The position numbers and the translations under genes are program-made. Below are positions 1 through 64,000 of a stretch of 64,000 bases of DNA, piece after piece. A model generated the notes under the pieces. That model ran no database searches and was not told the DNA's origin. It saw nothing but the letters and a program-made list of their open reading frames with translations. Source of the stretch: Thermococcus eurythermalis. Lineage in GTDB: Archaea > Methanobacteriota_B > Thermococci > Thermococcales > Thermococcaceae. The stretch lies in the NCBI RefSeq assembly GCF_000769655.1, contig NZ_CP008887.1, positions 1,860,001 through 1,924,000 on the forward strand, given 5' to 3'. Within the stretch, counting starts at the first letter, position 1, and each line of letters begins with the position of its first letter.

Positions 1-297
1 CGCTTTGGTGAGTATGCCGTCGTAAAGCCGACCGTAAAGGTCTTCCTGACGCTCAAGGGCTGGCTCACCGAGAATGGTCTAACGGAAGACTGGCACAGAA
101 TCCTTGGCTCATTTGTCGGCTACCTCGTGACTATGTTGCCCATTATAGTAGAGCACGAGGACAAGGAAACAGCCCTCTCCTATACGAAGCTTGTAGAAAG
201 CCTCGTTGAGGAAGCCTCTGAAAAGTTCAACAATGAATACTACGACGAGCTACTCACTCGGGTTCGGGAGTTCAGAAAGAAGATAGAAGAAGACTAA
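1..297 (+). CDS. C-terminal part of an unrecognised protein
   Basis: An open frame runs from the first base of the window to a TAA at 295-297, giving 98 residues without a start, so the gene begins outside the window. The fragment is mixed alpha-helical, rich in Glu, Lys and Tyr, and ends in a charged helix (RVREFRKKIEED). I recognise no domain. The stop overlaps by a few bases the stop of the convergent QueD-like gene. Confidence 0.6.
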   Translation, partial: RFGEYAVVKPTVKVFLTLKGWLTENGLTEDWHRILGSFVGYLVTMLPIIVEHEDKETALSYTKLVESLVEEASEKFNNEYYDELLTRVREFRKKIEED

Positions 298-749
298 CGC
301 TCAAGAACCACCTGGGCATAGCTCCTTGGGTCTTCCCACACTTTGACGAGGATTTTTTTCACGTTGTCCCCTGCCTTTTCTGCTATCCTTTCAGCAAACC
401 ACTCGGCTATGTACTCAGCCGTGACGTTGGGCTTGTTTAGGACTACAACTTCCTCCCCAGGGAGCTCAAGCCGTTTGCCGTTCTTTTCGACGACCACTCT
501 TCCCCCTCTTTTCTCTACAACCCAGTCCTCGCTTACGAGAATCCTGTGGTCAAGGAGTTTTATGAGCTTGCTGAGGTGGTTGAAGTCGAATATCATACCG
601 TTCTCGTTGATGTCGCCCCATATCTCCACGTCAACGTTGTAGGTGTGGCCATGTATGCGGAGGCACTTGCTGTCGTAGGGAAGGGCGAGGAAGTGCGAAC
701 TGTCGAAGTCCTTGTGCCAGCCTATCTTTCTCTCCACGACCCTGAACAT
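294..749 (-). CDS. 6-pyruvoyl-tetrahydropterin synthase / QueD family protein
   Basis: This 151-aa protein has the size and motifs of the PTPS/QueD fold. The zinc ligands are an early His (SSHF, near residue 19) and the HGH motif near residue 34, with the catalytic-type Cys four residues before it (KCLRIHGH). A C-terminal VWEDP segment supplies the pterin-anchoring Glu. Members convert 7,8-dihydroneopterin triphosphate to 6-carboxytetrahydropterin (archaeosine/queuosine route) or to pyruvoyl or hydroxymethyl pterins. The Cys argues against the PTPS-III variant, in which Glu replaces it. The start ATG at 749 has a GGTGAA ribosome site. MptA at 56.9-57.7 kb makes the upstream pterin. The exact substrate is inferred, not shown. 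Confidence 0.85.
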   Translation of the reverse strand: MFRVVERKIGWHKDFDSSHFLALPYDSKCLRIHGHTYNVDVEIWGDINENGMIFDFNHLSKLIKLLDHRILVSEDWVVEKRGGRVVVEKNGKRLELPGEEVVVLNKPNVTAEYIAEWFAERIAEKAGDNVKKILVKVWEDPRSYAQVVLER

Positions 750-821
750 GCTTTCACCGACCTGAAAGTTCTCCGTTAAGGTTATAACTCTAACTGGACA
801 AACCCGTTGAAGGTGCTAGAA

Positions 822-1175
822 ATGCCAAGAGGAGGGCCAGGATGGGGACGAGGACGGGGCAGAAGGCGGAAGATGAGAATGATAGGCTTCATTCCGCAGG
901 TTAGGCACTTCTATCCGGCCCTACCCCCTGTAGGACAACCAAAACCGCCGATTTTCATGACCTACGAGGAGTTTGAGGCCCTCAGGCTGGTTGATTATGA
1001 GGGACTCACTCAGGAGGAAGCGGGAAAGAGGATGGGAGTCTCAAGGGGAACCGTGTGGAGGGCATTGAGCTCGGCCAGAAAAAAGGTCGCCCAGATGCTC
1101 GTGGAGGGCAGGGAATTGATAATCCTGCCCCAAGGAAACGAGGCCCTAAAGGGCATCGACGAAGAAGGCCTGTAA
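822..1175 (+). CDS. DUF134 / UPF0251 family DNA-binding protein
   Basis: The 117-aa product starts MPRGGPGWGRGRGRRRKMR, a basic Gly/Arg tail, followed by the family stretch FMTYEEFEALRLVDYEGLTQ and a sigma-70 region-4-like helix-turn-helix (EEAGKRMGVSRGTVWRALSS). That order is typical of the UPF0251 family, whose members are small putative DNA-binding proteins often linked to metal or redox genes. I chose ATG 822 because GGTG at 812-815 is correctly spaced from it; an in-frame TTG 15 bases upstream lacks a site. It is divergent from the QueD-like gene and is followed by a long AT-rich gap. Confidence 0.8.
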   Translation: MPRGGPGWGRGRGRRRKMRMIGFIPQVRHFYPALPPVGQPKPPIFMTYEEFEALRLVDYEGLTQEEAGKRMGVSRGTVWRALSSARKKVAQMLVEGRELIILPQGNEALKGIDEEGL

Positions 1176-2744
1176 GGCCAGTATTCGTAAAAACATCTTT
1201 TCTAATCGAGTTATTGGCCAGTAGGAGGTATTTAACGGTTTTCTTAGTTTTAGGCACACCTAATTTTGTGCAAGATTTATCTCTCAATTTTTTCGGAGAT
1301 ATTTTACTAGAAAAAGTATTGAGAACCAAAAAGAACAAAAAAGTTTTTATAAGAACTTGTTGAAGTTGTTACGTAACTAATATGTAATTATAGTTTTTAA
1401 AACACAATTATTAAAAATTAATCAAAAAACAATTAACAATAGTTAAAACTCCAAAAAATATACCATTGAAACACATAATAACACATAAACTTACAATAAA
1501 AAACACCAACTTTTCTGGAGAGTATGCATTTCTGATCGATGCTACATTGCGAAGTAACAGATTCACATTTCGGTGGATCAGAGTCAAAAAGTAGCAATGA
1601 GCACAGTGTTGGGACCCGGACTGTTGAGGTTGCCCCTGTTTAGATTGAATTATATCCGCGCAACCTGTTGAAAAGCTTCAGTATGAGCATATGGCACTAC
1701 CCACAAGGCCTCTGAACCATAAGAAAGCACAGGAGTATGAGTAGAGTCAGTGAGATATCGTTTTGATGCTCCAAGAAGTCTAGTTACAATACTCATTACG
1801 AGACTAACAGCAGGGTACTGTCGACTGGTCACAGAACAAGAACTGGGAATTAAACAACAAGACCCCAAAGTGGATTCCAAACTAAGGGGTTGTCCAACGA
1901 CTTCCTGCGGGTGTAAGCTAAAAGATGAGCAGTCACATTAAAACCAGGTCTCCACAACGGAGTTAACTTTTGCCTAGCTTTCACATATACTGAAGCGATT
2001 GTAATGCACAGGTCTGTGCCCAAATTTTAGATATAATGTACCTTATATCTAAAAACAGCGGACAAAGATAAGCATTATCTTGGAAGAAGATGGATTCACA
2101 GGTGCCGCCCATTGAGGACAAACATTTAAGAAAACTCCATAATCCAGTGATGAGATAAGTACACCCCATAAAGTATAACACAGAAGGCGCCCAGATACCT
2201 ACGACTATTACAACTATTTCTGATGTCAATATCAAAGGTTGCAGAGGTAGGGATAATATGATAGATGACCCTGCGGCTCGATAGGCTTCTTCAAGTTGGC
2301 CAGTTTTTACTCGTGAAGTCCCGCTTCTTTACTCCAGAATCTAGTTACAATTAAAAGTAGTAGGTTGGGAAGGATTGTATCAATTAGGTCTCAAAACCAA
2401 GGCCATCTCGCAGGGAGTCAAACTCCGCGTGACCCAAGGCACTATGTGGTTGCAAAAATTACTTCTTACAATGGTTTAAAATCCAAAATTTCTACCATAC
2501 TTAAACATAATATTACAACTATCAATAAATGTATTAATTTATAAAACTATACAAAATTCATTTTAACAACTACTCAAAATCATACTATTAAAGAAAATTC
2601 TTATTTTCCAAAAATTAATCTTATTAGTGTAAATAAAAGCTATACAAGCTAAACGTAAAAATTTGCCCAAAAATCCGAGAGATAACTTCGACAAAAACTA
2701 CCAAGAAGAGAAGTATAAAGAGAAGAAAACAGCGAACCGGGACT
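1176..2744. other. 1.57-kb AT-rich region without intact genes
   Basis: Between the DUF134 gene and the purB stop no intact reading frame is convincing. Two very AT-rich stretches (about 1180-1500 and 2460-2700) flank a less AT-rich core (about 1510-2455). The core holds the decayed membrane gene listed separately. The flanks share a degenerate direct repeat (1441-1490 and 2474-2523), and a perfect GTTACGTAAC palindrome lies near 1370. I saw no tRNA, CRISPR repeats or origin-recognition boxes. The region contrasts sharply with the dense coding elsewhere and looks like a site of insertion and decay. Confidence 0.7.
1650..2328 (-). pseudogene. Decayed multi-spanning membrane protein gene
   Basis: Three overlapping fragments on the minus strand read like parts of one polytopic membrane protein in different frames. 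Fragment A (2328-1981) contains GQLEEAYRAAGSSII followed by two hydrophobic helices around IVVIVVGIWAPSVLYFMG. Fragment B (2026-1850) contains ASVYVKARQKLTPLWRPGF and ends NPLVWNPLWGLVV. Fragment C (1880-1650) contains SLVMSIVTRLLGASKRYL and ends AFQQVARI before a TAA. None has a plausible start or ribosome site. At least two frameshifts are needed to join them. The family is not recognised; a transporter or glycolipid-handling protein would fit the look of it. Confidence 0.5.
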
Positions 2745-4100
2745 TCACTGGCCTTCTTTCTCAATTTTGCTCCTTACCGAGGCTATTACGTTGTCAACTA
2801 TCTGGGGGGCAACGCCAATGTAGTTCTCAGGCCTTAGAGAAGCTAAGTCCTCATCACTAAGGTACTTCATGATTTCCTCACTCTCCTTCACGACATCGAG
2901 AAAGTCCCTTCCCTCTTTGAACGCCCTCATCGCAAGTTGCCTAACGAGCTCGTGCGCCTCCTGCCTGCCCATTCCCTTCTCGGTAAGTTTCAGCATCAGG
3001 GGCTCCGCCATTATGAGGTTCTTGGTCAGGTATAGGTTGCGCTCGATGTTCTCTGGGAAGAACTCCAACCCCTTAAGGACGCTGATTGTGACGCGGAGCA
3101 TCTCATCGAGAAGGACAAACGTCTCCGGCAGAATAACGCGCTCGACGGAGGAGTTCGTGAGGTCTCTTTCGTGCCACAGGGGGTTGTTCAGCAGGGCAGG
3201 GATGACATTCGAATAGATGACCCTTGCCAGCCCGCAGACCTTCTCAGTCCTTATAGGGTTCCGCTTGTGGGGCATCGTTGATGAGCCCACCTGCCTCTTG
3301 CCGAAGGGCTCGCTTACCTCAAGGATTTCCGTTCTCTGGAGGTTCCTTATCTCAAGGCCAATCTTGTCAAGGGTCGAGGCAACCAATGCCAGAAACATCA
3401 TGAGCTCCGCGTAGAGGTCCCTCGGGACGAGCTGGTTGGTTATCAGCGCGGGCTTGAGGCCGAGGTCTTCCATAACGAGCCTTTCAATCTCGAGGGCCTT
3501 CTCCCCGAAGGACGCAGCAGTTCCAACGGCACCGCGCATCTTGCCAACTAAAATGCGCTTCTTAAGTTCTTCAAGCCTGTCAATGTGCCTCTGAACCTCG
3601 TCGAGCCAGATGGCGAACTTCATGCCGTAGGTTGTCGGAACCGCGTGCTGTCCGTGGGTTCTTCCTATGCAGACGGTGTACTTGTGCTCCTCGGCGAGCT
3701 TCAGCAGGACGTCGCGGAGCTCTTTGAGATAGCGCTCTATCAGCTCAAGGCTCTCCTTTATGAGGAGTGCGTTCGCGGTGTCGATTATGTCGTTGGAGGT
3801 CGCGCCGAGGTGAACGTACTTCCCGTGCTCGCCACAGACCTCGCTTAGGGCCTTAACGACGGCCATTATATCGTGGTGTATCTCGGCCTCTATCTCCTTG
3901 ACGCGCTCCGGCTTCACCCATTCCGTGTTCGCCCTCTCAGAAATCACGCGGGCGCTCTCCTCTGGGATGTTGCCGAGCTTCGCGTGTGCCCTCGCCAGGG
4001 CCGCCTCAACGTCGAGAAGCTTCTGGAGCTTGTTCCTCTCGTCCCAGATGCTCCTCATTTCCTTACTTCCGTAGCGATAGTCAATGGGGTGAACCGCCAT
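2745..4100 (-). CDS. purB: Adenylosuccinate lyase
   Basis: The 451-aa protein matches the fumarase/aspartase superfamily, PurB branch. It catalyses two fumarate-releasing steps of purine synthesis: SAICAR to AICAR and adenylosuccinate to AMP. Visible motifs are the N-terminal SIWDERNK segment, the TSNDIIDTA region, GRTHGQHAVP (catalytic His) and the flexible signature loop GSSTMPHKRNPI. I placed the start at ATG 4100 (MAVHPIDYRYGS) because GGTGAT lies just upstream; a longer frame would add 18 residues with no ribosome site. The length is normal. It stands alone, downstream of the AT-rich gap, with a T/A-rich promoter-like run near 4125-4150. Confidence 0.95.
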   Translation of the reverse strand: MAVHPIDYRYGSKEMRSIWDERNKLQKLLDVEAALARAHAKLGNIPEESARVISERANTEWVKPERVKEIEAEIHHDIMAVVKALSEVCGEHGKYVHLGATSNDIIDTANALLIKESLELIERYLKELRDVLLKLAEEHKYTVCIGRTHGQHAVPTTYGMKFAIWLDEVQRHIDRLEELKKRILVGKMRGAVGTAASFGEKALEIERLVMEDLGLKPALITNQLVPRDLYAELMMFLALVASTLDKIGLEIRNLQRTEILEVSEPFGKRQVGSSTMPHKRNPIRTEKVCGLARVIYSNVIPALLNNPLWHERDLTNSSVERVILPETFVLLDEMLRVTISVLKGLEFFPENIERNLYLTKNLIMAEPLMLKLTEKGMGRQEAHELVRQLAMRAFKEGRDFLDVVKESEEIMKYLSDEDLASLRPENYIGVAPQIVDNVIASVRSKIEKEGQ

Positions 4101-4188
4101 TGTATCACCACACAGGTGTAAGTATTTGAGTTTAAAAAGGGTTTGATTTAACATTCTTGTGCCAAGAATGAAATGGAAAGCATAACGC

Positions 4189-5595
4189 TCACTTTACCAG
4201 CTTTCGAATCAGCTCCTCAGTTAGGTTTTTTCCGCATGCGTATCCCAGTTTTCTTTTTCTTGAGTAGCTTATCAAGATGCCCTTTCCGTGGTAGAATACG
4301 ATGTCATCGTCCCAAGCGTTTCTTTTTAACTCTTTAATTGCTTTTTCATTGAGTTCGCCTCTAAAGACTATGCAGATCCCGTCTTTACACTCCAAGGCTT
4401 CTGTTTTTTCTGGCCAAAGGAGGTTAAGCCTCAAGGCGTAGTTTAGAACTTCCTCCTGAAGCTCTACACTTGGGAGAACCCCCTTGGAGCGGTTGTGCTG
4501 TAGGATCATCATAAGCCCCCTTGTTAACGCCCACAGCGGCGGATCGTTGTGCTCGTAATCCGCACCGAGGTTAATGTACGGGTTCGCATAGAGGAATTCG
4601 GGAATCCTGCGCTTCCACATCATGAACTCGGCAATTCTCGTCAGTCTAATTATTCTGTTAGAGATAACCCTGTAATCCTCGGGCCATTTTATGTCGTTGC
4701 CCCACTTGAGGTTCACGCGTTTGAGCTTTCCAAGCCATACATCCTCGCTGAGCCTCGTCTTGAACAGGTCGTTCTCTTTCGCAAATTCGTGTGCCTTTAG
4801 AAAAATCTCGTAAGCTTCCTTTACGAGCTTAAACTTTCGCATGGCGAAGTTGTAAACTACCCCCTCGCTCAGGTTCCAGATTACCTCTTGAAGGGAGCCT
4901 ATTAAATCTTCAGCCTCTCCCCTCTCGATTTTTTCCCATTCTTCCTTTGCCCTCTCGTGGAACTTTTTGCCTTTCTCCCCGAATTCCTTCAGCGTTTTCT
5001 GATACTCCTCCCAGTAATCGGTCTCTTTAGGTTTGGGAAGCTTGTTCAACGCCTCCATGAGTTCTTCCGGAACATCATAACCCTGAGATTCAAGATACTT
5101 CTTGAGAGTGAGGAGAACTTGGCGAAAAATACCTTGTGTAGCTCTCGGAATAACCAAACTGCACAGTAAAGAAATCTCATCCTTTTGGATTGCTTTGGAG
5201 TGGAGTTTGCACAGAAGGCTCGCGATTCTAAAGTTGGTTTGAATAGCTGGATCATTCTCTAAAATACGATTTAAGTCAATGTTCACCTTTTTTGAGTACT
5301 CCATTACTTCCTTGAGATACGAGCATGCTTCAGTGAGGATCGAATCTCTGTTGTGAGTTCCCAACAGTATAATAGCAGGCCCAAGTTCTTTTCTAAGAGT
5401 TATCTCATCATTTCCAAAAAACCCGATAACCCCCCATGAAAACCCAGAGAGTATCTGCGGTAGTCGCTCTTTTAGTTGTTTTGCACTTTCTTCCTGGGAG
5501 AGTGGTTTTCCACTTATTACACTCCTCCCATTCTTTATGCCATCCCACATATTTTTAGCCAAGACGTAGTTCCCTGCGATAGAGAGGATATTCAT
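4189..5595 (-). CDS. Unrecognised 468-aa protein, second gene of a two-gene operon
   Basis: I do not recognise this family. The protein begins MNILSIAGNYVLAKNMWDGI, has no signal peptide and is largely alpha-helical. A highly charged Lys/Glu segment around residues 190-235 could be coiled coil. The C-terminal third is mixed, with CKDGICIVFRGELNEKA and DIVFYHGKGILISYSRKRK. The start ATG 5595 has a strong GGAGGTG site. It lies 20 bases downstream of the gene for a membrane-anchored protein, so the two are probably co-transcribed and may act together at the membrane. Codon use looks more AT-rich than in the neighbouring housekeeping genes, which suggests transfer or lineage-specific origin. Confidence 0.65.
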   Translation of the reverse strand: MNILSIAGNYVLAKNMWDGIKNGRSVISGKPLSQEESAKQLKERLPQILSGFSWGVIGFFGNDEITLRKELGPAIILLGTHNRDSILTEACSYLKEVMEYSKKVNIDLNRILENDPAIQTNFRIASLLCKLHSKAIQKDEISLLCSLVIPRATQGIFRQVLLTLKKYLESQGYDVPEELMEALNKLPKPKETDYWEEYQKTLKEFGEKGKKFHERAKEEWEKIERGEAEDLIGSLQEVIWNLSEGVVYNFAMRKFKLVKEAYEIFLKAHEFAKENDLFKTRLSEDVWLGKLKRVNLKWGNDIKWPEDYRVISNRIIRLTRIAEFMMWKRRIPEFLYANPYINLGADYEHNDPPLWALTRGLMMILQHNRSKGVLPSVELQEEVLNYALRLNLLWPEKTEALECKDGICIVFRGELNEKAIKELKRNAWDDDIVFYHGKGILISYSRKRKLGYACGKNLTEELIRKLVK

Positions 5596-5615
5596 TATCT
5601 ACACCTCCTTGGAAA

Positions 5616-6692
5616 CTACCCGTAGATAAATGCCACGTAAAGATTTGAGCCTTTCATTCTGTAAACGGAGACTATGCCCGGCTGGCCTTCCAGATTGCGG
5701 TTGTATCCATCCCGAATTAATGTGGTGACCCTGAAGACGGTGGTTCCTTTTGCTTCCCATTTGGTCAAATCTGAAGGGATCTTTGGAGGGATTTCTGTGC
5801 TTTTTACATAAATAAAATCAGGCCCTTTTGCGTTTGATCTCGGTGTTATGTTGAGGATGGAAGGGCCATATGCTTCGGGTTTTATTATTGCGAGATATGC
5901 TACGGCTTCTCCTGTTGCCCCAATGATGAACCTTATTCCCTTTAAAGCCGCTAATTCCCAGTTGCCTTCCTTCAAATTTTTCACGGTTGCATTGAGGGCA
6001 AGCCTACCGGAAGGCACTTTAGTGATAACATCAACTAGCTCCCCAACAGTGACCTTAAAGTCCTTTTTATGAACGAATTCTTTCACATAAATTCTTTTTG
6101 GAAGACCGCCTTGAAACTCTCTTTCATATATGTGAATCGTTTTTTCATCCTTCTTTCTCTCTTCAATGTAATTGTAGAAGTACTGGTAGGCACTATCGAG
6201 CTTTTCACGAACTTCATCGCTGATTTCGTCACCGTATACTGCATACGCGACGGTAATTGCAGCTGCTATTATCGCCATTGCAAGCAACGCATAAGGGCCG
6301 CTGAGGATAAAAGGACCTATGGAGAAAACCTCGAGAACACTGGAAAGGAGCGTGCCAACACTGAGGGGTTCCTTTAGAGAACTTACAGTGAATTCCTTTG
6401 TCATTTCGCTTTGTGGGGAATTCCCGGAGGAGACTTCGGAAACATTCACAACAACACCGTTCAAAAAGTCCTCTCTGCTGACGTGGCTTTCAATGAAGGC
6501 TTTAACCTCTTCAGGAGTTTTCAGTAGGGAGTTCTCGGCTATGGTTACCCTTGTTGGAACTCCGTAAATTTCGATTTCATATGTTTTAACCCCAGCGTTT
6601 GTCCCTTGCGTTGCTTCCCCCAAGGCAAGTGCTGGATTTACTATCAATCCAAATATTAAAACCGATATTAACAGTCCAATGATTCTTTTCAA
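5616..6692 (-). CDS. Unrecognised secreted or membrane-anchored protein
   Basis: This roughly 358-aa protein begins with a clear signal or anchor helix (KRIIGLLISVLIFGLIVNPALA) and has a second hydrophobic span near residues 130-155 (IGPFILSGPYALLAMAIIAAAITVAYAVYG). The rest is soluble. A long charged segment after the second span suggests a cytoplasmic or surface stalk. Start: GGTGAT at 6702-6697 favours TTG 6692; a GTG at 6701 is in frame but overlaps that site. It precedes the 468-aa unknown gene by 20 bases. No known domain was recognised, and both genes look thermococcal-specific. Confidence 0.65.
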   Translation of the reverse strand: MKRIIGLLISVLIFGLIVNPALALGEATQGTNAGVKTYEIEIYGVPTRVTIAENSLLKTPEEVKAFIESHVSREDFLNGVVVNVSEVSSGNSPQSEMTKEFTVSSLKEPLSVGTLLSSVLEVFSIGPFILSGPYALLAMAIIAAAITVAYAVYGDEISDEVREKLDSAYQYFYNYIEERKKDEKTIHIYEREFQGGLPKRIYVKEFVHKKDFKVTVGELVDVITKVPSGRLALNATVKNLKEGNWELAALKGIRFIIGATGEAVAYLAIIKPEAYGPSILNITPRSNAKGPDFIYVKSTEIPPKIPSDLTKWEAKGTTVFRVTTLIRDGYNRNLEGQPGIVSVYRMKGSNLYVAFIYG

Positions 6693-6906
6693 GTAAATCA
6701 CCGAATCGGCATGATATCATAGCTTTACAAGTTTTACCACTTAATCTACTTAACAAAGCTAAATAGACGTGGTTTTAATCGGCATCATTCCACTAAACCC
6801 CACTCAAAAATGCAGAAAGCTCCATGTTTCAGAGCTACATAAACCGAAAAGTATTTAACCCTATGCCCGCGATAGGCTGATGACAAAACTTCCGGAGGTG
6901 CCAGAA

Positions 6907-7182
6907 ATGGCTGAGGAGCACGTCGTCTACATCGGAAAGAAGCCGGTTATGAACTACGTCCTCGCCGTGATAACCCAGTTCAACGAGGGCGCTAAGGAGG
7001 TCAGCATCAAGGCTCGCGGTAGGGCTATCAGCAGGGCCGTTGACGTCGCCGAGATTGTCAGGAACAGGTTCCTCCCCGAGGTCAGGGTCAAGGAAATCAA
7101 GATAGGCACCGAGGAGCTCCCGACTGCCGACGGCAGGACCGCCAACACCTCGACCATCGAGATTATCCTCGAGAAGCCGTGA
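6907..7182 (+). CDS. albA: DNA/RNA-binding protein Alba
   Basis: The 91-aa protein carries the Alba signature: [44 protein letters not shown], including the conserved Lys in IGKKPV that contacts nucleic acid, then NRFLPEV and the beta-hairpin [13 protein letters not shown]. Alba dimers coat chromosomal DNA and RNA and help organise the nucleoid. The start at ATG 6907 follows GGAGGTG at 6894-6900; an upstream in-frame ATG at 6880 overlaps the probable transcription start. A TATA-like gtatttaac near 6851 stands about 30 bases ahead. Single gene, normal length. Confidence 0.96.
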
Positions 7183-7267
7183 ATTTGACCCCTTTCCTTT
7201 TCCTTAGGGTTTCTTCTAGGGAAGTAAAGCTTAATAGCACCGTCTCGTACCCCTTCTGGTGGGCCCG

Positions 7268-7819
7268 TTGGAGTATGAGACCATAGACGTTACCGATGAG
7301 CGGGTTCGAGAACTCGCACAGGTTCTCGCCAACGAAAGAGCGATGGCCATTCTGAGGCTTCTCCGCGAGCGCGAGTTCTCGATGAGCGAGATTGCGAAGG
7401 AGCTCGACATGCCAATATCCACAGTTTCATACCATCTTGATAAGCTACTCCGCGTGGGGCTGGTTGAGGTCTCCGGTAAGAAGTACGGGAAAAGACTGCA
7501 GGAGGTAAAGCTCTACAGGGCTTCAAGCAGGCCGATTCTTCTGCTGCCCAGGCCCGCGGGGGAGAGGCCCTCAACTCTGGACAGGCTGAAGGTGATAACC
7601 CTCTCAGTAGCGACGGGGCTTTCGGTCATCGTTTACTGGCTCTCGGAAAGATATCTTGGGTCCCAGAGGGGTTTTTCAGCGCAATCGGAGCCCATAAAAA
7701 TACTCTCTTCAGAAACCACTAGACAGACAGCGTCGTCAGGCTATCTCCCTGTTCTCCTGGCTGTGATAGTCTTTGCAATCGTCGTGTCCGCGGGGTGGCT
7801 CCTTAGGAAACGTTTTTAA
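7268..7819 (+). CDS. Membrane-anchored ArsR-type winged-helix regulator
   Basis: The N-terminal 80 residues form a winged-helix domain (LANERAMAILRLLREREFSMSEIAKEL, then STVSYHLDKLLRVGLVEVSG). A second half follows with two hydrophobic spans, one near VITLSVATGLSVIVYWL and one near the C-terminus (LPVLLAVIVFAIVVSAGWLL), separated by a Ser/Thr-rich linker. It is probably a one-component regulator tethered to the membrane. TTG 7268 is the likely start, because GGTG at 7258-7261 is well spaced; a GTG at 7259 lies inside that site. It ends 38 bases before the CBS gene. Confidence 0.75.
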   Translation: MEYETIDVTDERVRELAQVLANERAMAILRLLREREFSMSEIAKELDMPISTVSYHLDKLLRVGLVEVSGKKYGKRLQEVKLYRASSRPILLLPRPAGERPSTLDRLKVITLSVATGLSVIVYWLSERYLGSQRGFSAQSEPIKILSSETTRQTASSGYLPVLLAVIVFAIVVSAGWLLRKRF

Positions 7820-7857
7820 GAAACTCAAATCAACCCCCAACCAAGAGGTGAGTGCCA

Positions 7858-8382
7858 ATGATGACCGTAGGGCAGGTTGTCAAGAGAAAAGCAGTGATTG
7901 TAAAACCCGACGACACCATCGAGAGGGTCGCCAGAATACTCTCAAGGCACAAGGTTGGAAGCGCAGTCGTCGTTGAAAACGACGAGATAGTCGGTGTCAT
8001 CACTGACCGCGACATCCTTGACAAGGTCGTTGCTAAGGGCCGGGACCCTAAGACCGTCAAGGTCCGAGAGGTCATGACAAAGAATCCGATAACCATCGAA
8101 GACGACTACGACATAAGCGACGCAATCGACAAGATGATGGAGAAGGGCATCAGGAGGCTCCTCGTCACCAGGCTCGGGAAGCCCCTCGGTTTTGTAACTG
8201 CCGCAGACCTGCTCGCCGCCCTCAACAGCATGAACAACGAGGAGGAGCAGGAAGCCGTCGAGGAGACTGATGTCTACGGCATCTGTGAGATCTGCGGTCA
8301 GTACGGCCCCCTCTACAAGGTTTACATTGAAGGCCAGGAAAAGTGGGTCTGTGAGGCCTGCAAGGACGAGCTCAACCTTTAA
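7858..8382 (+). CDS. Two-CBS-domain protein with C-terminal zinc ribbon
   Basis: Two CBS motifs fill residues about 1-120 (DTIERVARILSRHKVGSAVVV...GVITDRDIL, and YDISDAIDKMMEKGIRRLLV...GFVTAADLL). A short zinc-ribbon tail follows, CEICGQYGPLY and CEAC. CBS pairs usually bind adenosyl ligands and act as energy sensors, and the zinc tail suggests a nucleic-acid or protein partner. ATG 7858 is chosen because GAGGTG at 7845-7850 is seven bases upstream. The stop overlaps by four bases the stop of the convergent NTPase gene. Confidence 0.85.
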   Translation: MMTVGQVVKRKAVIVKPDDTIERVARILSRHKVGSAVVVENDEIVGVITDRDILDKVVAKGRDPKTVKVREVMTKNPITIEDDYDISDAIDKMMEKGIRRLLVTRLGKPLGFVTAADLLAALNSMNNEEEQEAVEETDVYGICEICGQYGPLYKVYIEGQEKWVCEACKDELNL

Positions 8383-8909
8383 CCCCTCAGCCCCCTCATT
8401 ATCTCGTCCAGGATTATTCCGAACTCTCTATTTCTATTCTCCACGCTAAGGACGTGGAACTTTCCGAGCGGCCTGAACCTGTCCGCCATTCTCCTGTGCA
8501 CTGTGGCGAGGAGATGTCTGTCCGACTTCAGGGCCTCGCCCACCGCCCGGACAAACTCATCGCTCTTGTACTCCATGGGCCCGATTTCATCTATGACAAT
8601 GAGGTCTGCCTCAACGAGGGCGCGCCTTATAGCAGAAACACCTACCCTCTCAAGCTCGTCAACATGGACGACGTACTTTCCGAAGGGAACACCCGGAAGG
8701 TGAGAAGTCCCGCGGAGGCTCGCGAGGGTGCCTTCTTCTCCAGTGTCGAGGGCGAGGATTTTAAAGCCCACACGCCTTCCGCCTCTCCTCACCTCTTTCG
8801 TCATCATGCCTCCAACGATGTAGCCCCATCTCTCGACTTCCCTTGCCACCCTCTCCACGAGGGTCGTCTTCCCGACTCCAGCTGGGCCCGTTACAAAAAC
8901 CCTGACCAT
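8379..8909 (-). CDS. THEP1-type nucleoside-triphosphatase
   Basis: This 176-aa P-loop NTPase has Walker A GPAGVGKTT at residues 8-16, the family motif GGMMTKEVRRGGRRVGF, and Walker B LIVIDEIGPMEYKS near residue 105. This is the pattern of THEP1, a small hyperthermophile enzyme that hydrolyses ATP, GTP and other NTPs; its cellular role is unsettled. GGTGAT precedes the ATG. It is convergent with the CBS gene and divergent from the MtnA-like gene, with about 55 bases between the two start codons. Confidence 0.88.
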   Translation of the reverse strand: MVRVFVTGPAGVGKTTLVERVAREVERWGYIVGGMMTKEVRRGGRRVGFKILALDTGEEGTLASLRGTSHLPGVPFGKYVVHVDELERVGVSAIRRALVEADLIVIDEIGPMEYKSDEFVRAVGEALKSDRHLLATVHRRMADRFRPLGKFHVLSVENRNREFGIILDEIMRGLRG

Positions 8910-8965
8910 TTTCCATCACCGAAGGAGCTTTAAGTTCCTCCCTTAAACCCTTTGGGGTGATCGCC

Positions 8966-10039
8966 GTGGAGATACGGTACAGACCGGAGGAACTCACGAA
9001 GCTCCCGAGGAGCGTGACTTACGAGACTGGAAAGGTCATCATGATCGACCAGACCCTACTCCCGAGGGAATTCAGGACGATTGAGCTTAGAACCGTTGAG
9101 GAGGTAGCCGAAGCGATAGTCACAATGAAGGTGCGCGGTGCGCCGGCGATTGGGGCTTCAGCCGCTTTCGGGCTGGCCCTCTATGCGGACACGACGAAGG
9201 CCAAGACCAAGGACGAGTTCATGGACGGCTTTTACAGGGCATACGAGACCCTGAAGAACACGAGGCCAACCGCTGTGAACCTCTTCTGGGCCCTCAACAG
9301 GATTAAGAAGCTCGTCGAGGAGAACCTTGAGAGCCCGCTCGACGAGATAAAGCGCATGATTGTGGCCGATGCCCAGAAGATAGCGGACGAGGACGTTGAG
9401 GCGAACCTTAGGATGGGCCACTACGGTGCCGAGGCTCTGCCGGAAGGGAACGTCCTAACCCACTGCAACGCCGGAAGCCTGGCTACAGTCCAGCTCGGAA
9501 CCGTTGGGGCTGTTCTCAGGGTGATGCACCGCGATGGGACACTCAAGCTCCTCTGGGTGGACGAGACGAGGCCCGTCCTCCAAGGAGCGAGGCTCTCCGC
9601 CTGGGAGTACCACTACGATGGAATCCCGCTCAAGCTGATAACCGACAACATGGCCGGCTTCGTGATGCAGCAGGGGAGGGTTGACGCGATAATAGTTGGC
9701 GCCGACAGGATAGTGGCCAACGGCGACTTCGCCAACAAGATAGGCACCTACACCCTCGCCGTCCTCGCGAAGGAGCACGGGGTACCGTTCTTCACCGTTG
9801 CCCCGCTCTCGACGATTGACATGAGCCTGAAGAGCGGGAAGGAGATACCGATTGAGGAAAGAAAGCCGGAGGAAGTTCTCACCTGCGGCGGCTGTAAGAT
9901 AGCACCGGACGTGGACGTTTACAACCCGGCCTTCGACGTGACGCCGCACAAGTACCTGACCGGCATAATAACGGACAGGGGCATCGTCTACCCGCCCTTT
10001 GAGAGGAACCTGAAGAGGCTGTTCAAAGAGTTAGAATGA
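8966..10039 (+). CDS. mtnA: Methylthioribose-1-phosphate isomerase-like (aIF2B-related) protein
   Basis: The product (about 357 aa) belongs to the eIF2B alpha/beta/delta-MtnA family. Diagnostic segments are MKVRGAPAIGASAA, the catalytic Cys region LTHCNAGSLAT near residue 155, GADRIVANGDFANKIGTY with the catalytic Asp, APLSTID, and the C-terminal NPAFDVTPHKYLTGIITDRG. These favour the aldose-ketose isomerase branch of methionine salvage over a true initiation-factor subunit. Some archaeal relatives act on ribose-1,5-bisphosphate, so the substrate is inferred. GGGGTG at 8954-8959 supports GTG 8966 as start; a GTG at 8957 overlaps that site. The 3' end overlaps the next gene by nine bases. Confidence 0.85.
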   Translation: MEIRYRPEELTKLPRSVTYETGKVIMIDQTLLPREFRTIELRTVEEVAEAIVTMKVRGAPAIGASAAFGLALYADTTKAKTKDEFMDGFYRAYETLKNTRPTAVNLFWALNRIKKLVEENLESPLDEIKRMIVADAQKIADEDVEANLRMGHYGAEALPEGNVLTHCNAGSLATVQLGTVGAVLRVMHRDGTLKLLWVDETRPVLQGARLSAWEYHYDGIPLKLITDNMAGFVMQQGRVDAIIVGADRIVANGDFANKIGTYTLAVLAKEHGVPFFTVAPLSTIDMSLKSGKEIPIEERKPEEVLTCGGCKIAPDVDVYNPAFDVTPHKYLTGIITDRGIVYPPFERNLKRLFKELE

Positions 10040-10348
10040 CTGATGGGCGCCCCTATCAATTGGTTTTCGTTTCTCTTTTCCCAGAAGCTTCTTAATCTTG
10101 TCTAAAACGGATTTCCTGTCCTCAACGGCTTCTTCCACGATGACTGCATCTATCTCCCCGAGCCTCTCTTCTATGACAGGCAGAAGGAGGCCGAGGAGTT
10201 CAAGGGGCTCCAGACAGGGACAGTCGATAGAGTAGTCGATTGGCTCTCCGTCTGGAAACTCCACCCTGAGAGATATTCCCTCTTCACCCTTCCGGGCTTC
10301 AAAACGGGCCGTCCCTTCCTTCCCCACCACTTTTCCCCTGACGAGCAT
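10031..10348 (-). CDS. Small conserved protein of unknown function
   Basis: A 105-aa acidic protein starting MLVRGKVVGKEGTARFEARKG is the likely product. It has beta-rich N-terminal half, an IDCPCLEPLELLGLLLPVIEERL segment and a basic C-terminal tail. I do not recognise it. The ATG at 10348 has no clear ribosome site and lies about 30 bases from a TTTAAG-type box, so it may be leaderless; a longer frame to 10420 would add a Pro/Ser-rich stretch that looks noncoding. It overlaps the mtnA end convergently. Confidence 0.55.
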   Translation of the reverse strand: MLVRGKVVGKEGTARFEARKGEEGISLRVEFPDGEPIDYSIDCPCLEPLELLGLLLPVIEERLGEIDAVIVEEAVEDRKSVLDKIKKLLGKEKRKPIDRGAHQSF

Positions 10349-10466
10349 CGGAGATAGTAAAGAAGGACAGCTTAAAGGCCTTTTTTGAACGGGAGGTTGA
10401 AAACGAGAAGTTAACATCATCGAGACCGTTAAAAGTCAATGTACCCAATTTTTATCGGTGAGTACA

Positions 10467-11606
10467 ATGTTCTGGCTCAAGACGAGAATCATCGAGGGCA
10501 GGGGCTCCCTTGAGAAGCTCAAAAAGGAAGCTGAGGGGCACGAGAGGGTTCTCATTCTGTCGAGCAACTCGATGAAGAGGCATGGTTTTCTCAGCGAGGC
10601 CGAGGACTACGTGACGGAAGCCGGTGCGGAGGTCTTCTCGATAACCGGCCTTCCGGCGGAGCCGAGCGTGGAAACAATAGAGGAGTTCCTGCCGAAGGTG
10701 AGGGAGTTCGAACCTGACCTTCTCGTTGCCCTCGGTGGAGGAAGCGTAATAGATGCGACCAAGGCTCTGAAGGTCTTCTACGACGCCCCCGAGCTGGAAT
10801 TCGAGGAGATAGCCTTCATTGACCGCTTCTCAAAGCCAAAGCCTGTTCCAAAGCTGAAGACGAGACTCATAGCGATACCCTCAACGAGCGGGGCTGGAAG
10901 CGAGGTCTCCGCTGCCAGCGTTCTGAAGAAGGGCGGAATCAAGTACAACATCGTTACGCCCGAGATAGCGCCCGACGTGGCGATCCTCGACCCCCGCCTG
11001 CCGATGACGATGCCGAGGGAAGTCGCCAGAAACTCCGGTCTAGACGTCATTGTCCACGGGATAGAGGCATACACCACCAAGGTGGCAAACGACTTCAGCG
11101 ACGCAATGGCGATTAGGGCGATAAAGACAGTTTACAAGTGGCTTCCGCTCTCGGTCAAGGGCGACGAAGAGGCCCGCGAGAAAGTCCACTACGCGGCGAC
11201 TATGGCCGGCATCGCCTTCCTGAACGCGCGCCTCGGACTCTGCCACGCGATGAGCCACAAGGCCGCTTGGCTCGGTCCGCACGGCCTGCTCAACGCAATA
11301 TTCCTGCCCTACGTGATGGAATTCAACGCCAAGAGGAGCGACTACGCAAGGAGGCGCTACGCGGAGATAGCGAGGGAGCTCGGCTTCCAGACTGCAAAAG
11401 ACCTCATCGAGGTCGTTAAGGAGCTCAACGAGATGCTCGGAGTGCCCACACTGGGCGAGCTCGTTGATGAAGAAACTTTTATGGCGAGGCTCGACGAGAT
11501 GGCGGAGAAGGCCTACCGCGACGGGCTTACAGCCTTCAACCCCGTCGAGCCGAAGCCAGAGGAGATAAAGGAGCTGTATCTGAGGGCATTTTACGGGAGA
11601 GGGTGA
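10467..11606 (+). CDS. Iron-containing alcohol dehydrogenase
   Basis: The 379-aa protein belongs to the group III (Fe) alcohol dehydrogenase family, cytosolic NAD(P)H-linked enzymes that interconvert alcohols and aldehydes. The NAD-binding loop LVALGGGSVIDATKA, the IPSTSGAGSEVS segment and the metal ligands are visible: Asp and His in GLDVIVHGIEAY, and His residues in GLCHAMSHKAAWLGPHGLLNA. Start ATG 10467 follows ggtgagtaca; a TATA-like aatttttat lies near 10447. In Thermococcus such enzymes are thought to dispose of reductant as alcohols during fermentation. Confidence 0.93.
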   Translation: MFWLKTRIIEGRGSLEKLKKEAEGHERVLILSSNSMKRHGFLSEAEDYVTEAGAEVFSITGLPAEPSVETIEEFLPKVREFEPDLLVALGGGSVIDATKALKVFYDAPELEFEEIAFIDRFSKPKPVPKLKTRLIAIPSTSGAGSEVSAASVLKKGGIKYNIVTPEIAPDVAILDPRLPMTMPREVARNSGLDVIVHGIEAYTTKVANDFSDAMAIRAIKTVYKWLPLSVKGDEEAREKVHYAATMAGIAFLNARLGLCHAMSHKAAWLGPHGLLNAIFLPYVMEFNAKRSDYARRRYAEIARELGFQTAKDLIEVVKELNEMLGVPTLGELVDEETFMARLDEMAEKAYRDGLTAFNPVEPKPEEIKELYLRAFYGRG

Positions 11607-11638
11607 AAGGAGCCAAAAAGAAAAGGCGGAAAAGGGCG

Positions 11639-13123
11639 CTAAGCGACCTCAACGTCCCTTTCCCCTTCATTTTTGACCTCATGTATCCTTCCGCCCTTCA
11701 TGACTTCTCTCGTTGCAAGGACAAGGAGCGCCAGGAACAGGTAAACCGCTGCCGCCCCGCCGAAGAGCACCGAGTAGGCCTCCTCCGTTGGGATTTTAAT
11801 CTGCACGAACTCCGGAGCCCCCGGCGGGTGGAAGAGGACGTAGTAGGTGCTCATTATTGTTCCCGCTATTGCCGGCCCCCAGGTCGAACCGAAGTTCCTG
11901 AAGAGGCTGTTTGCACCTGTTGCGACGCCCATGATCCTCGGCGGGACGCTGAAGACTAAGATGTTTATCAGCGAGATGTTCATGAGGGTTATCCCCGCTC
12001 CGACTACTGCAATCATAGCGACGTACTGCCACAGTGAGAGGCCGGTAGCGTATTTTGACATGAACGCAAGGCCAGCACTGGCCACCAGAGCGCCCGTGAG
12101 GGCTATTGGCTTTGCGCCGACCTTTGGCATCAGTTTTCCGGCGAGCGGGGCCAGTATAAGCATCACGAGGGCCTGGGGGGTCATGAGGAGGCCGCTCTGG
12201 AGTATCGTCTTGCCGAAGCCGTAGGGTTCCGGCATCTGGAAGATGTAGGTGTTCGCCTGGCTCATCATGGAGATACCGAAGGCCGCGAACATTATTCCAA
12301 CGTTCACTATGGCCGGGTTGCGCGAGGTTATGATGTCAAGCGGAAGGAGCGGGTTCTCCACCCTCTTCTCCCAGATACCGAGGAGTATGAAGCCGACTAT
12401 GGAGACCGCGAAGAGGAGGAGCGTTTGAGTCGCCGTCCACCCAACGTTCGGGGCCCGGGTTACACCGACCAGCATCGGCACGACGGCCCAGACGAGGAGC
12501 AGAGCGCCCTGCCAGTCGAGCTTTCCGGGGTTGATGTAGCGGCTCTCGCGGAGAACCTTCCAGGCGAGGACGAACATCAGGACTGCGAACGGGGCCGCCG
12601 TGTGGTATGTCCACCTCCAGCCCCAGTTCTCGGTGACCCAGGCGCCGAGGGGCAGGGCTATGACCATACCGACTCCAAACATGGCACTTATCATTCCCTG
12701 AACCTGCGGCACCATGCTCGGCGGGAACTCCTCACGGACGAGGGCGAAGGCGAGCGGGAATATGGCCATTCCAAAGCCCTGGATTGCCCTCGTGACGAGG
12801 AGCGCCTCAAAGCTTGGCGCAAAGCCGTTCAGGATGACGCCGAGTGTGTAGAAGCCCAGTGCAACGAGGAACATCTTCTTCTTGCCGTACATGTCGCCGA
12901 GCTTTCCAAAGAGGGCCACGCTGACCGTTCCAACGAGCAGGTAGATGGTCAGAACCCAGCTGACGTCGTTGGGGTTTATCGCGAACTCCTTCTGTATTGT
13001 GGGCAAAGCGGGCGTCAGCATCGCCTCTGTGTACATGACGAGGAGTGGAAGGATGACGACTACCAGCATCGCCTTCTTCGCGTAGCTGAGGTCGTAGGTT
13101 TCACCGTTTTTCATCGCGTCCAT
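11639..13123 (-). CDS. MFS multidrug exporter, DHA2 (14-helix) type
   Basis: The 494-aa protein has the length and helix pattern of 14-span drug:proton antiporters (EmrB/QacA group). Motif A appears as GKLGDMYGKKKMFL, motif B as TRAIQGFGMAI, and motif C as GVGMVIALPLGAWVTENWGWRWTY. It probably exports toxic organic compounds across the cytoplasmic membrane. ATG 13123 is preceded by GGTGAAGAACC. A perfect 12-bp palindrome between its start and its TATA box indicates regulation by a dimeric repressor. It is convergent with the alcohol dehydrogenase, 32 bases apart. Confidence 0.9.
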   Translation of the reverse strand: MDAMKNGETYDLSYAKKAMLVVVILPLLVMYTEAMLTPALPTIQKEFAINPNDVSWVLTIYLLVGTVSVALFGKLGDMYGKKKMFLVALGFYTLGVILNGFAPSFEALLVTRAIQGFGMAIFPLAFALVREEFPPSMVPQVQGMISAMFGVGMVIALPLGAWVTENWGWRWTYHTAAPFAVLMFVLAWKVLRESRYINPGKLDWQGALLLVWAVVPMLVGVTRAPNVGWTATQTLLLFAVSIVGFILLGIWEKRVENPLLPLDIITSRNPAIVNVGIMFAAFGISMMSQANTYIFQMPEPYGFGKTILQSGLLMTPQALVMLILAPLAGKLMPKVGAKPIALTGALVASAGLAFMSKYATGLSLWQYVAMIAVVGAGITLMNISLINILVFSVPPRIMGVATGANSLFRNFGSTWGPAIAGTIMSTYYVLFHPPGAPEFVQIKIPTEEAYSVLFGGAAAVYLFLALLVLATREVMKGGRIHEVKNEGERDVEVA

Positions 13124-13132
13124 GGTTCTTCA

Positions 13133-13144
13133 CCGACATGTCGG
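13133..13144. promoter_or_regulatory. Palindromic operator-like site ahead of the MFS gene
   Basis: CCGACATGTCGG is a perfect inverted repeat. It lies just upstream of the MFS start (13123), with the TATA-like ttttataaa (about 13150-13158, read on the minus strand) just above it, so the palindrome covers the expected transcription start. This is the usual place for a TetR- or MarR-type repressor to block initiation in archaea. It overlaps the ribosome-binding GGTGAA. No repressor gene is adjacent. Confidence 0.5.
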
Positions 13145-13226
13145 ACGATATGTTGTTTTATAAAGGTAACGGTTCATCGAGCGCTAACTTTTTAGGCGTC
13201 ATCCACATTCAGGTGTGGGGGTTACA

Positions 13227-15074
13227 ATGTTGCTGGATAAAATGACACCAGAGTTCACGGCAGAGATTGTCGAAAAGGCTCTTATCGAAAAGGGTCAGAG
13301 GTTACCCCATCACAGTCTTCACCGCTGGTGGTCGAGGCGCTTTGCCATTCTCTACAGGGCGATACTGGCCTCATACCTAACAGACTCAAAAGAGCTTGTT
13401 CGTGAAAGTCTTGATAACCCAAAGGCCATTGAAATCCTTGCTAGAGGAAAAGTCTTCTATGAGCCGTTCATGGGTGGGGGAACTGGTATAATTGAAGCGG
13501 CCATAATGGGCTATCATTCCATAGGGATAGACATCAATCCAGTTGCGGTTAGAATAGCCAAATCAACATCGAATCTGCTTAAAGGCAAAGTAGATGCCAA
13601 GGAAATTGAGTCAAAAGGAAAAACTATTCTCAGAAAAACCGAAGAAAAGCTAATTGAAACTGGCTGGTCATGGAATGTGAAAGGAAAGATTGTCTCCTAT
13701 ATCTTTATAACTAAGGGAAAGATTCCGTCGTGGATCGACAAGTACAGCAGAAACGGAAAGCCCATTAGGATTTTAAGATGCCCCTACTGTGGCACTATTT
13801 TTGAATCTCCTAGGAGCTCTGAAAAGGAAACGTGCCCACACTGTGGAAGATCCTTTGAGGTAACTCACAAACCGAAGTTTCGCTTGGGCGAAGGATATCC
13901 TACCCAGGACGGTTACACTATATGGGCCGCTGAGGTTCGCGAGAGAGATGGGAAAAAATGGAGAAAAAGGGTCCTCGACGCCAGGGAAATCCTAAATTGG
14001 CTTCGGGAAAGTCACTTTAAAGCTATGGGAAAAGCGAACAAAGCCCGCAAAATCCTCGATCCAATTCCGCTAGAGGACCTGATGGAAGGGAGAAGGCTAA
14101 AGCGTGAGGGCATTAAGCGCTTCTCACAGCTCTTTACCACGAGACAGCTCGCAACTTTCGTTGCCTTTGCCGAGGCCTGCAAGGAACTAGGATTGGATGA
14201 AGAGCTCATTGAAATCTTCTCTGTGTTCCTCAGTGAGAGCGCGAAATCGTCAAGCCTTGTCGCTAAGTGGCATTCTCCAATCGGAGAGCCTGTACCGGCG
14301 GTTGCCATGAAAACCTACTGGGTTCCTGAGTACACAGTCGAGACTAATCCCCTAGCGAGGGTTCCTGAAAAACTGGCTCCACTCGCTAGAAACGCCTTGG
14401 CGTCCTCGATAAGGAGGGCGGTTCGCATAGCCAGTAGCGAGCTTAGGATTAGCAGAGACGTCGCTGTAGAGGCGAAGATAGGCGATGCCAGAACGTTTGT
14501 GCCAGACAGGCCCATTGATATAGCGATAGTGGACCCGCCATACATGGACACCGTTAGGAGCTATGCCTCGCTCTCGATAGTTCACTATGGTGCAATGCGC
14601 GTGTTCGATGAAATCGTCGGAATATCAAACGATGTAATCCTGGATAATGTGGAAAGGAACGAGATACCCCGCGATAGGACAGGCTTTGGAGAAGCCATGA
14701 AGCTTGTATTCTCCAACATTGAGAGGGTTTTAACCCCCAGTGGAAGAGTCGTGCTGTTCTATAACAGAAAATCCGTGATTGACTGGGAGAATATACTTCA
14801 GGCTTCCGTTGAGAGCGGACTACATCCGAGCGTTTCCTACTGGGTAATTGGAGAGCCCCCCGGAAGGCTTGCTAGGTCCAGGTTGAGGGGTGTCTTTGTA
14901 GTCATACTCACAAGAGAAAAACCTACGAAAAGCAGAATAGTGTTTACCAAACCCTTACAAAGGACTTCTAATGCTATATTTTTGGATAAGAAAGTTGAAA
15001 AGTCAGCCATGAAGGCACTCTCAAATGCAATACGCAGGATTTATAATGATGAGGTGGAGGTAGTGGTTCTCTAA
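13227..15074 (+). CDS. DUF1156-type DNA methyltransferase with zinc ribbon
   Basis: This 615-aa protein fits the COG1743-like family of adenine-specific DNA methylases. Residues 26-50 carry the DUF1156-like segment (LPHHSLHRWWSRRFAILYRA). The AdoMet motif is EPFMGGGTGIIEAA (79-92) with GIDINPVA, and the catalytic motif IV is DPPYMD (436-441). A zinc ribbon (Cys 185, 188, 203, 206) sits between them. It should methylate exocyclic amines in DNA, protecting self. ATG 13227 is preferred over a GTG at 13215, which lies inside the aggtgtgggg site. It converges, with a 4-base overlap, on the DrmA/DrmB-like operon, so the four genes form one candidate defence locus. Confidence 0.85.
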   Translation: MLLDKMTPEFTAEIVEKALIEKGQRLPHHSLHRWWSRRFAILYRAILASYLTDSKELVRESLDNPKAIEILARGKVFYEPFMGGGTGIIEAAIMGYHSIGIDINPVAVRIAKSTSNLLKGKVDAKEIESKGKTILRKTEEKLIETGWSWNVKGKIVSYIFITKGKIPSWIDKYSRNGKPIRILRCPYCGTIFESPRSSEKETCPHCGRSFEVTHKPKFRLGEGYPTQDGYTIWAAEVRERDGKKWRKRVLDAREILNWLRESHFKAMGKANKARKILDPIPLEDLMEGRRLKREGIKRFSQLFTTRQLATFVAFAEACKELGLDEELIEIFSVFLSESAKSSSLVAKWHSPIGEPVPAVAMKTYWVPEYTVETNPLARVPEKLAPLARNALASSIRRAVRIASSELRISRDVAVEAKIGDARTFVPDRPIDIAIVDPPYMDTVRSYASLSIVHYGAMRVFDEIVGISNDVILDNVERNEIPRDRTGFGEAMKLVFSNIERVLTPSGRVVLFYNRKSVIDWENILQASVESGLHPSVSYWVIGEPPGRLARSRLRGVFVVILTREKPTKSRIVFTKPLQRTSNAIFLDKKVEKSAMKALSNAIRRIYNDEVEVVVL

Positions 15075-16321
15075 ATCATAATTCCTAATCCAATTTTAAG
15101 TAGGTTCTTTATTAATAAATCCGCGTCTTTCGAGACCTTCGAAAGGGATACCGGATGAGGAATCTCAAAGAGCGGGTCCCGTGGGTGCCTAAGAATCTCA
15201 TCCAGAGACTCCTCAAAGGGGTTAATTCCCAATGCCAGGGCTTTCAGAAGAAAATGACCCTCGTAAATTCCCAGCAGAGAGTTGGATTTTTCTACCCATT
15301 TTCTGTAGAGCTTAAAGAACATGTCCCCTGTCCACTCCTCCCTGAAGTTCATTTTCGTGTGAAGCACAGTCAGGGCCTTGTTGAAATCCTCGGCCCATAG
15401 CCTAAAGTCTCCTTCTCCCACGATTCTACGTTTTCCGCAGTCTCCAGTGCTCCCAAAGTTTAGGAGGTAGTATATCTCTGAACTGAATGGAAGGCGCCCA
15501 AAAACGAGGAAGTAGCCCGGTGAAGATCTGCCTCCATAGATACTACTCACATATCCGATAGAGTTGCCCCGGAAGGGAAACACAGCAAGCCCAAGGTAGT
15601 AGTCAAGAAGTGCCTCCCCAGGTTCAATCCCCACGTTTATCCCGTCCACGTCGGGAACGAACGTCCTAAAGGGTCCCGCAAAGCGGACGTGCCTTCCGTC
15701 CGTCACGAAGGTATAGGCCCTAGCACGCCTGACATGAAATGTCTCGGGGAAGTAGGGCACCCACTCCGAAGGGGATTTCTCAACTTCCAGAACCATAACT
15801 GCTGAGAAGGGAGAAACCACCAATGGCTGATTATCTCTATCAAGAATCGTGAAGATAGAAAGGGGACTGGGAATTATGTTGTTGTAATACCTTTTAGATT
15901 TGTCGTGGGGAATACCAAGGGGCTTGGCCCTTAGAACGGCAAAGTACCAAAGAAGTTGGATTAGTTCGAGAGGGATTTTGGAGTCATTAAGAAATTCGTG
16001 AACGTTCCCCCAGGTTACAAAACTTCCAGGAAAGTCAGTCCCATAAGATTTGCCCTTTCTTTTGAGAGTTTCTATATGAACGGCACTACTGGACAAATCT
16101 ATGTCCGCTGTTGTTCGAATGCCCCTAATTATAGGGGTCCCCAACATAACAACGGGATACATTGAATATGACACAAAGAACTCCCTAATTATGTCAGAGC
16201 GTAGATCTACAAACCGTTTGTGATATGGGACATAGAGGTCGTAAAGAAAGGGAACGGCCAGGGCGTTGCCCAACCTCTCAAGTTCCGCATCTATTTTGGC
16301 AACCTCAGCGAAGAACTCCAT
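15071..16321 (-). CDS. Unrecognised 416-aa component of the DISARM-like locus
   Basis: I do not recognise this family. The protein starts MEFFAEVAKIDAELERLGNA and is mixed alpha/beta without signal or membrane spans. Possible landmarks are VVMLGTPIIRGIRTTADIDLS near residue 80 and a Gly/Phe-rich block SSIYGGRSSPGYFLVFGRLPF near residue 265. Its ATG overlaps the upstream stop in the form TAATG (16321), with GGTG a few bases before it, so it is translationally coupled to the DrmB/DrmC fusion. It is the last gene of the drmA-drmBC operon and faces the methyltransferase. That position suggests a sensor, adaptor or effector subunit, which is inference only. Confidence 0.75.
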   Translation of the reverse strand: MEFFAEVAKIDAELERLGNALAVPFLYDLYVPYHKRFVDLRSDIIREFFVSYSMYPVVMLGTPIIRGIRTTADIDLSSSAVHIETLKRKGKSYGTDFPGSFVTWGNVHEFLNDSKIPLELIQLLWYFAVLRAKPLGIPHDKSKRYYNNIIPSPLSIFTILDRDNQPLVVSPFSAVMVLEVEKSPSEWVPYFPETFHVRRARAYTFVTDGRHVRFAGPFRTFVPDVDGINVGIEPGEALLDYYLGLAVFPFRGNSIGYVSSIYGGRSSPGYFLVFGRLPFSSEIYYLLNFGSTGDCGKRRIVGEGDFRLWAEDFNKALTVLHTKMNFREEWTGDMFFKLYRKWVEKSNSLLGIYEGHFLLKALALGINPFEESLDEILRHPRDPLFEIPHPVSLSKVSKDADLLIKNLLKIGLGIMI

Positions 16322-19230
16322 TACCAACACCGTCCGAGCTTTATGACGAAACTGTTATAGTTCTCGGACTCAAGGTTCATGTTTACGGTGGGTTTTATGA
16401 GTAGCCACCCGTCGAGGCAGTACCACTTGTCGTGCTCGTTCCTGATCTCCATGACTTCAATCCCTGCCTTTCTGAGTTTCTCTCCGTATTCCCGAACGAA
16501 CTCTGGCCTCGTTGAAAGTTTCACGTGAATTCCCTTCTCGGCTAGCTCAATGAGGGTTTCAATTCCTTCATCATCTAGGTAAGGAGACATTGCTTCCACA
16601 CTCTCTCTCGCAATGCCGAGGAGCTTTTTAAGGTAGCTCCCCCCAGGTCCGCGAAGGGGATACTCCCCGAGGAGAACCCCAATGGTGAACTCCATAAGCT
16701 TTCTCGAAACCGTGTAGGTCTGGCCGAGTCCCTCGGTGCAGCCTCTATCCACTACAACACAGGTTGTACAGCCGTCAATGCAGTAGTTGGGAACTGCCGT
16801 GAGGAGAATATCATCGAAGTAGCGGTGGGCCTTCTTGGTGTCTACACCAAGCTCCTTTTCAGCTATCAACTTTTCAAGGTTTGTCTCCCCGGCTGAAGAG
16901 AGGAGAAGATGAGTTGATAGGCTATGGACATCGAGTACTAGACCGTTTTCGATGAACTCATTGTAGAGATTTATTATAGCATCTCTAAGGTCTTTAAGAT
17001 CGTCCTCTCTGGAAACCGATGAGACAACGGACTTGACCCTGTCAGCGTACTGAACCGTATCCTCCTCGTGCTCCCGAAGGAACTCCAGCTCCTTTCTAAA
17101 GAATTTCTCGATGAAGTTTTTATAACAGTTTCTGTCTCCGTACCCGTTAGCCTTACACCACTCGTTGAGGGCGCCGATGATGTCTATGGCTCCAATAGGG
17201 CTGTTCTCGGCCACGAGAACCAACCCTTCCCTCTCATCGTAGAGGTAAACCAGATTGCTTGTTTCAATCTGGAGCTCCACGGAAACGTAGGAAAGAAACG
17301 CGTGGGCTAGGGAGTGGAGTACCGTCTTGGTGGCCCACTCGAGGAACTTCCTGAAATATCTCTTATTGTATGGCATGCTCTTGACGAGGAGGTTCTCCCT
17401 CATCCGGAGATATTCCTTGAGTAGACTGCTGCTCCTCTTCCTCAGGAGGTCGTAGGTCCTGAAGCCTTTCTCGGCCTTATCGTAAATGAAGAACTTGGTC
17501 AGTAGAACATCACCGAGCTTGACCTCAGGACCGCCTTTCCAAAGCTCATACGTGAGGACCTTGGCAAGCTCAGGAGAACGGAGGGCCCTCTCATCGAGGG
17601 CCGTTCTAACGACCAGCTCAAGGAACTCGGGGGCAATTTTGAAGCCTATGACGTTGGTCTTAGGAAGCGACCTTCTGAAGGGAACTTTAAACTTGAACAC
17701 GACCGGGAGGCCAGATTCGGGCATCGAAAGGTGGGCGGAGGGATACTCCTCCTCAATCCGGACGTTCCTCATGACTATCGGAGACAATAGACCATTGGTG
17801 TTTTCAACACCGCTGTAACTCCTCTCAACGTCAAGGAAGACCTTTGGAAAGATGCGTCTCGTCCACTTCCACTTTCTGCCCCCACATTCGTTACCATACT
17901 TGCACCATTTACGGAAGGGACACTTCACGTCAAGGGGATCGGTTGAGAGGCCATATCCAGAAGTGCAGTACCACGTGTAGGTGAGGTCTGTGGGCTCGTA
18001 GACCTTACCCCTGTGACCTTTTTTCCTAAGCTCGTCAACGTAGATGTCCCTGATACTCTGTTTATTCAGTTTCTTCTCAAGCACTTCCTTAATGAACTCG
18101 GAGCCGTACTTTATGTAAACTCTCTCCCGTTTTTTCGGATTGATTGAGACCGCCAGGATTATGTAGCCATCTTTGGCTTCTAAAACACTCACGGGTTTAA
18201 TCTTAAAGACATGCTCGGGATAGATTGCCCCCATCGTCTCGTGGGTGTCACTAATGGTGGCATCGTGGACAGGGTTTCTTGGATCAAAACCCAAGTCCTT
18301 TATTGATTGGGGATGAACGTACATATAGCCCTTGTGATTGTAGTAGTCAGTGTTCTTGATTTTGACGAACCAGACATGGGAACCACTGATGCCATCTCTG
18401 TCCTCTAGGGATATCGGCTCGAAGGGGGGATAGCGATAGAAGAGGGTCTGAAGAGGAAGACTTTGCTCATAATAACTCGTCTCTGAATTCTTGGAGGGAA
18501 GCTTAATATTAACCTCCCGGTCAACGGGATCGGCCGTGACCGACTTCAAACCAGTCAGAGCGCTCAGGACCTCACCAACATACACCCCGGATTCAGATAG
18601 TTCAAGAAGGAGTCTGAGTATGAAGACCGTCCTATCGTCTATGTTTTCAAAGAGATTGGTGGGGTTTGAGACATTATCAAGCACTTGAGCTATGGCGTTG
18701 AGTTCATTCGCACGCTCAGTGAGGGTGTCCTCAATGAAATCACGCAACCTACTTGCGTCTCCAAGAAACTTTTTACGATTCTCTTTCTGGGACCTAAGAA
18801 GGGACCCCCTCTCGCCCGTCTTGCGAAGTTTGCGTCTTATGCTATCTAAATCATCCTCAACTTCAAGAAGAGTCCTACGAACTTCCCGCAGAACCTTGTA
18901 GTGACAATCAACGCATTCCATATCAATTTCATTGCCAGAGTAGCACTTCTCAGAGCCATTCTGACACCTATTAAGTGCTTCAAGAGCTTCTTGCAGTTTA
19001 ATGATGAGCTCCTCAAGGACCTCTCTAGCCTCCGGACTCTCGATCTCCTGCTCAAAGTTCTTAACGTCCTCCATGAGGTCCTCAATCGCACGCCTCGCCT
19101 TTATGACTGCAAAGGGGACCTCGTCCCTAACGCGGGCACTTTCTATTATTTCTTCTACCTCGTCGAGGTCACGGGAGAGTAAATCAACAACGGAACGAAT
19201 GAGGTCCAGGTAATTGTACTCACCGGTCAT
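16321..19230 (-). CDS. DrmB-like (DUF1998) protein fused to a DrmC-like phospholipase-D motif
   Basis: In the 969-aa protein, residues 15-180 are charged, helical and likely coiled coil with a Cys pair cluster (89-109). A second Cys cluster lies at 422, 437, 443 and 449. Residues about 636-835 match the DUF1998 pattern: TVLHSLAHAFLSYVSVEL, then the four-Cys signature at 817, 821, 824 and 831 (CIDGCTTCV). After it comes a C-terminal domain with HDKWYCLD at 933-940, a perfect HxKx4D phospholipase-D motif. In DISARM, DrmB (DUF1998) and DrmC (PLD) are separate genes; here they are one chain. Its ATG overlaps the helicase stop as ATGA, after GGAGGGTGGG. Confidence 0.8.
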   Translation of the reverse strand: MTGEYNYLDLIRSVVDLLSRDLDEVEEIIESARVRDEVPFAVIKARRAIEDLMEDVKNFEQEIESPEAREVLEELIIKLQEALEALNRCQNGSEKCYSGNEIDMECVDCHYKVLREVRRTLLEVEDDLDSIRRKLRKTGERGSLLRSQKENRKKFLGDASRLRDFIEDTLTERANELNAIAQVLDNVSNPTNLFENIDDRTVFILRLLLELSESGVYVGEVLSALTGLKSVTADPVDREVNIKLPSKNSETSYYEQSLPLQTLFYRYPPFEPISLEDRDGISGSHVWFVKIKNTDYYNHKGYMYVHPQSIKDLGFDPRNPVHDATISDTHETMGAIYPEHVFKIKPVSVLEAKDGYIILAVSINPKKRERVYIKYGSEFIKEVLEKKLNKQSIRDIYVDELRKKGHRGKVYEPTDLTYTWYCTSGYGLSTDPLDVKCPFRKWCKYGNECGGRKWKWTRRIFPKVFLDVERSYSGVENTNGLLSPIVMRNVRIEEEYPSAHLSMPESGLPVVFKFKVPFRRSLPKTNVIGFKIAPEFLELVVRTALDERALRSPELAKVLTYELWKGGPEVKLGDVLLTKFFIYDKAEKGFRTYDLLRKRSSSLLKEYLRMRENLLVKSMPYNKRYFRKFLEWATKTVLHSLAHAFLSYVSVELQIETSNLVYLYDEREGLVLVAENSPIGAIDIIGALNEWCKANGYGDRNCYKNFIEKFFRKELEFLREHEEDTVQYADRVKSVVSSVSREDDLKDLRDAIINLYNEFIENGLVLDVHSLSTHLLLSSAGETNLEKLIAEKELGVDTKKAHRYFDDILLTAVPNYCIDGCTTCVVVDRGCTEGLGQTYTVSRKLMEFTIGVLLGEYPLRGPGGSYLKKLLGIARESVEAMSPYLDDEGIETLIELAEKGIHVKLSTRPEFVREYGEKLRKAGIEVMEIRNEHDKWYCLDGWLLIKPTVNMNLESENYNSFVIKLGRCW

Positions 19231-21446
19231 AACCCACCCTCCACCTTATCTAGAACCTTCTTGAGGAACTCCACCATCCTGTCCTTACCTTTGAGCGCCT
19301 CATCTGAGGCATACGTTGGTTCTCCGGCGAGGGCAAGATTAACAACTGCCTCAGTGAGAAGGTTCCTCACCTTGACCTGCGGATTCTCGGTCGAGACTAT
19401 GAGCTGTCCTTCGTCCTGTCTCTGCATCGGGTGAAGCTTATCCCAGATGTTTGGATCATAGAGAAGGAACGCCTCAGTGGGCACCTTCTTAGTGAGGATT
19501 ATGCCCAAGACGGTCCTCATGGACTCCATTGAACGACCGCCCCTTCCAATCCTCTGTCTTAGAGATATTGGGTTCTCAAAGCCAACGTTGAGAATAAAAG
19601 AAACCCCATCGTAGTCAACTCCAAGCTCAAGGGACGAGGTCGTCAGAACGGTCGCGAGGTTTGATTTTGGCTCTTTCAGATCCTTTATGATCGCCTCACG
19701 CTCCCCCTTAGGAAGCTCGCTATACATCATCGCCACTTTATCAAGGAGTTCCTTGAGGTAAGGACTCTCATTAGTAAAAACGGAGTCAAGGTACCCCCAT
19801 AGACTTGGAGGAACATAATGGGTATACGAGAATGGGTCGGTGGAAGGCCGTCTATCTCCAAACAGGTAAAGGTGGTCCTTCGGCTCACCGAGGGAGATGT
19901 TGTTGTCAAAACCTCTTTTAACCCTGCGTATCTCCTTGATATTCTGTATGAATATTAGAGACTTCGGCCAGTAGTTCTTTCCACCATTGGAGTAGCAGTA
20001 GTGGAGGAATGACATGTAGACGGCCCAAAGCTGGGCGTAGGTACTCCACGATACTGTGGGGAGGATGTCATATATTCCCATGAGGACTAGGCGTTTGCCC
20101 TTGAACTTAACTCCATAGTCCCCTTCAAGGACCTTGACGTGCTCCCTGAAATCCACGTGGACAACATTGCTCCGACCGGAAAGCCTTTCTGCGAAATCCT
20201 TTGGATTGGGAACGGTTGCAGAGGAAAGAACAATGTCCAGAGGCATCTTGCTAACCTTTGCCATCAGCTCGATGTTACCTGCAACGAGGGCCCCTCCAAG
20301 GCCTGTGTACTCGTGCGCTTCGTCGAAAACAACCAGGGAGACTTTTTCAAAGTACCTGGCTCCGATGTCTTTTTTTGTGTTATCCAAGAGGCGCGTTTCA
20401 AGGGCCCACGTGTTTGTGACGAGAACCGTTGGTGGATTATCGCCCATGTCCCTCCGAAGTGGAACTATGAAGTCGTAAACAACACCATTTTTGGAAACCA
20501 CGGCTTTTCCATCTCTTATCTCGTAAACGAACTTATTCTTGTCCTTTCCAAGTATGCCCCTGAACGAGTTGGACTCCCTGAGGAACTCTTTAAGTTTACC
20601 CAAATCGCGGGGTGTTTCTCCATCTCTGATTCCAAAGGTTATCCTCCGCTCTATGCCGTGCCTCCTAAGAATGTCATTCAATAGCTTTAACATCTCGATA
20701 ATCCTGCCTGCCTGGTCAACGGAGAGGGCTTTTCGCGGATAAACAAGAACCACGCGCTCCTCAGTACCGTCCATCACAGCTTTGATAAGCTTGGCTATCA
20801 TGTAGAGGGTAAAGATTTCAGTCTTTCCGGAACCTGTGGGAGCGGTGATTATGAAGGTCTTACCAACAGGGGGATAGCCTTCCCTGAGGAGTCTAGAAAG
20901 GGCGAGGGCCTGAAACGCATCGAGACCGCCGTCGCCGAAATGTCTTCTGAGAAACTCCTTGTATATCTCAGCGTATTTCGTCCCATTTTCTCCGAAAAAG
21001 CCGACGATGCTCTTCACGAGGACATTTTCAACCTTCTTAAAGCCTTCATCCCTGTAGTGCCTGCCCGGGGAAATCCTGCGGTCCTCATTAGACGGTATGG
21101 GAATCTCGTAGAGCGCCAACCTGGGGCTGACCACATAGGGAGGCGAGTTGGGGGAAGTTCTGAGAAACGCACTCCTGATGGCAACGTCCATATGTAGGGA
21201 ACGGTAGCCGTTTCCGACTTTCACTATGAACCCTCTTTTGACAAGCCCGTTAAAGCATTCATCGGGCCTGTCGGTGTATCTTGAGAAGAGCTGGACTATT
21301 CGATCTCTGGAGAAACTCTTAGTCTCAATGCCAAGCTTCAGAGTCCCCGCTTTGTACTCACTGCTCTTTACTTCCGTACTGTTAACATAAACATTAAACT
21401 CGGATTTTAAAAGAGCATGGTAACACTTAACATAAATAGCTTCCAT
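19227..21446 (-). CDS. DrmA-like superfamily 2 helicase
   Basis: The 739-aa protein has a full SF2 motif set: Walker A TAPTGSGKT (201-209), Ia-like LVYPRKALSVDQ, motif II DEAH (375-378), motif III SSAT (408-411), motif V TSSLELGVDYDG and motif VI RQRIGRGGRS (631-640). The winged N-terminal 150 residues may bind DNA or a partner. Pairing with DUF1998 and PLD proteins points to DrmA of DISARM, although it is shorter than I would expect for DrmA. GGTGAT precedes ATG 21446. It heads the three-gene operon and is divergent from lhr. Confidence 0.82.
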   Translation of the reverse strand: MEAIYVKCYHALLKSEFNVYVNSTEVKSSEYKAGTLKLGIETKSFSRDRIVQLFSRYTDRPDECFNGLVKRGFIVKVGNGYRSLHMDVAIRSAFLRTSPNSPPYVVSPRLALYEIPIPSNEDRRISPGRHYRDEGFKKVENVLVKSIVGFFGENGTKYAEIYKEFLRRHFGDGGLDAFQALALSRLLREGYPPVGKTFIITAPTGSGKTEIFTLYMIAKLIKAVMDGTEERVVLVYPRKALSVDQAGRIIEMLKLLNDILRRHGIERRITFGIRDGETPRDLGKLKEFLRESNSFRGILGKDKNKFVYEIRDGKAVVSKNGVVYDFIVPLRRDMGDNPPTVLVTNTWALETRLLDNTKKDIGARYFEKVSLVVFDEAHEYTGLGGALVAGNIELMAKVSKMPLDIVLSSATVPNPKDFAERLSGRSNVVHVDFREHVKVLEGDYGVKFKGKRLVLMGIYDILPTVSWSTYAQLWAVYMSFLHYCYSNGGKNYWPKSLIFIQNIKEIRRVKRGFDNNISLGEPKDHLYLFGDRRPSTDPFSYTHYVPPSLWGYLDSVFTNESPYLKELLDKVAMMYSELPKGEREAIIKDLKEPKSNLATVLTTSSLELGVDYDGVSFILNVGFENPISLRQRIGRGGRSMESMRTVLGIILTKKVPTEAFLLYDPNIWDKLHPMQRQDEGQLIVSTENPQVKVRNLLTEAVVNLALAGEPTYASDEALKGKDRMVEFLKKVLDKVEGGL

Positions 21447-21539
21447 GCAATCACCTAGCGTATAAACGCTATTGGGATTTAAAAAGATTCCCCCAACTAT
21501 TGATCAAAAACACAACAAAGTTTTATAGACTCAACCCGA

Positions 21540-24332
21540 ATGCCAACCATGCACACCCTCCTCAAGAAGGTCATCAAAGAGCGCTTTGGAAGGCTCAACA
21601 GGCTCCAGCAAGACGCTTTTAGAGAGGTTAGCTCCGGAAAGAGCGTTTTGATTATCGCCCCAACTGGTTCTGGAAAGACAGAAGCGGCAGTCCTGCCGGT
21701 TTTCAACGAGATACTCGAGGAGGGGCTCAAACCTATCTCGGCGCTCTACATAGCTCCCCTCAAGGCCCTCAACAGGGATCTGCTTGAGAGGCTCGAATGG
21801 TGGGGAAAGAAGCTAGGGATAACGGTCGAGGTCAGACACGGTGACACTTCGGCATACAAAAAGGCGAGGCAGACGAGGAACCCGCCCCAGATGCTAATAA
21901 TCACCCCTGAAACTCTTGGCGTCATTCTGACCGTTAAATCACTCAGAAAGCACCTTGAAAACGTGAAGTTCGTCATCGTGGACGAGATAGCCGAGCTTGT
22001 GGACAACAAGCGCGGGGCGCAGCTCCTCCTCAACCTTGAGAGGCTGGCCGAGATAGCCGACTTCAGAAGGATAGGTATGACTGCAACGGTGGGCAACGAG
22101 GACGAGGTGAGAGAGTGGCTGAAGGCGGACGTCATAGTCAGGCCGAGCTGGAAGAAGAGCTACCGCTTCCACGTGCTATATCCAAAGCCTACTGAAAAGG
22201 CCATGGGGCTGGCCGAGAAACTGAGCCTCTCGCCAGAGATAGCGGCGAGGCTTAGACTTTTGTGGGAGATAGTCGAGGAGCACGGAAAGGCCCTCATATT
22301 CACCAACACGCGCCAGTTCGCGGAGATTTTGGCGCACCGCCTCAAGGCCTGGGGAAAGCCTGTTGAGGTTCACCACGGCTCGCTTTCGAGGGAGGCGCGC
22401 GTTAAGGCGGAGAGGGCGCTGAAGGAGGGTAAAATCAGGGCGCTGATATGCACCTCTTCAATGGAGCTGGGAATAGACATCGGCGACGTGGACGTCGTAA
22501 TCCAGTACATGAGCCCGAGGCAGGTCAACAGGCTCGTCCAGCGCGTCGGGAGGGCGAAGCACAGGATTGGCGAGGTCAGCGAGGGCTACATCATAACCTC
22601 CAACGTCGAGGACTACCTTCAGAGCCTTGTCATAGCTAAGCACGCCCTCGAAGGCCGCTTTGAGGCGGTCGAGCCGATGGGAGGGCTGGACGTTCTGGCC
22701 CACTTTGTTGTCGGCCTGCTCATAGAGTACAAAAAGCTTCCACGCGAGAGGCCCTATGAGATAGCAAGGAGGGCGTACGTTTACAGGGACTTGAGCTGGA
22801 GCGACTACCTCGACGTTCTCCGCGTTTTGGAGGACGCTCACTTGGTCGGCTACGACGAGGAGAGCGGCCTGCTCTACCTGAGGCGCAGGGCATTCCAGTA
22901 CTACTACGAAAACCTCTCGACGATTCCCGATGAGGTCTCATGGAGGGTCTTTGACGCGAAGAGCGGGCACATCATAGGCAGACTGGACGAGAGCTTTGTG
23001 ATGGATCTGGAGGAGGGTATGGAGTTCGTAATGAACGGGCGGAGCTGGATTGTGCTCAAGATAGACGGTGAGGCGAGGCTTCTGAAGGTGCGCGAGAGCA
23101 GGAGCCTTGAGAGCGCGATACCGAGCTGGGAGGGTGAGATGATTCCCGTCCCGTTCAGAGTTGCCCTTGACGTCGGCAGACTGAAGAGGGAGCTTGCCTT
23201 CGACTTTGAGAAAGCGAAGGATCTCCTGAAAGGGGTCGAGTTCAAAGAGGAGGAACTTAGAAGGGCCTTCGAAGAAATCAAGGACGAACCCTTCTCCACC
23301 GACCGCGATATAGTCGTCGAGAGCACGCCGAAGGCTACGATAATCCACGCTGACTTCGGGAACAGGGCGAACGAGGCCCTTGGCCAGCTGGTTCACTCCC
23401 TTCTAATCATGAGATATGGGAGAGTCTTCTCAGTCCGCTCCCAGGCCCACGCGATAGTCTTCAAGACACCATTCCAGCTAAACCCTGAGGAGGTGAAGGG
23501 CTACCTCTACCAGGAGCCAGAGAGTCTGGAGTTCATAGTTTCCCGCGCCATAAGAGACTCCCACGCCTACCGCTGGAGGATGATGAACGTAGCAAAGCGC
23601 TTCGGCGCGCTGAGACGGGACGCGAAAATAAGGAGGATTGAAAGGCTCTTCGAGGGCACGGTGATTGAGAAAGAAACACTCAACGAGCTCTACCACGACA
23701 AGGTCAACGTGAGGAAGGGTGAGCTCCTGCTTGAAATGCTTAAGCGGGGCACCCTTAGGGTGAAGACCGAGCTGAGGGGAGAGCCATCAACGCTGGCTAA
23801 GCTTAACATGAGCGTCGGAGGGGAGTTCCTGCTCTCCGGCGTCCTTGAGAGGGACGAGATACTTGAGCTGTTTAAGAAGAGGCTCCTCGACCACGAGGTC
23901 GTTTTAGTCTGCACCAACTGTGGCTGGAACTCGAAGACGAAGGTCTCACGCCTGGAGGAGAGAATTAAGTACTGGGAGTGCCCGCGCTGCGGTTCGAGAA
24001 TGCTGGCTGTTGCCCACCCGATCGACGCGGAGGAGTTTCTCCCGGTTCTGGAGAAAGTTCGCCATGGAAAACCGTTAGATAAGAAAGAGGAGAGGGTTTA
24101 CAGGAAGCTCCTGAAGGCGGCAGATCTTATAGACTCATACGGCTTCGACGCCGTCCTCGCCCTGGCGAGCTATGGGACTGGCCCAGACACTGCGGCAAGG
24201 ATTCTGGGACAGTATAAGGGTGATGCCCTCATCGTAGCCCTGATGGAGCGCGAGAGGCAGTTCATACGGACGAGGCGGTTCTGGGTGGACAGGAAGGAGG
24301 AGAAAGAAAAGGAAGACAAGTCTACCCACTGA
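21540..24332 (+). CDS. lhr: Lhr-type ATP-dependent helicase
   Basis: This 930-aa SF2 helicase has Walker A APTGSGKTEAA near residue 40, motif Ib PETLGV, motif III TATV, VHHGSLSRE, STSSMELGIDIG-like motif V and QRVGRAKHR motif VI. Winged-helix and Lhr-core domains follow, and a four-Cys zinc ribbon ends the chain (CTNCGWNS...CPRCGS). Lhr proteins unwind or anneal RNA:DNA and forked substrates in repair and RNA metabolism. Motif II reads DEIAEL rather than the common DEVH/DEIH. There is no ribosome site; ttttata at 21521-21527 puts the transcription start near ATG 21549, so leaderless initiation at the second ATG is possible. Confidence 0.9.
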   Translation: MPTMHTLLKKVIKERFGRLNRLQQDAFREVSSGKSVLIIAPTGSGKTEAAVLPVFNEILEEGLKPISALYIAPLKALNRDLLERLEWWGKKLGITVEVRHGDTSAYKKARQTRNPPQMLIITPETLGVILTVKSLRKHLENVKFVIVDEIAELVDNKRGAQLLLNLERLAEIADFRRIGMTATVGNEDEVREWLKADVIVRPSWKKSYRFHVLYPKPTEKAMGLAEKLSLSPEIAARLRLLWEIVEEHGKALIFTNTRQFAEILAHRLKAWGKPVEVHHGSLSREARVKAERALKEGKIRALICTSSMELGIDIGDVDVVIQYMSPRQVNRLVQRVGRAKHRIGEVSEGYIITSNVEDYLQSLVIAKHALEGRFEAVEPMGGLDVLAHFVVGLLIEYKKLPRERPYEIARRAYVYRDLSWSDYLDVLRVLEDAHLVGYDEESGLLYLRRRAFQYYYENLSTIPDEVSWRVFDAKSGHIIGRLDESFVMDLEEGMEFVMNGRSWIVLKIDGEARLLKVRESRSLESAIPSWEGEMIPVPFRVALDVGRLKRELAFDFEKAKDLLKGVEFKEEELRRAFEEIKDEPFSTDRDIVVESTPKATIIHADFGNRANEALGQLVHSLLIMRYGRVFSVRSQAHAIVFKTPFQLNPEEVKGYLYQEPESLEFIVSRAIRDSHAYRWRMMNVAKRFGALRRDAKIRRIERLFEGTVIEKETLNELYHDKVNVRKGELLLEMLKRGTLRVKTELRGEPSTLAKLNMSVGGEFLLSGVLERDEILELFKKRLLDHEVVLVCTNCGWNSKTKVSRLEERIKYWECPRCGSRMLAVAHPIDAEEFLPVLEKVRHGKPLDKKEERVYRKLLKAADLIDSYGFDAVLALASYGTGPDTAARILGQYKGDALIVALMERERQFIRTRRFWVDRKEEKEKEDKSTH

Positions 24333-24712
24333 CCTCCTCCCCGCCTTAGCTGAGGGTTCCAACGGATTACCCCCCGCCAACGACGGGGAGGTTTGCGGGT
24401 TCATTACCTACTCGTGTTGCCACTTTCGGTTCAGCCCGCGGGCCGGGTCTCCGGCCCAGCGGTTCGGGGTTATCGCTCAAAGGTCACCCTCCAGAGTTTT
24501 CAACCGCTCGAAGGCGGTTCTTGAAAAGGACGCTTAACAGCGCCAACCCTCCAACGCTGGAAGGTAACGTGAAACCCCTTTGAGAGAGGTTGTTTTACAG
24601 TGGCCTCTTCGAGGCCCTTATTAAACGGGAAATTATTTACTGGTTTCGGTCTAAAAGAGCCAAACCCTCAATTACTGCATCCCCGCCCTAAAGGGCGAGG
24701 CTTTCAAAAGAA
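24333..24712 (-). mobile_element. tnpB-less IS200/IS605-family remnant (MITE-like) with structured RNA
   Basis: The 420-bp gap after lhr holds both ends of an IS605-type element without transposase genes. The left-end hairpin (gccc-taaa-gggc, 24685-24696, within the typical thermococcal ccccgccc...gggcgagg context) and the right-end hairpin region with ccccgcc...acggggagg and cctccccgcc (24336-24388) lie on the minus strand. Between them are strong hairpins: ggcctc-ttc-gaggcc (24602-24616), aaccgc/gcggtt (24502-24519) and gggccgg-gtct-ccggccc (24440-24457). These resemble the 3' part of tnpB plus its reRNA/omega-RNA. The element abuts the lhr stop codon. Assignment to the family is from remembered end sequences, not a search. 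Confidence 0.6.
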
Positions 24713-24755
24713 AAATGTAACTAGCGGGCCCAGACTAAAAGCGAAAAGGAAAGGC

Positions 24756-25811
24756 TCACGCCCCTTTTCCATAAATCTCGTTGAGGGCCTTCAGGAACTC
24801 GCTGGCAGTTACTACATCCCTCACGTCAATGCGCTCGAACTTTGTGTGCGAGATGTCGAGGTTGCCGGGGCCGAACACTATCGTCCTCGTCCCGTTGTAC
24901 ATGAAGTTTATAGCGTCTGTCCAGCTCCTCATTCCGCCGAACTCGTCAAGGCCCGTCCTTTCCATGGCCTGTTTGGCCATCTGGACGATTTCCTCATCGG
25001 GTTCAAGGCGGTAGCCGTCCCATATCTCGGTGTACTCGTAGCTCTTGGTGTACTCGTCGAGTATTGGGTCCATTATATCGAGGACGTCCTCGACCTCCTG
25101 CTCAGGCAGAAGCCTCGCCTCAAGTCTCCCCCTGCAGAGGGCGGGGATTAGGTAGACGGGGTTCTCACAGACGAGCTCCTGAATTCCTATGTGCGGGTCA
25201 AAGAACTCTCCCTTGGCCTTGAAAGGTTCGAGGTTCTTTAGCTTTTCAAGCATCTTGTAGGTCTCTTCAATCGCGTTAACTCCGCTCTCCGGACAGGCAC
25301 CGTGGGCCTCCTTACCGTCCACCTCAAAGTATGCCTCGATGTTGCCGGCGTGGGCTATGTGCACTTCCAGGTCGGTCGGCTCAAGGACAACCGCCATCTT
25401 GGGCTTGTAGCGCTCCATGAAGAGGGCGCTTCCCCTGCCACCCTGCTCCTCGTCGCTGACGAAAACGATGCCGACGTTGAGGTCTTTGCCCTCCTTGCGG
25501 AGGTTCTCAAGCATGAGGAGTATCGCGGCGGCACCGCCCTTTATGTCGCTCGCACCGGTTCCGTAGACGATGTTGCCCCTAACGAAGGGCTCGGCCCTGA
25601 TGGGTATCGTGTCCACGTGCACCTCGTAGAAGAGCTCGGCATTGGGGTTCACGACGAGGTCTATTATCTCGCCGTCGCTCTCTATCGTGACGTCGTAGTC
25701 GAGCCTGTGCAGGAACTCCATGATGTGGAGCATTATCCTGTCTTCCTTTCCTGAGGGGGAGGGTATCTTCAAAAGCTGAAGGAGTATCTCCTTCGCTCTC
25801 TCGGTCTTCAT
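24756..25811 (-). CDS. M20-family deacylase (ArgE/DapE/LysK-like)
   Basis: The 351-aa metallo-enzyme shows all M20 metal ligands: His-Asp in FYEVHVDTIP, bridging Asp in GTGASDIKGG, the catalytic Glu pair in VSDEEQGG, Glu in VVLEPTDLEV and a late His in DISHTKFERID. Such enzymes remove acyl or amino-acid groups from nitrogen (acetylornithine, LysW-lysine, succinyl-diaminopimelate). The substrate cannot be told from sequence, and no arginine or lysine genes are nearby. The start is ATG 25811, after TAGGTGACCC; a GTG at 25820 is inside the site. A palindromic tttataaa at 25843-25850 fits its promoter. Confidence 0.85.
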   Translation of the reverse strand: MKTERAKEILLQLLKIPSPSGKEDRIMLHIMEFLHRLDYDVTIESDGEIIDLVVNPNAELFYEVHVDTIPIRAEPFVRGNIVYGTGASDIKGGAAAILLMLENLRKEGKDLNVGIVFVSDEEQGGRGSALFMERYKPKMAVVLEPTDLEVHIAHAGNIEAYFEVDGKEAHGACPESGVNAIEETYKMLEKLKNLEPFKAKGEFFDPHIGIQELVCENPVYLIPALCRGRLEARLLPEQEVEDVLDIMDPILDEYTKSYEYTEIWDGYRLEPDEEIVQMAKQAMERTGLDEFGGMRSWTDAINFMYNGTRTIVFGPGNLDISHTKFERIDVRDVVTASEFLKALNEIYGKGA

Positions 25812-25842
25812 TTGGGTCACCTAATAGGCTTTTAGGGGAGGA

Positions 25843-25850
25843 GTTTATAA
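25843..25850. promoter_or_regulatory. Shared palindromic TATA box
   Basis: The tttataaa reads the same on both strands and sits between the divergent M20 deacylase (start 25811) and the metallo-beta-lactamase gene (start 25964). On the minus strand it places initiation near 25820, which fits the deacylase well. On the plus strand it would start RNA near 25870-25873, at the beginning of the GC-rich structured stretch. Confidence 0.45.
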
Positions 25851-25963
25851 ACCCACCCGAGTAATACGGCCGGGCGATGAAGAGATTCATCCCTCCTGAC
25901 GGGGACTCGCTCCCCCCGAGATGAAGACGCGGTCCCCCCTCGAGCCCTTTTGGAGGTGAGAGC

Positions 25964-26674
25964 TTGGAGAACCTTGAAGTGGTATACCCCGACCTGTTCC
26001 CGGTTGAGATTCCGCCGAACACGGTGATGCTGAGGGGCCTTGACTGGGACTCCAACGTCTACCTCTTCCGCTCCGGGAAGGAAGCCCTTGTCGTTGATAC
26101 CGGCACGGGGGACAACGTTGAGCGCTACTTCTCCCTCTGGCTCAGCGAGGGCTACCTGAACGGCCTCAAAAAGGTCATAATCTTCAACACCCACGAGCAC
26201 TTCGACCATATTGGCGGAAACCTCAAGATGAAAGAGCTTTTTGAGAAGATGGGTGTTGAGGTTGTTTTCGCCGCCCACCAAAAGACGGCGGAGGTCATTG
26301 AGCGCTCCGAGAGCTCGATAATCCTCGACTACGCCTACGGAAAAAGGTTCCCGGGGCATGGGGTTGACCTCAAACTCCAGGACGGCGACTACCTGAGGAT
26401 TGGTAAGCGAAAACTGCTCCTCCTTCACACGCCGGGCCACACAGCGGGAAGCTCCTGCCTCTACCTTGAAGGAGAGCCGAGCCTTGCATTCACAGGGGAC
26501 ACACTCTTCAAGGGAACAGTCGGGAGGACTGACTTACCCAGCGGAGACCACAGGGCGCTTAGGGGGAGCATCGAAAGGCTGGCGGAGCTTGGGGTTGACT
26601 TCGGCCTGCCTGGGCACGGGTGGGTAATAAAGGACTGGCGCGGGAACATCGAGGCCGTGAGGAGGTTCCTATGA
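25964..26674 (+). CDS. Metallo-beta-lactamase-fold hydrolase
   Basis: The 236-aa protein has the MBL metal motif HEHFDHIGG near residue 76, a second ligand in HTPGHTAGS, Asp in FTGDTLF and a final His in GLPGHGW. The pattern is like that of glyoxalase II-type hydrolases, but the substrate is unknown. Start is TTG 25964, set by GGAGGTG at 25952-25958. The stop overlaps ATG of the DUF504 gene (ATGA), so the two are translationally coupled. The leader upstream is long for this genome, about 90 bases if the TATA at 25843 is used. Confidence 0.85.
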   Translation: MENLEVVYPDLFPVEIPPNTVMLRGLDWDSNVYLFRSGKEALVVDTGTGDNVERYFSLWLSEGYLNGLKKVIIFNTHEHFDHIGGNLKMKELFEKMGVEVVFAAHQKTAEVIERSESSIILDYAYGKRFPGHGVDLKLQDGDYLRIGKRKLLLLHTPGHTAGSSCLYLEGEPSLAFTGDTLFKGTVGRTDLPSGDHRALRGSIERLAELGVDFGLPGHGWVIKDWRGNIEAVRRFL

Positions 26675-26919
26675 GGAAGGGTTCCCTGAAGGAGGTGCTG
26701 GCGAAGATTAAGCACGACCCCAGGGAGAACGAGGGGGACTACTACATCGTAATCGAGCACAGGGGGGCATATGGAAACGAGAAAAAGATTCCCGTTGAGC
26801 TGATTAAGCTGGGGCACGGCTACTTCTTCATCGGCGAGACGCAGATTCCGTACCACAGGATAATCCGCGTTGTCAGAAAAGATGGAAAGGTAGTTTGGGA
26901 AAAGCGCTCAAGAGATTAG
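26671..26919 (+). CDS. DUF504 / UPF0248 family protein
   Basis: An 82-aa protein beginning MRKGSLKEVLAKIKHDP, with VIEHRGAYGNEKKIPV and the conserved IPYHRIIRVVRKDG. This is the DUF504 pattern, a small conserved archaeal family often near RNA-processing genes. It starts inside the MBL stop (ATGA). A longer frame upstream would overlap the MBL gene heavily and is not needed. Its last 12 bases overlap the convergent ferritin-like gene. Confidence 0.85.
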   Translation: MRKGSLKEVLAKIKHDPRENEGDYYIVIEHRGAYGNEKKIPVELIKLGHGYFFIGETQIPYHRIIRVVRKDGKVVWEKRSRD

Positions 26920-27873
26920 CTCAAGCTCCGATGTGATAATCGCCCACTCCTTCTTCTCAAAGGCTTCTGGAATGGCCGTCACTACAAGGTAGCCGTTGTT
27001 GAGGGTCGCGAGGTCCTTGACGTATAGCACGAAGTCAAGCGCTTCTTTGAAGCCGAGCTGGCTCGCTAAATAGCCTAGGTTCTGGATAAACACGACTCCC
27101 TGCTCTCCCTTTGAGGAGCACTTCTTGAAAAACTTGGAAACCTCTCTCTTCATGTCGAAGATGAGTTCGGGTGGAATACCATCTTCGACGTCAGTCTTTG
27201 TTACCCACAGCACTTTTCCAGGACTTTGGACGAACTCGGCGAATTTACGCGGGTTTTCTCGGACAAAGGCAAGGAGAACCCTCGGTCCATCAAGGAAGTC
27301 GAGGAGGAAGTACTTCACCTTCTCGTCGTCTGTGAGTAGGTATGCTCCCGAAGTAAGGTCTCGAGGAGACAAATGTCTGCGTTCGAAGGCCTCGATGAGG
27401 TCGTAAACGCGCTTGATTTCCTCGTAGTGGAGTTGCTCTATGGCCGCCAGGTCGAGGGCAAGTCTCCGCACTTCTTCGTCCTGTGCAACACTCGCCAGAA
27501 GCTCATAGGTATGCTTGGCAAAGAGTTCACTCTCCATACAGTAGCTCAGGGCCGAGAGGTAATCTCTGGCGCTCTCGAACTTCGGATAGAAAGGGTAGAC
27601 CTCAACGGGAGGGGCATCAACTTTTACCGGCTCCTCTCCGGGGAAGAGCCTGTTAAAGAGCCTGCGGAGCAGCTGCTCGTGCCCCTTGCTCTCTTCGCTC
27701 ATCTTCTTGAAGAGGGCCTTAACGCTCCTGCGCTCGGCCCGCTTGGCGAGTTCAGCATAATATTCGGCCTCTTCCTCCTCGTTAAAGATGGCATAGCTTA
27801 ACAGCTCCTTTGCCGATAGGTTCTTCAGGCGGTTTACAATTTCCTTCATGAGCTCACTCGGGTCTTTTTCCAT
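26908..27873 (-). CDS. Rubrerythrin-like diiron domain fused to DUF835
   Basis: In the 321-aa protein, residues 20-170 form a ferritin-like four-helix bundle with repeated Glu ligands (NEEEEAEYY, EESKGHEQLL, MESELFAKHTYE, AIEQLHYEEI), the ExxH pattern of rubrerythrin-type peroxide reductases. Residues about 190-321 carry the DUF835 pattern: VLWVTKTDVEDGIPPELIF, a central FIQNLGYLASQLGFKEALDFVLYVKDLATLNNGYLVVTAIPEAF. DUF835 is mostly found in archaeal proteins and may act as a signalling or scaffold module. The fusion suggests an oxidative-stress sensor rather than a simple enzyme. Two further DUF835 proteins lie at 33.4 and 41.8 kb. Confidence 0.8.
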   Translation of the reverse strand: MEKDPSELMKEIVNRLKNLSAKELLSYAIFNEEEEAEYYAELAKRAERRSVKALFKKMSEESKGHEQLLRRLFNRLFPGEEPVKVDAPPVEVYPFYPKFESARDYLSALSYCMESELFAKHTYELLASVAQDEEVRRLALDLAAIEQLHYEEIKRVYDLIEAFERRHLSPRDLTSGAYLLTDDEKVKYFLLDFLDGPRVLLAFVRENPRKFAEFVQSPGKVLWVTKTDVEDGIPPELIFDMKREVSKFFKKCSSKGEQGVVFIQNLGYLASQLGFKEALDFVLYVKDLATLNNGYLVVTAIPEAFEKKEWAIITSELELIS

Positions 27874-27943
27874 ACAGCAATCCCCAGATTAACTGCACCT
27901 ATCAAGGGAAAAAACTTTTCTGCTCCATCTTAAACGACCGACC

Positions 27944-28708
27944 ATGATAGACGCACACGCCCATTTCGAGTTCTACAAAAAGGACGCACCAAGGGTAATA
28001 AAGGATTGCAGGAAGGAGCTTAGGGCGGTAGTGGACTCAATAACCGAGTACCGCAAGGCCCACGTCTGGAAGAGCTGGGAGCTACTGAAGCCATACTTAG
28101 GGTTCGTCGTTCCGACGCTCGGCTACCACCCCAACGAGGCGCGCAGGGGAAACTGGGAGAAGGTGAAAAAAGTCGAGGACTTCATCCGCGAGCACTCGGG
28201 AGAGATAGTGGCAATAGGAGAGATAGGCCTCGACTACCACTACGCCGAGAACGAGGCTCAGAGGGAAAACCAGAGGGCCATATTCAGGCACTTCCTTGAG
28301 ATGGCCCTCGAACTCGATCTGCCAGTCGTGATACACGCAAGAGAAGCCGAAAAAGAGGCCTACGAGCTCGTTCAGAAAGCCGGGGTCAGGGCTTACTTCC
28401 ACTCCTACGCTGGGAGCGTTGAGCTGGCGAAGGAGATAGTGGAGAACGGCCACGTGATAGGGATAAACACGGGGATAGTCTTCATCCCCGAAGTTAAGGC
28501 GGTCGCCGAGGCTATCGATGTTGATGCTCTCCTCGTCGAGACCGACAGCCCGTACATGAGCCCCTTCAAGGGGCAGAGAAATACCCCGTGCAACGTCAAA
28601 GTCGCCGTTGAGTGGATAGCAAGGCTCCAGGGGCTGGACTTTGAGGAAGTGGAAAGGGAAACAGAGAAAAACGCAATTGAGTTCTTCAATCTGGGGGTGA
28701 GGATATGA
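27944..28708 (+). CDS. TatD-family metal-dependent hydrolase
   Basis: The 254-aa protein opens MIDAHAHFEF, the HxH metal pair of the TatD/amidohydrolase family. It continues with TLGYHPNEA, AIGEIGLDYHY (Glu ligand), VVIHAREAE, FHSYAGS and VETDSPYMSP (Asp ligand). TatD proteins act as 3'-5' DNases or deacylases. The ATG lacks a ribosome site and follows a short leader, so it may be leaderless. It overlaps the DUF3216 gene start (ATGA). Confidence 0.88.
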   Translation: MIDAHAHFEFYKKDAPRVIKDCRKELRAVVDSITEYRKAHVWKSWELLKPYLGFVVPTLGYHPNEARRGNWEKVKKVEDFIREHSGEIVAIGEIGLDYHYAENEAQRENQRAIFRHFLEMALELDLPVVIHAREAEKEAYELVQKAGVRAYFHSYAGSVELAKEIVENGHVIGINTGIVFIPEVKAVAEAIDVDALLVETDSPYMSPFKGQRNTPCNVKVAVEWIARLQGLDFEEVERETEKNAIEFFNLGVRI

Positions 28709-29004
28709 AAGTGGAAGAAGTTGCGAAAGTGAAGGAGCTCCTCGAAGAGCTCGGAGAGAAAGCCCTGATTGCAAGGGTTGACTCCTTCATGGCGCTGAAC
28801 GAGGGGCTTGAGACGAAGAAGGGCGAGGACTACATAAGGCTCTCCGTCCTGAGTTTTCTGGAAGGGCTCCTGATGACTCTGAAGATGAAGTATCCTGAGA
28901 AAGGAGAGGTTGCGGACTTATATGAGGAAATCAAAGCCAAGAGGGCCGAGCTGGACGAGCTCTTCAGGAAACCAAAGATGCAGAACCTTCAGGGGCCAAT
29001 GTAA
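28705..29004 (+). CDS. DUF3216-like small helical protein
   Basis: A 99-aa, almost wholly helical acidic protein starts MKVEEVAKVKELLEELGEKA and contains ARVDSFMALNEGLETKKGEDY, which I recall as typical of the Thermococcales family DUF3216. No function is known. ATGA overlap with TatD indicates translational coupling. Its 3' end overlaps by 16 bases the end of the convergent DHPS-like gene. Confidence 0.75.
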   Translation: MKVEEVAKVKELLEELGEKALIARVDSFMALNEGLETKKGEDYIRLSVLSFLEGLLMTLKMKYPEKGEVADLYEEIKAKRAELDELFRKPKMQNLQGPM

Positions 29005-30518
29005 AACTCGGGAAAAAGCTCACCCTCCTGGACGTAGCTCCTCCCCAGATTTAGTGCAGTTTTTGCCCTCTCAAGCTCCCTCCCCAGATAGAAGGCGTGC
29101 CTCGGGCTTATCTCGAAGCGCTCAAGGATTGTGTCTATTATCGCGTTCGGCTCCTCGCCGACCACTGTGAGGACGGTCTCGGTTCCGCGGTGAGCGTTTA
29201 CCCAGATTCTCCCGCCCTCGACCCATATCCTGAAGTAGATTGGTTCGAGCTCGACTGGTCTCTCTCTGGCTTCAACGACCTCTTCGGCAGGCTCAAACCG
29301 CCACTCGCTCGCCCTCTTCTCCTTCAATATGAGCAGGTCGAAGCCGAGGTCTTTCGGTAGGTCAAAGAGGTTCATGTCAATAGCCCTTCTCAGTTCTCTA
29401 ACCGAGCCTCTCGCTTTGGCGCTGACCTCCGTCGTGAGGAGGAGGTTTATTGAGAGCTCCTTCGCGATTCCAGCCAAGAGGGCGTTTATCCCGACACTGT
29501 CAGCGTCGTACAGCTCGACCACGTTGCCGACGCCTGCCAAGAGGACATCGTCCGGGTTTCTCTCCCGGTAGAGCTGGAAGGCAGTGACCGAGCGCGCCAG
29601 GTGCGGGACGTGCTCAAGGATTAGGTCGGGGATTACAATCCGGTAGCCCAAATCGAGGGCCATCTCCTTGAGCCTTTCAAGGAACTCGGCCCTCTCCCAG
29701 GGCTTAGCTGGGAAAAAGCCCTCTCTCTGGTTGGTGGGAATGAGGACGACGGGCTTTTCCGTCACGAGCTCCTCAAGGTTGCCCTCATCAACGCTCAGAA
29801 ACAGGTCGGCGCAGTCAAGGGCCCTCTTAATTTCTTTCGTGTTGAGGGAGTCAAAGCTCACCGGCACGTCGAAGCCGTTGTCCTTGAGCCTCTCGCGGAT
29901 TTCAGGGATTGAGTCAACGAAATCGAGGTTGGCCTCGCTGGCCACCATCCCAATGTCAATTATGTCCGCCCCCTCTCGCAGGTAGTATAGGGCCTTCTCG
30001 ACGGTCTTTTCGACGCCGAGCTTTGGCGCGTCAACGACTTCTCCCAGAATCCTTGCCGGGAAGTCCTTTCCAGCAGGAAGGTTCCCTATGAGAACGTTCC
30101 CCGGCTTTTTGAGGGCCTTCTCAATGTACCGTTTGTTCCTGGTCTTGTTTCTGATGTCCTCAACTTTCTTGAGGGCGTCAAAGGAGAAGAGCTCGTCCGC
30201 AGGCTTTTCCCTGCTCAGTTTGAAGCCCTCTTTTAGGGCTTTGAGCGTCTGGGGAATGTCTATGGCGTTCTTCGGCCCCTTGAACGTTGGAACTCCTATT
30301 TCGTCCTCGATGGGCTGAGCGGAGCCCCTGACGAGGCCGGGAATAAGAATCAGGTCGTAGTCCTCGCTTTTCACGCCAGCTCTCTTCAGGTAGCGGACTA
30401 TTAGTTCGGGGGTAAGGAATGCCGCCACACTGACCGGCGTGACAAAGACGTCGCAGCCCTTTCCGTACTCCCTCACGAGGGGTTCGGCGAGTTTGCCGGT
30501 AACGAGGAGGATTCTCAT
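28989..30518 (-). CDS. Dihydropteroate-synthase-related protein (archaeal long form)
   Basis: The 509-aa protein has an N-terminal domain (MRILLVTGKLAEPLVREYG) that is family specific. A TIM-barrel core resembles DHPS: GADIIDIGMVASEAN near residue 210, PVSFDSLNTKEI, DLFLSVDEGN, and ADSVGINALLAGIAKE. The archaeal long family is thought to act in the pterin-cofactor pathway (tetrahydromethanopterin-like C1 carriers), but the reaction is not settled. The ATG at 30518 lies about 25 bases from ttttaaacc, so it is probably leaderless. A C/D-box-like sRNA lies just upstream on the same strand. Confidence 0.85.
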   Translation of the reverse strand: MRILLVTGKLAEPLVREYGKGCDVFVTPVSVAAFLTPELIVRYLKRAGVKSEDYDLILIPGLVRGSAQPIEDEIGVPTFKGPKNAIDIPQTLKALKEGFKLSREKPADELFSFDALKKVEDIRNKTRNKRYIEKALKKPGNVLIGNLPAGKDFPARILGEVVDAPKLGVEKTVEKALYYLREGADIIDIGMVASEANLDFVDSIPEIRERLKDNGFDVPVSFDSLNTKEIKRALDCADLFLSVDEGNLEELVTEKPVVLIPTNQREGFFPAKPWERAEFLERLKEMALDLGYRIVIPDLILEHVPHLARSVTAFQLYRERNPDDVLLAGVGNVVELYDADSVGINALLAGIAKELSINLLLTTEVSAKARGSVRELRRAIDMNLFDLPKDLGFDLLILKEKRASEWRFEPAEEVVEARERPVELEPIYFRIWVEGGRIWVNAHRGTETVLTVVGEEPNAIIDTILERFEISPRHAFYLGRELERAKTALNLGRSYVQEGELFPEFYIGP

Positions 30519-30545
30519 GGTAATCCCTTCGGGCAGGGGTTTAAA

Positions 30546-30604
30546 AGCCCTCGGCCGGTAGGTGGCTCGTCACCGCTCAGTCGGGAGTAGCTCGTCATCG
30601 GGCT
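30546..30604 (-). ncRNA. Candidate C/D-box sRNA
   Basis: On the minus strand a 59-nt stretch has terminal stem agccc/gggct, C box ATGACGA, an 11-nt guide (gctactcccga), D' box CTGA, a short gcg linker, C' box GTGACGA, a second guide (gccacctaccgg) and a D box CCGA (one change from CTGA). Order, spacing and length are those of archaeal 2'-O-methylation guide RNAs; each C-type box differs by one base from RTGATGA. It fits exactly into the gap between the PHP and DHPS-like genes. Its targets were not searched. Confidence 0.55.
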
Positions 30605-30608
30605 GGCC

Positions 30609-31256
30609 TCACAGGTAGGGGGCAAAGAGCAGGTCTTCAAGCTTTCCACCGGCCCTTCTAAATGTGCTCACGCTCCAGCCGACGTTCCCTACCTTTTCGG
30701 GTCTGTGGGCATCGCTGGCAAAGGTCAGCTTGACGCCCCTCTTTATGCACTCCCTCACGAAATCCACATCCGGGACGCGGTAGCGCGAGCTTATCTCAAA
30801 GGCCTTTCCCTTCTCCGCTGCCAGCTCTATGAGCTCCAAAAGCTCGTCCCACGACGGATAGCCGATGTACGGGAAGCTCGCTCCAAAGTGGCCGATGACG
30901 TCAACGTCCTCGTCGAGGAGCGCAGTCTTGACGAGCTCGACGTACTGGTCGGGCCTGTCCACCCACTCATGGACGCTCGCTATCACGAAGTCCAGCTTCC
31001 CCGCGGCCCATGCAGGCACGTCCACACCGTTGGGCGTTATGTTGGCCTCAATTCCAGCCAGAACCGTTATTTCACTGTCTTCGGCCCAGCGCCTTATTTC
31101 ACTCAGATAGGCGTTGAAGCTGCCCCCCAGGACGTAGTGGCTGTGGTCAGTTATCGCAACGAGTGAGAGGCCCTTCCTTTCGGCCTCGGCTATGTTCTCG
31201 AAGACCTCCCCAAGCCCGTCCGAGTGGAGCGTGTGGGTGTGCGAGTCGTGAATCAT
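30609..31256 (-). CDS. PHP-domain phosphoesterase
   Basis: The 215-aa protein starts MIHDSHTHTLHSDG, with metal ligands HTH and H of the PHP fold. ITDHSHYV, LAGIEANITP, VIASVHEW, DVIGHFG and FASDAHRPEKVG complete the ligand set. The family includes histidinol phosphatase and nucleoside-phosphate phosphatases; no histidine genes are near, so the substrate is open. GGAGGT lies just before the ATG. It is upstream of the sRNA and DHPS-like gene on the same strand. Confidence 0.85.
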   Translation of the reverse strand: MIHDSHTHTLHSDGLGEVFENIAEAERKGLSLVAITDHSHYVLGGSFNAYLSEIRRWAEDSEITVLAGIEANITPNGVDVPAWAAGKLDFVIASVHEWVDRPDQYVELVKTALLDEDVDVIGHFGASFPYIGYPSWDELLELIELAAEKGKAFEISSRYRVPDVDFVRECIKRGVKLTFASDAHRPEKVGNVGWSVSTFRRAGGKLEDLLFAPYL

Positions 31257-31375
31257 GTTTTAACCTCCCCCAGAGCTTTAAAAAAGGTTGTGGACAAAAA
31301 ATCCAACGTAAAGACAAACCTTGAGTTTTGACAACCTTTAAATACGACAAGGGGAAACCCTATCCGGTGGTGTCA

Positions 31376-31804
31376 ATGGTCGAGTGCTCAAAAGTTCGCG
31401 TCGTCATAGCGAAGCCCGGTCTCGATGGCCACGACAGGGGTGCAAAGGTCGTCGCAAGGGCCCTTAAGGAAGCCGGGTATGAGGTCATTTACACGGGAAT
31501 AAGGCAGACCCCGGAGCAGATAGTTGAGACGGTTGTCCAGGAAGACGCCGCGGTTCTCGGCATAAGCATCCTCTCAGGTGCGCACATGGTGCTGATACCG
31601 AAGATAATCAGGCTCCTTGAGGAGAGGGGGATAAAACCAAACGAGGACATCGTGATTTTCGCAGGGGGCATAATCCCGCCCGACGACGCCGAGGAGCTCA
31701 AGAAGATGGGCGTCGCCGAGGTCTTCGGCCCGGGGACCTCGCTCAAGACCATCATCGAGTTCGTGGATAGGGCCGTTGAGAACCTCAAGCGCTTCAGGGC
31801 TTAA
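31376..31804 (+). CDS. Methylmalonyl-CoA mutase B12-binding subunit
   Basis: The 142-aa protein is the C-terminal cobalamin-binding domain as a free subunit. AKPGLDGHDRGAKVVARAL holds the DxHxxG motif (lower axial His), with ISILSGAHM and FAGGIIPPDD further on. With the large catalytic subunit, not in this window, it would interconvert methylmalonyl- and succinyl-CoA. The start is ATG 31376, with GGTGGTG upstream. It heads a run of three genes for the same pathway (B12 subunit, MeaB, epimerase). Confidence 0.92.
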   Translation: MVECSKVRVVIAKPGLDGHDRGAKVVARALKEAGYEVIYTGIRQTPEQIVETVVQEDAAVLGISILSGAHMVLIPKIIRLLEERGIKPNEDIVIFAGGIIPPDDAEELKKMGVAEVFGPGTSLKTIIEFVDRAVENLKRFRA

Positions 31805-31843
31805 CTTTATATCCCCTTTGGATAATTTCTCCAGGGATGCAAA

Positions 31844-32812
31844 ATGGAGAGTCTCAACTCCCTCGTCCAGTCCGCGCTCTCAGGCGACAAGAAAGCCATA
31901 GCAAGGCTCATAACCATCGTGGAAAACGATGAGGAGAAAGCGCGGGAAGTCGTCAAAAAAATTTACCCTCTCACCGGAAAGGCGTACGTCGTGGGCATAA
32001 CCGGGCCACCGGGTTCAGGAAAATCAACGCTCCTCGATAAGCTCATCAAGCTTGCGAGGGACGAAGGGCACAGGGTTGGCGTAATAGCCATTGACCCGAC
32101 GTCCCCCTTTACAGGCGGGGCTCTTCTCGGCGACAGATTGAGAATGCAGAGGCACTCGACCGACCCTGACGTTTTCATCAGGAGCATGGCAACGCGCGGT
32201 TCCCTAGGTGGTCTGGCGAAGGCCACGAACGACGCAGTGAAGGTTCTTGACGCGGCCGGCTACGACTTGATATTCGTTGAAACCGTCGGAGTCGGTCAGA
32301 TTGAGGTTGACATCGTTAAGACCGCCGACACCGTCGTTCTCGTAACCGTCCCAGGCCTCGGCGACGAGGTTCAGGCCATTAAGGCCGGCCTCATGGAGGG
32401 GGCAGACATATTCGCCATCAACAAGGCCGACAGGGAAGGCGTTGAGATGGTCTACCTGGAGCTCAAGATGGCCATTGAGTTCGAGAGGGAGAAGTGGAAG
32501 GGGCTTGGCTGGGAACCCCCGATAGTCGAGACAACAGCTTTTACCCTCAAGGGCGTCAGGCCCCTCTGGGAGGCGATAAAGAGGCACAGGAAGCACATGG
32601 AGGAGAGCGGAAGGCTGAGGGAGAGGAGGGCCTTCCGCGCGAGGGAGGAAGTGAAGACCATCATCGCCTCCACCATAGCGGGCAAGGTCGAGGAGAAGCT
32701 TGAGAGGGGAGAAGCGAGGGAGCTTATCGAGGAGGTAGTTGAGAGGAAGCTCGACCCGTATTCCGCGTCTCAAATCGTGATGGAGAAGCTTAAGGAGGAA
32801 CTATGGGGGTGA
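31844..32812 (+). CDS. meaB: Methylmalonyl-CoA mutase-associated GTPase (MeaB/ArgK)
   Basis: This 322-aa G3E-type GTPase has Walker [13 protein letters not shown] near residue 54, switch-type [29 protein letters not shown], and the base-specific NKAD. It gates cofactor loading and protects the mutase. It starts 39 bases after the B12 subunit gene and ends five bases before the epimerase, so the set is an operon. Confidence 0.93.
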
Positions 32813-32816
32813 TTCC

Positions 32817-33218
32817 ATGTTCAGGAAGATAGACCACGTTGGTATAGCCGTCAAGAACCTCGACGAGGCCATAAAGGTCTGGGAGGGGCTTGGCCTCAAG
32901 GTCGAGGAGATCGAGGAAGTGCCCGACCAGAAGGTTAGAACTGCCATAATCCACATCGGCGAGAGCAGGATTGAGCTCCTTGAGCCGACCGCCGAGGACT
33001 CGCCGATAGCGAAGTTCATAGCCAAGCGCGGTGAGGGGATACACCACATAGCCCTCGGCGTTACTAACATTGAAGAGCACCTCAAGGAGCTCAAGGATAA
33101 GGGCTACCGCCTCATAGACGAGGAGCCGAGGATTGGTGCCGGTGGGGCAAAGATAGCCTTCGTCCACCCCAAGTCGGTAACCGGCGTTCTCCTCGAACTC
33201 TGTGAGAGGAATGAATGA
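32817..33218 (+). CDS. mce: Methylmalonyl-CoA epimerase
   Basis: The 133-aa protein has the VOC (glyoxalase) fold. Metal ligands appear in [13 protein letters not shown] (His), IELLEPT and GIHHIALGV (His), with a final Glu in LLELCE. It interconverts (R)- and (S)-methylmalonyl-CoA and feeds the mutase whose B12 subunit lies upstream. GGGGTGA of the MeaB stop serves as its ribosome site. Confidence 0.93.
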
Positions 33219-33237
33219 AGTCCCACAGGGGACAAAA

Positions 33238-33256
33238 CTCCTTTTTTCTTTTGTAT
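33238..33256 (+). terminator. T-rich terminator after the methylmalonyl-CoA set
   Basis: A run ccttttttcttttgtattt directly after the epimerase gene is the kind of T-rich tract at which archaeal RNA polymerase stops without a hairpin. Confidence 0.45.
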
Positions 33257-33373
33257 TTAGTACAAACCTACCATAATGATACCAGTAACATTTATAAGGC
33301 GAACATAATAAGTGCCAACGTAATCACCCCGATGTTCCGATGAGTTTTGTTGTACGGCAGGAAGTGATGTCTT

Positions 33374-33799
33374 ATGCTCATGAGGGGCAAAATCGAGAGT
33401 AAAAGCCCCAAAGTCCTTAGCTACACTTATCTACCCAGACTTATTAGCCTCACCCCTGATAGAAAAATCCTCATAACAAGAAAAATTCCGGGTGAGTTCT
33501 CTAACTCCAATGTTGTCCATATCTGGGTCACAAAGCTGAGGCACCCCCAGGCAGTCGAACCTACAAACCTCCACATCATTGAACAGAGGGCGTGGGACCT
33601 TCTTTCCACTGGGGGCGCCAAAAGTGTAATCCTCGACGCCTTTGAATACCTTCTTCTCGAAAACGGGCTTGAAAAGACCCTGCGGTTCGTTGGAAAACTC
33701 AGAGACATTGCCCTTCTCTCGAATGCGGACTTCTACGTGACGGTTGGGGATGGCGTTGATGAAAGGGTTCTCGCCATGCTGAAGAGAATCGTTGAGTGA
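33374..33799 (+). CDS. Stand-alone DUF835 protein
   Basis: The 141-aa protein consists of one DUF835 domain: LTPDRKILITRKIPGEF, then HIWVTKLRHPQAVEPTNLH, SVILDAFEYLLLENGLEKTLRFVGKLRDIAL and a C-terminal basic end. Function unknown; the domain occurs alone, in membrane proteins and in the rubrerythrin fusion at 26.9 kb. Two in-frame ATGs (33374, 33380) are possible; a gtgatg lies four bases before the first. TATA-like catttataagg near 33292 is about 75 bases upstream, leaving a leader before the gene. It precedes smc by 44 bases. Confidence 0.75.
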   Translation: MLMRGKIESKSPKVLSYTYLPRLISLTPDRKILITRKIPGEFSNSNVVHIWVTKLRHPQAVEPTNLHIIEQRAWDLLSTGGAKSVILDAFEYLLLENGLEKTLRFVGKLRDIALLSNADFYVTVGDGVDERVLAMLKRIVE

Positions 33800-33843
33800 G
33801 GTTTATATATCACCGTTTCCCCTTCTCCACTTAGGTGTGAGCT

Positions 33844-36800
33844 ATGCCTTACATTGAGAAAATAGAAATGAAGGGTTTCAAATCTTATGGTAACAAAAAG
33901 GTCGTTGTTCCACTCGCAAAGGGTTTTACTGCAATAGTGGGGGCCAACGGTTCTGGAAAGAGCAACATCGGTGACGCCGTTCTCTTCGTTCTCGGTGGGC
34001 TTTCAGCGAAGGCAATGCGCGCCAGCAGGATAAGCGACCTAATCTTTGCGGGCTCAAAGGGGGAACCGCCGGCCAAATACGCCGAAGTTGCCATGTACTT
34101 CAACAACGAGGACAGGGGCTTTCCGATTGACGAGGACGAGGTCGTCATCAAGAGGCGCGTTTACAAGGACGGAAGGAGCACGTACTGGCTCAACGGGAAG
34201 AGGGCAACGAGGAGCGAGATAATAGACCTCCTCAGCTCCGCGATGATTTCGCCCGAGGGCTACAACATCGTCCTCCAGGGTGATATCACAAAGTTCATCA
34301 AGATGTCTCCCACTGAGAGAAGGCTCATCATAGACGACATTTCCGGAATCGCGGAATACGATTCCAAGAAGGAGAGGGCATTAAAGGAGCTCAAGCAGGC
34401 AGAGGAGAACCTTGCGCGCGTTGACCTGCTCATAAGGGAGGTTAAAGCCCAGCTCGACAAGCTGGAAAAGGAGAGGAACGACGCCCTCCGCTACCTCGAC
34501 CTTAAGGAGCGCGTTGAGAGGGCCAAAGTCACGCTCGTCCTCGGGGAGATAAAGAGGCTTGAAAAGATAATTGAGGACGAAAGCGCCAGGGACAAGGAGA
34601 TAGAGGCGGAAGTTGAGGCCCTAAACGCCAAGCTCAAGGAGGTAGCAAAGGAGATAGTTGCCAAGGAAAAGGAGCTCGCGGAGGTCGAGAGGGAGCTCGA
34701 AGAGAAGAGCGAGGACGGGATACTTGAGGTAACGAGGCGGATAAGCGAGGTTCAGTCAAAGATTGAGATGGCCAAAAGGAACATCGAGAACGCGAGGAGG
34801 GAAATCGAGGAAAGCCAGAGGCGCCTCACCAAGGCCAAGGGCGAGGTAAAAAGAATCGGAGAAGAGATAGAGAAGAGCAGGAACGCCATAAAGCGCTGGT
34901 CGAAGAGGCGGGAGAAGCTCCTGGCAGAGGTAAAGACGCTTGAAGCGAGCAGGAACGAGCTCGTGATAAAGCTCGGCGAGATCGACAGGCGCTATTCTAT
35001 CGCGAGGGAAGAGTTTGACAGGGTCGTTGAGGAGCTCGAAGACGCCAAGAAGGGCCTCTACCAGAAGGAGAGCGAGATTGGAAAGTTCACGGAGGAAATC
35101 GAGAGAGCAAAAGCAAGGATTACCCAGGCCAACCTGAAGAGGAACGCCCTCCGCGAGAGGATTGAGGAGACCAAGAGGGCCCTTGAGGAAAAGCGCTCCG
35201 AGCTGTCCGATGTCGAGGGGAAGCTCTCAAAGGCCGAGGCAAGGCTGAGAAAGCTTGAGAAGGAGCTGGAAGAGAAGACGGCAAAGCTCAGGAAGCTCGA
35301 GCCTGAGCTTGCCAAGGCCAGGGAAGAGCTCATAAAGGCCGAGGCCCAGAGGGAGGCCCGCGGCAACCGTGCCGTCGAGTTCCTCAAAAACAGCAACATC
35401 CCAGGCCTATACGGGACTCTGGGCGAGCTGATAACCGTTGGGGATGGGAAGTACGCTCTAGCGGTAGAGGTTGCGCTCGGCGGAAACTACGATAACGTTG
35501 TTGTTGAGGACGATAAGGTCGCGGAGAAGGCCATCAAGCTGCTCAAGGAGAAGAAGCTCGGAAGACTGACCTTCCTCCCACTCAACAAGATAAAGCCCCG
35601 CTCGATGAGGGAAAAGCCTTCCCTCGGAATCCCTGCCATAGACGTTGTGAGCTACGACCCGCGCTTCAAGAACGCCGTAGCATATGCCCTCGGCGACACC
35701 CTTATCGTGGAGGACATGGACGAGGCCAGGAGCGTCGGCATCGGCAGGGTCAGAATGGTAACGCTCGGAGGAGAGCTCCTCGAAAGGAGCGGTGCAATAA
35801 CAGGAGGACACTACAGGCCGAGGGGCAGGCTCGGAATCAACGTGGACGAGATTAAAGCAAAGGTCGAAAGGCTTGAGCGCGAGAGAGAGACCGTTGAGGC
35901 CGAGGTCAACTCGCTGAAGGCCGAGAGGAGGGGGCTTGAGAACACCATCTTTGAGCTCCGCATGAGGAAGAGCGAGCTGTCCAAGGACCTGCAGGTTCTC
36001 CAGCGCGACCTTGAGAGGCTCCTCGCGGAGGACAGAGCCCTTAAAGAGGAAATCGAGGAGAGCGAGAAGCTCATAGAGACCCTCACTGCGAAAATCGAAG
36101 GGGCAAAGGGCGAGATGGCAAAGCTCCGCGGAAGGATTGAGAGGCTCGAAAAGAAGAGGGAGAAGCTCAGGAAGGCCCTCGACAACCCCGAGGCACGGGA
36201 GCTGAACGCAAAGATAAGGGAAGTCGAAGGGGAAATCTCCAAGCTCAAAGAGGAGCTCAGCAGGGTGGAGAGCAAGCTTGAGGGCCTTGAGAGCAGGATA
36301 AACGAGGAGCTGCTCCCGAGAAAGGCCGACCTTGAAGAGGAAATCGAGGGACTGGTCAATAAGATAAGCGCCCTGCAGGCCAACATAAGGGAGAACGAGG
36401 GGGCGATAAAGAAGTTCGAAGCCGAGCTCGAGGAGCTGAAGAAGGCCGAGGAGAACGTGAAGGACGAGCTCAAGGAGCTCCGCGAGAGGCGCGAGAGGCT
36501 GAGGAAGGAGATCGCCGAGCTGAGAAAGGAAAAGGACGAGCTGAGCGCGAGGCTCCAGGAGCTCAGGATAGAGGCCAACACCCTGAGGATAAAACTCGCC
36601 CAGGCGGAGACAACGTTGAAGGAAAAGAAGGCCGAGCTCAAGCACTTCGACGCGAAGCTCATCAAGTCAATAAAGGAAATCCCGCTGGAGCTTGAGGCGC
36701 TGAGGGAAGAGATTGAGCGCATGGAGGAGGAGATACGCGCCCTTGAGCCCGTCAACATGAAGGCCATCGAAGACTTTGAGGTCGTTGAGAGAAGATACCT

Positions 36801-37410
36801 TGAGCTCAAGAGCAAGCGCGAGCAGGTTCTGGCCGAGAAGGAGAGCATAGAAGAGTTCATAGAGGAGATAGAGGGGCAGAAGAAGCAGGTGTTCCTCCAG
36901 ACGCTCGAGGCCATAGCCAAGAACTTCTCGGAGCTCTTCGCCAAGCTCTCACCGGGAGGAGAGGCCAGGCTGATCCTTGAGAACCCGGACGACCCGTTCG
37001 CGGGCGGTCTTGAGATTGAGGCGAAACCAGCTGGCAAGGACGTCAAGAGGATTGAAGCGATGAGCGGTGGCGAGAAGGCGATAATAGCGCTGGCCTTCGT
37101 CTTTGCCATACAGCGCTACAAGCCCGCACCGTTCTACCTACTCGACGAGATAGATGCGCACCTCGATGATGCAAACGTCAAGCGCGTCGCTGACCTTATC
37201 AAGGAGGCCTCCCGGGAGAGCCAGTTCGTCGTCATTACCCACCGCGACGTCATGATGGCCAACGCGGACAGGATTATCGGCGTGACGATGAGGAACGGCG
37301 TCTCAAAGGTCGTCTCCCTCAGCCTTGAGAAGGCGAGGAAGATCCTTGAGGAGATAAGGAGGAAGAGCGACGAGGAGCACAGAGAAATGTTTGGGCGCGT
37401 GGAGGGCTGA
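33844..37410 (+). CDS. smc: Chromosome segregation protein SMC
   Basis: The 1188-aa protein is a full-length SMC. Walker A ANGSGKSNIGDAVLFVLG is at residues 34-50, then long coiled coil (about 165-500), a hinge around 520-650 (VALGGNYDNVVV, GRLTFLPLNKI, SGAITGGHYRPRGRLG), return coiled coil and the C-terminal head with signature EAMSGGEKAIIALAF and Walker B YLLDEIDAHLDD. It compacts and segregates the chromosome together with ScpA encoded next. Start ATG 33844 follows aggtgtgagct. Confidence 0.97.
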   Translation: MPYIEKIEMKGFKSYGNKKVVVPLAKGFTAIVGANGSGKSNIGDAVLFVLGGLSAKAMRASRISDLIFAGSKGEPPAKYAEVAMYFNNEDRGFPIDEDEVVIKRRVYKDGRSTYWLNGKRATRSEIIDLLSSAMISPEGYNIVLQGDITKFIKMSPTERRLIIDDISGIAEYDSKKERALKELKQAEENLARVDLLIREVKAQLDKLEKERNDALRYLDLKERVERAKVTLVLGEIKRLEKIIEDESARDKEIEAEVEALNAKLKEVAKEIVAKEKELAEVERELEEKSEDGILEVTRRISEVQSKIEMAKRNIENARREIEESQRRLTKAKGEVKRIGEEIEKSRNAIKRWSKRREKLLAEVKTLEASRNELVIKLGEIDRRYSIAREEFDRVVEELEDAKKGLYQKESEIGKFTEEIERAKARITQANLKRNALRERIEETKRALEEKRSELSDVEGKLSKAEARLRKLEKELEEKTAKLRKLEPELAKAREELIKAEAQREARGNRAVEFLKNSNIPGLYGTLGELITVGDGKYALAVEVALGGNYDNVVVEDDKVAEKAIKLLKEKKLGRLTFLPLNKIKPRSMREKPSLGIPAIDVVSYDPRFKNAVAYALGDTLIVEDMDEARSVGIGRVRMVTLGGELLERSGAITGGHYRPRGRLGINVDEIKAKVERLERERETVEAEVNSLKAERRGLENTIFELRMRKSELSKDLQVLQRDLERLLAEDRALKEEIEESEKLIETLTAKIEGAKGEMAKLRGRIERLEKKREKLRKALDNPEARELNAKIREVEGEISKLKEELSRVESKLEGLESRINEELLPRKADLEEEIEGLVNKISALQANIRENEGAIKKFEAELEELKKAEENVKDELKELRERRERLRKEIAELRKEKDELSARLQELRIEANTLRIKLAQAETTLKEKKAELKHFDAKLIKSIKEIPLELEALREEIERMEEEIRALEPVNMKAIEDFEVVERRYLELKSKREQVLAEKESIEEFIEEIEGQKKQVFLQTLEAIAKNFSELFAKLSPGGEARLILENPDDPFAGGLEIEAKPAGKDVKRIEAMSGGEKAIIALAFVFAIQRYKPAPFYLLDEIDAHLDDANVKRVADLIKEASRESQFVVITHRDVMMANADRIIGVTMRNGVSKVVSLSLEKARKILEEIRRKSDEEHREMFGRVEG

Positions 37411-37412
37411 GG

Positions 37413-38081
37413 ATGGAGTCAAAGCGGGAAGAGGAGATAACCCCAATTGACATACTGCTCCAGCTCGTCCAGATGGGGCGCGTTGACCCGTGGAACATAG
37501 ACATCGTTGATTTGACCGAAAAGTATATTCAGAGGCTCAGGGAAATGAAGGAGCTCGACCTCCGCGTTTCAGCGAGGGCAATCCTGGCGGCATCAATCCT
37601 GGTGAGGATGAAGAGCGAGGCACTGCTCCAAGAGGAAGAGGAGGGCGAGGAAGAGGACTCCGAGGAGGAGAGAATCCGCGTTGAGGTGGAGCCGTTAGCA
37701 CCGCCCCTCAGAAGGGTTGAGCGCTACTACACCTTCGACGACCTCATCGAGGCCCTGATGGACGCCCTTGAAGAGGCCGAGCGGAGGAAGCCCAGGAAGA
37801 AGAAACGCGAGGAGATTGAGGAGGAAGTCTTCGTCGTCGAGGACTTCCGCGTTGACATCGAGAAGCACGTCAACAGGCTCTATGAAATCGTGAAGAAGAT
37901 GTACGCAGAGACCAGGAAGCCAATAAGGTTCTGGGATTTAGTGTTCGACAACACGCCTAAGGTCATAGCGAGGACTTTTCTCTACCTCCTTTTCCTTGCC
38001 AACATGGGGAAGGTAGATCTGGTTCAGGAGGAGCCCTTCGGGGAAATCCTGGTCGTGCCCGTGGGGGAGGAGCCAAACTAA
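37413..38081 (+). CDS. scpA: Segregation and condensation protein A
   Basis: The 222-aa kleisin contacts SMC heads. N-terminal [30 protein letters not shown] is the ScpA pattern, followed by [19 protein letters not shown], a Glu-rich linker and a C-terminal winged domain with [29 protein letters not shown]. The start lies three bases after the smc stop, so both are one operon. ScpB was not seen in the window. Confidence 0.92.
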
Positions 38082-38512
38082 CTTTCAACCTTTTCTCTCT
38101 CAGACCTTTTAGCGGGCCTGAAAGTTATTGCGAGGAGGGGCTCCTCGCCCCCGATGTAAAGGCTCCTCTTCTCTCGGTTTATGTAGAAGCAGTACTCGCC
38201 GTCTGGAATCTCAGATAGGAACTTCGTGGGGGCTGTCTCTTTCGCAAGCCGTCCCTCTGGGAAAACGCACCTGTACGTTCCCTTAAGGTTTTCGACACGC
38301 TTCTTTATTTCGTCCAGCGGAAGCCTTTCACAGTCGAGCCTCGCGCAGACTAGGCTCTTCCTTCCGTCGGTGAATATCACAACACGCTCGTTTACATCAA
38401 TCCTCCGCGAGCGATCGAGGAACTCCCAGAGCGCAGAATAAAGGCGCTCAAGCCTCCGCCTCTTGGTGAGCCTCTTTATGAGCCTGCTCTCCGCGTGTCT
38501 TGTCAGGAGCAT
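38078..38512 (-). CDS. Unrecognised small basic protein
   Basis: A 144-aa protein beginning [20 protein letters not shown], with a basic helix, a beta-rich middle ([36 protein letters not shown]) and a basic end. I do not recognise it. ATG 38512 is set by GGAGGTG just upstream; a longer frame to 38566 has no site. It ends with a 4-base overlap with scpA. A duplicated ACATATGCA motif lies upstream at 38557-38577. Confidence 0.65.
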
Positions 38513-38628
38513 TGTGGCACCTCCGGCAGGCATCTGAAAAAGCCTTTGGTGTAGCAACATATGCACCTACATATGCAGGTTCGAACCATTGAAAAAAGTA
38601 TTTAAACCTCCGAACCGAGCACTCGGTG

Positions 38629-38994
38629 ATGAGGAGCAGAAATTACGTCCTGGCCTTTGTAGTCCTCGCACTGGTTGATGCCCTCACAACGTGGTTCGGG
38701 GTCAGGGCGGGCTTCCAGGAGGCAAACCCCCTGGTTGCGGAAAGGCTGTCAAGCCCGCTCGCGTTCTTCGGGAGCTACGCGCTCTTCACGGCACTTGGGG
38801 TGGGCGTTGTAGAGGTCTCCATCAGGCTTGAAAAACTGAACCCAGTGTTTAAACTAATCGCGCTCGGCATGGTTGTCTTGAAAGGGATTCCTGCAGTCAA
38901 CAACCTCCTCCTGCTCACCGGCCTCGGCCCCTCAGGCGTTGTTGCAACGACGCCGAAGTTCCTCCTGACTCTAGCGCTCTCAGGGTGGCCGTAA
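38629..38994 (+). CDS. DUF5658-like membrane protein
   Basis: The 121-aa protein has four hydrophobic spans, beginning YVLAFVVLALVDALTTWFGV, with an early charged GFQEANPL motif and later VNNLLLLTG. This resembles DUF5658, small archaeal membrane proteins of unknown role. No ribosome site is present; TATA-like gtatttaaac at 38598-38607 places the transcript start at or beside ATG 38629, so it is probably leaderless. Confidence 0.7.
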   Translation: MRSRNYVLAFVVLALVDALTTWFGVRAGFQEANPLVAERLSSPLAFFGSYALFTALGVGVVEVSIRLEKLNPVFKLIALGMVVLKGIPAVNNLLLLTGLGPSGVVATTPKFLLTLALSGWP

Positions 38995-39049
38995 GGCAAC
39001 CGCCCCCAGAAAAAGGAAAGCTTTTATTCCCTCCCCCTAAGACCCATAT

Positions 39050-41458
39050 ATGCCGTATCTCCGCAGGGATTTAATCGAGCCACGCGTTTATCAGGAAGTC
39101 ATCTACGCCCGCTGTAAAGAAAGGAACTGCCTCGTTGTCCTCCCGACAGGGTTAGGAAAGACCCTAATCGCGATGCTCATAGCGGACTACCGGCTCTCAA
39201 AGTACGGGGGAAAAGTCCTCTTCTTAGCTCCGACCAAACCGCTGGCGATGCAGCACGCTGAGAGCTTTAGAAGGCTCTTCAACCTGCCGCCAGAGAAAAT
39301 CAACGTCCTCACCGGTGAGCTCTCCCCTGAGAAGCGCGCCGAGCTGTGGAAAAAGAGCATGGTAATCACGGCGACACCCCAGACGGTTGAGAACGACATC
39401 TTGACTGGCAGGATTTCCATTGAGGACGTGGTTCTGCTCGTCGTTGACGAGGCCCACAGGGCGGTGGGGAACTACGCCTACGTCTTCATAGCCAAGGAGT
39501 ACCTCAAGACGGCAAAGCATCCACTCGTCCTCGGTCTGACTGCATCACCCGGAAGCGACGAGGAGAAAATCCGAGAGATAGTGGAAAACCTTGGCGTGGA
39601 GCACATCGAGGTCAGGACTGAGAGCTCCCCGGACGTAAAGCCCTACGTCCAGAAGATATCCTTTGAGTGGGTGAAGGTAGAACTGCCGGAAATATACAAG
39701 GAAGTCCGAAAAATCCTGCGCGAGATGCTCAAAGACTCCCTAAAGCCCCTCGCCGATGCGGGCATCGTTAGCTCGGCCTCCTCGGACATCTCAAAGCGGG
39801 AAGTCCTGATGGCGGGCTCAAAGATAAACCAGGCGATGGCCAAGGGGGACTACTCAATCGGCTACCTCAAGAAGCACCAGGCCAAGGCCATGAAGCTCCA
39901 CCACGCCATAGAGCTCCTCGAAACGCAGGGCCTAACGGCGCTTAGGAACTACCTCAAGAAGCTCCGGGGAGACCGCTCGAAGTCCGGTAAGGAGCTCATG
40001 GAAGACCCGCGCATGAGGAAGGTGATTTACCTCCTCGTCCAGGCAAAGGAGCTCGGCCTCGACCACCCGAAGATGGAGAAGCTCAAGGAGCTCGTAAGGA
40101 AACAGCTTGAGAAAAAGCCCAACTCAAAGATTATCGTTTTCACAAACTACCGCGACACCGGAAAGAAGATAGTCGAAGAACTTAGGGCCCTTGGGATCTC
40201 CGCGGAGAGGTTCATAGGGCAGGCGAGCAGGGGAGAAGACAGGGGAATGAGCCAGAGGGAGCAGAAGGAGATACTTGAGGGGTTCTCGCGCGGCGAGTTC
40301 AACGTTTTAGTTGCCACGAGCGTCGGGGAAGAGGGTCTGGACGTGCCTGAGGTTGACCTCGTCGTCTTTTATGAACCTGTGCCTTCCGCCATAAGGAGCA
40401 TACAGAGGAGAGGCAGGACTGGCAGGCACAGGCCGGGTAAAGTCGTAATCCTGATGGCAAAGGGCACGAGGGACGAGGCATACTACTGGAGCTCCCGGCG
40501 GAAGGAAAGGGGCATGTTCGACGCTATAAAGCGCATAGCCGGGGAACTCGAAAAGGCCCACAAGAGTGATGATAAAATAAGGGAGACTGCCGGGGAGAGT
40601 GCTGAGATGCCCTCAAAAGGGAAGATAACCCCTCTTGATGCGTTCCTGAAGGTTGGCAAGGCGAAGAAAGATGAACACGAAACGGGGCCAGAAGAGACCA
40701 CCAAAAAGACCTATGAGCAGACCTCTGCCGAAGATAAGAAAACCGAGAAGAAACCGGAAGAAAGGCCTGAAATCCCGGTTAAACCCATCTTCGTCAGGAA
40801 GCCGAAGGGCATAGTGGTCTACGTTGACAGCCGCGAGATGAGGAGCGGCGTCCCCAAGATTCTAAAGGAGCTTGGAGCCGAGATTGAGGTCAGGACTTTA
40901 GATGTCGCCGATTATGTGGTGAGCGAGGACGTTGGGATAGAGAGGAAGAGCGCCAACGACTTCATCCAGTCAATCATAGACGGCAGGCTCTTTGAACAGG
41001 TAGAGAGGCTCAAGAGGGCATACGAGAAGCCCGTAATAATCATCGAGGGCGAGCTCTACGGAATAAGGAACGTACACCCCAACGCCATTCGCGGTGCAAT
41101 TGCCTCCGTGACCATCGATTGGGGCGTCCCGATACTCTTCTCTTCAGGGAAAGAGGAGACGGCCCAGTTCATCTACCTCCTGGCAAAGCGCGAGCAGGAG
41201 GAGAGGAAGAAGGAAGTCAAGCTGAGGAGCGAGAAGAAGGCCCTAACCCTGGCCGAGAGGCAGCGCCTCATAGTCGAGGGCCTGCCGAACGTTTCCGCGA
41301 CCCTTGCCAGGCGCCTCTTGAAGCACTTCGGCAACGTTGAGCGCGTTTTCACAGCGACCGAGGAGGAGCTGAAAGAAGTCGAGGGGATAGGAGAGAAGAA
41401 GGCGAGGGAGATACGGAAGGTCATAACAGCCCCCTACGTTGAGGACGAGGACGAATAG
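39050..41458 (+). CDS. hef: Hef helicase-nuclease
   Basis: The 802-aa protein is the archaeal relative of FANCM/XPF. An SF2 helicase core is followed by an XPF-type nuclease. Walker A LPTGLGKTLIA, motif II DEAH (LVVDEAHRAV), SPGS, motif V TSVGEEGLDVPEVD and QRRGRTGRH are present. A charged, probably disordered linker lies at about residues 510-590. The nuclease has VDSREMRSG and the GIERKSANDF (ERKxxxD) active site, then a tandem helix-hairpin-helix end (LPNVSATLARRLLKHFG, VEGIGEKKAREI). It processes stalled forks and branched DNA. It stands alone with a possible leaderless start. Confidence 0.95.
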   Translation: MPYLRRDLIEPRVYQEVIYARCKERNCLVVLPTGLGKTLIAMLIADYRLSKYGGKVLFLAPTKPLAMQHAESFRRLFNLPPEKINVLTGELSPEKRAELWKKSMVITATPQTVENDILTGRISIEDVVLLVVDEAHRAVGNYAYVFIAKEYLKTAKHPLVLGLTASPGSDEEKIREIVENLGVEHIEVRTESSPDVKPYVQKISFEWVKVELPEIYKEVRKILREMLKDSLKPLADAGIVSSASSDISKREVLMAGSKINQAMAKGDYSIGYLKKHQAKAMKLHHAIELLETQGLTALRNYLKKLRGDRSKSGKELMEDPRMRKVIYLLVQAKELGLDHPKMEKLKELVRKQLEKKPNSKIIVFTNYRDTGKKIVEELRALGISAERFIGQASRGEDRGMSQREQKEILEGFSRGEFNVLVATSVGEEGLDVPEVDLVVFYEPVPSAIRSIQRRGRTGRHRPGKVVILMAKGTRDEAYYWSSRRKERGMFDAIKRIAGELEKAHKSDDKIRETAGESAEMPSKGKITPLDAFLKVGKAKKDEHETGPEETTKKTYEQTSAEDKKTEKKPEERPEIPVKPIFVRKPKGIVVYVDSREMRSGVPKILKELGAEIEVRTLDVADYVVSEDVGIERKSANDFIQSIIDGRLFEQVERLKRAYEKPVIIIEGELYGIRNVHPNAIRGAIASVTIDWGVPILFSSGKEETAQFIYLLAKREQEERKKEVKLRSEKKALTLAERQRLIVEGLPNVSATLARRLLKHFGNVERVFTATEEELKEVEGIGEKKAREIRKVITAPYVEDEDE

Positions 41459-41610
41459 AGGCTCAGAGAAATCCTCGCCCCCTTCATTTAGAGACCACTT
41501 AATTTTTCAAAACTAAGGCCTATTTCAGCACTCAGAAGAGACCCCACGAGAGCCCTTGAAAGCGCAAACATTCTCAAAACAGTACTTCAGAAAAGAATCA
41601 CGAACCTTGA

Positions 41611-41636
41611 TCAAACTTCGCACAGGCGAAGTTTGA
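41611..41636 (-). terminator. Perfect hairpin directly after tRNA-Leu
   Basis: tcaaacttcgc-acag-gcgaagtttga forms an 11-bp perfect stem with a 4-base loop, one base from the CCA end of the tRNA on the minus strand. It could be a 3' trailer processing signal or a stop signal, and is unusually strong. No T-run follows on the minus strand. Confidence 0.45.
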
Positions 41637-41637
41637 A

Positions 41638-41725
41638 TGGTGCGGGGGCGGGGATTTGAACCCCGGAACCCCTACGGGACGGGACCCTCAATCCCGCGCC
41701 TTTGACCAGGCTCGGCAACCCCCGC
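41638..41725 (-). tRNA. tRNA-Leu (GAG)
   Basis: The reverse strand folds as a class II tRNA: acceptor GCGGGGG, D arm with AGCCTGG, anticodon stem CGGGA/TCCCG with loop TTGAGGG (anticodon GAG, reading CUC and CUU), long variable arm and the T loop GTTCAAAT. CCA is encoded. TATA-like tttataaa at about 41753-41760 (minus strand) precedes it. The hairpin 41611-41636 follows at once. Confidence 0.95.
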
Positions 41726-41771
41726 GTTGCCAGATATAGGGGCGTACAAGGCTTTATAAATTTTACGGTTC

Positions 41772-42515
41772 CTATGAGGGCAACATACTGAACTCCCTCA
41801 GGAGAAGGTTCAGCTGTTTATCGGTGAGGGTCTTAGGCTCAACCACAACAATTATCCCAGCGTTTTTCAAACTCACATAATCCTTGAGGCTCGTGAGGAA
41901 TTTCATCACGGAGTCAAAACCATTGTTTAGAATCAGGTACTCCAGACCGTCGAGGATTACAAAGGTGTTCTCGTCCACACTTGAGACCAGCTTGTGGGTA
42001 AGGAGGGGAAGGTCAGTGGGCCTCACAGCGTTTTTGGAGGGAACGTTGCTGATCCAGATATAAGGAACTCCAAGCGCCGCGTATGGTTTTGGGTACCTGG
42101 TGACGGCAAGAATCTGCCTGCCCCCAAGAAGGGAAAGAAGCTTTGAAGGGGACGTCACGTAGGTAACGTAAGCCCCAGGCACTATAGAGGAATGCCCGTT
42201 CATAATCATTTTGGGCTTCACTGCTCTAATCTGTCTGCGTACTTGAAATGAAGCAACCATTATCGTGGCCATGCCAATGGCTACCAAGACGTCATCAAAG
42301 ATTTTGGTAAACTCCGTGGAGTAGACATCATTAAGAACGTTCTCAAGGTAGCCAGCCCAGAAAATTAGCGCCCCCAGAGAAGCTCGTCTGAACGTCTTTT
42401 TATCCACATAAGCCAAGATGGTGTCCTTTAGCGAGTATATGACTAAGAAAGCAACAGTTAAAGTGACAAATGCAACCATCTCCGCCGTGAGTTTTATAGC
42501 ATGATACCCATTCAT
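41772..42515 (-). CDS. Membrane-anchored DUF835 protein
   Basis: The 247-aa protein begins with about three hydrophobic spans (LTAEMVAFVTLTVAFLVIY, SLGALIFWAGYL, VLVAIGMATIMVASFQV). A cytoplasmic DUF835 domain follows (PGAYVTYVTSPSKL, IWISNVPSKNAVRPTDLPLL, FVILDGLEYLILNNGFDSVMKFL). The membrane-tethered format and the canonical DGLEYLI motif suggest a membrane sensor or scaffold. Start ATG 42515 has GGAG before it. It is divergent from tRNA-Lys and next to tRNA-Leu on the same strand. Confidence 0.78.
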   Translation of the reverse strand: MNGYHAIKLTAEMVAFVTLTVAFLVIYSLKDTILAYVDKKTFRRASLGALIFWAGYLENVLNDVYSTEFTKIFDDVLVAIGMATIMVASFQVRRQIRAVKPKMIMNGHSSIVPGAYVTYVTSPSKLLSLLGGRQILAVTRYPKPYAALGVPYIWISNVPSKNAVRPTDLPLLTHKLVSSVDENTFVILDGLEYLILNNGFDSVMKFLTSLKDYVSLKNAGIIVVVEPKTLTDKQLNLLLREFSMLPS

Positions 42516-42575
42516 AAGGGCTCCCGACTAATTATTATGTATAACTACCTACATAACTTTTGCGGGCAGTCAACC

Positions 42576-42590
42576 GAAAAGTTTATAAAC
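42576..42590 (+). promoter_or_regulatory. BRE-TATA promoter of tRNA-Lys
   Basis: cgaaaagtttataaac is a strong thermococcal BRE plus TATA box. It would start transcription near 42612, seven bases before the tRNA. Confidence 0.7.
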
Positions 42591-42618
42591 CCACCTCACC
42601 TCTATGGTTTCGGGTCGT

Positions 42619-42696
42619 GGGCCGGTAGCTTAGCCTGGTTAGAGCGGCGGACTCTTAATCCGCAGGTCGGGGGTTCGAATCCCCCCCGGCCCGCCA
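42619..42696 (+). tRNA. tRNA-Lys (CTT)
   Basis: GGGCCGG acceptor, D-arm with TAGCCTGG, anticodon stem GCGGA/TCCGC with loop CTCTTAA (anticodon CTT), T loop GTTCGAAT, discriminator G and an encoded CCA. A class I fold with no intron. Confidence 0.95.
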
Positions 42697-42767
42697 AAAC
42701 GCGTTTCTCCTCGGCGCGTTCTGAGAAGGAGCGCGTTTGAGATTTCAACATTGAGGAGACTTGAAAA

Positions 42768-43976
42768 ATGAGTTTTAAGGAGCTTGGCCTATCGAAGGCA
42801 TCCATTGAGGCCGTTGAGAGGAAGGGTTTCTCGGAACCCACAGACGTTCAGAGGGAGGTTATACCGCTCATCCTCGAAGGAAAAAGCGATGTTATTGGTC
42901 AATCAAAGACAGGGAGCGGGAAGACCGCTGCCTTTGGCCTGCCGATTCTCGACATGGTTGACGCGAGTGAGAAGGAAGTCCAGGCGCTTATCCTGACGCC
43001 GACCAGGGAGCTGGCGATACAGGTGAGTGAGGAGCTCCGCTCGCTACGCGGAAAGCGGAAGATAGACATCTACGCCATCTACGGAGGTCAGCCTATAGGG
43101 CCCCAGATAAGGGCGCTGGAAAGTGCCCAGATAGTTGTTGGGACGCCCGGCAGGGTGCTCGACCACATAAGGCGCGGAACCCTCAGGCTCGACTCACTCC
43201 GCTTCTTCGTCCTCGACGAGGCCGACAGAATGCTGGACATGGGTTTCCAGGAGGACATAGAGGCAATTTTCAGGGCAACACCGAGGGAAAAGCGCGTGAT
43301 GATGTTCTCGGCGACGATGCCGATGGACGTGCTCCTTCTGGCAAAGAAGTACATGAAGAACCCTGAGGTCGTCATCGTGAGCAGGGACGAGCTTGTCCCT
43401 GGCGAGGTCGAGCAGGAGTTCGTAGAGACCGTCCCAGCAAGGCGCTATGGGATACTCAAGAAAATCCTGAGTGGGGAATTCTATGGCATAATCTTCTGCC
43501 AGACGAAGGCCGAAACACGGGAGCTGGCGGAGAGGCTCAGGAGGGACGGCTTCAGGGCCGAGGCCCTAAACGGGGACATGAGCCAGCCCTCAAGGGAGAG
43601 AACCTTTGGACGCTTCAAGCGGAGGAAGACCAAGATACTGGTCGCGACGGACGTTGCCGCGAGGGGCCTTGACGTCCCGGAGATAAGTCATGTTGTCAAC
43701 TACTCCATCCCAATGAACGCCGAGCAGTACATCCACAGGATCGGCAGAACAGGAAGAATGGGCAAGAAGGGCAAGGCTATAACGTTCATAGCCCCCGGCG
43801 AGCTCAGGAGGCTTAAGTACCTGGCAAAGCAGGCGGGCGTTGACGTCAGAAAGTCCGAGCTGAGTGAGGAACTCCCAAGGGAATACCGCGAGATGCTCAG
43901 GCGGGACAACCTTGAGAACGAGTACAGGCACAGGTGGGGCAGGCAGGCTCCAAGACAGAGAAGAAGGCGCTTCTGA
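42768..43976 (+). CDS. DEAD-box RNA helicase
   Basis: The 402-aa protein has all DEAD-box motifs: SKTGSGKTAAFGLP (I), PTREL (Ia), GTPGRVLD (Ib), DEADRML (II), FSATMP (III), NGDMSQPSRE, VATDVAARGLDV (V) and HRIGRTGRMG (VI). A short basic C-terminus (RQAPRQRRRRF) may bind RNA. Homologues unwind structured RNA and are often cold-induced in Thermococcus. It follows tRNA-Lys by about 70 bases. The ribosome site is weak (gaggag further upstream). Confidence 0.93.
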   Translation: MSFKELGLSKASIEAVERKGFSEPTDVQREVIPLILEGKSDVIGQSKTGSGKTAAFGLPILDMVDASEKEVQALILTPTRELAIQVSEELRSLRGKRKIDIYAIYGGQPIGPQIRALESAQIVVGTPGRVLDHIRRGTLRLDSLRFFVLDEADRMLDMGFQEDIEAIFRATPREKRVMMFSATMPMDVLLLAKKYMKNPEVVIVSRDELVPGEVEQEFVETVPARRYGILKKILSGEFYGIIFCQTKAETRELAERLRRDGFRAEALNGDMSQPSRERTFGRFKRRKTKILVATDVAARGLDVPEISHVVNYSIPMNAEQYIHRIGRTGRMGKKGKAITFIAPGELRRLKYLAKQAGVDVRKSELSEELPREYREMLRRDNLENEYRHRWGRQAPRQRRRRF

Positions 43977-44177
43977 GCGCCTTTGCTATAACTCTACTCA
44001 CCTACATTTATGTCCTCTATGTATTCTACCTAACAGCACCATGTTGCTCCAAGATTGTTAATGTTGTTCTCAACTTATCCTGTCAATAGCCACGATTTAT
44101 ACCACAAACGACAGGACAAGTTAATCTGCACAGAAACTTTGAACAGAAACTTTGAGAGAAGTACGATAGAAGGAGTT

Positions 44178-44264
44178 TGGCGCCGGGGCAGGGATTTGAA
44201 CCCTGGCGGGCAAACGCCCACGGACTCTCCAGGCCCGCGCCTTCCCAGGCTAGGCTACCCCGGC
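44178..44264 (-). tRNA. tRNA-Ser (GGA)
   Basis: A class II tRNA on the minus strand: GCCGGGG acceptor, anticodon stem CGGGC/GTCCG with loop CTGGAGA (anticodon GGA), a long variable arm, T loop GTTCAAAT and encoded CCA. It starts 16 bases after the rpsJ stop on the same strand, so it is probably cotranscribed with tuf and rpsJ. Confidence 0.94.
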
Positions 44265-44280
44265 GCATAAAGGAGAGGAA

Positions 44281-44589
44281 TCAGGAGATCAGCTCAATCT
44301 CGATGGTGACGTCCTCGGGGACACGAATACGCATGATCTGGCGCATGGCCCTTTCGTCGGCCTCGATGTCAACAAGCCTCTTGTGAACGCGGAGCTCGAA
44401 CCTGTCAAAGGTAGCAGTTCCTTCTCCATCGGGGCTCTTCCTGGTGGTGATCCTTATCCTCTTGGTCGGGAGCGGTATCGGGCCGCTCATCCTGACGCCG
44501 GTCCTCTCGGCAATCTGCCTGATCTGGTCGGTGACCTCGTTGAGGGCCTTGATGTTAGTACTCGCAAGCTTAATTCTTGCCTTCTGCAT
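44281..44589 (-). CDS. rpsJ: 30S ribosomal protein S10
   Basis: The 102-aa protein has the uS10 pattern: [38 protein letters not shown] and [18 protein letters not shown]. It lies in the head of the small subunit. GGAGGGACGGG precedes the ATG. It follows the EF-1 alpha gene and precedes tRNA-Ser, a conserved archaeal order. Confidence 0.96.
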
Positions 44590-44640
44590 TCCCGTCCCTC
44601 CTAACGTTTAAAGTGGTAAAGGAAAGGTTAGAGAAGGCCT

Positions 44641-45927
44641 TCACTCGGCCTTCTGGATGGAGATGACCATACCGGCAGCGACGGTCTGGCCCATGTCACG
44701 GATAGCGAATCTACCGAGCTGCGGGATCTCCTTGACCGGCTCGATGACCATGGCCTTGGTCGGCCTGAGGAGGACGATAGCGGAGTCACCGGTCTTGATG
44801 AACTGCGGGTTCTCCTCGACGATGTTGCCGGTCCTCGGGTCGAGCTTGGCGAGGAGCTGCTCGAACCTGACAGCGACCTGAGTGGTGTGGGCGTGGAGGA
44901 CCGGGGTGTATCCGACGGTGATAGCTGTTGGGTGGTTGAGGACGATAATCTGGGCCTTGAAGGTGTCCTTCGGCCTGACGACGGTCGGCGGGTTGTTGGT
45001 GTGTCCGGCAACGTCACCGCGCTTTATGTCGTTCTTACCAACGCCACGGACGTTGAATCCGATGTTGTCACCTGGGTAGGCTTCCTGGAGCGGCTCGTGG
45101 TGCATCTCGATGCTCTTGACCTCACCCTGGATCGGCTTGTGGAAGATGGTGCTGGCCGGCTCGAAGATGACGACATCACCGACCTTGAGGACACCGGTCT
45201 CAACACGGCCGACCGGGACGGTACCAACACCCTTAATGGAGTAGACGTCCTGGATCGGAATGCGGAGCGGCTTGTCGGTCGGCTTCGGCGGCTCCGGTAT
45301 CTGGTCAAGGGCCTCGATGAGGGTCGGGCCGTTGTACCAGGGCATCTTGTCGCTCTTCTTGACGACGTTGTCGCCCTCCCAGGCGCTGATCGGGATGATC
45401 GGGAAGTCCTTGTAACCGAGCATCATGAGGAGCTTCTTGACCTGCTCAGCGACCTGCTTGAACTTCTTCTCGTCGTAGTTGACCATGTCCATCTTGTTGA
45501 TGGCGACTATGATGTGGTTGATACCGAGGGTCCTGGCAAGGAAGGCGTGCTCCTTGGTCTGCGGCATGACACCGTCGGTGGCGGCGACGACGAGAACAGC
45601 GGCGTCGGCCTGGCTGGCACCGGTGATCATGTTCTTAACGAAGTCCCTGTGACCCGGAGCGTCGATGATGGTGATGTACCTGTGCGGGGTCTCGAACTTG
45701 GTGTGGGCAACGTCAATGGTGATACCCCTCTCGCGCTCCTCCTTGAGCCTGTCCATGACCCAAGCGAACTTGAAGGACTTACCCTTCTCACCCATCTCCT
45801 CGAACTTCTTGATGATGTTCTCCGGTATGTTGGCGGTGTCAAAGAGCAGCCTTCCGATGGTGGTGCTCTTTCCGTGGTCGACGTGTCCTATAAAGACTAT
45901 ATTAACGTGCGGCTTCTCCTTAGCCAT
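44641..45927 (-). CDS. tuf: Elongation factor 1-alpha
   Basis: The 428-aa GTPase delivers aminoacyl-tRNA to the ribosome. GHVDHGKST (P loop), DAPGH, NKMD and the domain 2-3 sequences are all present. The start ATG 45927 ([12 protein letters not shown]) follows GGAGGTG at the right distance; an ATG two codons upstream is closer to the site. It is strongly biased in codon use, as expected for an abundant protein, and has a strong upstream promoter. Confidence 0.97.
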
Positions 45928-45970
45928 TTTCAAACACCTCCAGATTTTGGTCTAGTCTCGTTGACTAGGA

Positions 45971-45988
45971 TGGCTTTTTAAATCTTTC
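45971..45988 (-). promoter_or_regulatory. Strong BRE-TATA promoter of the EF-1 alpha operon
   Basis: On the minus strand cgaaagatttaaaaag gives a canonical BRE and TATA, placing the transcription start near 45950 and a short leader before the GGAGGTG of tuf. Confidence 0.65.
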
Positions 45989-45995
45989 GAACCTC

Positions 45996-46036
45996 GGCCC
46001 CCTCGGGCGGGAAACCCGCCGTTTATCGGGGGGGCC
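45996..46036. other. GC-rich nested inverted repeat upstream of the EF-1 alpha promoter
   Basis: ggccccc (45996-46002) pairs with gggggcc (46030-46036), enclosing an inner stem ggcggg-aaa-cccgcc. It lies between the decayed transglutaminase gene and the tuf promoter, where it might end upstream transcription. It could also be part of an unidentified RNA. Confidence 0.4.
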
Positions 46037-46197
46037 TCATGAGTTCTGTGCTTAACTTACGAAGCGGGTTTAAAAACTTAACTAATGAAGTTTCAGACTG
46101 GAATTCATTTTTTGGGCGCATCAGAAACTATCCAAGTGCGCGACAACCGCTAGGGGAGCTCTATAAATTGGTAGAGGGAAACACAACTTTCGGTTCG

Positions 46198-47861
46198 CTA
46201 TTTTTTGGCAAGGTTAAGTATCACTTCTATGGAGTCTCCTTCCTGCACAGTCTTGAGCCAGAATATATTAAACCTGCCTAGATCGTTTTTAATTCCCGCA
46301 GAACTTGTGAGGCTCTTATAGAAGTATTTCACGAATTCGTAGTAAAATGCCGGATGATAGTAGTTTGCAAAATGTGGAAACTCCATCCTCCAGGTTATGC
46401 CATCAGAATATCCCCGGGGCAGGTAAGCCCTTGTATTCAAGGATTTAATATTTTTATCCAGAACCAAATTTGGGTGGTTTTCCAAGAACGCTCTCCGTAA
46501 ATCCTCGGAGATTCTTGCAAGATCCGTAGAACCAAAATCGTAGTCTTTGGATTTAAAGTCTTCAGCCGTCAGGAGCCCAATTTTTGTGACCCGGACATTT
46601 TCACCTTCTCTCCGTATCTCGTATATGGTAGCATTCGAAATTAACCGTGTCTCTCCAAGTATCTCTTTCCGGTATGTTGACCAATAGTCATAATATGTCC
46701 CCAGGTCCATCGCAGGAGGGTGCTGATCTAAGAGGAAATACTCGTCGTTGATTTTTACTGCCGCTGTCGCGTGTCCAATACCCGAGTTTTCAAAATCAAT
46801 CTCGAATACATAAACAGGAGAATATCCCATCTCTAGTAGAATCGCGGTGGTCAGAATGGCGTAATCAGTACAAACGCCCGCGCCCCTAGGAACCGTCTCA
46901 TAAGGAGTCTGGATCTCCACTCCAGGCTCGGCGGTAACTTTTGTGATTTTTCCATTTGACCTCTAGATGACGGGGGAAGGCAAAAGTGCTTTAGAGTGAT
47001 TATACTCAATGTTACTATCAAGCCACTCCAGAACGTTCCAAGCACTCTCCTGAAGGGTTTTTCCTCTTAATTGGTTTGCAAGGTGGGATACCTTTGAAAG
47101 TTCTTCTTCAGTTAAAGCACATTTAAGAGCGTCCTGAAGGATATACCTCCAATAACCGTTAACCGTTTGAGCAGTCACTAAGTGCAACAGCACCAGTAGG
47201 CCTTTCTGTTGTTTCTGAAGATGTCTGGATATCGGGATAACCCAAGAAATATGTGTATGTGCTAGTTTCGGACGAATTTTCAGATTCCCCAGAGAACACA
47301 GGCTTAATATTATCAAAAGCGCCCTGTGAGTATAAATACCCCATTAGAATCAGTAGCAAGATTGCTATTCCCACTGCCATGTGCCTCCTAGTGGAGCTTC
47401 TTTTATGATGGCCAGAGCTGAAGTGTGTGCTTGAGGATGTGTAGGGAAGTGAGGTCACTTGCCTTTTTCCGCGATGTGGGGAAGTGGGCCGTGATTTGGA
47501 CCTTCGTGAAATGCCTGTCTCACCCGCTTTCTCTTTCAGATAAAGATCTCTTTCTCGAATTCTCGCCGCCTTTGTTTTGATTTCTTCAGCCTTCTGGAAA
47601 ACGTAGCCACCTAAGCCAAGATACTCTCCCATTGATTCAGCAAGTTCCCAGAGTCCCTTCAATGCCTCTTTCTTAGTGGGATTATCCAAGAGCTTTGCCT
47701 CAGCTACAACCAGAATTTCGAAAAACTCATCCAAGATTTCCCTACCATTCAAAGGAAAGTCCCGCCTGTAGTTGTACCACAGGTTGTCCCTCCACTCCTC
47801 GAGTCTGCTTGCAATTCTGTCAGAACCGAATGATCACTCCATCTGAGACTAGTGTACCCAT
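46198..47861 (-). pseudogene. Broken membrane-anchored transglutaminase-like protein gene
   Basis: The reading frame on the minus strand is damaged at three places. The front part (from about 47861) reads EEWRDNLWYNYRRDFPLNG and continues as a charged helical domain, with a TM helix AVGIAILLLILMGYLYSQ. A frameshift near 47165-47200 is needed to enter NGYWRYILQDALKCALTEEEL. A TAG at 46963-46965 interrupts the same frame before GAGVCTDYA, GIGHATAAV and LLDQHPPA, the Cys-His-Asp triad of a transglutaminase-like domain. The C-terminal 240 residues remain open to 46198. Start and first codons also need a shift. The catalytic triad is intact, so the loss may be recent. Confidence 0.7.
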
Positions 47862-48171
47862 CCCGCCCGTGAACCACATGCTGAGAAGAGCGCAGTGAAA
47901 CGATGATCCAGTTCAGATCTGGATTAACAATGCGGGTAATAAAATAATGCAAATCATTCTTTTCAGAATGCATGTTCCAACCTCCCAGGAATTATGGTGA
48001 CTTTTTCTATTGCTGGACATAAATATGTTTCGTCTGGACACAGATTTCAATGGGTTTTGTTTCCCGAAACGAGAAATGGGTTGGGACCACCCGGTAAAAG
48101 AACAGTCCATAGATACCCGCAGGGGCCAGAACAAGATGGAGAGAATAGAAAGTTCAGAGGGCGGAGAGCCC
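47862..48171. other. 310-bp gap without genes
   Basis: This stretch between the broken transglutaminase gene and the EF-2 stop has a lower GC share, an imperfect palindrome around gatccag...ctggat near 47904 and a T-rich run near 47935. No convincing gene or RNA was found; open frames here are shadows. Confidence 0.5.
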
Positions 48172-50370
48172 TCACTGCTGCGGGCAGACGTCCTTCTCGG
48201 TCGGCGGGTTCGGGTCGAGGCCCTTCCTCTGCCTAATCTGCCTGATAATCTGCTGGGCAAGCTCGTTCGGGACGCGCTTGAAGCCCGCGTGCTCGGTGGT
48301 CCAGAGGGCCTTTCCGCTGGTGGCGCCACGGATGGCTCCAGCGAATCCGAACATCTCTGCAACTGGAGCCTCTCCAATGATGATCATGACCTCGCCTTCC
48401 TGCCTCATGTCGATGAGCTGACCGCGCCTCTGGTTGAGCTCCCTGCTGACGGCACCCATGTACTCGTAGGGTATGTTGATGATGACCTTCTGGTAGGGCT
48501 CGTAGAGGACCGGATTGGCCTTCATCATGGCACAGTGGATTGCCGTCCTGATGGCCGGGTAGATCTGGGCAGGACCGCGGTGGACGTTGTCCTCGTGGAT
48601 CTTGGCGTCGTGGAGCCTGACGATGACCTTCATGACCGGCTCCTTGGCGAGCGGTCCCTCGTCCATCGCCATGTGGAATCCGTCGACGAGCAGATCCATG
48701 ACCTCGTTGAGGTACTGGATACCCTTGGTGTTGTCGAAGAACATGTTGCCGTTGTAGACGTCGACGATGCCCTTGGCCATCTCGTAGTCCATGCCGAGCT
48801 CGGCGAGCTTCTTGGCGACCGCCTTCGGGTCCTTGGGCCTGCCCTCTGGGATGATGCCCTCCTTAATGGCCTCGTAAATCTCGTCGGGCATCGGCTCGAC
48901 GGTGATGTAGAACCTGTTGTGCTTGTTGGGTGACTTGCCCTCAACGATCGGGCTCTTCTTGGTCACGCTCTCACGGTAGACAACGATCGGCGGGCTGACG
49001 TCAACGTCGAGCTTCCACTCGGTCTTGAGGCGGTAGAGCTTGACCTCGAGGTGGAGCTCACCCATACCGCTGAGGAGGTGCTGACCGGTCTCCTCGTCGA
49101 TCTTGACGTGGAGGGTCGGGTCCTCCTTGGCGAGCTGTCTAAGGGCCTCGATGAGCTTCGGAAGGTCCTTAACGTTCTTGGCCTCGATAGCGACGGTAAC
49201 GACGGGCTCGCTGGCGTAGTGGAGGGCCTCAAACGGCTCGATCTGCTCAACGGAAACGGTCTCACCGGCCATAGCGTCCCTCAGACCGGTGACGGCGACG
49301 ATGTTACCGGCCGGGACGGCCTCCATGTTGATCCTCTCGGGACCCATGTAGATACCGACCTGCTGGATCCTGGCCTTCCTCTTGCTGTTGATGAGGTAAA
49401 CCTCCTGGCCTGTCTTGACGGTACCGCTCCAGACACGGCCGGTGGCGACCTCACCGGCGTGCTTGTCGAGGATTATCTTGGTGACGACCATGACCATCTT
49501 GCCCTTCGGGTCGCACTTGAGCATGGCCTGGCCGACGTCGCTGTTTATGTCGCCCTGCCAGAGGTGCGGAATCCTGTACTTCTGAGCCTCAAGGGGGTTC
49601 GGGAGGTGCCTGACGACCATATCGAGGACGACGACGTGGAGCGGGGCCTTCTGCCTGAGGGTCTTGAGGTCACCGGCGTTGGTGAGCTCGACGATGTCCT
49701 TGAAGGTAACTCCGGTCTTCTTCATGAACGGGACGCTGAGGGCCCAGTTGTAGTAAGCGCTTCCGAAGGCGACGCTACCGTCTTCTACCTTGACAAGCCA
49801 CTCGTTCTTGAACTCCTCGGGGGCGTAGCGCTTGATGAGCCTGTTGACGTCGGTGATTATCTTGGCGAAGCGGTTGAGTATCTCGTTCGGGCCGAGCTTG
49901 AGCTCCTTGATGAGACGGTCAACCTTGTTGATGAAGAGGACGGGCTTGACGTACTCGCGAAGGGCCTGCCTGAGGACGGTCTCGGTCTGGGGCATGACGC
50001 CCTCGACGGCGTCAACGACGATGATGGCACCGTCTATGGCACGCATGGCCCTGGTAACGTCACCACCGAAGTCAACGTGACCCGGGGTGTCGATGAGGTT
50101 GATGAGGTAGTCCTGGCCCTCGTAGTTGTGGACCATCGAAACGTTGGCCGCGTTGATGGTGATTCCCCTCGCCTGCTCCTGCTCGTCGAAGTCAAGGACG
50201 AGCTGCTTTCCGGCAAGCTCCTCGCTGATCATTCCCGCTCCGGCGAGCAGGTTGTCGCTCAGAGTGGTCTTACCGTGGTCAATGTGAGCGGCAATACCCA
50301 TATTCCTAATCCTCTCGGGCTGGGTCATGAGCTCCTTAATCTTCGCAATCATCTCTTCCCTTCTTCCCAT
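48172..50370 (-). CDS. fusA: Elongation factor 2
   Basis: The 732-aa translocation GTPase has [25 protein letters not shown] and NKVD. The domain IV tip reads [13 protein letters not shown], near residue 600, which holds the His that is converted to diphthamide. It ends KDVCPQQ. GGTGGTG precedes ATG 50370. It is transcribed in the same direction as the EF-1 alpha operon but is separated from it by the broken gene. Confidence 0.97.
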
Positions 50371-50468
50371 AACGCACCACCTTTGGATGAGCTTGTCGGC
50401 TTAACTTAAAAGGCTCGGTTATAAAGCTTTTCCTGATGGGAAAATGGAACGGGACGGGGAATTCAAAA

Positions 50469-51557
50469 CTACTTAAGCCTTTTGGAGACAAAGGTTCTGA
50501 CCTCTTCAACTTTATCTTCCCTCGCGTAGATTCCCCAGCGCCAGTTGCTCTCTTTTGCCTCTACGAGTGCCCTGACAACCGGCGAGACCTCACTGAGCCG
50601 CTTAATTTCCCCGTTGAACTCCACGAAGGCGTTCCTCTCCTCGAACCTCGGCTTCTCAGGGTAGTCGAGCAACGCAAGATGGCCGAACTCACTCTCCAGC
50701 TCTTTTCTCAACTCCTTGATTGTCTCCTCATCGAGCTTCTTCCCGCTCCAGAGAACGCGCTTGTAAAGCCGCCTGTTCTCGATTGCACTGATGAGCTCTC
50801 TGACCTCTTTTTTCTCGCTGGCCCTCAGCCTCGCGACGAGGTCAACCTCGTCCATTTTCCGGAGCTCCTCAAGCTCAACCCCTTCGAGCTCAACGGCCTT
50901 GCAGAGCATTGAACTCGCTATCCTGACTGTGTGGTGCTGATAAACCGTCGGGTACATCATGCTCCTTGATATAAGGAGGTTCTGGCCCGCCATGATGCCC
51001 TTTTCCTTCAGGATTAACCTCTCACCGTCCCAGTGCAGGTTTCTGATAAGCCTCTCCAGGTCAACCAGGCCGTAGGCGACCCCCGTGTAGTACGCGTCGC
51101 GGACGAGGTAGTCCATTCTATCGGCGTCTATGTCACCGCTCACGAGGGGATGCTTGAGAAAGCCAAGGAACTCCCCGAGGGAATAGCGCTCCTCAATGAC
51201 GTCCCTGATTTCCCCTTCTCTCAGAACCCGCCTCGTGTTTTCCTCGTGACGCGGGTAAAGCGCCTCAAGTGTGTGCGAGAACGGGTAGTGTCCTATGTCA
51301 TGGAGAAGGGCCGCGTAGACAGCACCCTCCTCGATTTCGGGGTTGTACTCGGTTATCTTCCTTGCCAGGTAGAACGTCCCCAGCGAGTGCTCAAAGCGGG
51401 TGTGCCTTGCGGAGGGGTAAACGAGGAAAGCTAAGCCGAGCTGGGTAATCCTCCTGAGCCTCTGGAACTCCGGCGTGTCAACCAGCTTTACCGCGAAGTC
51501 GTCGAGCTCTATTCCGCCGTGTATCGGGTCGTGGACGAGCTTCATGTTAACCGCCAT
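50469..51557 (-). CDS. HD-superfamily phosphohydrolase (dGTPase/SAMHD-like)
   Basis: The 362-aa protein starts with DPIHGGIELDDFAVKLVDTPEFQRLRRITQLG, the pattern of the dGTPase-like HD family. Metal ligands appear in RFEHSLG, LLHDIGHYPFSHTLE and DIDADRMDYLVRDAY. Such enzymes hydrolyse dNTPs or other phosphoesters. Two in-frame ATGs exist (51557 and 51545); neither has a strong ribosome site. It is separated by 43 bases from the ABC operon on the same strand. Confidence 0.88.
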   Translation of the reverse strand: MAVNMKLVHDPIHGGIELDDFAVKLVDTPEFQRLRRITQLGLAFLVYPSARHTRFEHSLGTFYLARKITEYNPEIEEGAVYAALLHDIGHYPFSHTLEALYPRHEENTRRVLREGEIRDVIEERYSLGEFLGFLKHPLVSGDIDADRMDYLVRDAYYTGVAYGLVDLERLIRNLHWDGERLILKEKGIMAGQNLLISRSMMYPTVYQHHTVRIASSMLCKAVELEGVELEELRKMDEVDLVARLRASEKKEVRELISAIENRRLYKRVLWSGKKLDEETIKELRKELESEFGHLALLDYPEKPRFEERNAFVEFNGEIKRLSEVSPVVRALVEAKESNWRWGIYAREDKVEEVRTFVSKRLK

Positions 51558-51599
51558 GAGGGAGTAAGAAAAAAGTTAATAAACCTAACCGCCCAAAAC

Positions 51600-52349
51600 T
51601 CAACCGTTGGCAGGGTGCGGACCCTCCTGCCCGGAAGGTGAGGGGGCCTCTGTGCTCCCTCCCCTCTTCCTTCTGATGTGCGGCTTGAACAGCCTCTCGA
51701 CCTCTTCTTGAACATTCTCGGCTTTTCCGCTCAGAACGAGCTTTCCGTTGCCTATCACCACGACCCAGTCAACGATGGGCATCAGAGGCTCCCAGATGTG
51801 GCTTATGATTACGAAGTTGGTTTTCCCCCTCATATCCTCGATGATTTCAATGACTTTCTCCATGCTGTCAAAGTCTATATTGGCGAGAGGCTCGTCCAAG
51901 AATATCAGCTCCGGCTTTCCTATGAAGGCCTGAGCGAGGCTCAGTCTCTTCAGCATTCCCGAGGAGTAACCGCTTATGCGCTTATCAATGAAGGTCTTCA
52001 CCTCAAAGAGCTCCGCCACGCGCTTAATTTCGTCCTCTCCGAATCCCCTGCTCTCCGCAAAGAGGTTCAACCATTCCCGTCCCGTTGTGAACTGCGGAAA
52101 AGCCGGTGGGTCGTAGGCTACGCCGAAGCGGGTTTTAACCCTCCAGTTGTTCCAGGGACTTTCTCCAAACACCTTAATCTCTCCAGATGTCGGCCTGTAA
52201 ACTCCAGTGGCGAGCTTAAGAAAGGTGCTCTTTCCACCGCCGTTGGGGCCGAGTATCAGCGTTACTCCCTCCGGAATGCTAACCGTAACCCCGTCAAGTG
52301 CGTGAATGCTCCCGAAGTATTTCTTCAAATCCCTCGCCTCGATAATCAT
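51600..52349 (-). CDS. ABC-2 transporter ATP-binding protein
   Basis: The 249-aa ATPase has Walker A GPNGGGKST near residue 36, signature YSSGMLKRLSLAQA and Walker B LIFLDEPLANID. The closing residues (SPSGQEGPHPANG) form an unusual tail. Its last codons contain one copy of the 21-bp repeat (51614-51634). ATG 52349 overlaps the stop of the next upstream gene (ATGA). With the permease and a small membrane protein it forms an operon for export or membrane maintenance of an unknown substrate. Confidence 0.87.
   Translation of the reverse strand: MIIEARDLKKYFGSIHALDGVTVSIPEGVTLILGPNGGGKSTFLKLATGVYRPTSGEIKVFGESPWNNWRVKTRFGVAYDPPAFPQFTTGREWLNLFAESRGFGEDEIKRVAELFEVKTFIDKRISGYSSGMLKRLSLAQAFIGKPELIFLDEPLANIDFDSMEKVIEIIEDMRGKTNFVIISHIWEPLMPIVDWVVVIGNGKLVLSGKAENVQEEVERLFKPHIRRKRGGSTEAPSPSGQEGPHPANG
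51614..51634. repeat. 21-bp direct repeat, copy 1
   Basis: ggtgcggaccctcctgcccgg, inside the last codons of the ABC ATPase. It matches 56136-56156 with one mismatch (20 of 21). Confidence 0.75.
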
Positions 52350-52810
52350 TTCCTCCACCTCCAAATGACCAGGGCAAGGAGCAGTGCAAAAACGGTCCCT
52401 AAGCCGTAGATTGCGTTCTGAACGTCCTTCGTCGGGTAGTTCTTGATGAATCGGAAGGCGCAGGTCAACTTCCCGGTTCCGTTGTTGAGGACAAGGTAGT
52501 CCCCCTCACGTGGTAGGACGAACTGATAAGTTAGATGCCCATAGATGTTCTCCCGGTTCACGAGCTTGCCCGTTATGATGTCGTACACCTCCACGACCCC
52601 GTTGCCGTTGCAGGACGCTTCCACGAGGGAGCTCGTTGGGGCGTACATGGTAACCATCATCATGTCCGTCACGTTTCCCTGCCTCTCTATTGGCTGAAGG
52701 AAGACTGGGCCAACGGAGCCGACTTTGTTCTCGTATGAGTGGTAAATCCCAATGGAGCCGATTGTGAGTATAAGCAGGCCAAGGAGCAACACTGTGAGGA
52801 AGCGCCTCAT
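52346..52810 (-). CDS. Small membrane protein of the ABC operon
   Basis: A 154-aa protein has an N-terminal membrane helix (FLTVLLLGLLILTIGSIGIY), an extracellular beta-rich body with two Cys and a C-terminal membrane helix (GTVFALLLALVIWRWRK). I do not recognise the family. Both ends overlap neighbouring genes by ATGA, so it is translated together with the permease and ATPase and probably is a subunit of that transporter. Confidence 0.7.
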   Translation of the reverse strand: MRRFLTVLLLGLLILTIGSIGIYHSYENKVGSVGPVFLQPIERQGNVTDMMMVTMYAPTSSLVEASCNGNGVVEVYDIITGKLVNRENIYGHLTYQFVLPREGDYLVLNNGTGKLTCAFRFIKNYPTKDVQNAIYGLGTVFALLLALVIWRWRK

Positions 52811-53574
52811 ACTACATCCCTCCTCCTAATTAGAACCAGCGCGGCCCCGAGGAGAAGTAGCGGAACTGCGATTCCCCAGCCAAGGTATTGGGCCGTGAGG
52901 GGAGTGAAGTCCGTGCTTCCGCATCTGTGAAGGGCGTACGTAAAGAGTGCCGGGGGAATGCTCTCAAGTCCCAGGATTTTTGGTGCGTAGACTATGGTGA
53001 AGCCCACCATAAAGGCCAGGAAGGCGTTTGGAGATGCTAGGGAAACGAGTGTTGCGACGGCGACGAGGTATAATATTAGGAAGAGCACAATAATGAGAGC
53101 ATCACTCATGAATCCCGAGGTTACCTCCGGCAGGTAGCCGGCTATGCTGGTGTAGCTCGTTAACGTGACGTATGCAAAGGGGAGAAGAATCATGAGGACG
53201 CTGTAGACGAGTATTGAGAGCAACTTGACTCCAAAGATTTCGGTGTTGGAGTACGGAAGCGAGTAAATAGAACGCGCAACCCCACTGTCCCGGTCGTAGC
53301 GGAAAGACAAAGCGCCAAGGAGTAGGGTAAGGAATCCCATTAGAGTCCAGACGTCGCTCAGGTAAAGCATTCCATGTATCTCCCCTGCGACGCCATGTGC
53401 CAGGGAGGGCCCAAAAAGCTTTATTTCGGTGCCTGAGGCAAAGCCTGGTATGTAGTTCACGTCCATGATTGACTTTTTCATCGACATCCCCACGAGAACT
53501 AATCCAAACAGAAAGAGAACGTTCTTTATAACGTCGTTGAACTCCCATTTCAAGAGCGTTTTAAGCCTGCCCAT
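52807..53574 (-). CDS. ABC-2 type permease
   Basis: The 255-aa protein has about six hydrophobic spans, beginning NVLFLFGLVLVGMSM and WTLMGFLTLLLGALSFRYDRDSG, with the YDRDSGVARSIYSLPYS segment typical of ABC-2 permeases. It ends in RRRD. GGAGGTG precedes ATG 53574. It would form the transmembrane channel for the ATPase. Confidence 0.82.
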   Translation of the reverse strand: MGRLKTLLKWEFNDVIKNVLFLFGLVLVGMSMKKSIMDVNYIPGFASGTEIKLFGPSLAHGVAGEIHGMLYLSDVWTLMGFLTLLLGALSFRYDRDSGVARSIYSLPYSNTEIFGVKLLSILVYSVLMILLPFAYVTLTSYTSIAGYLPEVTSGFMSDALIIVLFLILYLVAVATLVSLASPNAFLAFMVGFTIVYAPKILGLESIPPALFTYALHRCGSTDFTPLTAQYLGWGIAVPLLLLGAALVLIRRRDVV

Positions 53575-53618
53575 TCGTTCACCTCCCTTTTGTAACTAAC
53601 ATCGAGGGAATGACTTCC

Positions 53619-54749
53619 TCATTTTATCCTCCCCCAACCTCTTACTGCCACGATAGAGCCGAGGAGAACCAGTGACACCCAGAAAGTGTACCTTAATGGT
53701 GTTTGGACCCTCGAAAAGGGAATCTTTTGAACTTTCTGGAACTCAGCGTTGGTATTGTAGAGCGGTAGCAAACCGGCCCATGAAAGGTCCTTCTCCACCA
53801 TCTGGTCGTAGGCCACACGTTCGTCCATGAAAGATGCAAAGGGAATTCCTATGGCGGCAAGGTCAGGGGATATCAGTATTGAGATAGTAGTGAGAGATAA
53901 CACCACCCCCGTGGTGGGATCATAGCACAAGTCCCCCGGGGTCTGGGTGGTGAACTCCACAAGACCCTCCATGACAAGTGGTGATCCCAGGAGAGACAGC
54001 ATGGCAGTGGGCGGCCCAAATTCCCCATAGTATGTTTTCTTGGGTTTATCCCTCACGGACACCTTCTCGACTTTCATCGTCCAGTTCAGGGTGGGAAAAA
54101 CCACGAAGGTCTCGTTCTCCTGCGGGACCAAACCTGGGTCGGTATCAATCCAGAGGAAAGTATGACCGTAGCGGGTTCCGTTCAGGCTGAAAACGGTACC
54201 ATCGCTCTCCCGTATTCTGTAAACACCCTCAATCCCGAGAGACCGGAGGTACACCTTGTATTCACGGGTACCGAAATTGCCCGGGGTTGGTATAGTTTCA
54301 ACTTTTATGACCTCGTTTTGTTCCCAAATCGGGCTTAGGTTCTCCCCAGCTGGGACGGTGACTTTAACCGTTACGTTGCTCATGTCAATACGGACGCCGA
54401 CTGTTAGATAACCGTCAGTCTCCTCCAGAATAGTGAACTTGAGGTAAGTGTCGTTGTACGCGTAGATTTTGTAGGAAGCGTTGTGGGAAAGGTAAACAAG
54501 AAACGCAGTCCTTTGCTCGGTTGAGTACCCCTGGGAGAGCTGATACTGGATATATGGGTCGTACCTCATGGCCGCGTACTCAACGTAGACTCCAGGCTTG
54601 GCCCAGTACGGGGTGGCCACCGCCAGCTGGGTGGGGAGAGCGAGGAGGAACATCAGGACCGCCAGGCCGGGCTTGAAAGCCCCTGCCCGGTGCATTCCAT
54701 TGGAAACTACCCGCCTCCACCCTCTCCCCGAAGGTCCGGCGGTTGGCAT
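53619..54749 (-). CDS. Secreted/membrane-anchored protein, tandem paralogue A
   Basis: About 376 aa. An N-terminal hydrophobic stretch (LAVLMFLLALPTQLAVA) is followed by ATPYWAKPGVYVEY, which is shared with the next gene. The extracellular domain is beta-rich, and the C-terminal membrane helix is TFWVSLVLLGSIVAVRG. ATG 54749 follows GAGGTGATTCA, five bases from the preceding stop. I do not recognise the domain. The similarity to the neighbour points to a tandem duplication in the ABC operon. Confidence 0.7.
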   Translation of the reverse strand: MPTAGPSGRGWRRVVSNGMHRAGAFKPGLAVLMFLLALPTQLAVATPYWAKPGVYVEYAAMRYDPYIQYQLSQGYSTEQRTAFLVYLSHNASYKIYAYNDTYLKFTILEETDGYLTVGVRIDMSNVTVKVTVPAGENLSPIWEQNEVIKVETIPTPGNFGTREYKVYLRSLGIEGVYRIRESDGTVFSLNGTRYGHTFLWIDTDPGLVPQENETFVVFPTLNWTMKVEKVSVRDKPKKTYYGEFGPPTAMLSLLGSPLVMEGLVEFTTQTPGDLCYDPTTGVVLSLTTISILISPDLAAIGIPFASFMDERVAYDQMVEKDLSWAGLLPLYNTNAEFQKVQKIPFSRVQTPLRYTFWVSLVLLGSIVAVRGWGRIK

Positions 54750-54753
54750 TGAA

Positions 54754-55755
54754 TCACCTCTTGAGCCTGACAACCAGAACGACGGTGAAGGTGGCCAGAA
54801 CCGCGTAGAAGATTACCCTACCGTAACCGTCCCTGTCCTGGCCGACGGTGAGGGGGCTTTGCTCTCCCTCGTCTTCCTGGGTCTGGGGGGCGGGTGTGAA
54901 GCGATACAAGGTCGGGCCAAGCGTCTGCAGTCCCTCGCTCCCCGCCCTCTGGTCCATGAGGCTCATCGTTACTATCCCCATCGCCCTGAGGTCCGCTATT
55001 CCCGCTAGGCCGAACCAGCTCAGAAGTACAAAGTCGGAGCCATCGTAGAGGTAGACGTTCATTCCCTCTGCGGAGACACTACCGAGGTTAATGTTAATTT
55101 TGTTCGTGTAGATCTTTACCAGCGGAGGCCCGAAGGTGCCGCTGTACGTTTTGAATGACTGATTGACATTTTCCAGCCGCTGGACTTTGAGCACGGTGCC
55201 GTCGGCGTCAAACAGGACCGTTCCGTTTTCTGGAGGTTCAGTAGGGTCAATCCACAGGAAAGTCCTCCCGTAAACTTTTCCACCGGCTACAACCTGGTCC
55301 CCTTGCTTGAGAATTCTATAAATCCCGGTTATCTTTAGTGTTTCGAGCCTGTAAAGGCACGTCCCCAGCCTGCAAGTGTGGTTTATAACCTCCTCGGCGC
55401 TCCAGAACCTGGGAGAGCTTGCGTTGGTTATTATTGTGACGTTGGATAGCACTAGTTCTGTCCTCACCCTAAAAGACTCTGCCGAATCTTCGATTATCTC
55501 GAACCTCAAGTATGATGTGTTGTACGCCTTTATTGTATACTCAGAACCGTTTCGAAGGTAATACATGCTCACGGTTGTCACGGTCTCTGGAGGGACTCCC
55601 CTCTGCAACAGTCCACTGACGTACGTGTTGTCTCTGTGGGCAACGTACTCAACGACCGCACCTTTTCCAGCCCAGTATGGAGCGGACAATGCCAAGTTAG
55701 ATCCGAGAAGTATCACAACCAAATAAATGCCGGCGTAAAGCTTTTTAAACGTCAT
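54754..55755 (-). CDS. Secreted/membrane-anchored protein, tandem paralogue B
   Basis: About 333 aa, with a signal or anchor helix (KLYAGIYLVVILLGSNLALS), then APYWAGKGAVVEYVAH, and a C-terminal membrane helix (VIFYAVLATFTVVLVVR). The sequence GTFGPPLVKIY and FLWIDPTEPP parallels the tandem copy (GEFGPPTAMLS, FLWIDTDPGL). ATG 55755 follows ggggtggtaaa. Together they are probably surface components of the transport system. The function is unknown. Confidence 0.72.
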   Translation of the reverse strand: MTFKKLYAGIYLVVILLGSNLALSAPYWAGKGAVVEYVAHRDNTYVSGLLQRGVPPETVTTVSMYYLRNGSEYTIKAYNTSYLRFEIIEDSAESFRVRTELVLSNVTIITNASSPRFWSAEEVINHTCRLGTCLYRLETLKITGIYRILKQGDQVVAGGKVYGRTFLWIDPTEPPENGTVLFDADGTVLKVQRLENVNQSFKTYSGTFGPPLVKIYTNKININLGSVSAEGMNVYLYDGSDFVLLSWFGLAGIADLRAMGIVTMSLMDQRAGSEGLQTLGPTLYRFTPAPQTQEDEGEQSPLTVGQDRDGYGRVIFYAVLATFTVVLVVRLKR

Positions 55756-55793
55756 TTTACCACCCCCAAAAATAGTAAAGGAAGCAATCGAAG

Positions 55794-56135
55794 TCATATA
55801 TATGGCCAAGTTGCGCTGGCAGATACCACATCCGGCTGAGAGCGTCCGGGAATCATGACATAAACGCTCACTTCAACGCCGTTGGGGAGGTTGTTCTTGA
55901 ACACGTAGTATGGATAGCTGTAGGGGGCCTTTAACCTTCCCCAACCTGTTCTGTAGGTTATGTCATAGTTCGTATAGGGATGCTGAGCATCGTACCTGAC
56001 TCCAATCTCAGCATAGGCCTCTGCATACTGGTCCTGGTTGTAGTCCCTAACGACTGTGGTCTGCCATATCGTCGCTGCCGCGAACCCTGCCGCCACTACC
56101 AGGAGTCCGAACAGTATGGCTATTAACTTCTTCAT
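55794..56135 (-). CDS. Small secreted protein heading the ABC cluster
   Basis: A 113-aa protein has a signal or anchor helix (KKLIAILFGLLVVAAGFAAATIW) and a short Tyr-rich extracellular domain (YNQDQYAEAYAEIGVRYD, PYSYPYYVF). Unrecognised. Its ribosome-site region (ggagggtccacacc) is copy 2 of the 21-bp repeat. It precedes paralogue B by 38 bases on the same strand, so it is likely the first gene of the operon. Confidence 0.65.
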   Translation of the reverse strand: MKKLIAILFGLLVVAAGFAAATIWQTTVVRDYNQDQYAEAYAEIGVRYDAQHPYTNYDITYRTGWGRLKAPYSYPYYVFKNNLPNGVEVSVYVMIPGRSQPDVVSASATWPYI

Positions 56136-56156
56136 GGTGTGGACCCTCCTGCCCGG
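56136..56156. repeat. 21-bp direct repeat, copy 2
   Basis: ggtgtggaccctcctgcccgg, just before the start of the 113-aa secreted protein. It differs from copy 1 (51614-51634) by one base. Confidence 0.75.
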
Positions 56157-56400
56157 GTACTATCTTGCCCCCGGGCAGTGTTAACTATCGTCCAACAATA
56201 TTTAAGTTTTACTTCGAAGTTGAGGTGCAGATTTCAAAAAATCGACCATGATGAACATAGAAGAGACATAGTGCAAATAAGGGAGCGAATTACTTCAAGT
56301 TAATAACCGAGTTATACCATGATTGGCGAAATTGTTTAACAAAATGTTTTATCATTTTGAAAGAAGCTCGGCTCCCGAAAAATGGGAAACCGATATTGAA

Positions 56401-56424
56401 TTTCGAACCTTCAGCTCCACGTCT
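56401..56424. repeat. 24-bp direct repeat flanking the toxin-antitoxin cassette, copy 1
   Basis: The 24 bases are identical to 56922-56945 and correspond to the 3' end and stop codon of mptA. Weaker similarity continues for about ten more bases. It lies just beyond the toxin stop. Confidence 0.85.
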
Positions 56425-56428
56425 TCCC

Positions 56429-56704
56429 CTATAGGTTATCCCCGTAAACGTTCTCCCTCTTGCCGACTTTTAGGATTTTGACAACTCTATCTTCCTTCAG
56501 GTACTCGAAGATTACTCGATACTGTCCAACGCGCAGGCGGTAAACGTTCTCATGTCCCTTGAGCTTTTGGACGTCTAGGTGGGCCAGAGGGAAAAAAGAC
56601 AGCTTGGATATCCTGTCCTTTATCAACTCCTTCTCGTGTTGTGGGATACCCTGGAGTTCTTTCAGGGCTTTCTTGCTTATCAGAACCCTGTTCTCAAAGC
56701 TCAT
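56429..56704 (-). CDS. RelE/ParE-type toxin
   Basis: The 91-aa protein matches the RelE fold: ISKKALKELQGIP, KDRISKLSFFPL, LDVQKLKGHENVYRLRVGQYRVIFEYLKEDRVVKILKVGKREN. RLRVGQYRVIF is the typical central strand with Arg residues that act on ribosome-bound mRNA. It overlaps the antitoxin gene by 11 bases, so the two are one operon. The cassette is bracketed by a duplicated mptA 3' end. Confidence 0.88.
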   Translation of the reverse strand: MSFENRVLISKKALKELQGIPQHEKELIKDRISKLSFFPLAHLDVQKLKGHENVYRLRVGQYRVIFEYLKEDRVVKILKVGKRENVYGDNL

Positions 56705-56879
56705 CTTTCACCACGTCCCATTCGAGGAACTCGTCATTTCTGCGCTCCTCGATGGCTTCTCTCTCCCACTTTTCCGGTTCAGACTCCTCAATGAGCTGAA
56801 GGTTAACATCCACGAGCTCCTTCAGAAACCGTTCTATCTCCTCTATCCGGTGGATAATCTCGCTGAGAGTGGCCTCCAT
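56694..56879 (-). CDS. Antitoxin of the RelE-type pair
   Basis: A 61-aa acidic, helical protein (MEATLSEIIHRIEEIERFLK; tail ERRNDEFLEWDVVKDEL). Position and size are those of thermococcal RelB-like antitoxins. The helical segment would wrap the toxin. GGTGAGAGA precedes ATG 56879. Confidence 0.75.
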   Translation of the reverse strand: MEATLSEIIHRIEEIERFLKELVDVNLQLIEESEPEKWEREAIEERRNDEFLEWDVVKDEL

Positions 56880-56921
56880 TCTCTCACCTCGGGTATTGTT
56901 AGGGATTCAAATAATTAAAAT

Positions 56922-56945
56922 TTTCGAACCTTCAGCTCCACGTCT
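56922..56945. repeat. 24-bp direct repeat, copy 2 (native mptA end)
   Basis: Identical to 56401-56424. This copy contains the genuine stop codon and last codons of mptA, so it is probably the original and the other copy the duplicate. Confidence 0.85.
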
Positions 56946-57735
56946 CCGCTATGACGTCGTGCTTGTGAATGCTCTCGTTGCTGATGACCCTCACGTGTAT
57001 CCTCCCGTTGAAGCGCTCCTTCGCCTTGGCGAATATCTCCCTCGCAACGTCCTCGACGAACTTCGGGTTTCTGTACATGCCCTGGACGACGGCGTTCTCG
57101 TCCACGGTCTTGAGGAGCGTGTAGGTCGGGTGGCTGAAGGAGCTCTCCACGACGTCTATCATCTCTTCAAGCTCTATCTCCTCATCATAGCCGGCCCTCA
57201 CTTCAAGCTCGCCGACGGCGCGCTGTATGTGCGTCTTCCCGTTGTTGTTGGCCATCGCGTGGGGGCAGACGGTGTTTCCGATGACCTTGACCCTGAGGAC
57301 TTTTTCAAACGAGCCGTCCTCGTTCTTGATAACGCCGACCTCGACGTCGTAGGGCTCGTATGTGGTCTTCTTGCTCGCCGGCGTCTCCCTGAGGATTATG
57401 AGGTGGGTCTTAATCCACACCTCCGCGCGCCTGTGCGGGTGCTTCCCCTCAAGGCGCTCTATAACGGCCCTGCCGAGCTCCTCAAGCGAGCTGTGGGCCT
57501 CCATTACCTCTTCCTCGACCGCCTCGCTCATGGCCTCTGTTATGCTCTCAACGAGCCTGCTCATGTGGATGCCCTTCTTCTCGGCGGGAAGGTCTATGGT
57601 TACTTCAAACACCGGGATGAACGTGTAAACCTTCCCCTTCCAGTTTATCTTGGCGACTGTCCTGAGGTTTGTAATGCCAACGCGCCTGAGCGGCTCTCTA
57701 ATCTGGGGAACCTCTTCCTGGGTCTCAACCAGCAT
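56932..57735 (-). CDS. mptA: GTP cyclohydrolase MptA (FolE2 type)
   Basis: The protein (267 aa) has the FolE2/MptA pattern: [34 protein letters not shown], and the metal-site Cys-Pro-His ([19 protein letters not shown]), with [11 protein letters not shown] at the end. It opens GTP to the cyclic phosphate of dihydroneopterin, the first step to archaeal pterin carriers and, via QueD, to archaeosine. ATG 57735 follows ggtgagagac. The 3' end is duplicated beyond the toxin-antitoxin cassette. Confidence 0.93.
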
Positions 57736-57770
57736 GTCTCTCACCCAGCGGAGGGTTGGTCGTCCCCTTT

Positions 57771-59180
57771 TTAAAGGTCACCACAAAAGTTCAGCAGGAA
57801 ATCTTTAAGCCCCTCCCTGATTTCGTCGCTAACAGCTACTGCCCCGTGTTCTATCCTCACGTCTTTTCCAACCCTTGAAAGCTCGTACCCAAGTACTGCA
57901 AGCTTTGTGCCGTCAAAAAAGCGCAGAACGTCCCTCTCGCCCGCTTCAAAGAGGTCAGGAATCCAGTGGTTGTACCTGCCCTCCAGGCGTGGGTATATCA
58001 GGATAACGCCACCACCCACCAGCTTGGCGTACGCATAAGCTTGATACAGCTCGGAGCTCTTTCTAACGAGCTTCCTAACGCTCCTGCCCTGGTTGTGGAG
58101 GTATACGCTGAGGCTGCGGTACTTGGACTCAACTATAAACCTCCCCTTCTTGCACTTCACGACCACGTCGGGCAGGGGGTTGCCCATCATGAACATCGCC
58201 CTTCTCTTCTCCTCGTACTCGCGGGCGTTTTTTATCAGGTGGGGCAGGCTCTCCTGGGCCCTGACCTCTGCCTCTCCCCCCAGAACCGCCCTTATCGTGT
58301 GGTAAACAAGCCCCTCAAAGAGCCTGTCCATGCTCACGAATATCCCGGGCAGAACGCGGTTGCGGGTGCCTATGCCTACAAAACCTGAAATTATCGCCTC
58401 CGCGAGGTTAAAGACGTTCCTGAACCTCTCGCTCAGGTGGTTAAACGCCACCCTGGAGCTGTCCCCATATCTCAGCGGGCCGACTTCCACGAAAGCCCCC
58501 ATCAGCATCCCGCCTAACTTCCGGGTTGACTTCCACTTGGAGGTGGTCACAACAATCTCAAGCGCCCTCTTAAGGACTCTGTTGAGGGGGTTGTCCTCCA
58601 TCATCACCGAATACCTGACCGGGACTTCCAGCTTCCAGGGCGGCTTCCTCGCCATCCTGTTCATCAAGAGCCTTCCCCTGAGCACCCCAGAGTTCTCCTC
58701 GACCTCCCCGTACTCTATGTAAGGCCCCTCGCTCAGGGCCTTCGCCAGGAGGAGGACGTACATGCTCTTGAAGAGCTCGTCTATGTCCCCCGTCCTGCTG
58801 TACTCTTCGGAAAGGGCCCTCAGCTCCCCAGCCCCCACCCTCATTCCTCTGACTAGGTTGAGGAGCTGGAGGAAGAACTGGACGGAGCGCCTGTCGTCGG
58901 GGTCTGTCCTGAAAGGCTTCGGGAGAACCTGAAACGTTATCTTCTTCCCGTTGGTCACGTAGTACGCGAACCCAACACTCCCGTGGGCCCTCAGGTAGTG
59001 CTCCCTGTCCCTGGGAGAGTATTCGAGGCTGAACACCGTGTGCTCGCCGCCGTGAACCGAGTTGATGACCTCAACGAAGTGGGAGAGCTCCGGGTACGAG
59101 AGATTCACCCCCATGCCCCGGAGCCGGCTCATTGGGATTTTTCCAAACTCGTAGAACCTCACGACGACGTCCTGGGTCAT
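57771..59180 (-). CDS. McrC-like restriction subunit with PD-(D/E)XK motif
   Basis: The 469-aa protein follows McrB in an operon and shows the McrC plan: an N-terminal beta domain, a helical middle ([17 protein letters not shown], typical of McrC), and a nuclease domain with [22 protein letters not shown] (Asp, Glu, Lys of the PD-(D/E)XK site). It should cleave DNA once the McrB ring translocates. Its ATG overlaps the McrB stop (ATGA). Confidence 0.85.
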
Positions 59181-61267
59181 TTCTCGTTCACCATTCTGCG
59201 GAGGGTTTCAAGGAACTCCTCGTCGCTCATCTCTATTATCCTGCCCTTCTCATCTATGAAGCTGAACCCCGGAAGGGCCCTGCGGAGTGCCTCCCAGTTG
59301 CCGTAGAAGTACTCCTGCAGGAGGGGGAGTATCTTGTAGTAGAAGACCCTCTTCAGCGCGCTGACCTTGTCCTCCGACCTGACGACCTCCATGAAGTAGC
59401 CGTGGCCGATGGTGTAGTCCTTGCCGCGCTCCTCTTCAATCGTCTCGTTGATCTTAGAAAGAAGGTGCTGGAGGTTCACTCCCCCGACTTCCACGTGGCC
59501 GAGCTCTTCGGGTCTCGGAAGGAACTCAACGAAGGCAAACCTCCTCCTCAGGGCCATGTCGAGGAATGCTATGCTCCTGTCGGTCGAGTTCATCGTGCCG
59601 ATGATGTAGAGGTTTGGCGGCAGGGAGAATGGCTCTCCCGAATACGGAAGCGTCACGATGGTCTCCATTTCCTCTCCAAGGCGTTTATCGTGGTCGAGGA
59701 GGGTTATAACGTCCCCAAGAATCCTGCTTATGTTTCCCCTGTTTATCTCATCGATGACGAGGTAGTATTTGCCCTTCGGGTGGAACTCAAGCTTTTCGCC
59801 GTTTTTCTTCCGCTCAAGGAAGTCCACAACAACCTTTTTCATCTCCTCGTAGTCAGCGCCCCGCGAACCGGTTATGCCGTGGTATATCGCCTCGACGGCC
59901 ATTCTCTTGAGGATTCCGTCCTCGACACGGTACACCAGCCGCCCGTCCTGCTCCGCGGGCCTGAATCCCTCCACGAAGTCCTCGTAGCTGTATGACTGGT
60001 GGAAGGTCACCACCTCTAACCGGGTGGCCTTTTTTGCGAGTTGTATAGCCCTCTGTGTCTTTCCGGTTCCAGGGGGGCCGTAGAATATAACGCTCCTGAA
60101 CGCCTCTATGATTCCTGGAATCGGGTCTTCATCAACTTCTCCTTCTCCGGTCGGGGACTTGTCCGTCTTGAGGGTGTAAAGGTACGGGTTGTCCTTGAGG
60201 AGGTAGTAGTAAAACCCGCCGCTCGGGCTCGTCTTCCCGGAAGTCCTGCCTATGTACAGCGTCTGCCCGTCCCGGGAGATGCCAGAAAACTTCGGGTCGA
60301 GGAATTCGGGATTATAGCGCCCGAAGATAGTTCTGTCTTCCAGGTCATCGAGGGATATTGACTTTTTCTCCTCCAGCTTTTCATAGGAGACTGTGCCGCC
60401 GTAGAGGTACCCTCTGAACTGGCCGATGACCACAAAGAGGCCCCTCTCGGTAAAGCGGGCGAAAACGAGCTCCCCTGGAAGGGGGAGGACGGTTGTCCTT
60501 TTGTCCATTATGTATATCTCCGTCCCCATCTTGGTGCCGAGAAGGGCAATGGGCCTTCCGTCCCTGACCCACACGTCACCGATTGCCCCCTTTACAGCGG
60601 GAGGGGCGGTGTAGGTCGCCACTATCTCCATCCCATCCCAAAACTCAAGGGCCGAGTAGTATGGATAAACTGGGAACGGGACTTTTCCAATCCTGAGGAC
60701 GGACTTTTTCCCGTTTGGCTCCCTGAACGTATGCAGGATGTAAGCTTCCTCCTCAGTGTCGTACACCCCATGAAAAAACGCGTATCCCCCTGGCAGTTTT
60801 GGAATGAAAAGAACCTCCGTTTCCGCAGGGGCCGTGAAGTTTATGCTCATGTCCCCGAAGACAACGACCCTGTCGTTTGGCGTCAGGAGGATATAGATTG
60901 GCGGCTTTGAGAAGGCCACCCTGAGCGCGTTTTCTTTTGGGGGCTCCTCAAGGGGGTATAAAGCAACTTCCCCACCGCCGCACTTCGAAAAAACTCCGAT
61001 GTAGTTCTTTCCAGGGAAAATTATGACGTCCGACTGGCAGGGAATCGGCACCCCTCCCTCCCAGCCTTTTACAGGGTCTCCGGACGTGTAGAACGCGTGC
61101 AGAAACCTCGAATCGTAGTCGTCCCTGACGAGAACGGCCAGGTACTTTCCATCGTCGGAGAGCTTCATCTCCTCAATAGAAAACCCTACCCTCTCTTCCT
61201 CATACTCTTCGGACAAATAGCTGTTTATCCTCTCCACTGCCGACTTAACGGGTTCAAAACGGCCCAT
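59177..61267 (-). CDS. McrB-like AAA+ NTPase with long beta-rich N-terminal domain
   Basis: The 696-aa protein ends in a McrB-type AAA+ module: Walker A GPPGTGKT (397-404), Walker B LVIDEINRGN (503-512) and the signature MNSTDRSIAFLDMALRRRF (559-577). Residues 1-375 are not the usual small DNA-reading domain but about ten short beta repeats with turns such as SDDGKYLAVLV, PGKNYIGVFS, NDRVVVFG, TERGLFVVIG and SRDGQTLYIG, which look like a beta-propeller. The ligand for this domain is unknown. ATG 61267 is preceded by gaggtggggg. The McrC gene follows by ATGA. Confidence 0.82.
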   Translation of the reverse strand: MGRFEPVKSAVERINSYLSEEYEEERVGFSIEEMKLSDDGKYLAVLVRDDYDSRFLHAFYTSGDPVKGWEGGVPIPCQSDVIIFPGKNYIGVFSKCGGGEVALYPLEEPPKENALRVAFSKPPIYILLTPNDRVVVFGDMSINFTAPAETEVLFIPKLPGGYAFFHGVYDTEEEAYILHTFREPNGKKSVLRIGKVPFPVYPYYSALEFWDGMEIVATYTAPPAVKGAIGDVWVRDGRPIALLGTKMGTEIYIMDKRTTVLPLPGELVFARFTERGLFVVIGQFRGYLYGGTVSYEKLEEKKSISLDDLEDRTIFGRYNPEFLDPKFSGISRDGQTLYIGRTSGKTSPSGGFYYYLLKDNPYLYTLKTDKSPTGEGEVDEDPIPGIIEAFRSVIFYGPPGTGKTQRAIQLAKKATRLEVVTFHQSYSYEDFVEGFRPAEQDGRLVYRVEDGILKRMAVEAIYHGITGSRGADYEEMKKVVVDFLERKKNGEKLEFHPKGKYYLVIDEINRGNISRILGDVITLLDHDKRLGEEMETIVTLPYSGEPFSLPPNLYIIGTMNSTDRSIAFLDMALRRRFAFVEFLPRPEELGHVEVGGVNLQHLLSKINETIEEERGKDYTIGHGYFMEVVRSEDKVSALKRVFYYKILPLLQEYFYGNWEALRRALPGFSFIDEKGRIIEMSDEEFLETLRRMVNEK

Positions 61268-61314
61268 AAACCCCCACCTCAATCGGAAAATTGAGAGTAT
61301 TCAACTTAAATAGT

Positions 61315-61710
61315 TTATCTCTTAACCTGTTTACTTGCCATGTAGTAAACTGTTCGGAGGGGTATCCCAAGGCGTTCGCTGATTTCCCGCATCGGGACGC
61401 CCTTCTTGGCTAACTCGCGGACGAGCTTCACCGTTTTTTCGTCGTACTTCCGCGGCCTCCCGCGCGGCCTCTTCTCCGGGACGAGCTCAATCCCGAGCTG
61501 GCCGAGGGCGTAGATGACCCTCTTCGAGACCTTCGGGTAAAGGCTCGGAGGACAGCTTATCCGCTTCACGTTGGGGGCGTTCTCAAGTATCTTAACAACC
61601 ACCTCCTTGGTGGGCCTCAGGCTGACGTAGACCTCGGTAACGTCCTCGCCCAGCGAGGACAGCTTCCACAGGAGCTCATCGTAGGTCCTCGCGCTGACCC
61701 TTACCTTCAT
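61315..61710 (-). CDS. DUF1699-like protein with AT-hook and helix-turn-helix
   Basis: The 131-aa protein has an N-terminal alpha/beta region (MKVRVSARTYDELLWKLSSLGE; VYVSLRPTKEVV; ISCPPSLYPKVS) that I recall as DUF1699. A basic AT-hook-like KRPRGRPRKYD follows, then a helix-turn-helix (ISERLGIPLRTVYYMASKQ). It is probably a DNA-binding regulator. It ends just after the McrB promoter region and follows DUF530 by four bases on the same strand, so it may be cotranscribed with topoisomerase VI. Confidence 0.75.
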   Translation of the reverse strand: MKVRVSARTYDELLWKLSSLGEDVTEVYVSLRPTKEVVVKILENAPNVKRISCPPSLYPKVSKRVIYALGQLGIELVPEKRPRGRPRKYDEKTVKLVRELAKKGVPMREISERLGIPLRTVYYMASKQVKR

Positions 61711-61714
61711 CTAC

Positions 61715-62968
61715 TCACCCCTGCAGGAGGTCGAGGAACTTCTTTGCCTTGTCGGTCTTCGGCATGAACTTCTCGAACTTCTTGAGCTCATTCTCGCTGA
61801 ACAGGACTTTGTGGAGGCCCGAGATTACGAACTTCTTTATGGCCTCCTTGAGTTCGGCCTCGTCGATTCCAAGGAGCTCAGCCACTTTACCCTCATCGTA
61901 GTGGCTCATGCCGTAGAGCAGAACCCCACCGAGGAGATAGTTGGGAATCATCGTGATGTCCTTTCTCTTGCCGATGAGCTGTTCCTCCATTTCGCACTTC
62001 CTTATGACGTAAAGGCTTCCCTGGCCAGTCTTGAAGCCTTCTTCGCCCCTGAAGGGCAGGTCGAGGATTGAGTAATGGCAGTCAACGGAGACCTTTATTC
62101 CGGGGAATATGCCAAGCGTCTCCCTCTCGGTGGGGGAGGTTAGGAAGTAATAGCGGAATATGTCAAGGCCGAGCTTCTCGGCACCCCCCTCGGGGTCGAG
62201 GGACGCGTAGGCGAGGGCGAGGTTGTCAACCGTGTAGTGGTTGTTTATTAAAACACCCTTCGTTTTCACGAAGGTGAGCACGCGCCAGCGGAACCTTCTT
62301 CCAAAGCGCTTCCTGAGCTCCATTTCTATGTCTGCATCGGCCGGAAGGTCGAGACGGGCCTTCTTCAGCCTGTTGTTCTCGAAGTACTCAACCTCAATCC
62401 TCATGCCCCTTGTTCTGACGGTTCCCTTTTCCCGGAGCTTGCCCTTGATGGACTTGAAGGCCTCTCTTACCTCAAGGCTTTCCCTCGATAGCAACCTGAG
62501 GACGTCGCCGGAGTAAGCTAGATGGGGCAAGATTTCGAGCCTTCCGAGCTTTACGGGCTTTTCAACGGCCTTGATTTTCTCAATGTTCTCCTTCGTTATG
62601 GCATCTATCGGAATCTCCTTTCTGCCGAGCTTGAAGGTGTAGTTGGCCGAGAGCAGGGCCAGGGCCATCTTGTGGGCGGTTATTGCCGAGCGAAGTCTCT
62701 CAAGGGCCAGGGTTCTGTTGTGCTTCTTCCTGTAAATCCACTGGAGGTGCGGGTCCTTGCTCTTTTTGTCCATAAAGCGGGCGGAGGGTGCAGTCTCACC
62801 CACACGCCTCTCAAGCTCGTCCTGGAGGTCGTTTAAAAGTGAAATATTCCGAAGGAGGGTATGGGCTAACCTAACCGGGTCGAAGTCCTCGAAGAGCTCG
62901 CCCAGGTCTATCCCTATGTCGTCGAGTATCTTGTTGACCTGGGCGACGAGCTCTTCAGTTGTCGTCAT
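61715..62968 (-). CDS. DUF530-like conserved archaeal protein
   Basis: The 417-aa protein begins [20 protein letters not shown]. It has basic helices, two Cys near residues 303 and 333 and a C-terminal helical bundle. Homologues known to me as DUF530 lie next to topoisomerase VI in Thermococcales. Function unknown. Its ATG overlaps the top6A stop (ATGA), so translation is coupled. Confidence 0.75.
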
Positions 62969-64000
62969 GGCAACAAATCACCGTTGTTTATCTTTTCTGG
63001 TAAATACTCCTTGGCGACGAACTCAAGGCTCTTGTTGGCGAGGGCCTGTTGCTCAATCCTGACTCCCCATTTGAGGGCCATCTTGAGCTGTCTCTGCCAC
63101 TCCTTGTTTTGGAACCAGGGGTACTCCATCTCCTCCAAAATGCGCTTGTAGTCGCCCGTTGGACCACCTTTCTTGTTGGGCGGGATTCCCTTGAGCTTCT
63201 CGGTGACGTTCTTGAGGCCGTAGCGCTCCACGTCGTCCATAGTCATTCCCACGAACCTCGCCTCGGGCGTTGCCAGCTTGTCGCTGAGGTAAGCGAGGTT
63301 GATGGAGCCCTGCTTTATTGTGGAGTAGATGTACCAACCGTAGGGGTCGCCATCGGTGAAGACGATGATTGGCAGACCTTCCTCGTAGTGGAGCCTGTGG
63401 ATTAAACGCCTGACACCACGCGAGGCCTGTCCCTGGGTGGCTATGATTAGGGCATTCTCCCTCTTCGGGAACTTTTCCTCGATGAGACGGTCAGCCATAG
63501 CGGCGGTCTCGACAACGAGGGCGTAATCAACGTTTATCTCCGGGAACTGGATGTGCTCCACCGTTCCAGGAACCGCCCAGCCACCGCTTCCGAGCTTGCT
63601 CGCGTTGAACTCGTCCTCGCCGTCCCTAATCACTATGTCGCCGTAGATGTAGCCGCGCCTGTCGGCAGTTATGTGCATCTCCTCCCTCAAAACGCCGAGC
63701 ATTCTCTCAAGGTCTTCTATGATGGGGTCGCTCTCGCGCTGGTCCTCGAAGGTGTTCTCCCTCGTTCCGGGAATCGTGTGCTTGTTGGCGTAGTAGGCTT
63801 CACGAAGGCTCGCGTGCTTGCCCTCACTCACGAGCCTTTTCACGTAGGCCATTATGAGTAAGGTTTGCATGAACTTTCTGGCATGAGCAACATTGAGGAA
63901 GTAACGCCTTGAGAGCTTGTCGCCCATCTTGATTAGCCTGCTCTTCTCGTCGAAGTAAACGTTGTTCAGACCGCGCATCGGAATGTCGAAATAGGGGTTC
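62965..64000 (-). CDS. top6A: DNA topoisomerase VI subunit A (5' end beyond window)
   Basis: At least 345 residues, open to the window edge, so the start is beyond 64000. It has the Spo11/Top6A plan. [12 protein letters not shown] carries the catalytic Tyr that forms the 5' phosphotyrosine; the Toprim domain has [11 protein letters not shown] (Glu) and [17 protein letters not shown] (DxD). With subunit B it makes a type IIB enzyme that relaxes and decatenates DNA. The gene continues upstream on the minus strand, where top6B may lie. Confidence 0.95.

Follow-up and report, generated by a model that had tools for sequence, protein, structure and literature searches.

What is the DNA between the lhr-type helicase gene of Thermococcus eurythermalis and the gene at 24756-25820 (minus strand), which from its sequence looks like an M20-type peptidase, and can a transposon-like stretch without protein genes have a function of its own? 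The window analysed is a stretch of 64,000 nucleotides (G000:C1:1860001-1924000; the genome, G000, has 2,126,164 bases in two contigs). The stretch in question is a degraded member of a protein-less IS200/IS605 family of the Thermococcaceae. Throughout the family, this IS605-type element joins a new 5' RNA domain to a part that resembles the omegaRNA of TnpB. The features of the locus are as follows.

21540-24332, plus strand: lhr-type helicase gene, whose stop TGA (24330-24332) is now supplied by the element.
24309-24328, minus strand: predicted guide, in the flank into the lhr end, by analogy with reRNA as described in PMC8612924; its length is assumed.
24329-24716, minus strand: whole element, 388 bp, with left end at 24716 and right end at 24329.
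24329-24476, minus strand: 3' RNA domain of omegaRNA/HgcC-like type, which takes in the right-end hairpin; in this copy it is damaged and ~20 nt short.
24474-24623, minus strand: 5' RNA domain, a long-range helix closing several hairpins; scores well with model R1 (124 bits) and is backed by pair counts.
24633-24648, minus strand: promoter-like BRE/TATA block, CGAAACCAGTAAATAA in the window; consensus cGAAAcccTTTTAAa (column counts, 80 copies).
24681-24700, minus strand: left-end hairpin (inverted repeat I13), presumed to be bound by TnpA; tnpB elements have it too.
24717-24720, minus strand: TTAC target and presumed TAM, adjoining the left end.

The boundaries of the element follow from its flanks: once joined, they reproduce the unoccupied site in L189, the closest relative, whose Lhr C-terminus is the most similar (93%); both limits are also common to other copies. 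Flanking matches are ~55 bases apart in L189 versus 436 in the window (alignment coordinates). With 24329-24716 removed, the window flanks read ...ACC CAG TAA CTAG..., and L189 reads ...CAC CAG TAA CTGG.... As the joined flanks match L189, the element was placed 3' of TTAC (minus strand), turning the terminal Q-stop of lhr into H-stop and leaving the gene intact elsewhere. Among 60 family copies with a readable left-end motif (regular expression; 98 copies examined), 36 have TTAC in front of the left end, and the right-end tip TCAG, with which the window element also ends, is found in 94/98. Several relatives (L189-L217) carry CCACCAGTTACTGGTGG, a palindrome with a central TTAC that is frequent at their lhr 3' end (window counterpart 24309-24332); given this inverted repeat near the insertion point, the TTAC target may once have been part of a palindrome resembling a terminator.

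An inverted-repeat search located the arms of both end hairpins (24336-24356/24371-24391 and 24681-24689/24692-24700). A first-pass annotation, made from the letters alone, had described both of these, and its internal hairpins were also found: gggccgg/ccggccc within 24440-24457, ggcctc/gaggcc within 24601-24617 and aaccgc/gcggtt within 24501-24519. It was equally right that ORFs for tnpA and tnpB are both missing from the interval between lhr and the peptidase gene, and its assignment of the ends to the IS200/IS605 type is borne out by hairpins in common with the tnpB elements of G000. The subterminal hairpins are shared with autonomous elements, the target is short and fixed, insertion occurs 3' of it without duplication, and an empty site is known. 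The segment 24329-24716 is a non-autonomous IS200/IS605 element with a TTAC target.

Searching the genome with 24250-24800 returned 50 places at E<=10, the window copy included, which is far more than chance would give. The description of the element as 'solo' proved wrong, as G000 holds seven further full-length copies (68-76% identity) as well as mini copies, and the family is large and repeated. The mini copies, ~49 bp each and 15 in number among the fetched G000 places (loci L047-L060 and L062), consist of the two tips, left and right, fused at the hairpin common to both (TTACATTTTTCTTTTGAAAGCCTCGCCCTTCAGGGCGGGGAGGAGGTCAG), and their stems covary (GCCCTTCAGGGC / GCCGTTCACGGC). Both ends are shared with at least six tnpB elements of the genome. 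Left and right ends are identical in kind across the window element, the tnpB elements and the IS605 with tnpA (L035, G000:C1:1847097-1848996), inside which lies the single Y1 TnpA match found in G000 (1847269-1847625). The tnpB genes run from the side equivalent to 24716 toward that equivalent to 24329. The direction of these related genes makes 24329 the right end and would point any guide into the end of lhr, in agreement with the orientation proposed earlier.

The idea of a TnpB acting in trans finds candidate partners in 13 TnpB matches in G000, 10 of which score 85-105 bits. A resident TnpB (P0001) falls in the NCBIfam family guided_TnpB at 190 bits (cut-off 100) and retains the GIDLG and NADLVGAFN motifs. 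Judged by the usual positions of the RuvC motifs in TnpB, it has G in place of the RuvC-II Glu, and for this reason the nuclease activity of the resident TnpB is not certain. The same replacement (IVVGYPK) is present in 6/6 aligned TnpB from G000 and relatives (alignment A3), and a Glu in EAFTS, further on and ahead of the zinc ribbon, is invariant in all six. An AlphaFold2 model of TnpB (mean pLDDT 57.3, pTM 0.43) was not good enough for a judgement on the RuvC site.

The interior of the element is a conserved structured RNA of ~320 nt, located behind an archaeal-type promoter block that lies ~22-25 nt upstream of the presumed RNA start. We extracted 98 copies, dropped 6 as duplicates or truncated, and reduced the remaining 92 to 80 non-redundant rows at 92% identity. 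The consensus of the 5' domain comprises ~140 nt and five helices, with a 10-bp long-range helix (arms ~120 nt apart) enclosing four hairpins. That of the 3' domain consists of several helices, the last being the right-end hairpin. Alignments A1 (5' domain) and A2 (3' domain) retained 74/80 and 68/80 rows respectively, the rows left out being short or divergent. The shuffle tests are lenient owing to relatedness and gene conversion: for the 5' domain, 91.0% of cells were paired with a covariation of 0.247 vs 0.162 shuffled, neither value being reached in any of 500 shuffles, and 34/500 shuffles attained two of the five measures (changes on both sides of a pair, further pair types). For the 3' domain, the corresponding values were 95.6% and 0.243 vs 0.117, with 0/500 shuffles reaching any of the five measures. 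When the partners were shifted by one to three columns, a control that retains relatedness, pairing fell to 34-55%. Because omission of short or divergent rows favours the structure, both pair counts were redone with all 80 rows, giving 89.8% (5' domain) and 95.7% (3' domain) paired cells. Respectively 157 and 141 cells were changed on both sides, vs at most 92 and 55 in any of 200 shuffles. The two halves of the window RNA each have a better fold than 200/200 dinucleotide shuffles (z -5.2 and -4.0), and the lone intact 5' domain of copy L067 folds nearly to the consensus form on its own. RNAalifold predicted few pairs for the two alignments (17 and 25), for which gap columns are the probable reason; our structure is the consensus from the 80 rows, which was tested separately.

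The proposal of an omegaRNA-like 3' part was confirmed by the last ~150 nt, which are colinear, strand-specifically, with the 3' end of tnpB together with the right end, i.e. the omegaRNA/HgcC region. As for an omegaRNA or reRNA, this right-end region matches a tnpB 3' end and the guide would lie beyond the end. According to Karvelis et al. (PMC8612924), reRNA derives from the right end plus ~16 nt of flank; this source cites the T. kodakarensis transcriptome paper for earlier sightings of such RNAs. Guides differ from site to site among the copies, as in ordinary reRNA, and no other TTAC-flanked site in the genome lies within 3 mismatches of the predicted window guide. The five loci scanned with Rfam HgcC (RF00062) included the tnpB elements L036 (47 bits) and L035 (43 bits), copies L073 (38.2) and L144 (36.6), and copy L067, for which there was no HgcC match at E<=0.01. 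The window copy scores 22.8 bits (E 0.01). All of these, the tnpB elements included, miss the HgcC gathering score of 50 bits. Among 94 Thermococcaceae genomes, 75 have an HgcC match at E<=0.001 and 21 pass the cut-off. As HgcC matches occur at the right ends of G000 tnpB elements, this Rfam family seems to consist, in part at least, of TnpB omegaRNA/reRNA. No HEARO match (Rfam) was obtained at E<=5 for window positions 23800-25200, or at E<=0.01 for the five loci.

The 5' domain was not found in 27 tnpB- or HgcC-bearing loci outside the known copies, the best chance match having an E value of 0.24. The 5'-domain model gave 196 matches at E<=1e-4 in 50/94 Thermococcaceae genomes, covering 5/6 genera, and in a search of 115 genomes of the phylum at E<=0.001 it matched 51, with none outside the Thermococcaceae. 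Earlier counts of 8/41 and 63/94 genomes do not represent the element alone, as the queries included the 3' half common to tnpB elements; the 5'-domain count is cleaner. A degenerate-pattern search of genome contigs retrieved 10 stretches, all from MAGs of Thermococcus, Thermococcaceae, Thermococcales or Thermococci, and copy L067 had no match in plasmid and phage collections. A TnpB match is present in 48/50 genomes with the 5' domain vs 32/44 without (p=0.0026), and Y1 TnpA in 22/50 vs 3/44 (p=4e-5), in tests that ignore phylogeny. The two genomes that have the 5' domain and no TnpB match, G073 and G050, are 86% and 77% complete; in six more the best TnpB match is weak. No TnpB-less element of this kind in Thermococcales was found in titles and abstract openings of a literature collection with few subscription journals, nor in the searched passages of PMC12558985 (circular omegaRNAs in archaea), PMC10711439 and PMC6640164 (P. 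furiosus).

Compared with the family consensus, the window copy is damaged. It lacks the ~20 nt in which the first omegaRNA helix has its 3' strand, its 3' domain forms 16/26 pairs (the lowest of the 80 rows) and is thus no intact scaffold, and its TATA box is unusual vs the family consensus. Its omegaRNA head being broken and its TATA box altered, this copy probably has no active RNA, though both ends are kept. The earlier suggestion of a dead MITE may hold for the RNA of the window copy, given these two defects; it does not hold for the family.

As the element contains no protein gene, it probably borrows enzymes from related transposons. We favour a model, with a probability of about 65% on the sequence comparisons at hand, in which the element is an RNA-only passenger that TnpA moves and whose RNA would guide TnpB in trans to the vacated site. 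The Y1 TnpA of the resident IS605 would excise and insert the element. Its RNA, composed of the 5' domain and the omegaRNA-like 3' domain, would take its guide from the flank just past the right end. The resident TnpB would then bind this RNA in trans and cut the vacated TTAC-plus-guide site after excision, and repair of the cut from the sister chromosome could restore the element.

The DNA ends might instead be all that matters, the interior hairpins being DNA structures or leftovers of a plain MITE. Both end hairpins are required for transposition in the IS200/IS605 family, the 15 minis are numerous without any interior, the window copy is itself damaged, and gene conversion can keep copies alike without selection. 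We nevertheless regard this as quite unlikely: the ~300-nt interior has compensating changes over 80 copies, including those in a helix with arms ~120 nt apart, a promoter-like block is present, and the colinearity with the tnpB omegaRNA region is strand-specific. Simple internal deletion of a tnpB element would account for the left end, promoter region and last ~150 nt, all of which match tnpB elements. It would leave unexplained a 5' domain that is the same across the family and occurs in none of the 27 loci mentioned above, as well as a mid 3' domain unlike the tnpB coding end. We consider such an origin highly improbable and reject it in its bare form, as the conserved 5' RNA domain was not found in any of those loci.

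The RNA could also act without any cutting, as a decoy or regulator that binds TnpB or another protein to block it, to control tnpB/tnpA, or to serve a host that has adopted it. An extra 5' domain atop an omegaRNA-like part would suit such a role, TnpB co-occurrence is equally expected for a decoy, and the orphan RNA HgcC4 of T. kodakarensis (PMC4247193) has no known target. We think this unlikely, as the right end beside the guide is kept (the TCAG tip noted above), guides vary by site as they do in reRNA, and few sites are common to species, unlike a host gene.

Shared insertion sites were limited to 6 pairs among the 97 copies compared between species. The element is more divergent than its flanks in three of these pairs, less so in two, and one shows no clear difference. 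In L135/L147, L151/L154 and L074/L101, the elements are ~9% different and the flanks 0-2.5%. For L135/L147, the differences begin inside the element and do not go past its right end; the stretch of L147 that differs is closest to copy L136. Misassembly is possible at L147 and L074, where assemblies are fragmented; the assemblies of L151 and L154 consist of nine contigs and one contig. Gene conversion between copies seems real. Concerted change was considered as the sole cause of the structure and rejected, since conversion by itself makes no compensating base changes. The RNA-only passenger could be taken further, into a selfish element whose 5' domain is a new module that captures or competes for TnpB, and whose sequence is spread from copy to copy by gene conversion at TnpB-made breaks, with tracts stopping at the element edge. 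We advance this version tentatively and judge the odds to be somewhat against it.

Several known systems resemble the element in part. IS608-type members of the IS200/IS605 family share with it the terminal hairpins, a TTAC target, the lack of target duplication and an autonomous partner in the genome, and its TCAG tip resembles the TCAA of IS608. Non-autonomous derivatives of this type differ in that the interior of the present element, instead of a gutted transposase gene, holds a conserved RNA gene. HEARO/IscB omegaRNA loci that stand alone are similar as RNA-only transposon copies that would depend on a trans-acting RNA-guided nuclease; the present element has TnpB-type and not IscB-type ends and lacks the HEARO match. 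TnpB omegaRNA/reRNA and HgcC (RF00062) are alike in the last ~150 nt and in a guide that would start directly past the end. The element is set apart from them by the lack of tnpB in cis, its own promoter-like block, the ~140-nt 5' domain and sub-cut-off scores; tnpB homology occurs in 1/98 copy loci, and there outside the element. If the favoured reading is true, a TnpB guide RNA can persist as a mobile gene in its own right, with no protein gene but with a promoter of its own and an additional RNA domain. This would be an instance in nature of a guide RNA parting from its nuclease, which is a step also required toward CRISPR.

The same reading, if true, would explain what the hitherto puzzling orphan HgcC RNAs of Thermococcales are, and T. 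kodakarensis, being genetically tractable, allows it to be tested directly. The T. kodakarensis transcriptome study (PMC4247193) lists five HgcC RNAs: three lie within transposase genes, and HgcC4 and HgcC5 lie outside them, the 5' part of the hypothetical gene TK1679 encoding HgcC4 (dRNA-seq). Copy L144 of genome G011 has its HgcC match at 461-608 (minus strand), i.e. in the first 148 nt of an ORF at 171-608 (minus strand), with a degenerate 5' domain (L144:639-762, 49.8 bits) directly upstream. On the published description, HgcC4 is probably this copy. It is alike in being an expressed HgcC RNA without a transposase gene, and its degenerate 5' domain is unlike that of intact copies. Locus L176 fits the host gene described for HgcC5 in the same study, a membrane metalloprotease.

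Follow-up and report, generated by a model that had tools for sequence, protein, structure and literature searches.

The McrB-like protein encoded in the Thermococcus eurythermalis DNA analysed here, a stretch of 64,000 nucleotides that we refer to as the window, carries a predicted seven-bladed beta-propeller at its N terminus, in place of the base-reading domain of known McrB proteins. At roughly even odds (a probability of about 0.5), we read the locus as an McrBC restriction system in which the propeller replaces the base-reading domain and binds a ligand other than a Dam or Dcm mark. In such a type IV-like system the propeller would recognise something other than a Dam or Dcm mark on incoming plasmid or virus DNA, the likeliest candidates being a protein, a nucleoprotein or a structural property of that DNA, and would in this way recruit the McrB ring. 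Driven by GTP, the ring would then translocate the DNA, and McrC would cleave it. A targeting role for the propeller is suggested by its N-terminal position and by the known division of labour in McrB (PMC7680126), and we infer a ligand other than a modified base. McrBC systems are taken as methylation-dependent, and a genetic study of Thermococcus kodakarensis describes its pair likewise; the propeller head is an argument for at least one branch of McrBC sensing something other than methylation.

Table 1. Features of the mcrBC locus in the window.
Feature	Coordinates	Strand	Basis
mcrC, 469 aa	57771..59180	-	PF10117, 4.5e-52; 4 bp overlap with mcrB end
McrC PD-(D/E)xK catalytic stretch, D338...E351-S-K353	58122..58169	-	Conserved in 19 homologs
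mcrB-like gene, 696 aa (predicted propeller and McrB GTPase)	59177..61267	-	ORF call, Pfam, PDB match
Arginine-finger/sensor II region RRR, residues 574-576 (role by analogy)	59540..59548	-	Invariant in 21 sequences
McrB GTPase signature NxxD (NSTD), residues 560-563	59579..59590	-	N560, S561 and D563 invariant in 21 sequences
Walker B DEINR, residues 506-510	59738..59752	-	Invariant in 21 sequences
Walker A GPPGTGKT, residues 397-404	60056..60079	-	Invariant in 21 sequences
Variable linker, residues 370-388	60104..60160	-	Low confidence in structure models
Predicted seven-bladed beta-propeller, residues 1-369	60161..61267	-	AlphaFold2 pLDDT 83, pTM 0.84; fold matches
Predicted blades, residues 29-75, 81-119, 125-156, 162-220, 228-262, 266-317, 323-367			Reading of DSSP string
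Predicted ring-closing strand 3-6 (pairing with blade 7); helix 8-22			DSSP string

A preliminary description of this DNA had proposed that a propeller-like half is followed by a full McrB AAA+ module and by an McrC partner with a PD-(D/E)XK site, and both module and partner are borne out. The mcrB reading frame is genuine: its ATG start codon at 61267 is preceded by a Shine-Dalgarno-like GAGGTG, and the same start is kept in relatives. Residues 393-577 match the Pfam family AAA_5 (2.1e-17), and the closest solved structure to the 696-residue protein in a PDB sequence search is Thermococcus gammatolerans McrB (6ut3, 2.8e-68). The protein thus has the Walker A, Walker B and NxxD motifs of an McrB-type AAA+ GTPase; the role given to the RRR at residues 574-576 was assigned by analogy, after PMC7680126. 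The McrC encoded beside it retains its catalytic site, and PD...ExK is intact in all 19 aligned McrC proteins.

Using an alignment of five sequences (T. eurythermalis and four related loci), AlphaFold2 produced a model of the N-terminal domain with a pLDDT of 83.3 and a pTM of 0.84, and pLDDT exceeded 80 in four of the five models. By our own count on the DSSP string of this model, 28 strands make up seven four-stranded groups, and one further strand lies at the N terminus; the prediction is of a closed ring of four-stranded blades, as in a beta-propeller. A Foldseek search of the PDB returned 143 matches at E <= 0.001 with propellers leading and Dark among them. The best structural alignments were to seven-bladed propellers, mostly of WD40 type (Z 14.9-16.0 over 262-288 residues), including the SSU processome/Pwp2, Hsv2 and Atg18, RbBP5, RACK1, Cdc20 and G-beta. 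Z was at least 8 for 931 of the 967 aligned PDB chains, the top 50 covering most or all of the domain, and viral predicted structures also returned propellers as fold matches. The propeller-like N-terminal half that had been suggested, in place of a DUF3578, YTH or EVE domain, is therefore upheld as a prediction, with seven blades counted.

Neither residues 1-375 nor the corresponding regions of the 21 relatives matched a Pfam family significantly, and there was no convincing PDB sequence relative and no profile match to a propeller family. Up to an E value of 10, none of the 21 N-terminal domains matched the DUF3578, YTH/EVE or B3 base-reader families in Pfam, nor the WD40-repeat profile, the likeness to WD40 proteins being one of fold only; Beta-prop_Aladin was touched by two members at E 0.39, which is chance level. 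The repeated short beta motifs to which the preliminary description had drawn attention (DGKYLAVLV, RDGQTLYIG and similar) do exist and are located in blade 1 and blade 7, but the repeat does not reach significance at the sequence level (best off-diagonal profile self-alignment, E = 0.08). Because the motif repeat alone falls short of significance, the propeller fold rests on structure prediction; given that prediction, the fold search and the fact that 21 species-level genomes conserve the entire domain, the motifs are more than chance.

These sequence results, the five-sequence alignment and a full-length model whose AAA+ half is poor (and which is uninformative on domain arrangement) could be taken to mean that the N-terminal half is not a propeller and that the model is an artefact of a shallow alignment. 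We consider this very improbable in view of the pTM, the agreement of four of the five models above pLDDT 80 and the breadth and coverage of the fold matches, and the full-length run placed nearly the same strands in the N-terminal domain as did the model of the isolated domain.

Among known systems, T. gammatolerans McrBC (6UT3-6UT8) is of the same genus and has the same architecture of McrB GTPase and McrC, but its N-terminal domain is a compact YTH reader of 6mA (PMC7680126), whereas that of T. eurythermalis is a predicted propeller of ~370 residues without a Pfam match. Escherichia coli K-12 McrBC likewise shares Walker A and B, the NxxD signature, the McrC PD-ExK and adjacent genes, while its N-terminal domain, a DUF3578 that reads methylcytosine, is unrelated. 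The MoxR-vWA-beta-propeller systems (PF20030, PMC7159879) also combine an AAA+ motor with propellers and are predicted conflict systems; in these, however, the propeller is on the vWA partner and has about four blades, there is no McrC nuclease, and the AAA+ clade is different. We rejected membership in that group, the partner here being McrC and none of seven scanned gene products of the T. eurythermalis stretch having a Pfam match to vWA. Apaf-1 and Dark likewise hold an NTPase and propeller sensors in one chain, but they are animal apoptosis proteins with C-terminal WD40 propellers and a STAND NTPase, and the likeness is an analogy only. Nothing relevant on a fusion of McrB with a propeller or WD40 domain was found in the literature; the main text of an McrBC census does not mention one, and an earlier mention is possible in its supplements. 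A separate McrB-like protein of 920 residues (L148:984-3743, minus strand) matches EVE within the AAA+ region (residues 467-581), apparently through an inserted specificity domain.

Homologues with the same fusion, whose search the preliminary description had recommended, occur in 21 of 61 Thermococcus genomes (E below 1e-90), always within a full McrB-like frame. In the 20 relatives extracted, McrC lies downstream of the fusion McrB, cut by a contig end in one of them. The N-terminal domain was not found in the 33 genomes searched from other genera of its family, has no convincing match in 115 genomes of the phylum (one weak match, E 0.003) and was not found in the viral contigs, plasmids or phages searched; one scan of genome contigs found it in four Thermococcus MAGs only. 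Weak matches in two further genomes (G021 and G024; E 0.001, 143-residue frames) were not recovered by a profile and were treated as chance. Other McrB-like proteins of Thermococcus are at different loci and have different N-terminal halves.

The order top6A, DUF530, HTH, McrB, McrC (and MptA where covered) is shared by T. eurythermalis and 19 relatives, and is interrupted by a contig end in one further relative; all 20 fusion genomes that could be checked have the locus beside topoisomerase VI. In three non-carriers (G019, G021 and G024) MptA comes next after the HTH gene, with a gap of at most ~60 bases, and in other non-carriers a membrane-protein gene lies between the two. This gene, of ~260 residues, occupies that position in many genomes (L110, L122, L124, L126, L128); it precedes McrBC in G028 and follows it in G033, so the cassette is not always at exactly one junction. 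We considered a functional link to topoisomerase VI and set it aside, the shared location being equally explained by one ancestral insertion followed by losses. The small HTH protein (window 61315-61710) has weak similarity to DUF1699 and to resolvase HTH domains, and its gene adjoins the topoisomerase VI and DUF530 genes in all genomes in which this site was examined, whether or not they carry McrBC. The window also holds a ParE-family toxin gene at 56429-56704 (PF05016, 3.9e-10).

Pairwise distances in the N-terminal domain correlate strongly with those of the GTPase motor (r = 0.94) and of McrC (0.92), and less with those of top6A, DUF530 and MptA (0.43-0.53). The mean distance is 0.47 for the N-terminal domain, 0.29 for the GTPase and 0.07 for topoisomerase VI, so that the domain diverges faster than its motor. 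Evolving with the motor but faster is the behaviour expected of a sensor, and judging from these sequences the system appears to be an old resident that some genomes have lost, with a sensor that evolves fast.

T. kodakarensis KOD1 (G023) is one of the carriers. The computed mass of its fusion McrB, 79,677 Da, agrees with the 79.7 kDa listed for TK0795 among proteins on isolated T. kodakarensis chromosomes (PMC7325993; the same table gives top6B as TK0799). The KOD1 McrB loci, at ~692.8-694.9 kb and at ~883 kb (the latter with an McrB of 828-829 residues), have sizes that fit the deletion amplicons of TK0794-TK0795 and TK1009-TK1010 in the genetic study (PMC13385129). On these grounds of mass and gene size the KOD1 fusion McrB is TK0795, of McrBC1. 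Its N-terminal domain is ~58% identical to that of T. eurythermalis, with the same fusion at the same topoisomerase VI locus; the pairs are orthologs, with nothing essential different between them.

According to the text of PMC13385129, the TK0794-TK0795 deletion strain (TS902) has the greatest transformation efficiency among the strains tested, and the trends are relatively similar for dam+/dcm+ and dam-/dcm- plasmids. McrBC deletion strains grow more poorly, and lysate of TS904, which is without both McrBCs, still degrades methylated plasmid and not unmethylated plasmid. Since this lysate retains it, the methyl-dependent activity does not need TK0794-TK0795, although redundancy in the lysate test could mask methyl-dependent cutting by McrBC1, and plasmid from dam-/dcm- E. 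coli may retain other marks, e.g. those of EcoKI. The transformation data suggest that the ortholog restricts DNA without dependence on Dam or Dcm and agree with Dam/Dcm-independent sensing, and the growth defect suggests an additional role for McrBC. The same text presents McrBC1 only as a standard 5mC/5hmC McrBC and has no mention of a propeller, and its passages on these results do not discuss the N-terminal domain. With a propeller head, these puzzling published results (an effect that is strong on unmethylated plasmids too, the chromosome association and the growth cost) become predictions that can be tested in a genetically tractable archaeon, whose TK0794-TK0795 deletion strain already exists.

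Propellers such as DDB2 read DNA, and the fold by itself is therefore not enough to establish non-methyl sensing. The preliminary description had taken a propeller to suggest sensing of a protein, glycan or other modified ligand; its fold part stands, but the step from fold to ligand is not one that the fold implies. With DDB2 as a precedent, the propeller might itself be a direct DNA reader that recognizes a DNA structure, a damaged or otherwise unusual base, or a further kind of modification (4mC, 5hmC or a deaminated base), and we regard this as rather doubtful. It would accord with the DNA binding of all the characterised McrB-family N-terminal domains named in PMC7680126 (DUF3578, YTH and B3), with the co-purification of TK0795 with the chromosome (PMC7325993) and with five invariant residues (R48, R54, K95, K246 and R317) in or beside loops of one predicted face. 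However, the domain is acidic (pI 5.1, 42 K+R against 52 D+E, and similar in seven relatives), a mild counter-argument to plain DNA binding, and the effect of the ortholog does not follow Dam/Dcm methylation in the text of PMC13385129. DNA-reading propellers were also not prominent among the fold matches, an absence that proves nothing. Conservation is slightly higher in loops of the presumed top face than in those of the bottom face (entropy 1.12 vs 1.37, p ~0.03), a difference too weak to point to a binding face in the model. The invariant C77 and C96 belong to adjacent loops of predicted blade 2 and share one presumed face, where they may be joined by a disulfide or make up a binding site.

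By analogy with the WD40 domains of Apaf-1 and Dark, the propeller could alternatively act as a regulator or tether that docks McrBC on host chromatin or on a host protein, or that keeps the motor inactive before a signal is received. The chromosome association of TK0795 (PMC7325993), the fixed locus, the growth cost of deletion reported in PMC13385129, the presence of Dark among the Foldseek matches and the company that propellers keep with MoxR AAA+ conflict systems (PMC7159879) are all in keeping with such a role. We nonetheless think it unlikely, given that deletion strongly affects plasmid entry according to the text of PMC13385129, and that patchy presence and fast evolution of the N-terminal domain suit a defence sensor better.

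Returning to the reading we prefer, in which the propeller targets McrBC to a non-Dam/Dcm feature, we tentatively extend it to the genus: Thermococcus propeller McrBCs may possibly distinguish foreign DNA from their own by a protein or nucleoprotein that the propeller binds (a chromatin protein, for example, or the lack of one) instead of by base modification, and would then constitute a modification-independent McrBC class, in which TK1009-TK1010 may likewise use a different, unconfirmed propeller. The McrB of T. kodakarensis McrBC2 (L150:1752-4235, plus strand) has an N-terminal half of ~400 residues with propeller-like hairpins, e.g. SPDSRYLLVE, as does an McrB of 817 residues in G014 (L151:2019-4469, plus strand). 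Homology to the T. eurythermalis N-terminal domain is not supported by alignment, hhalign giving a probability of 1.6%.
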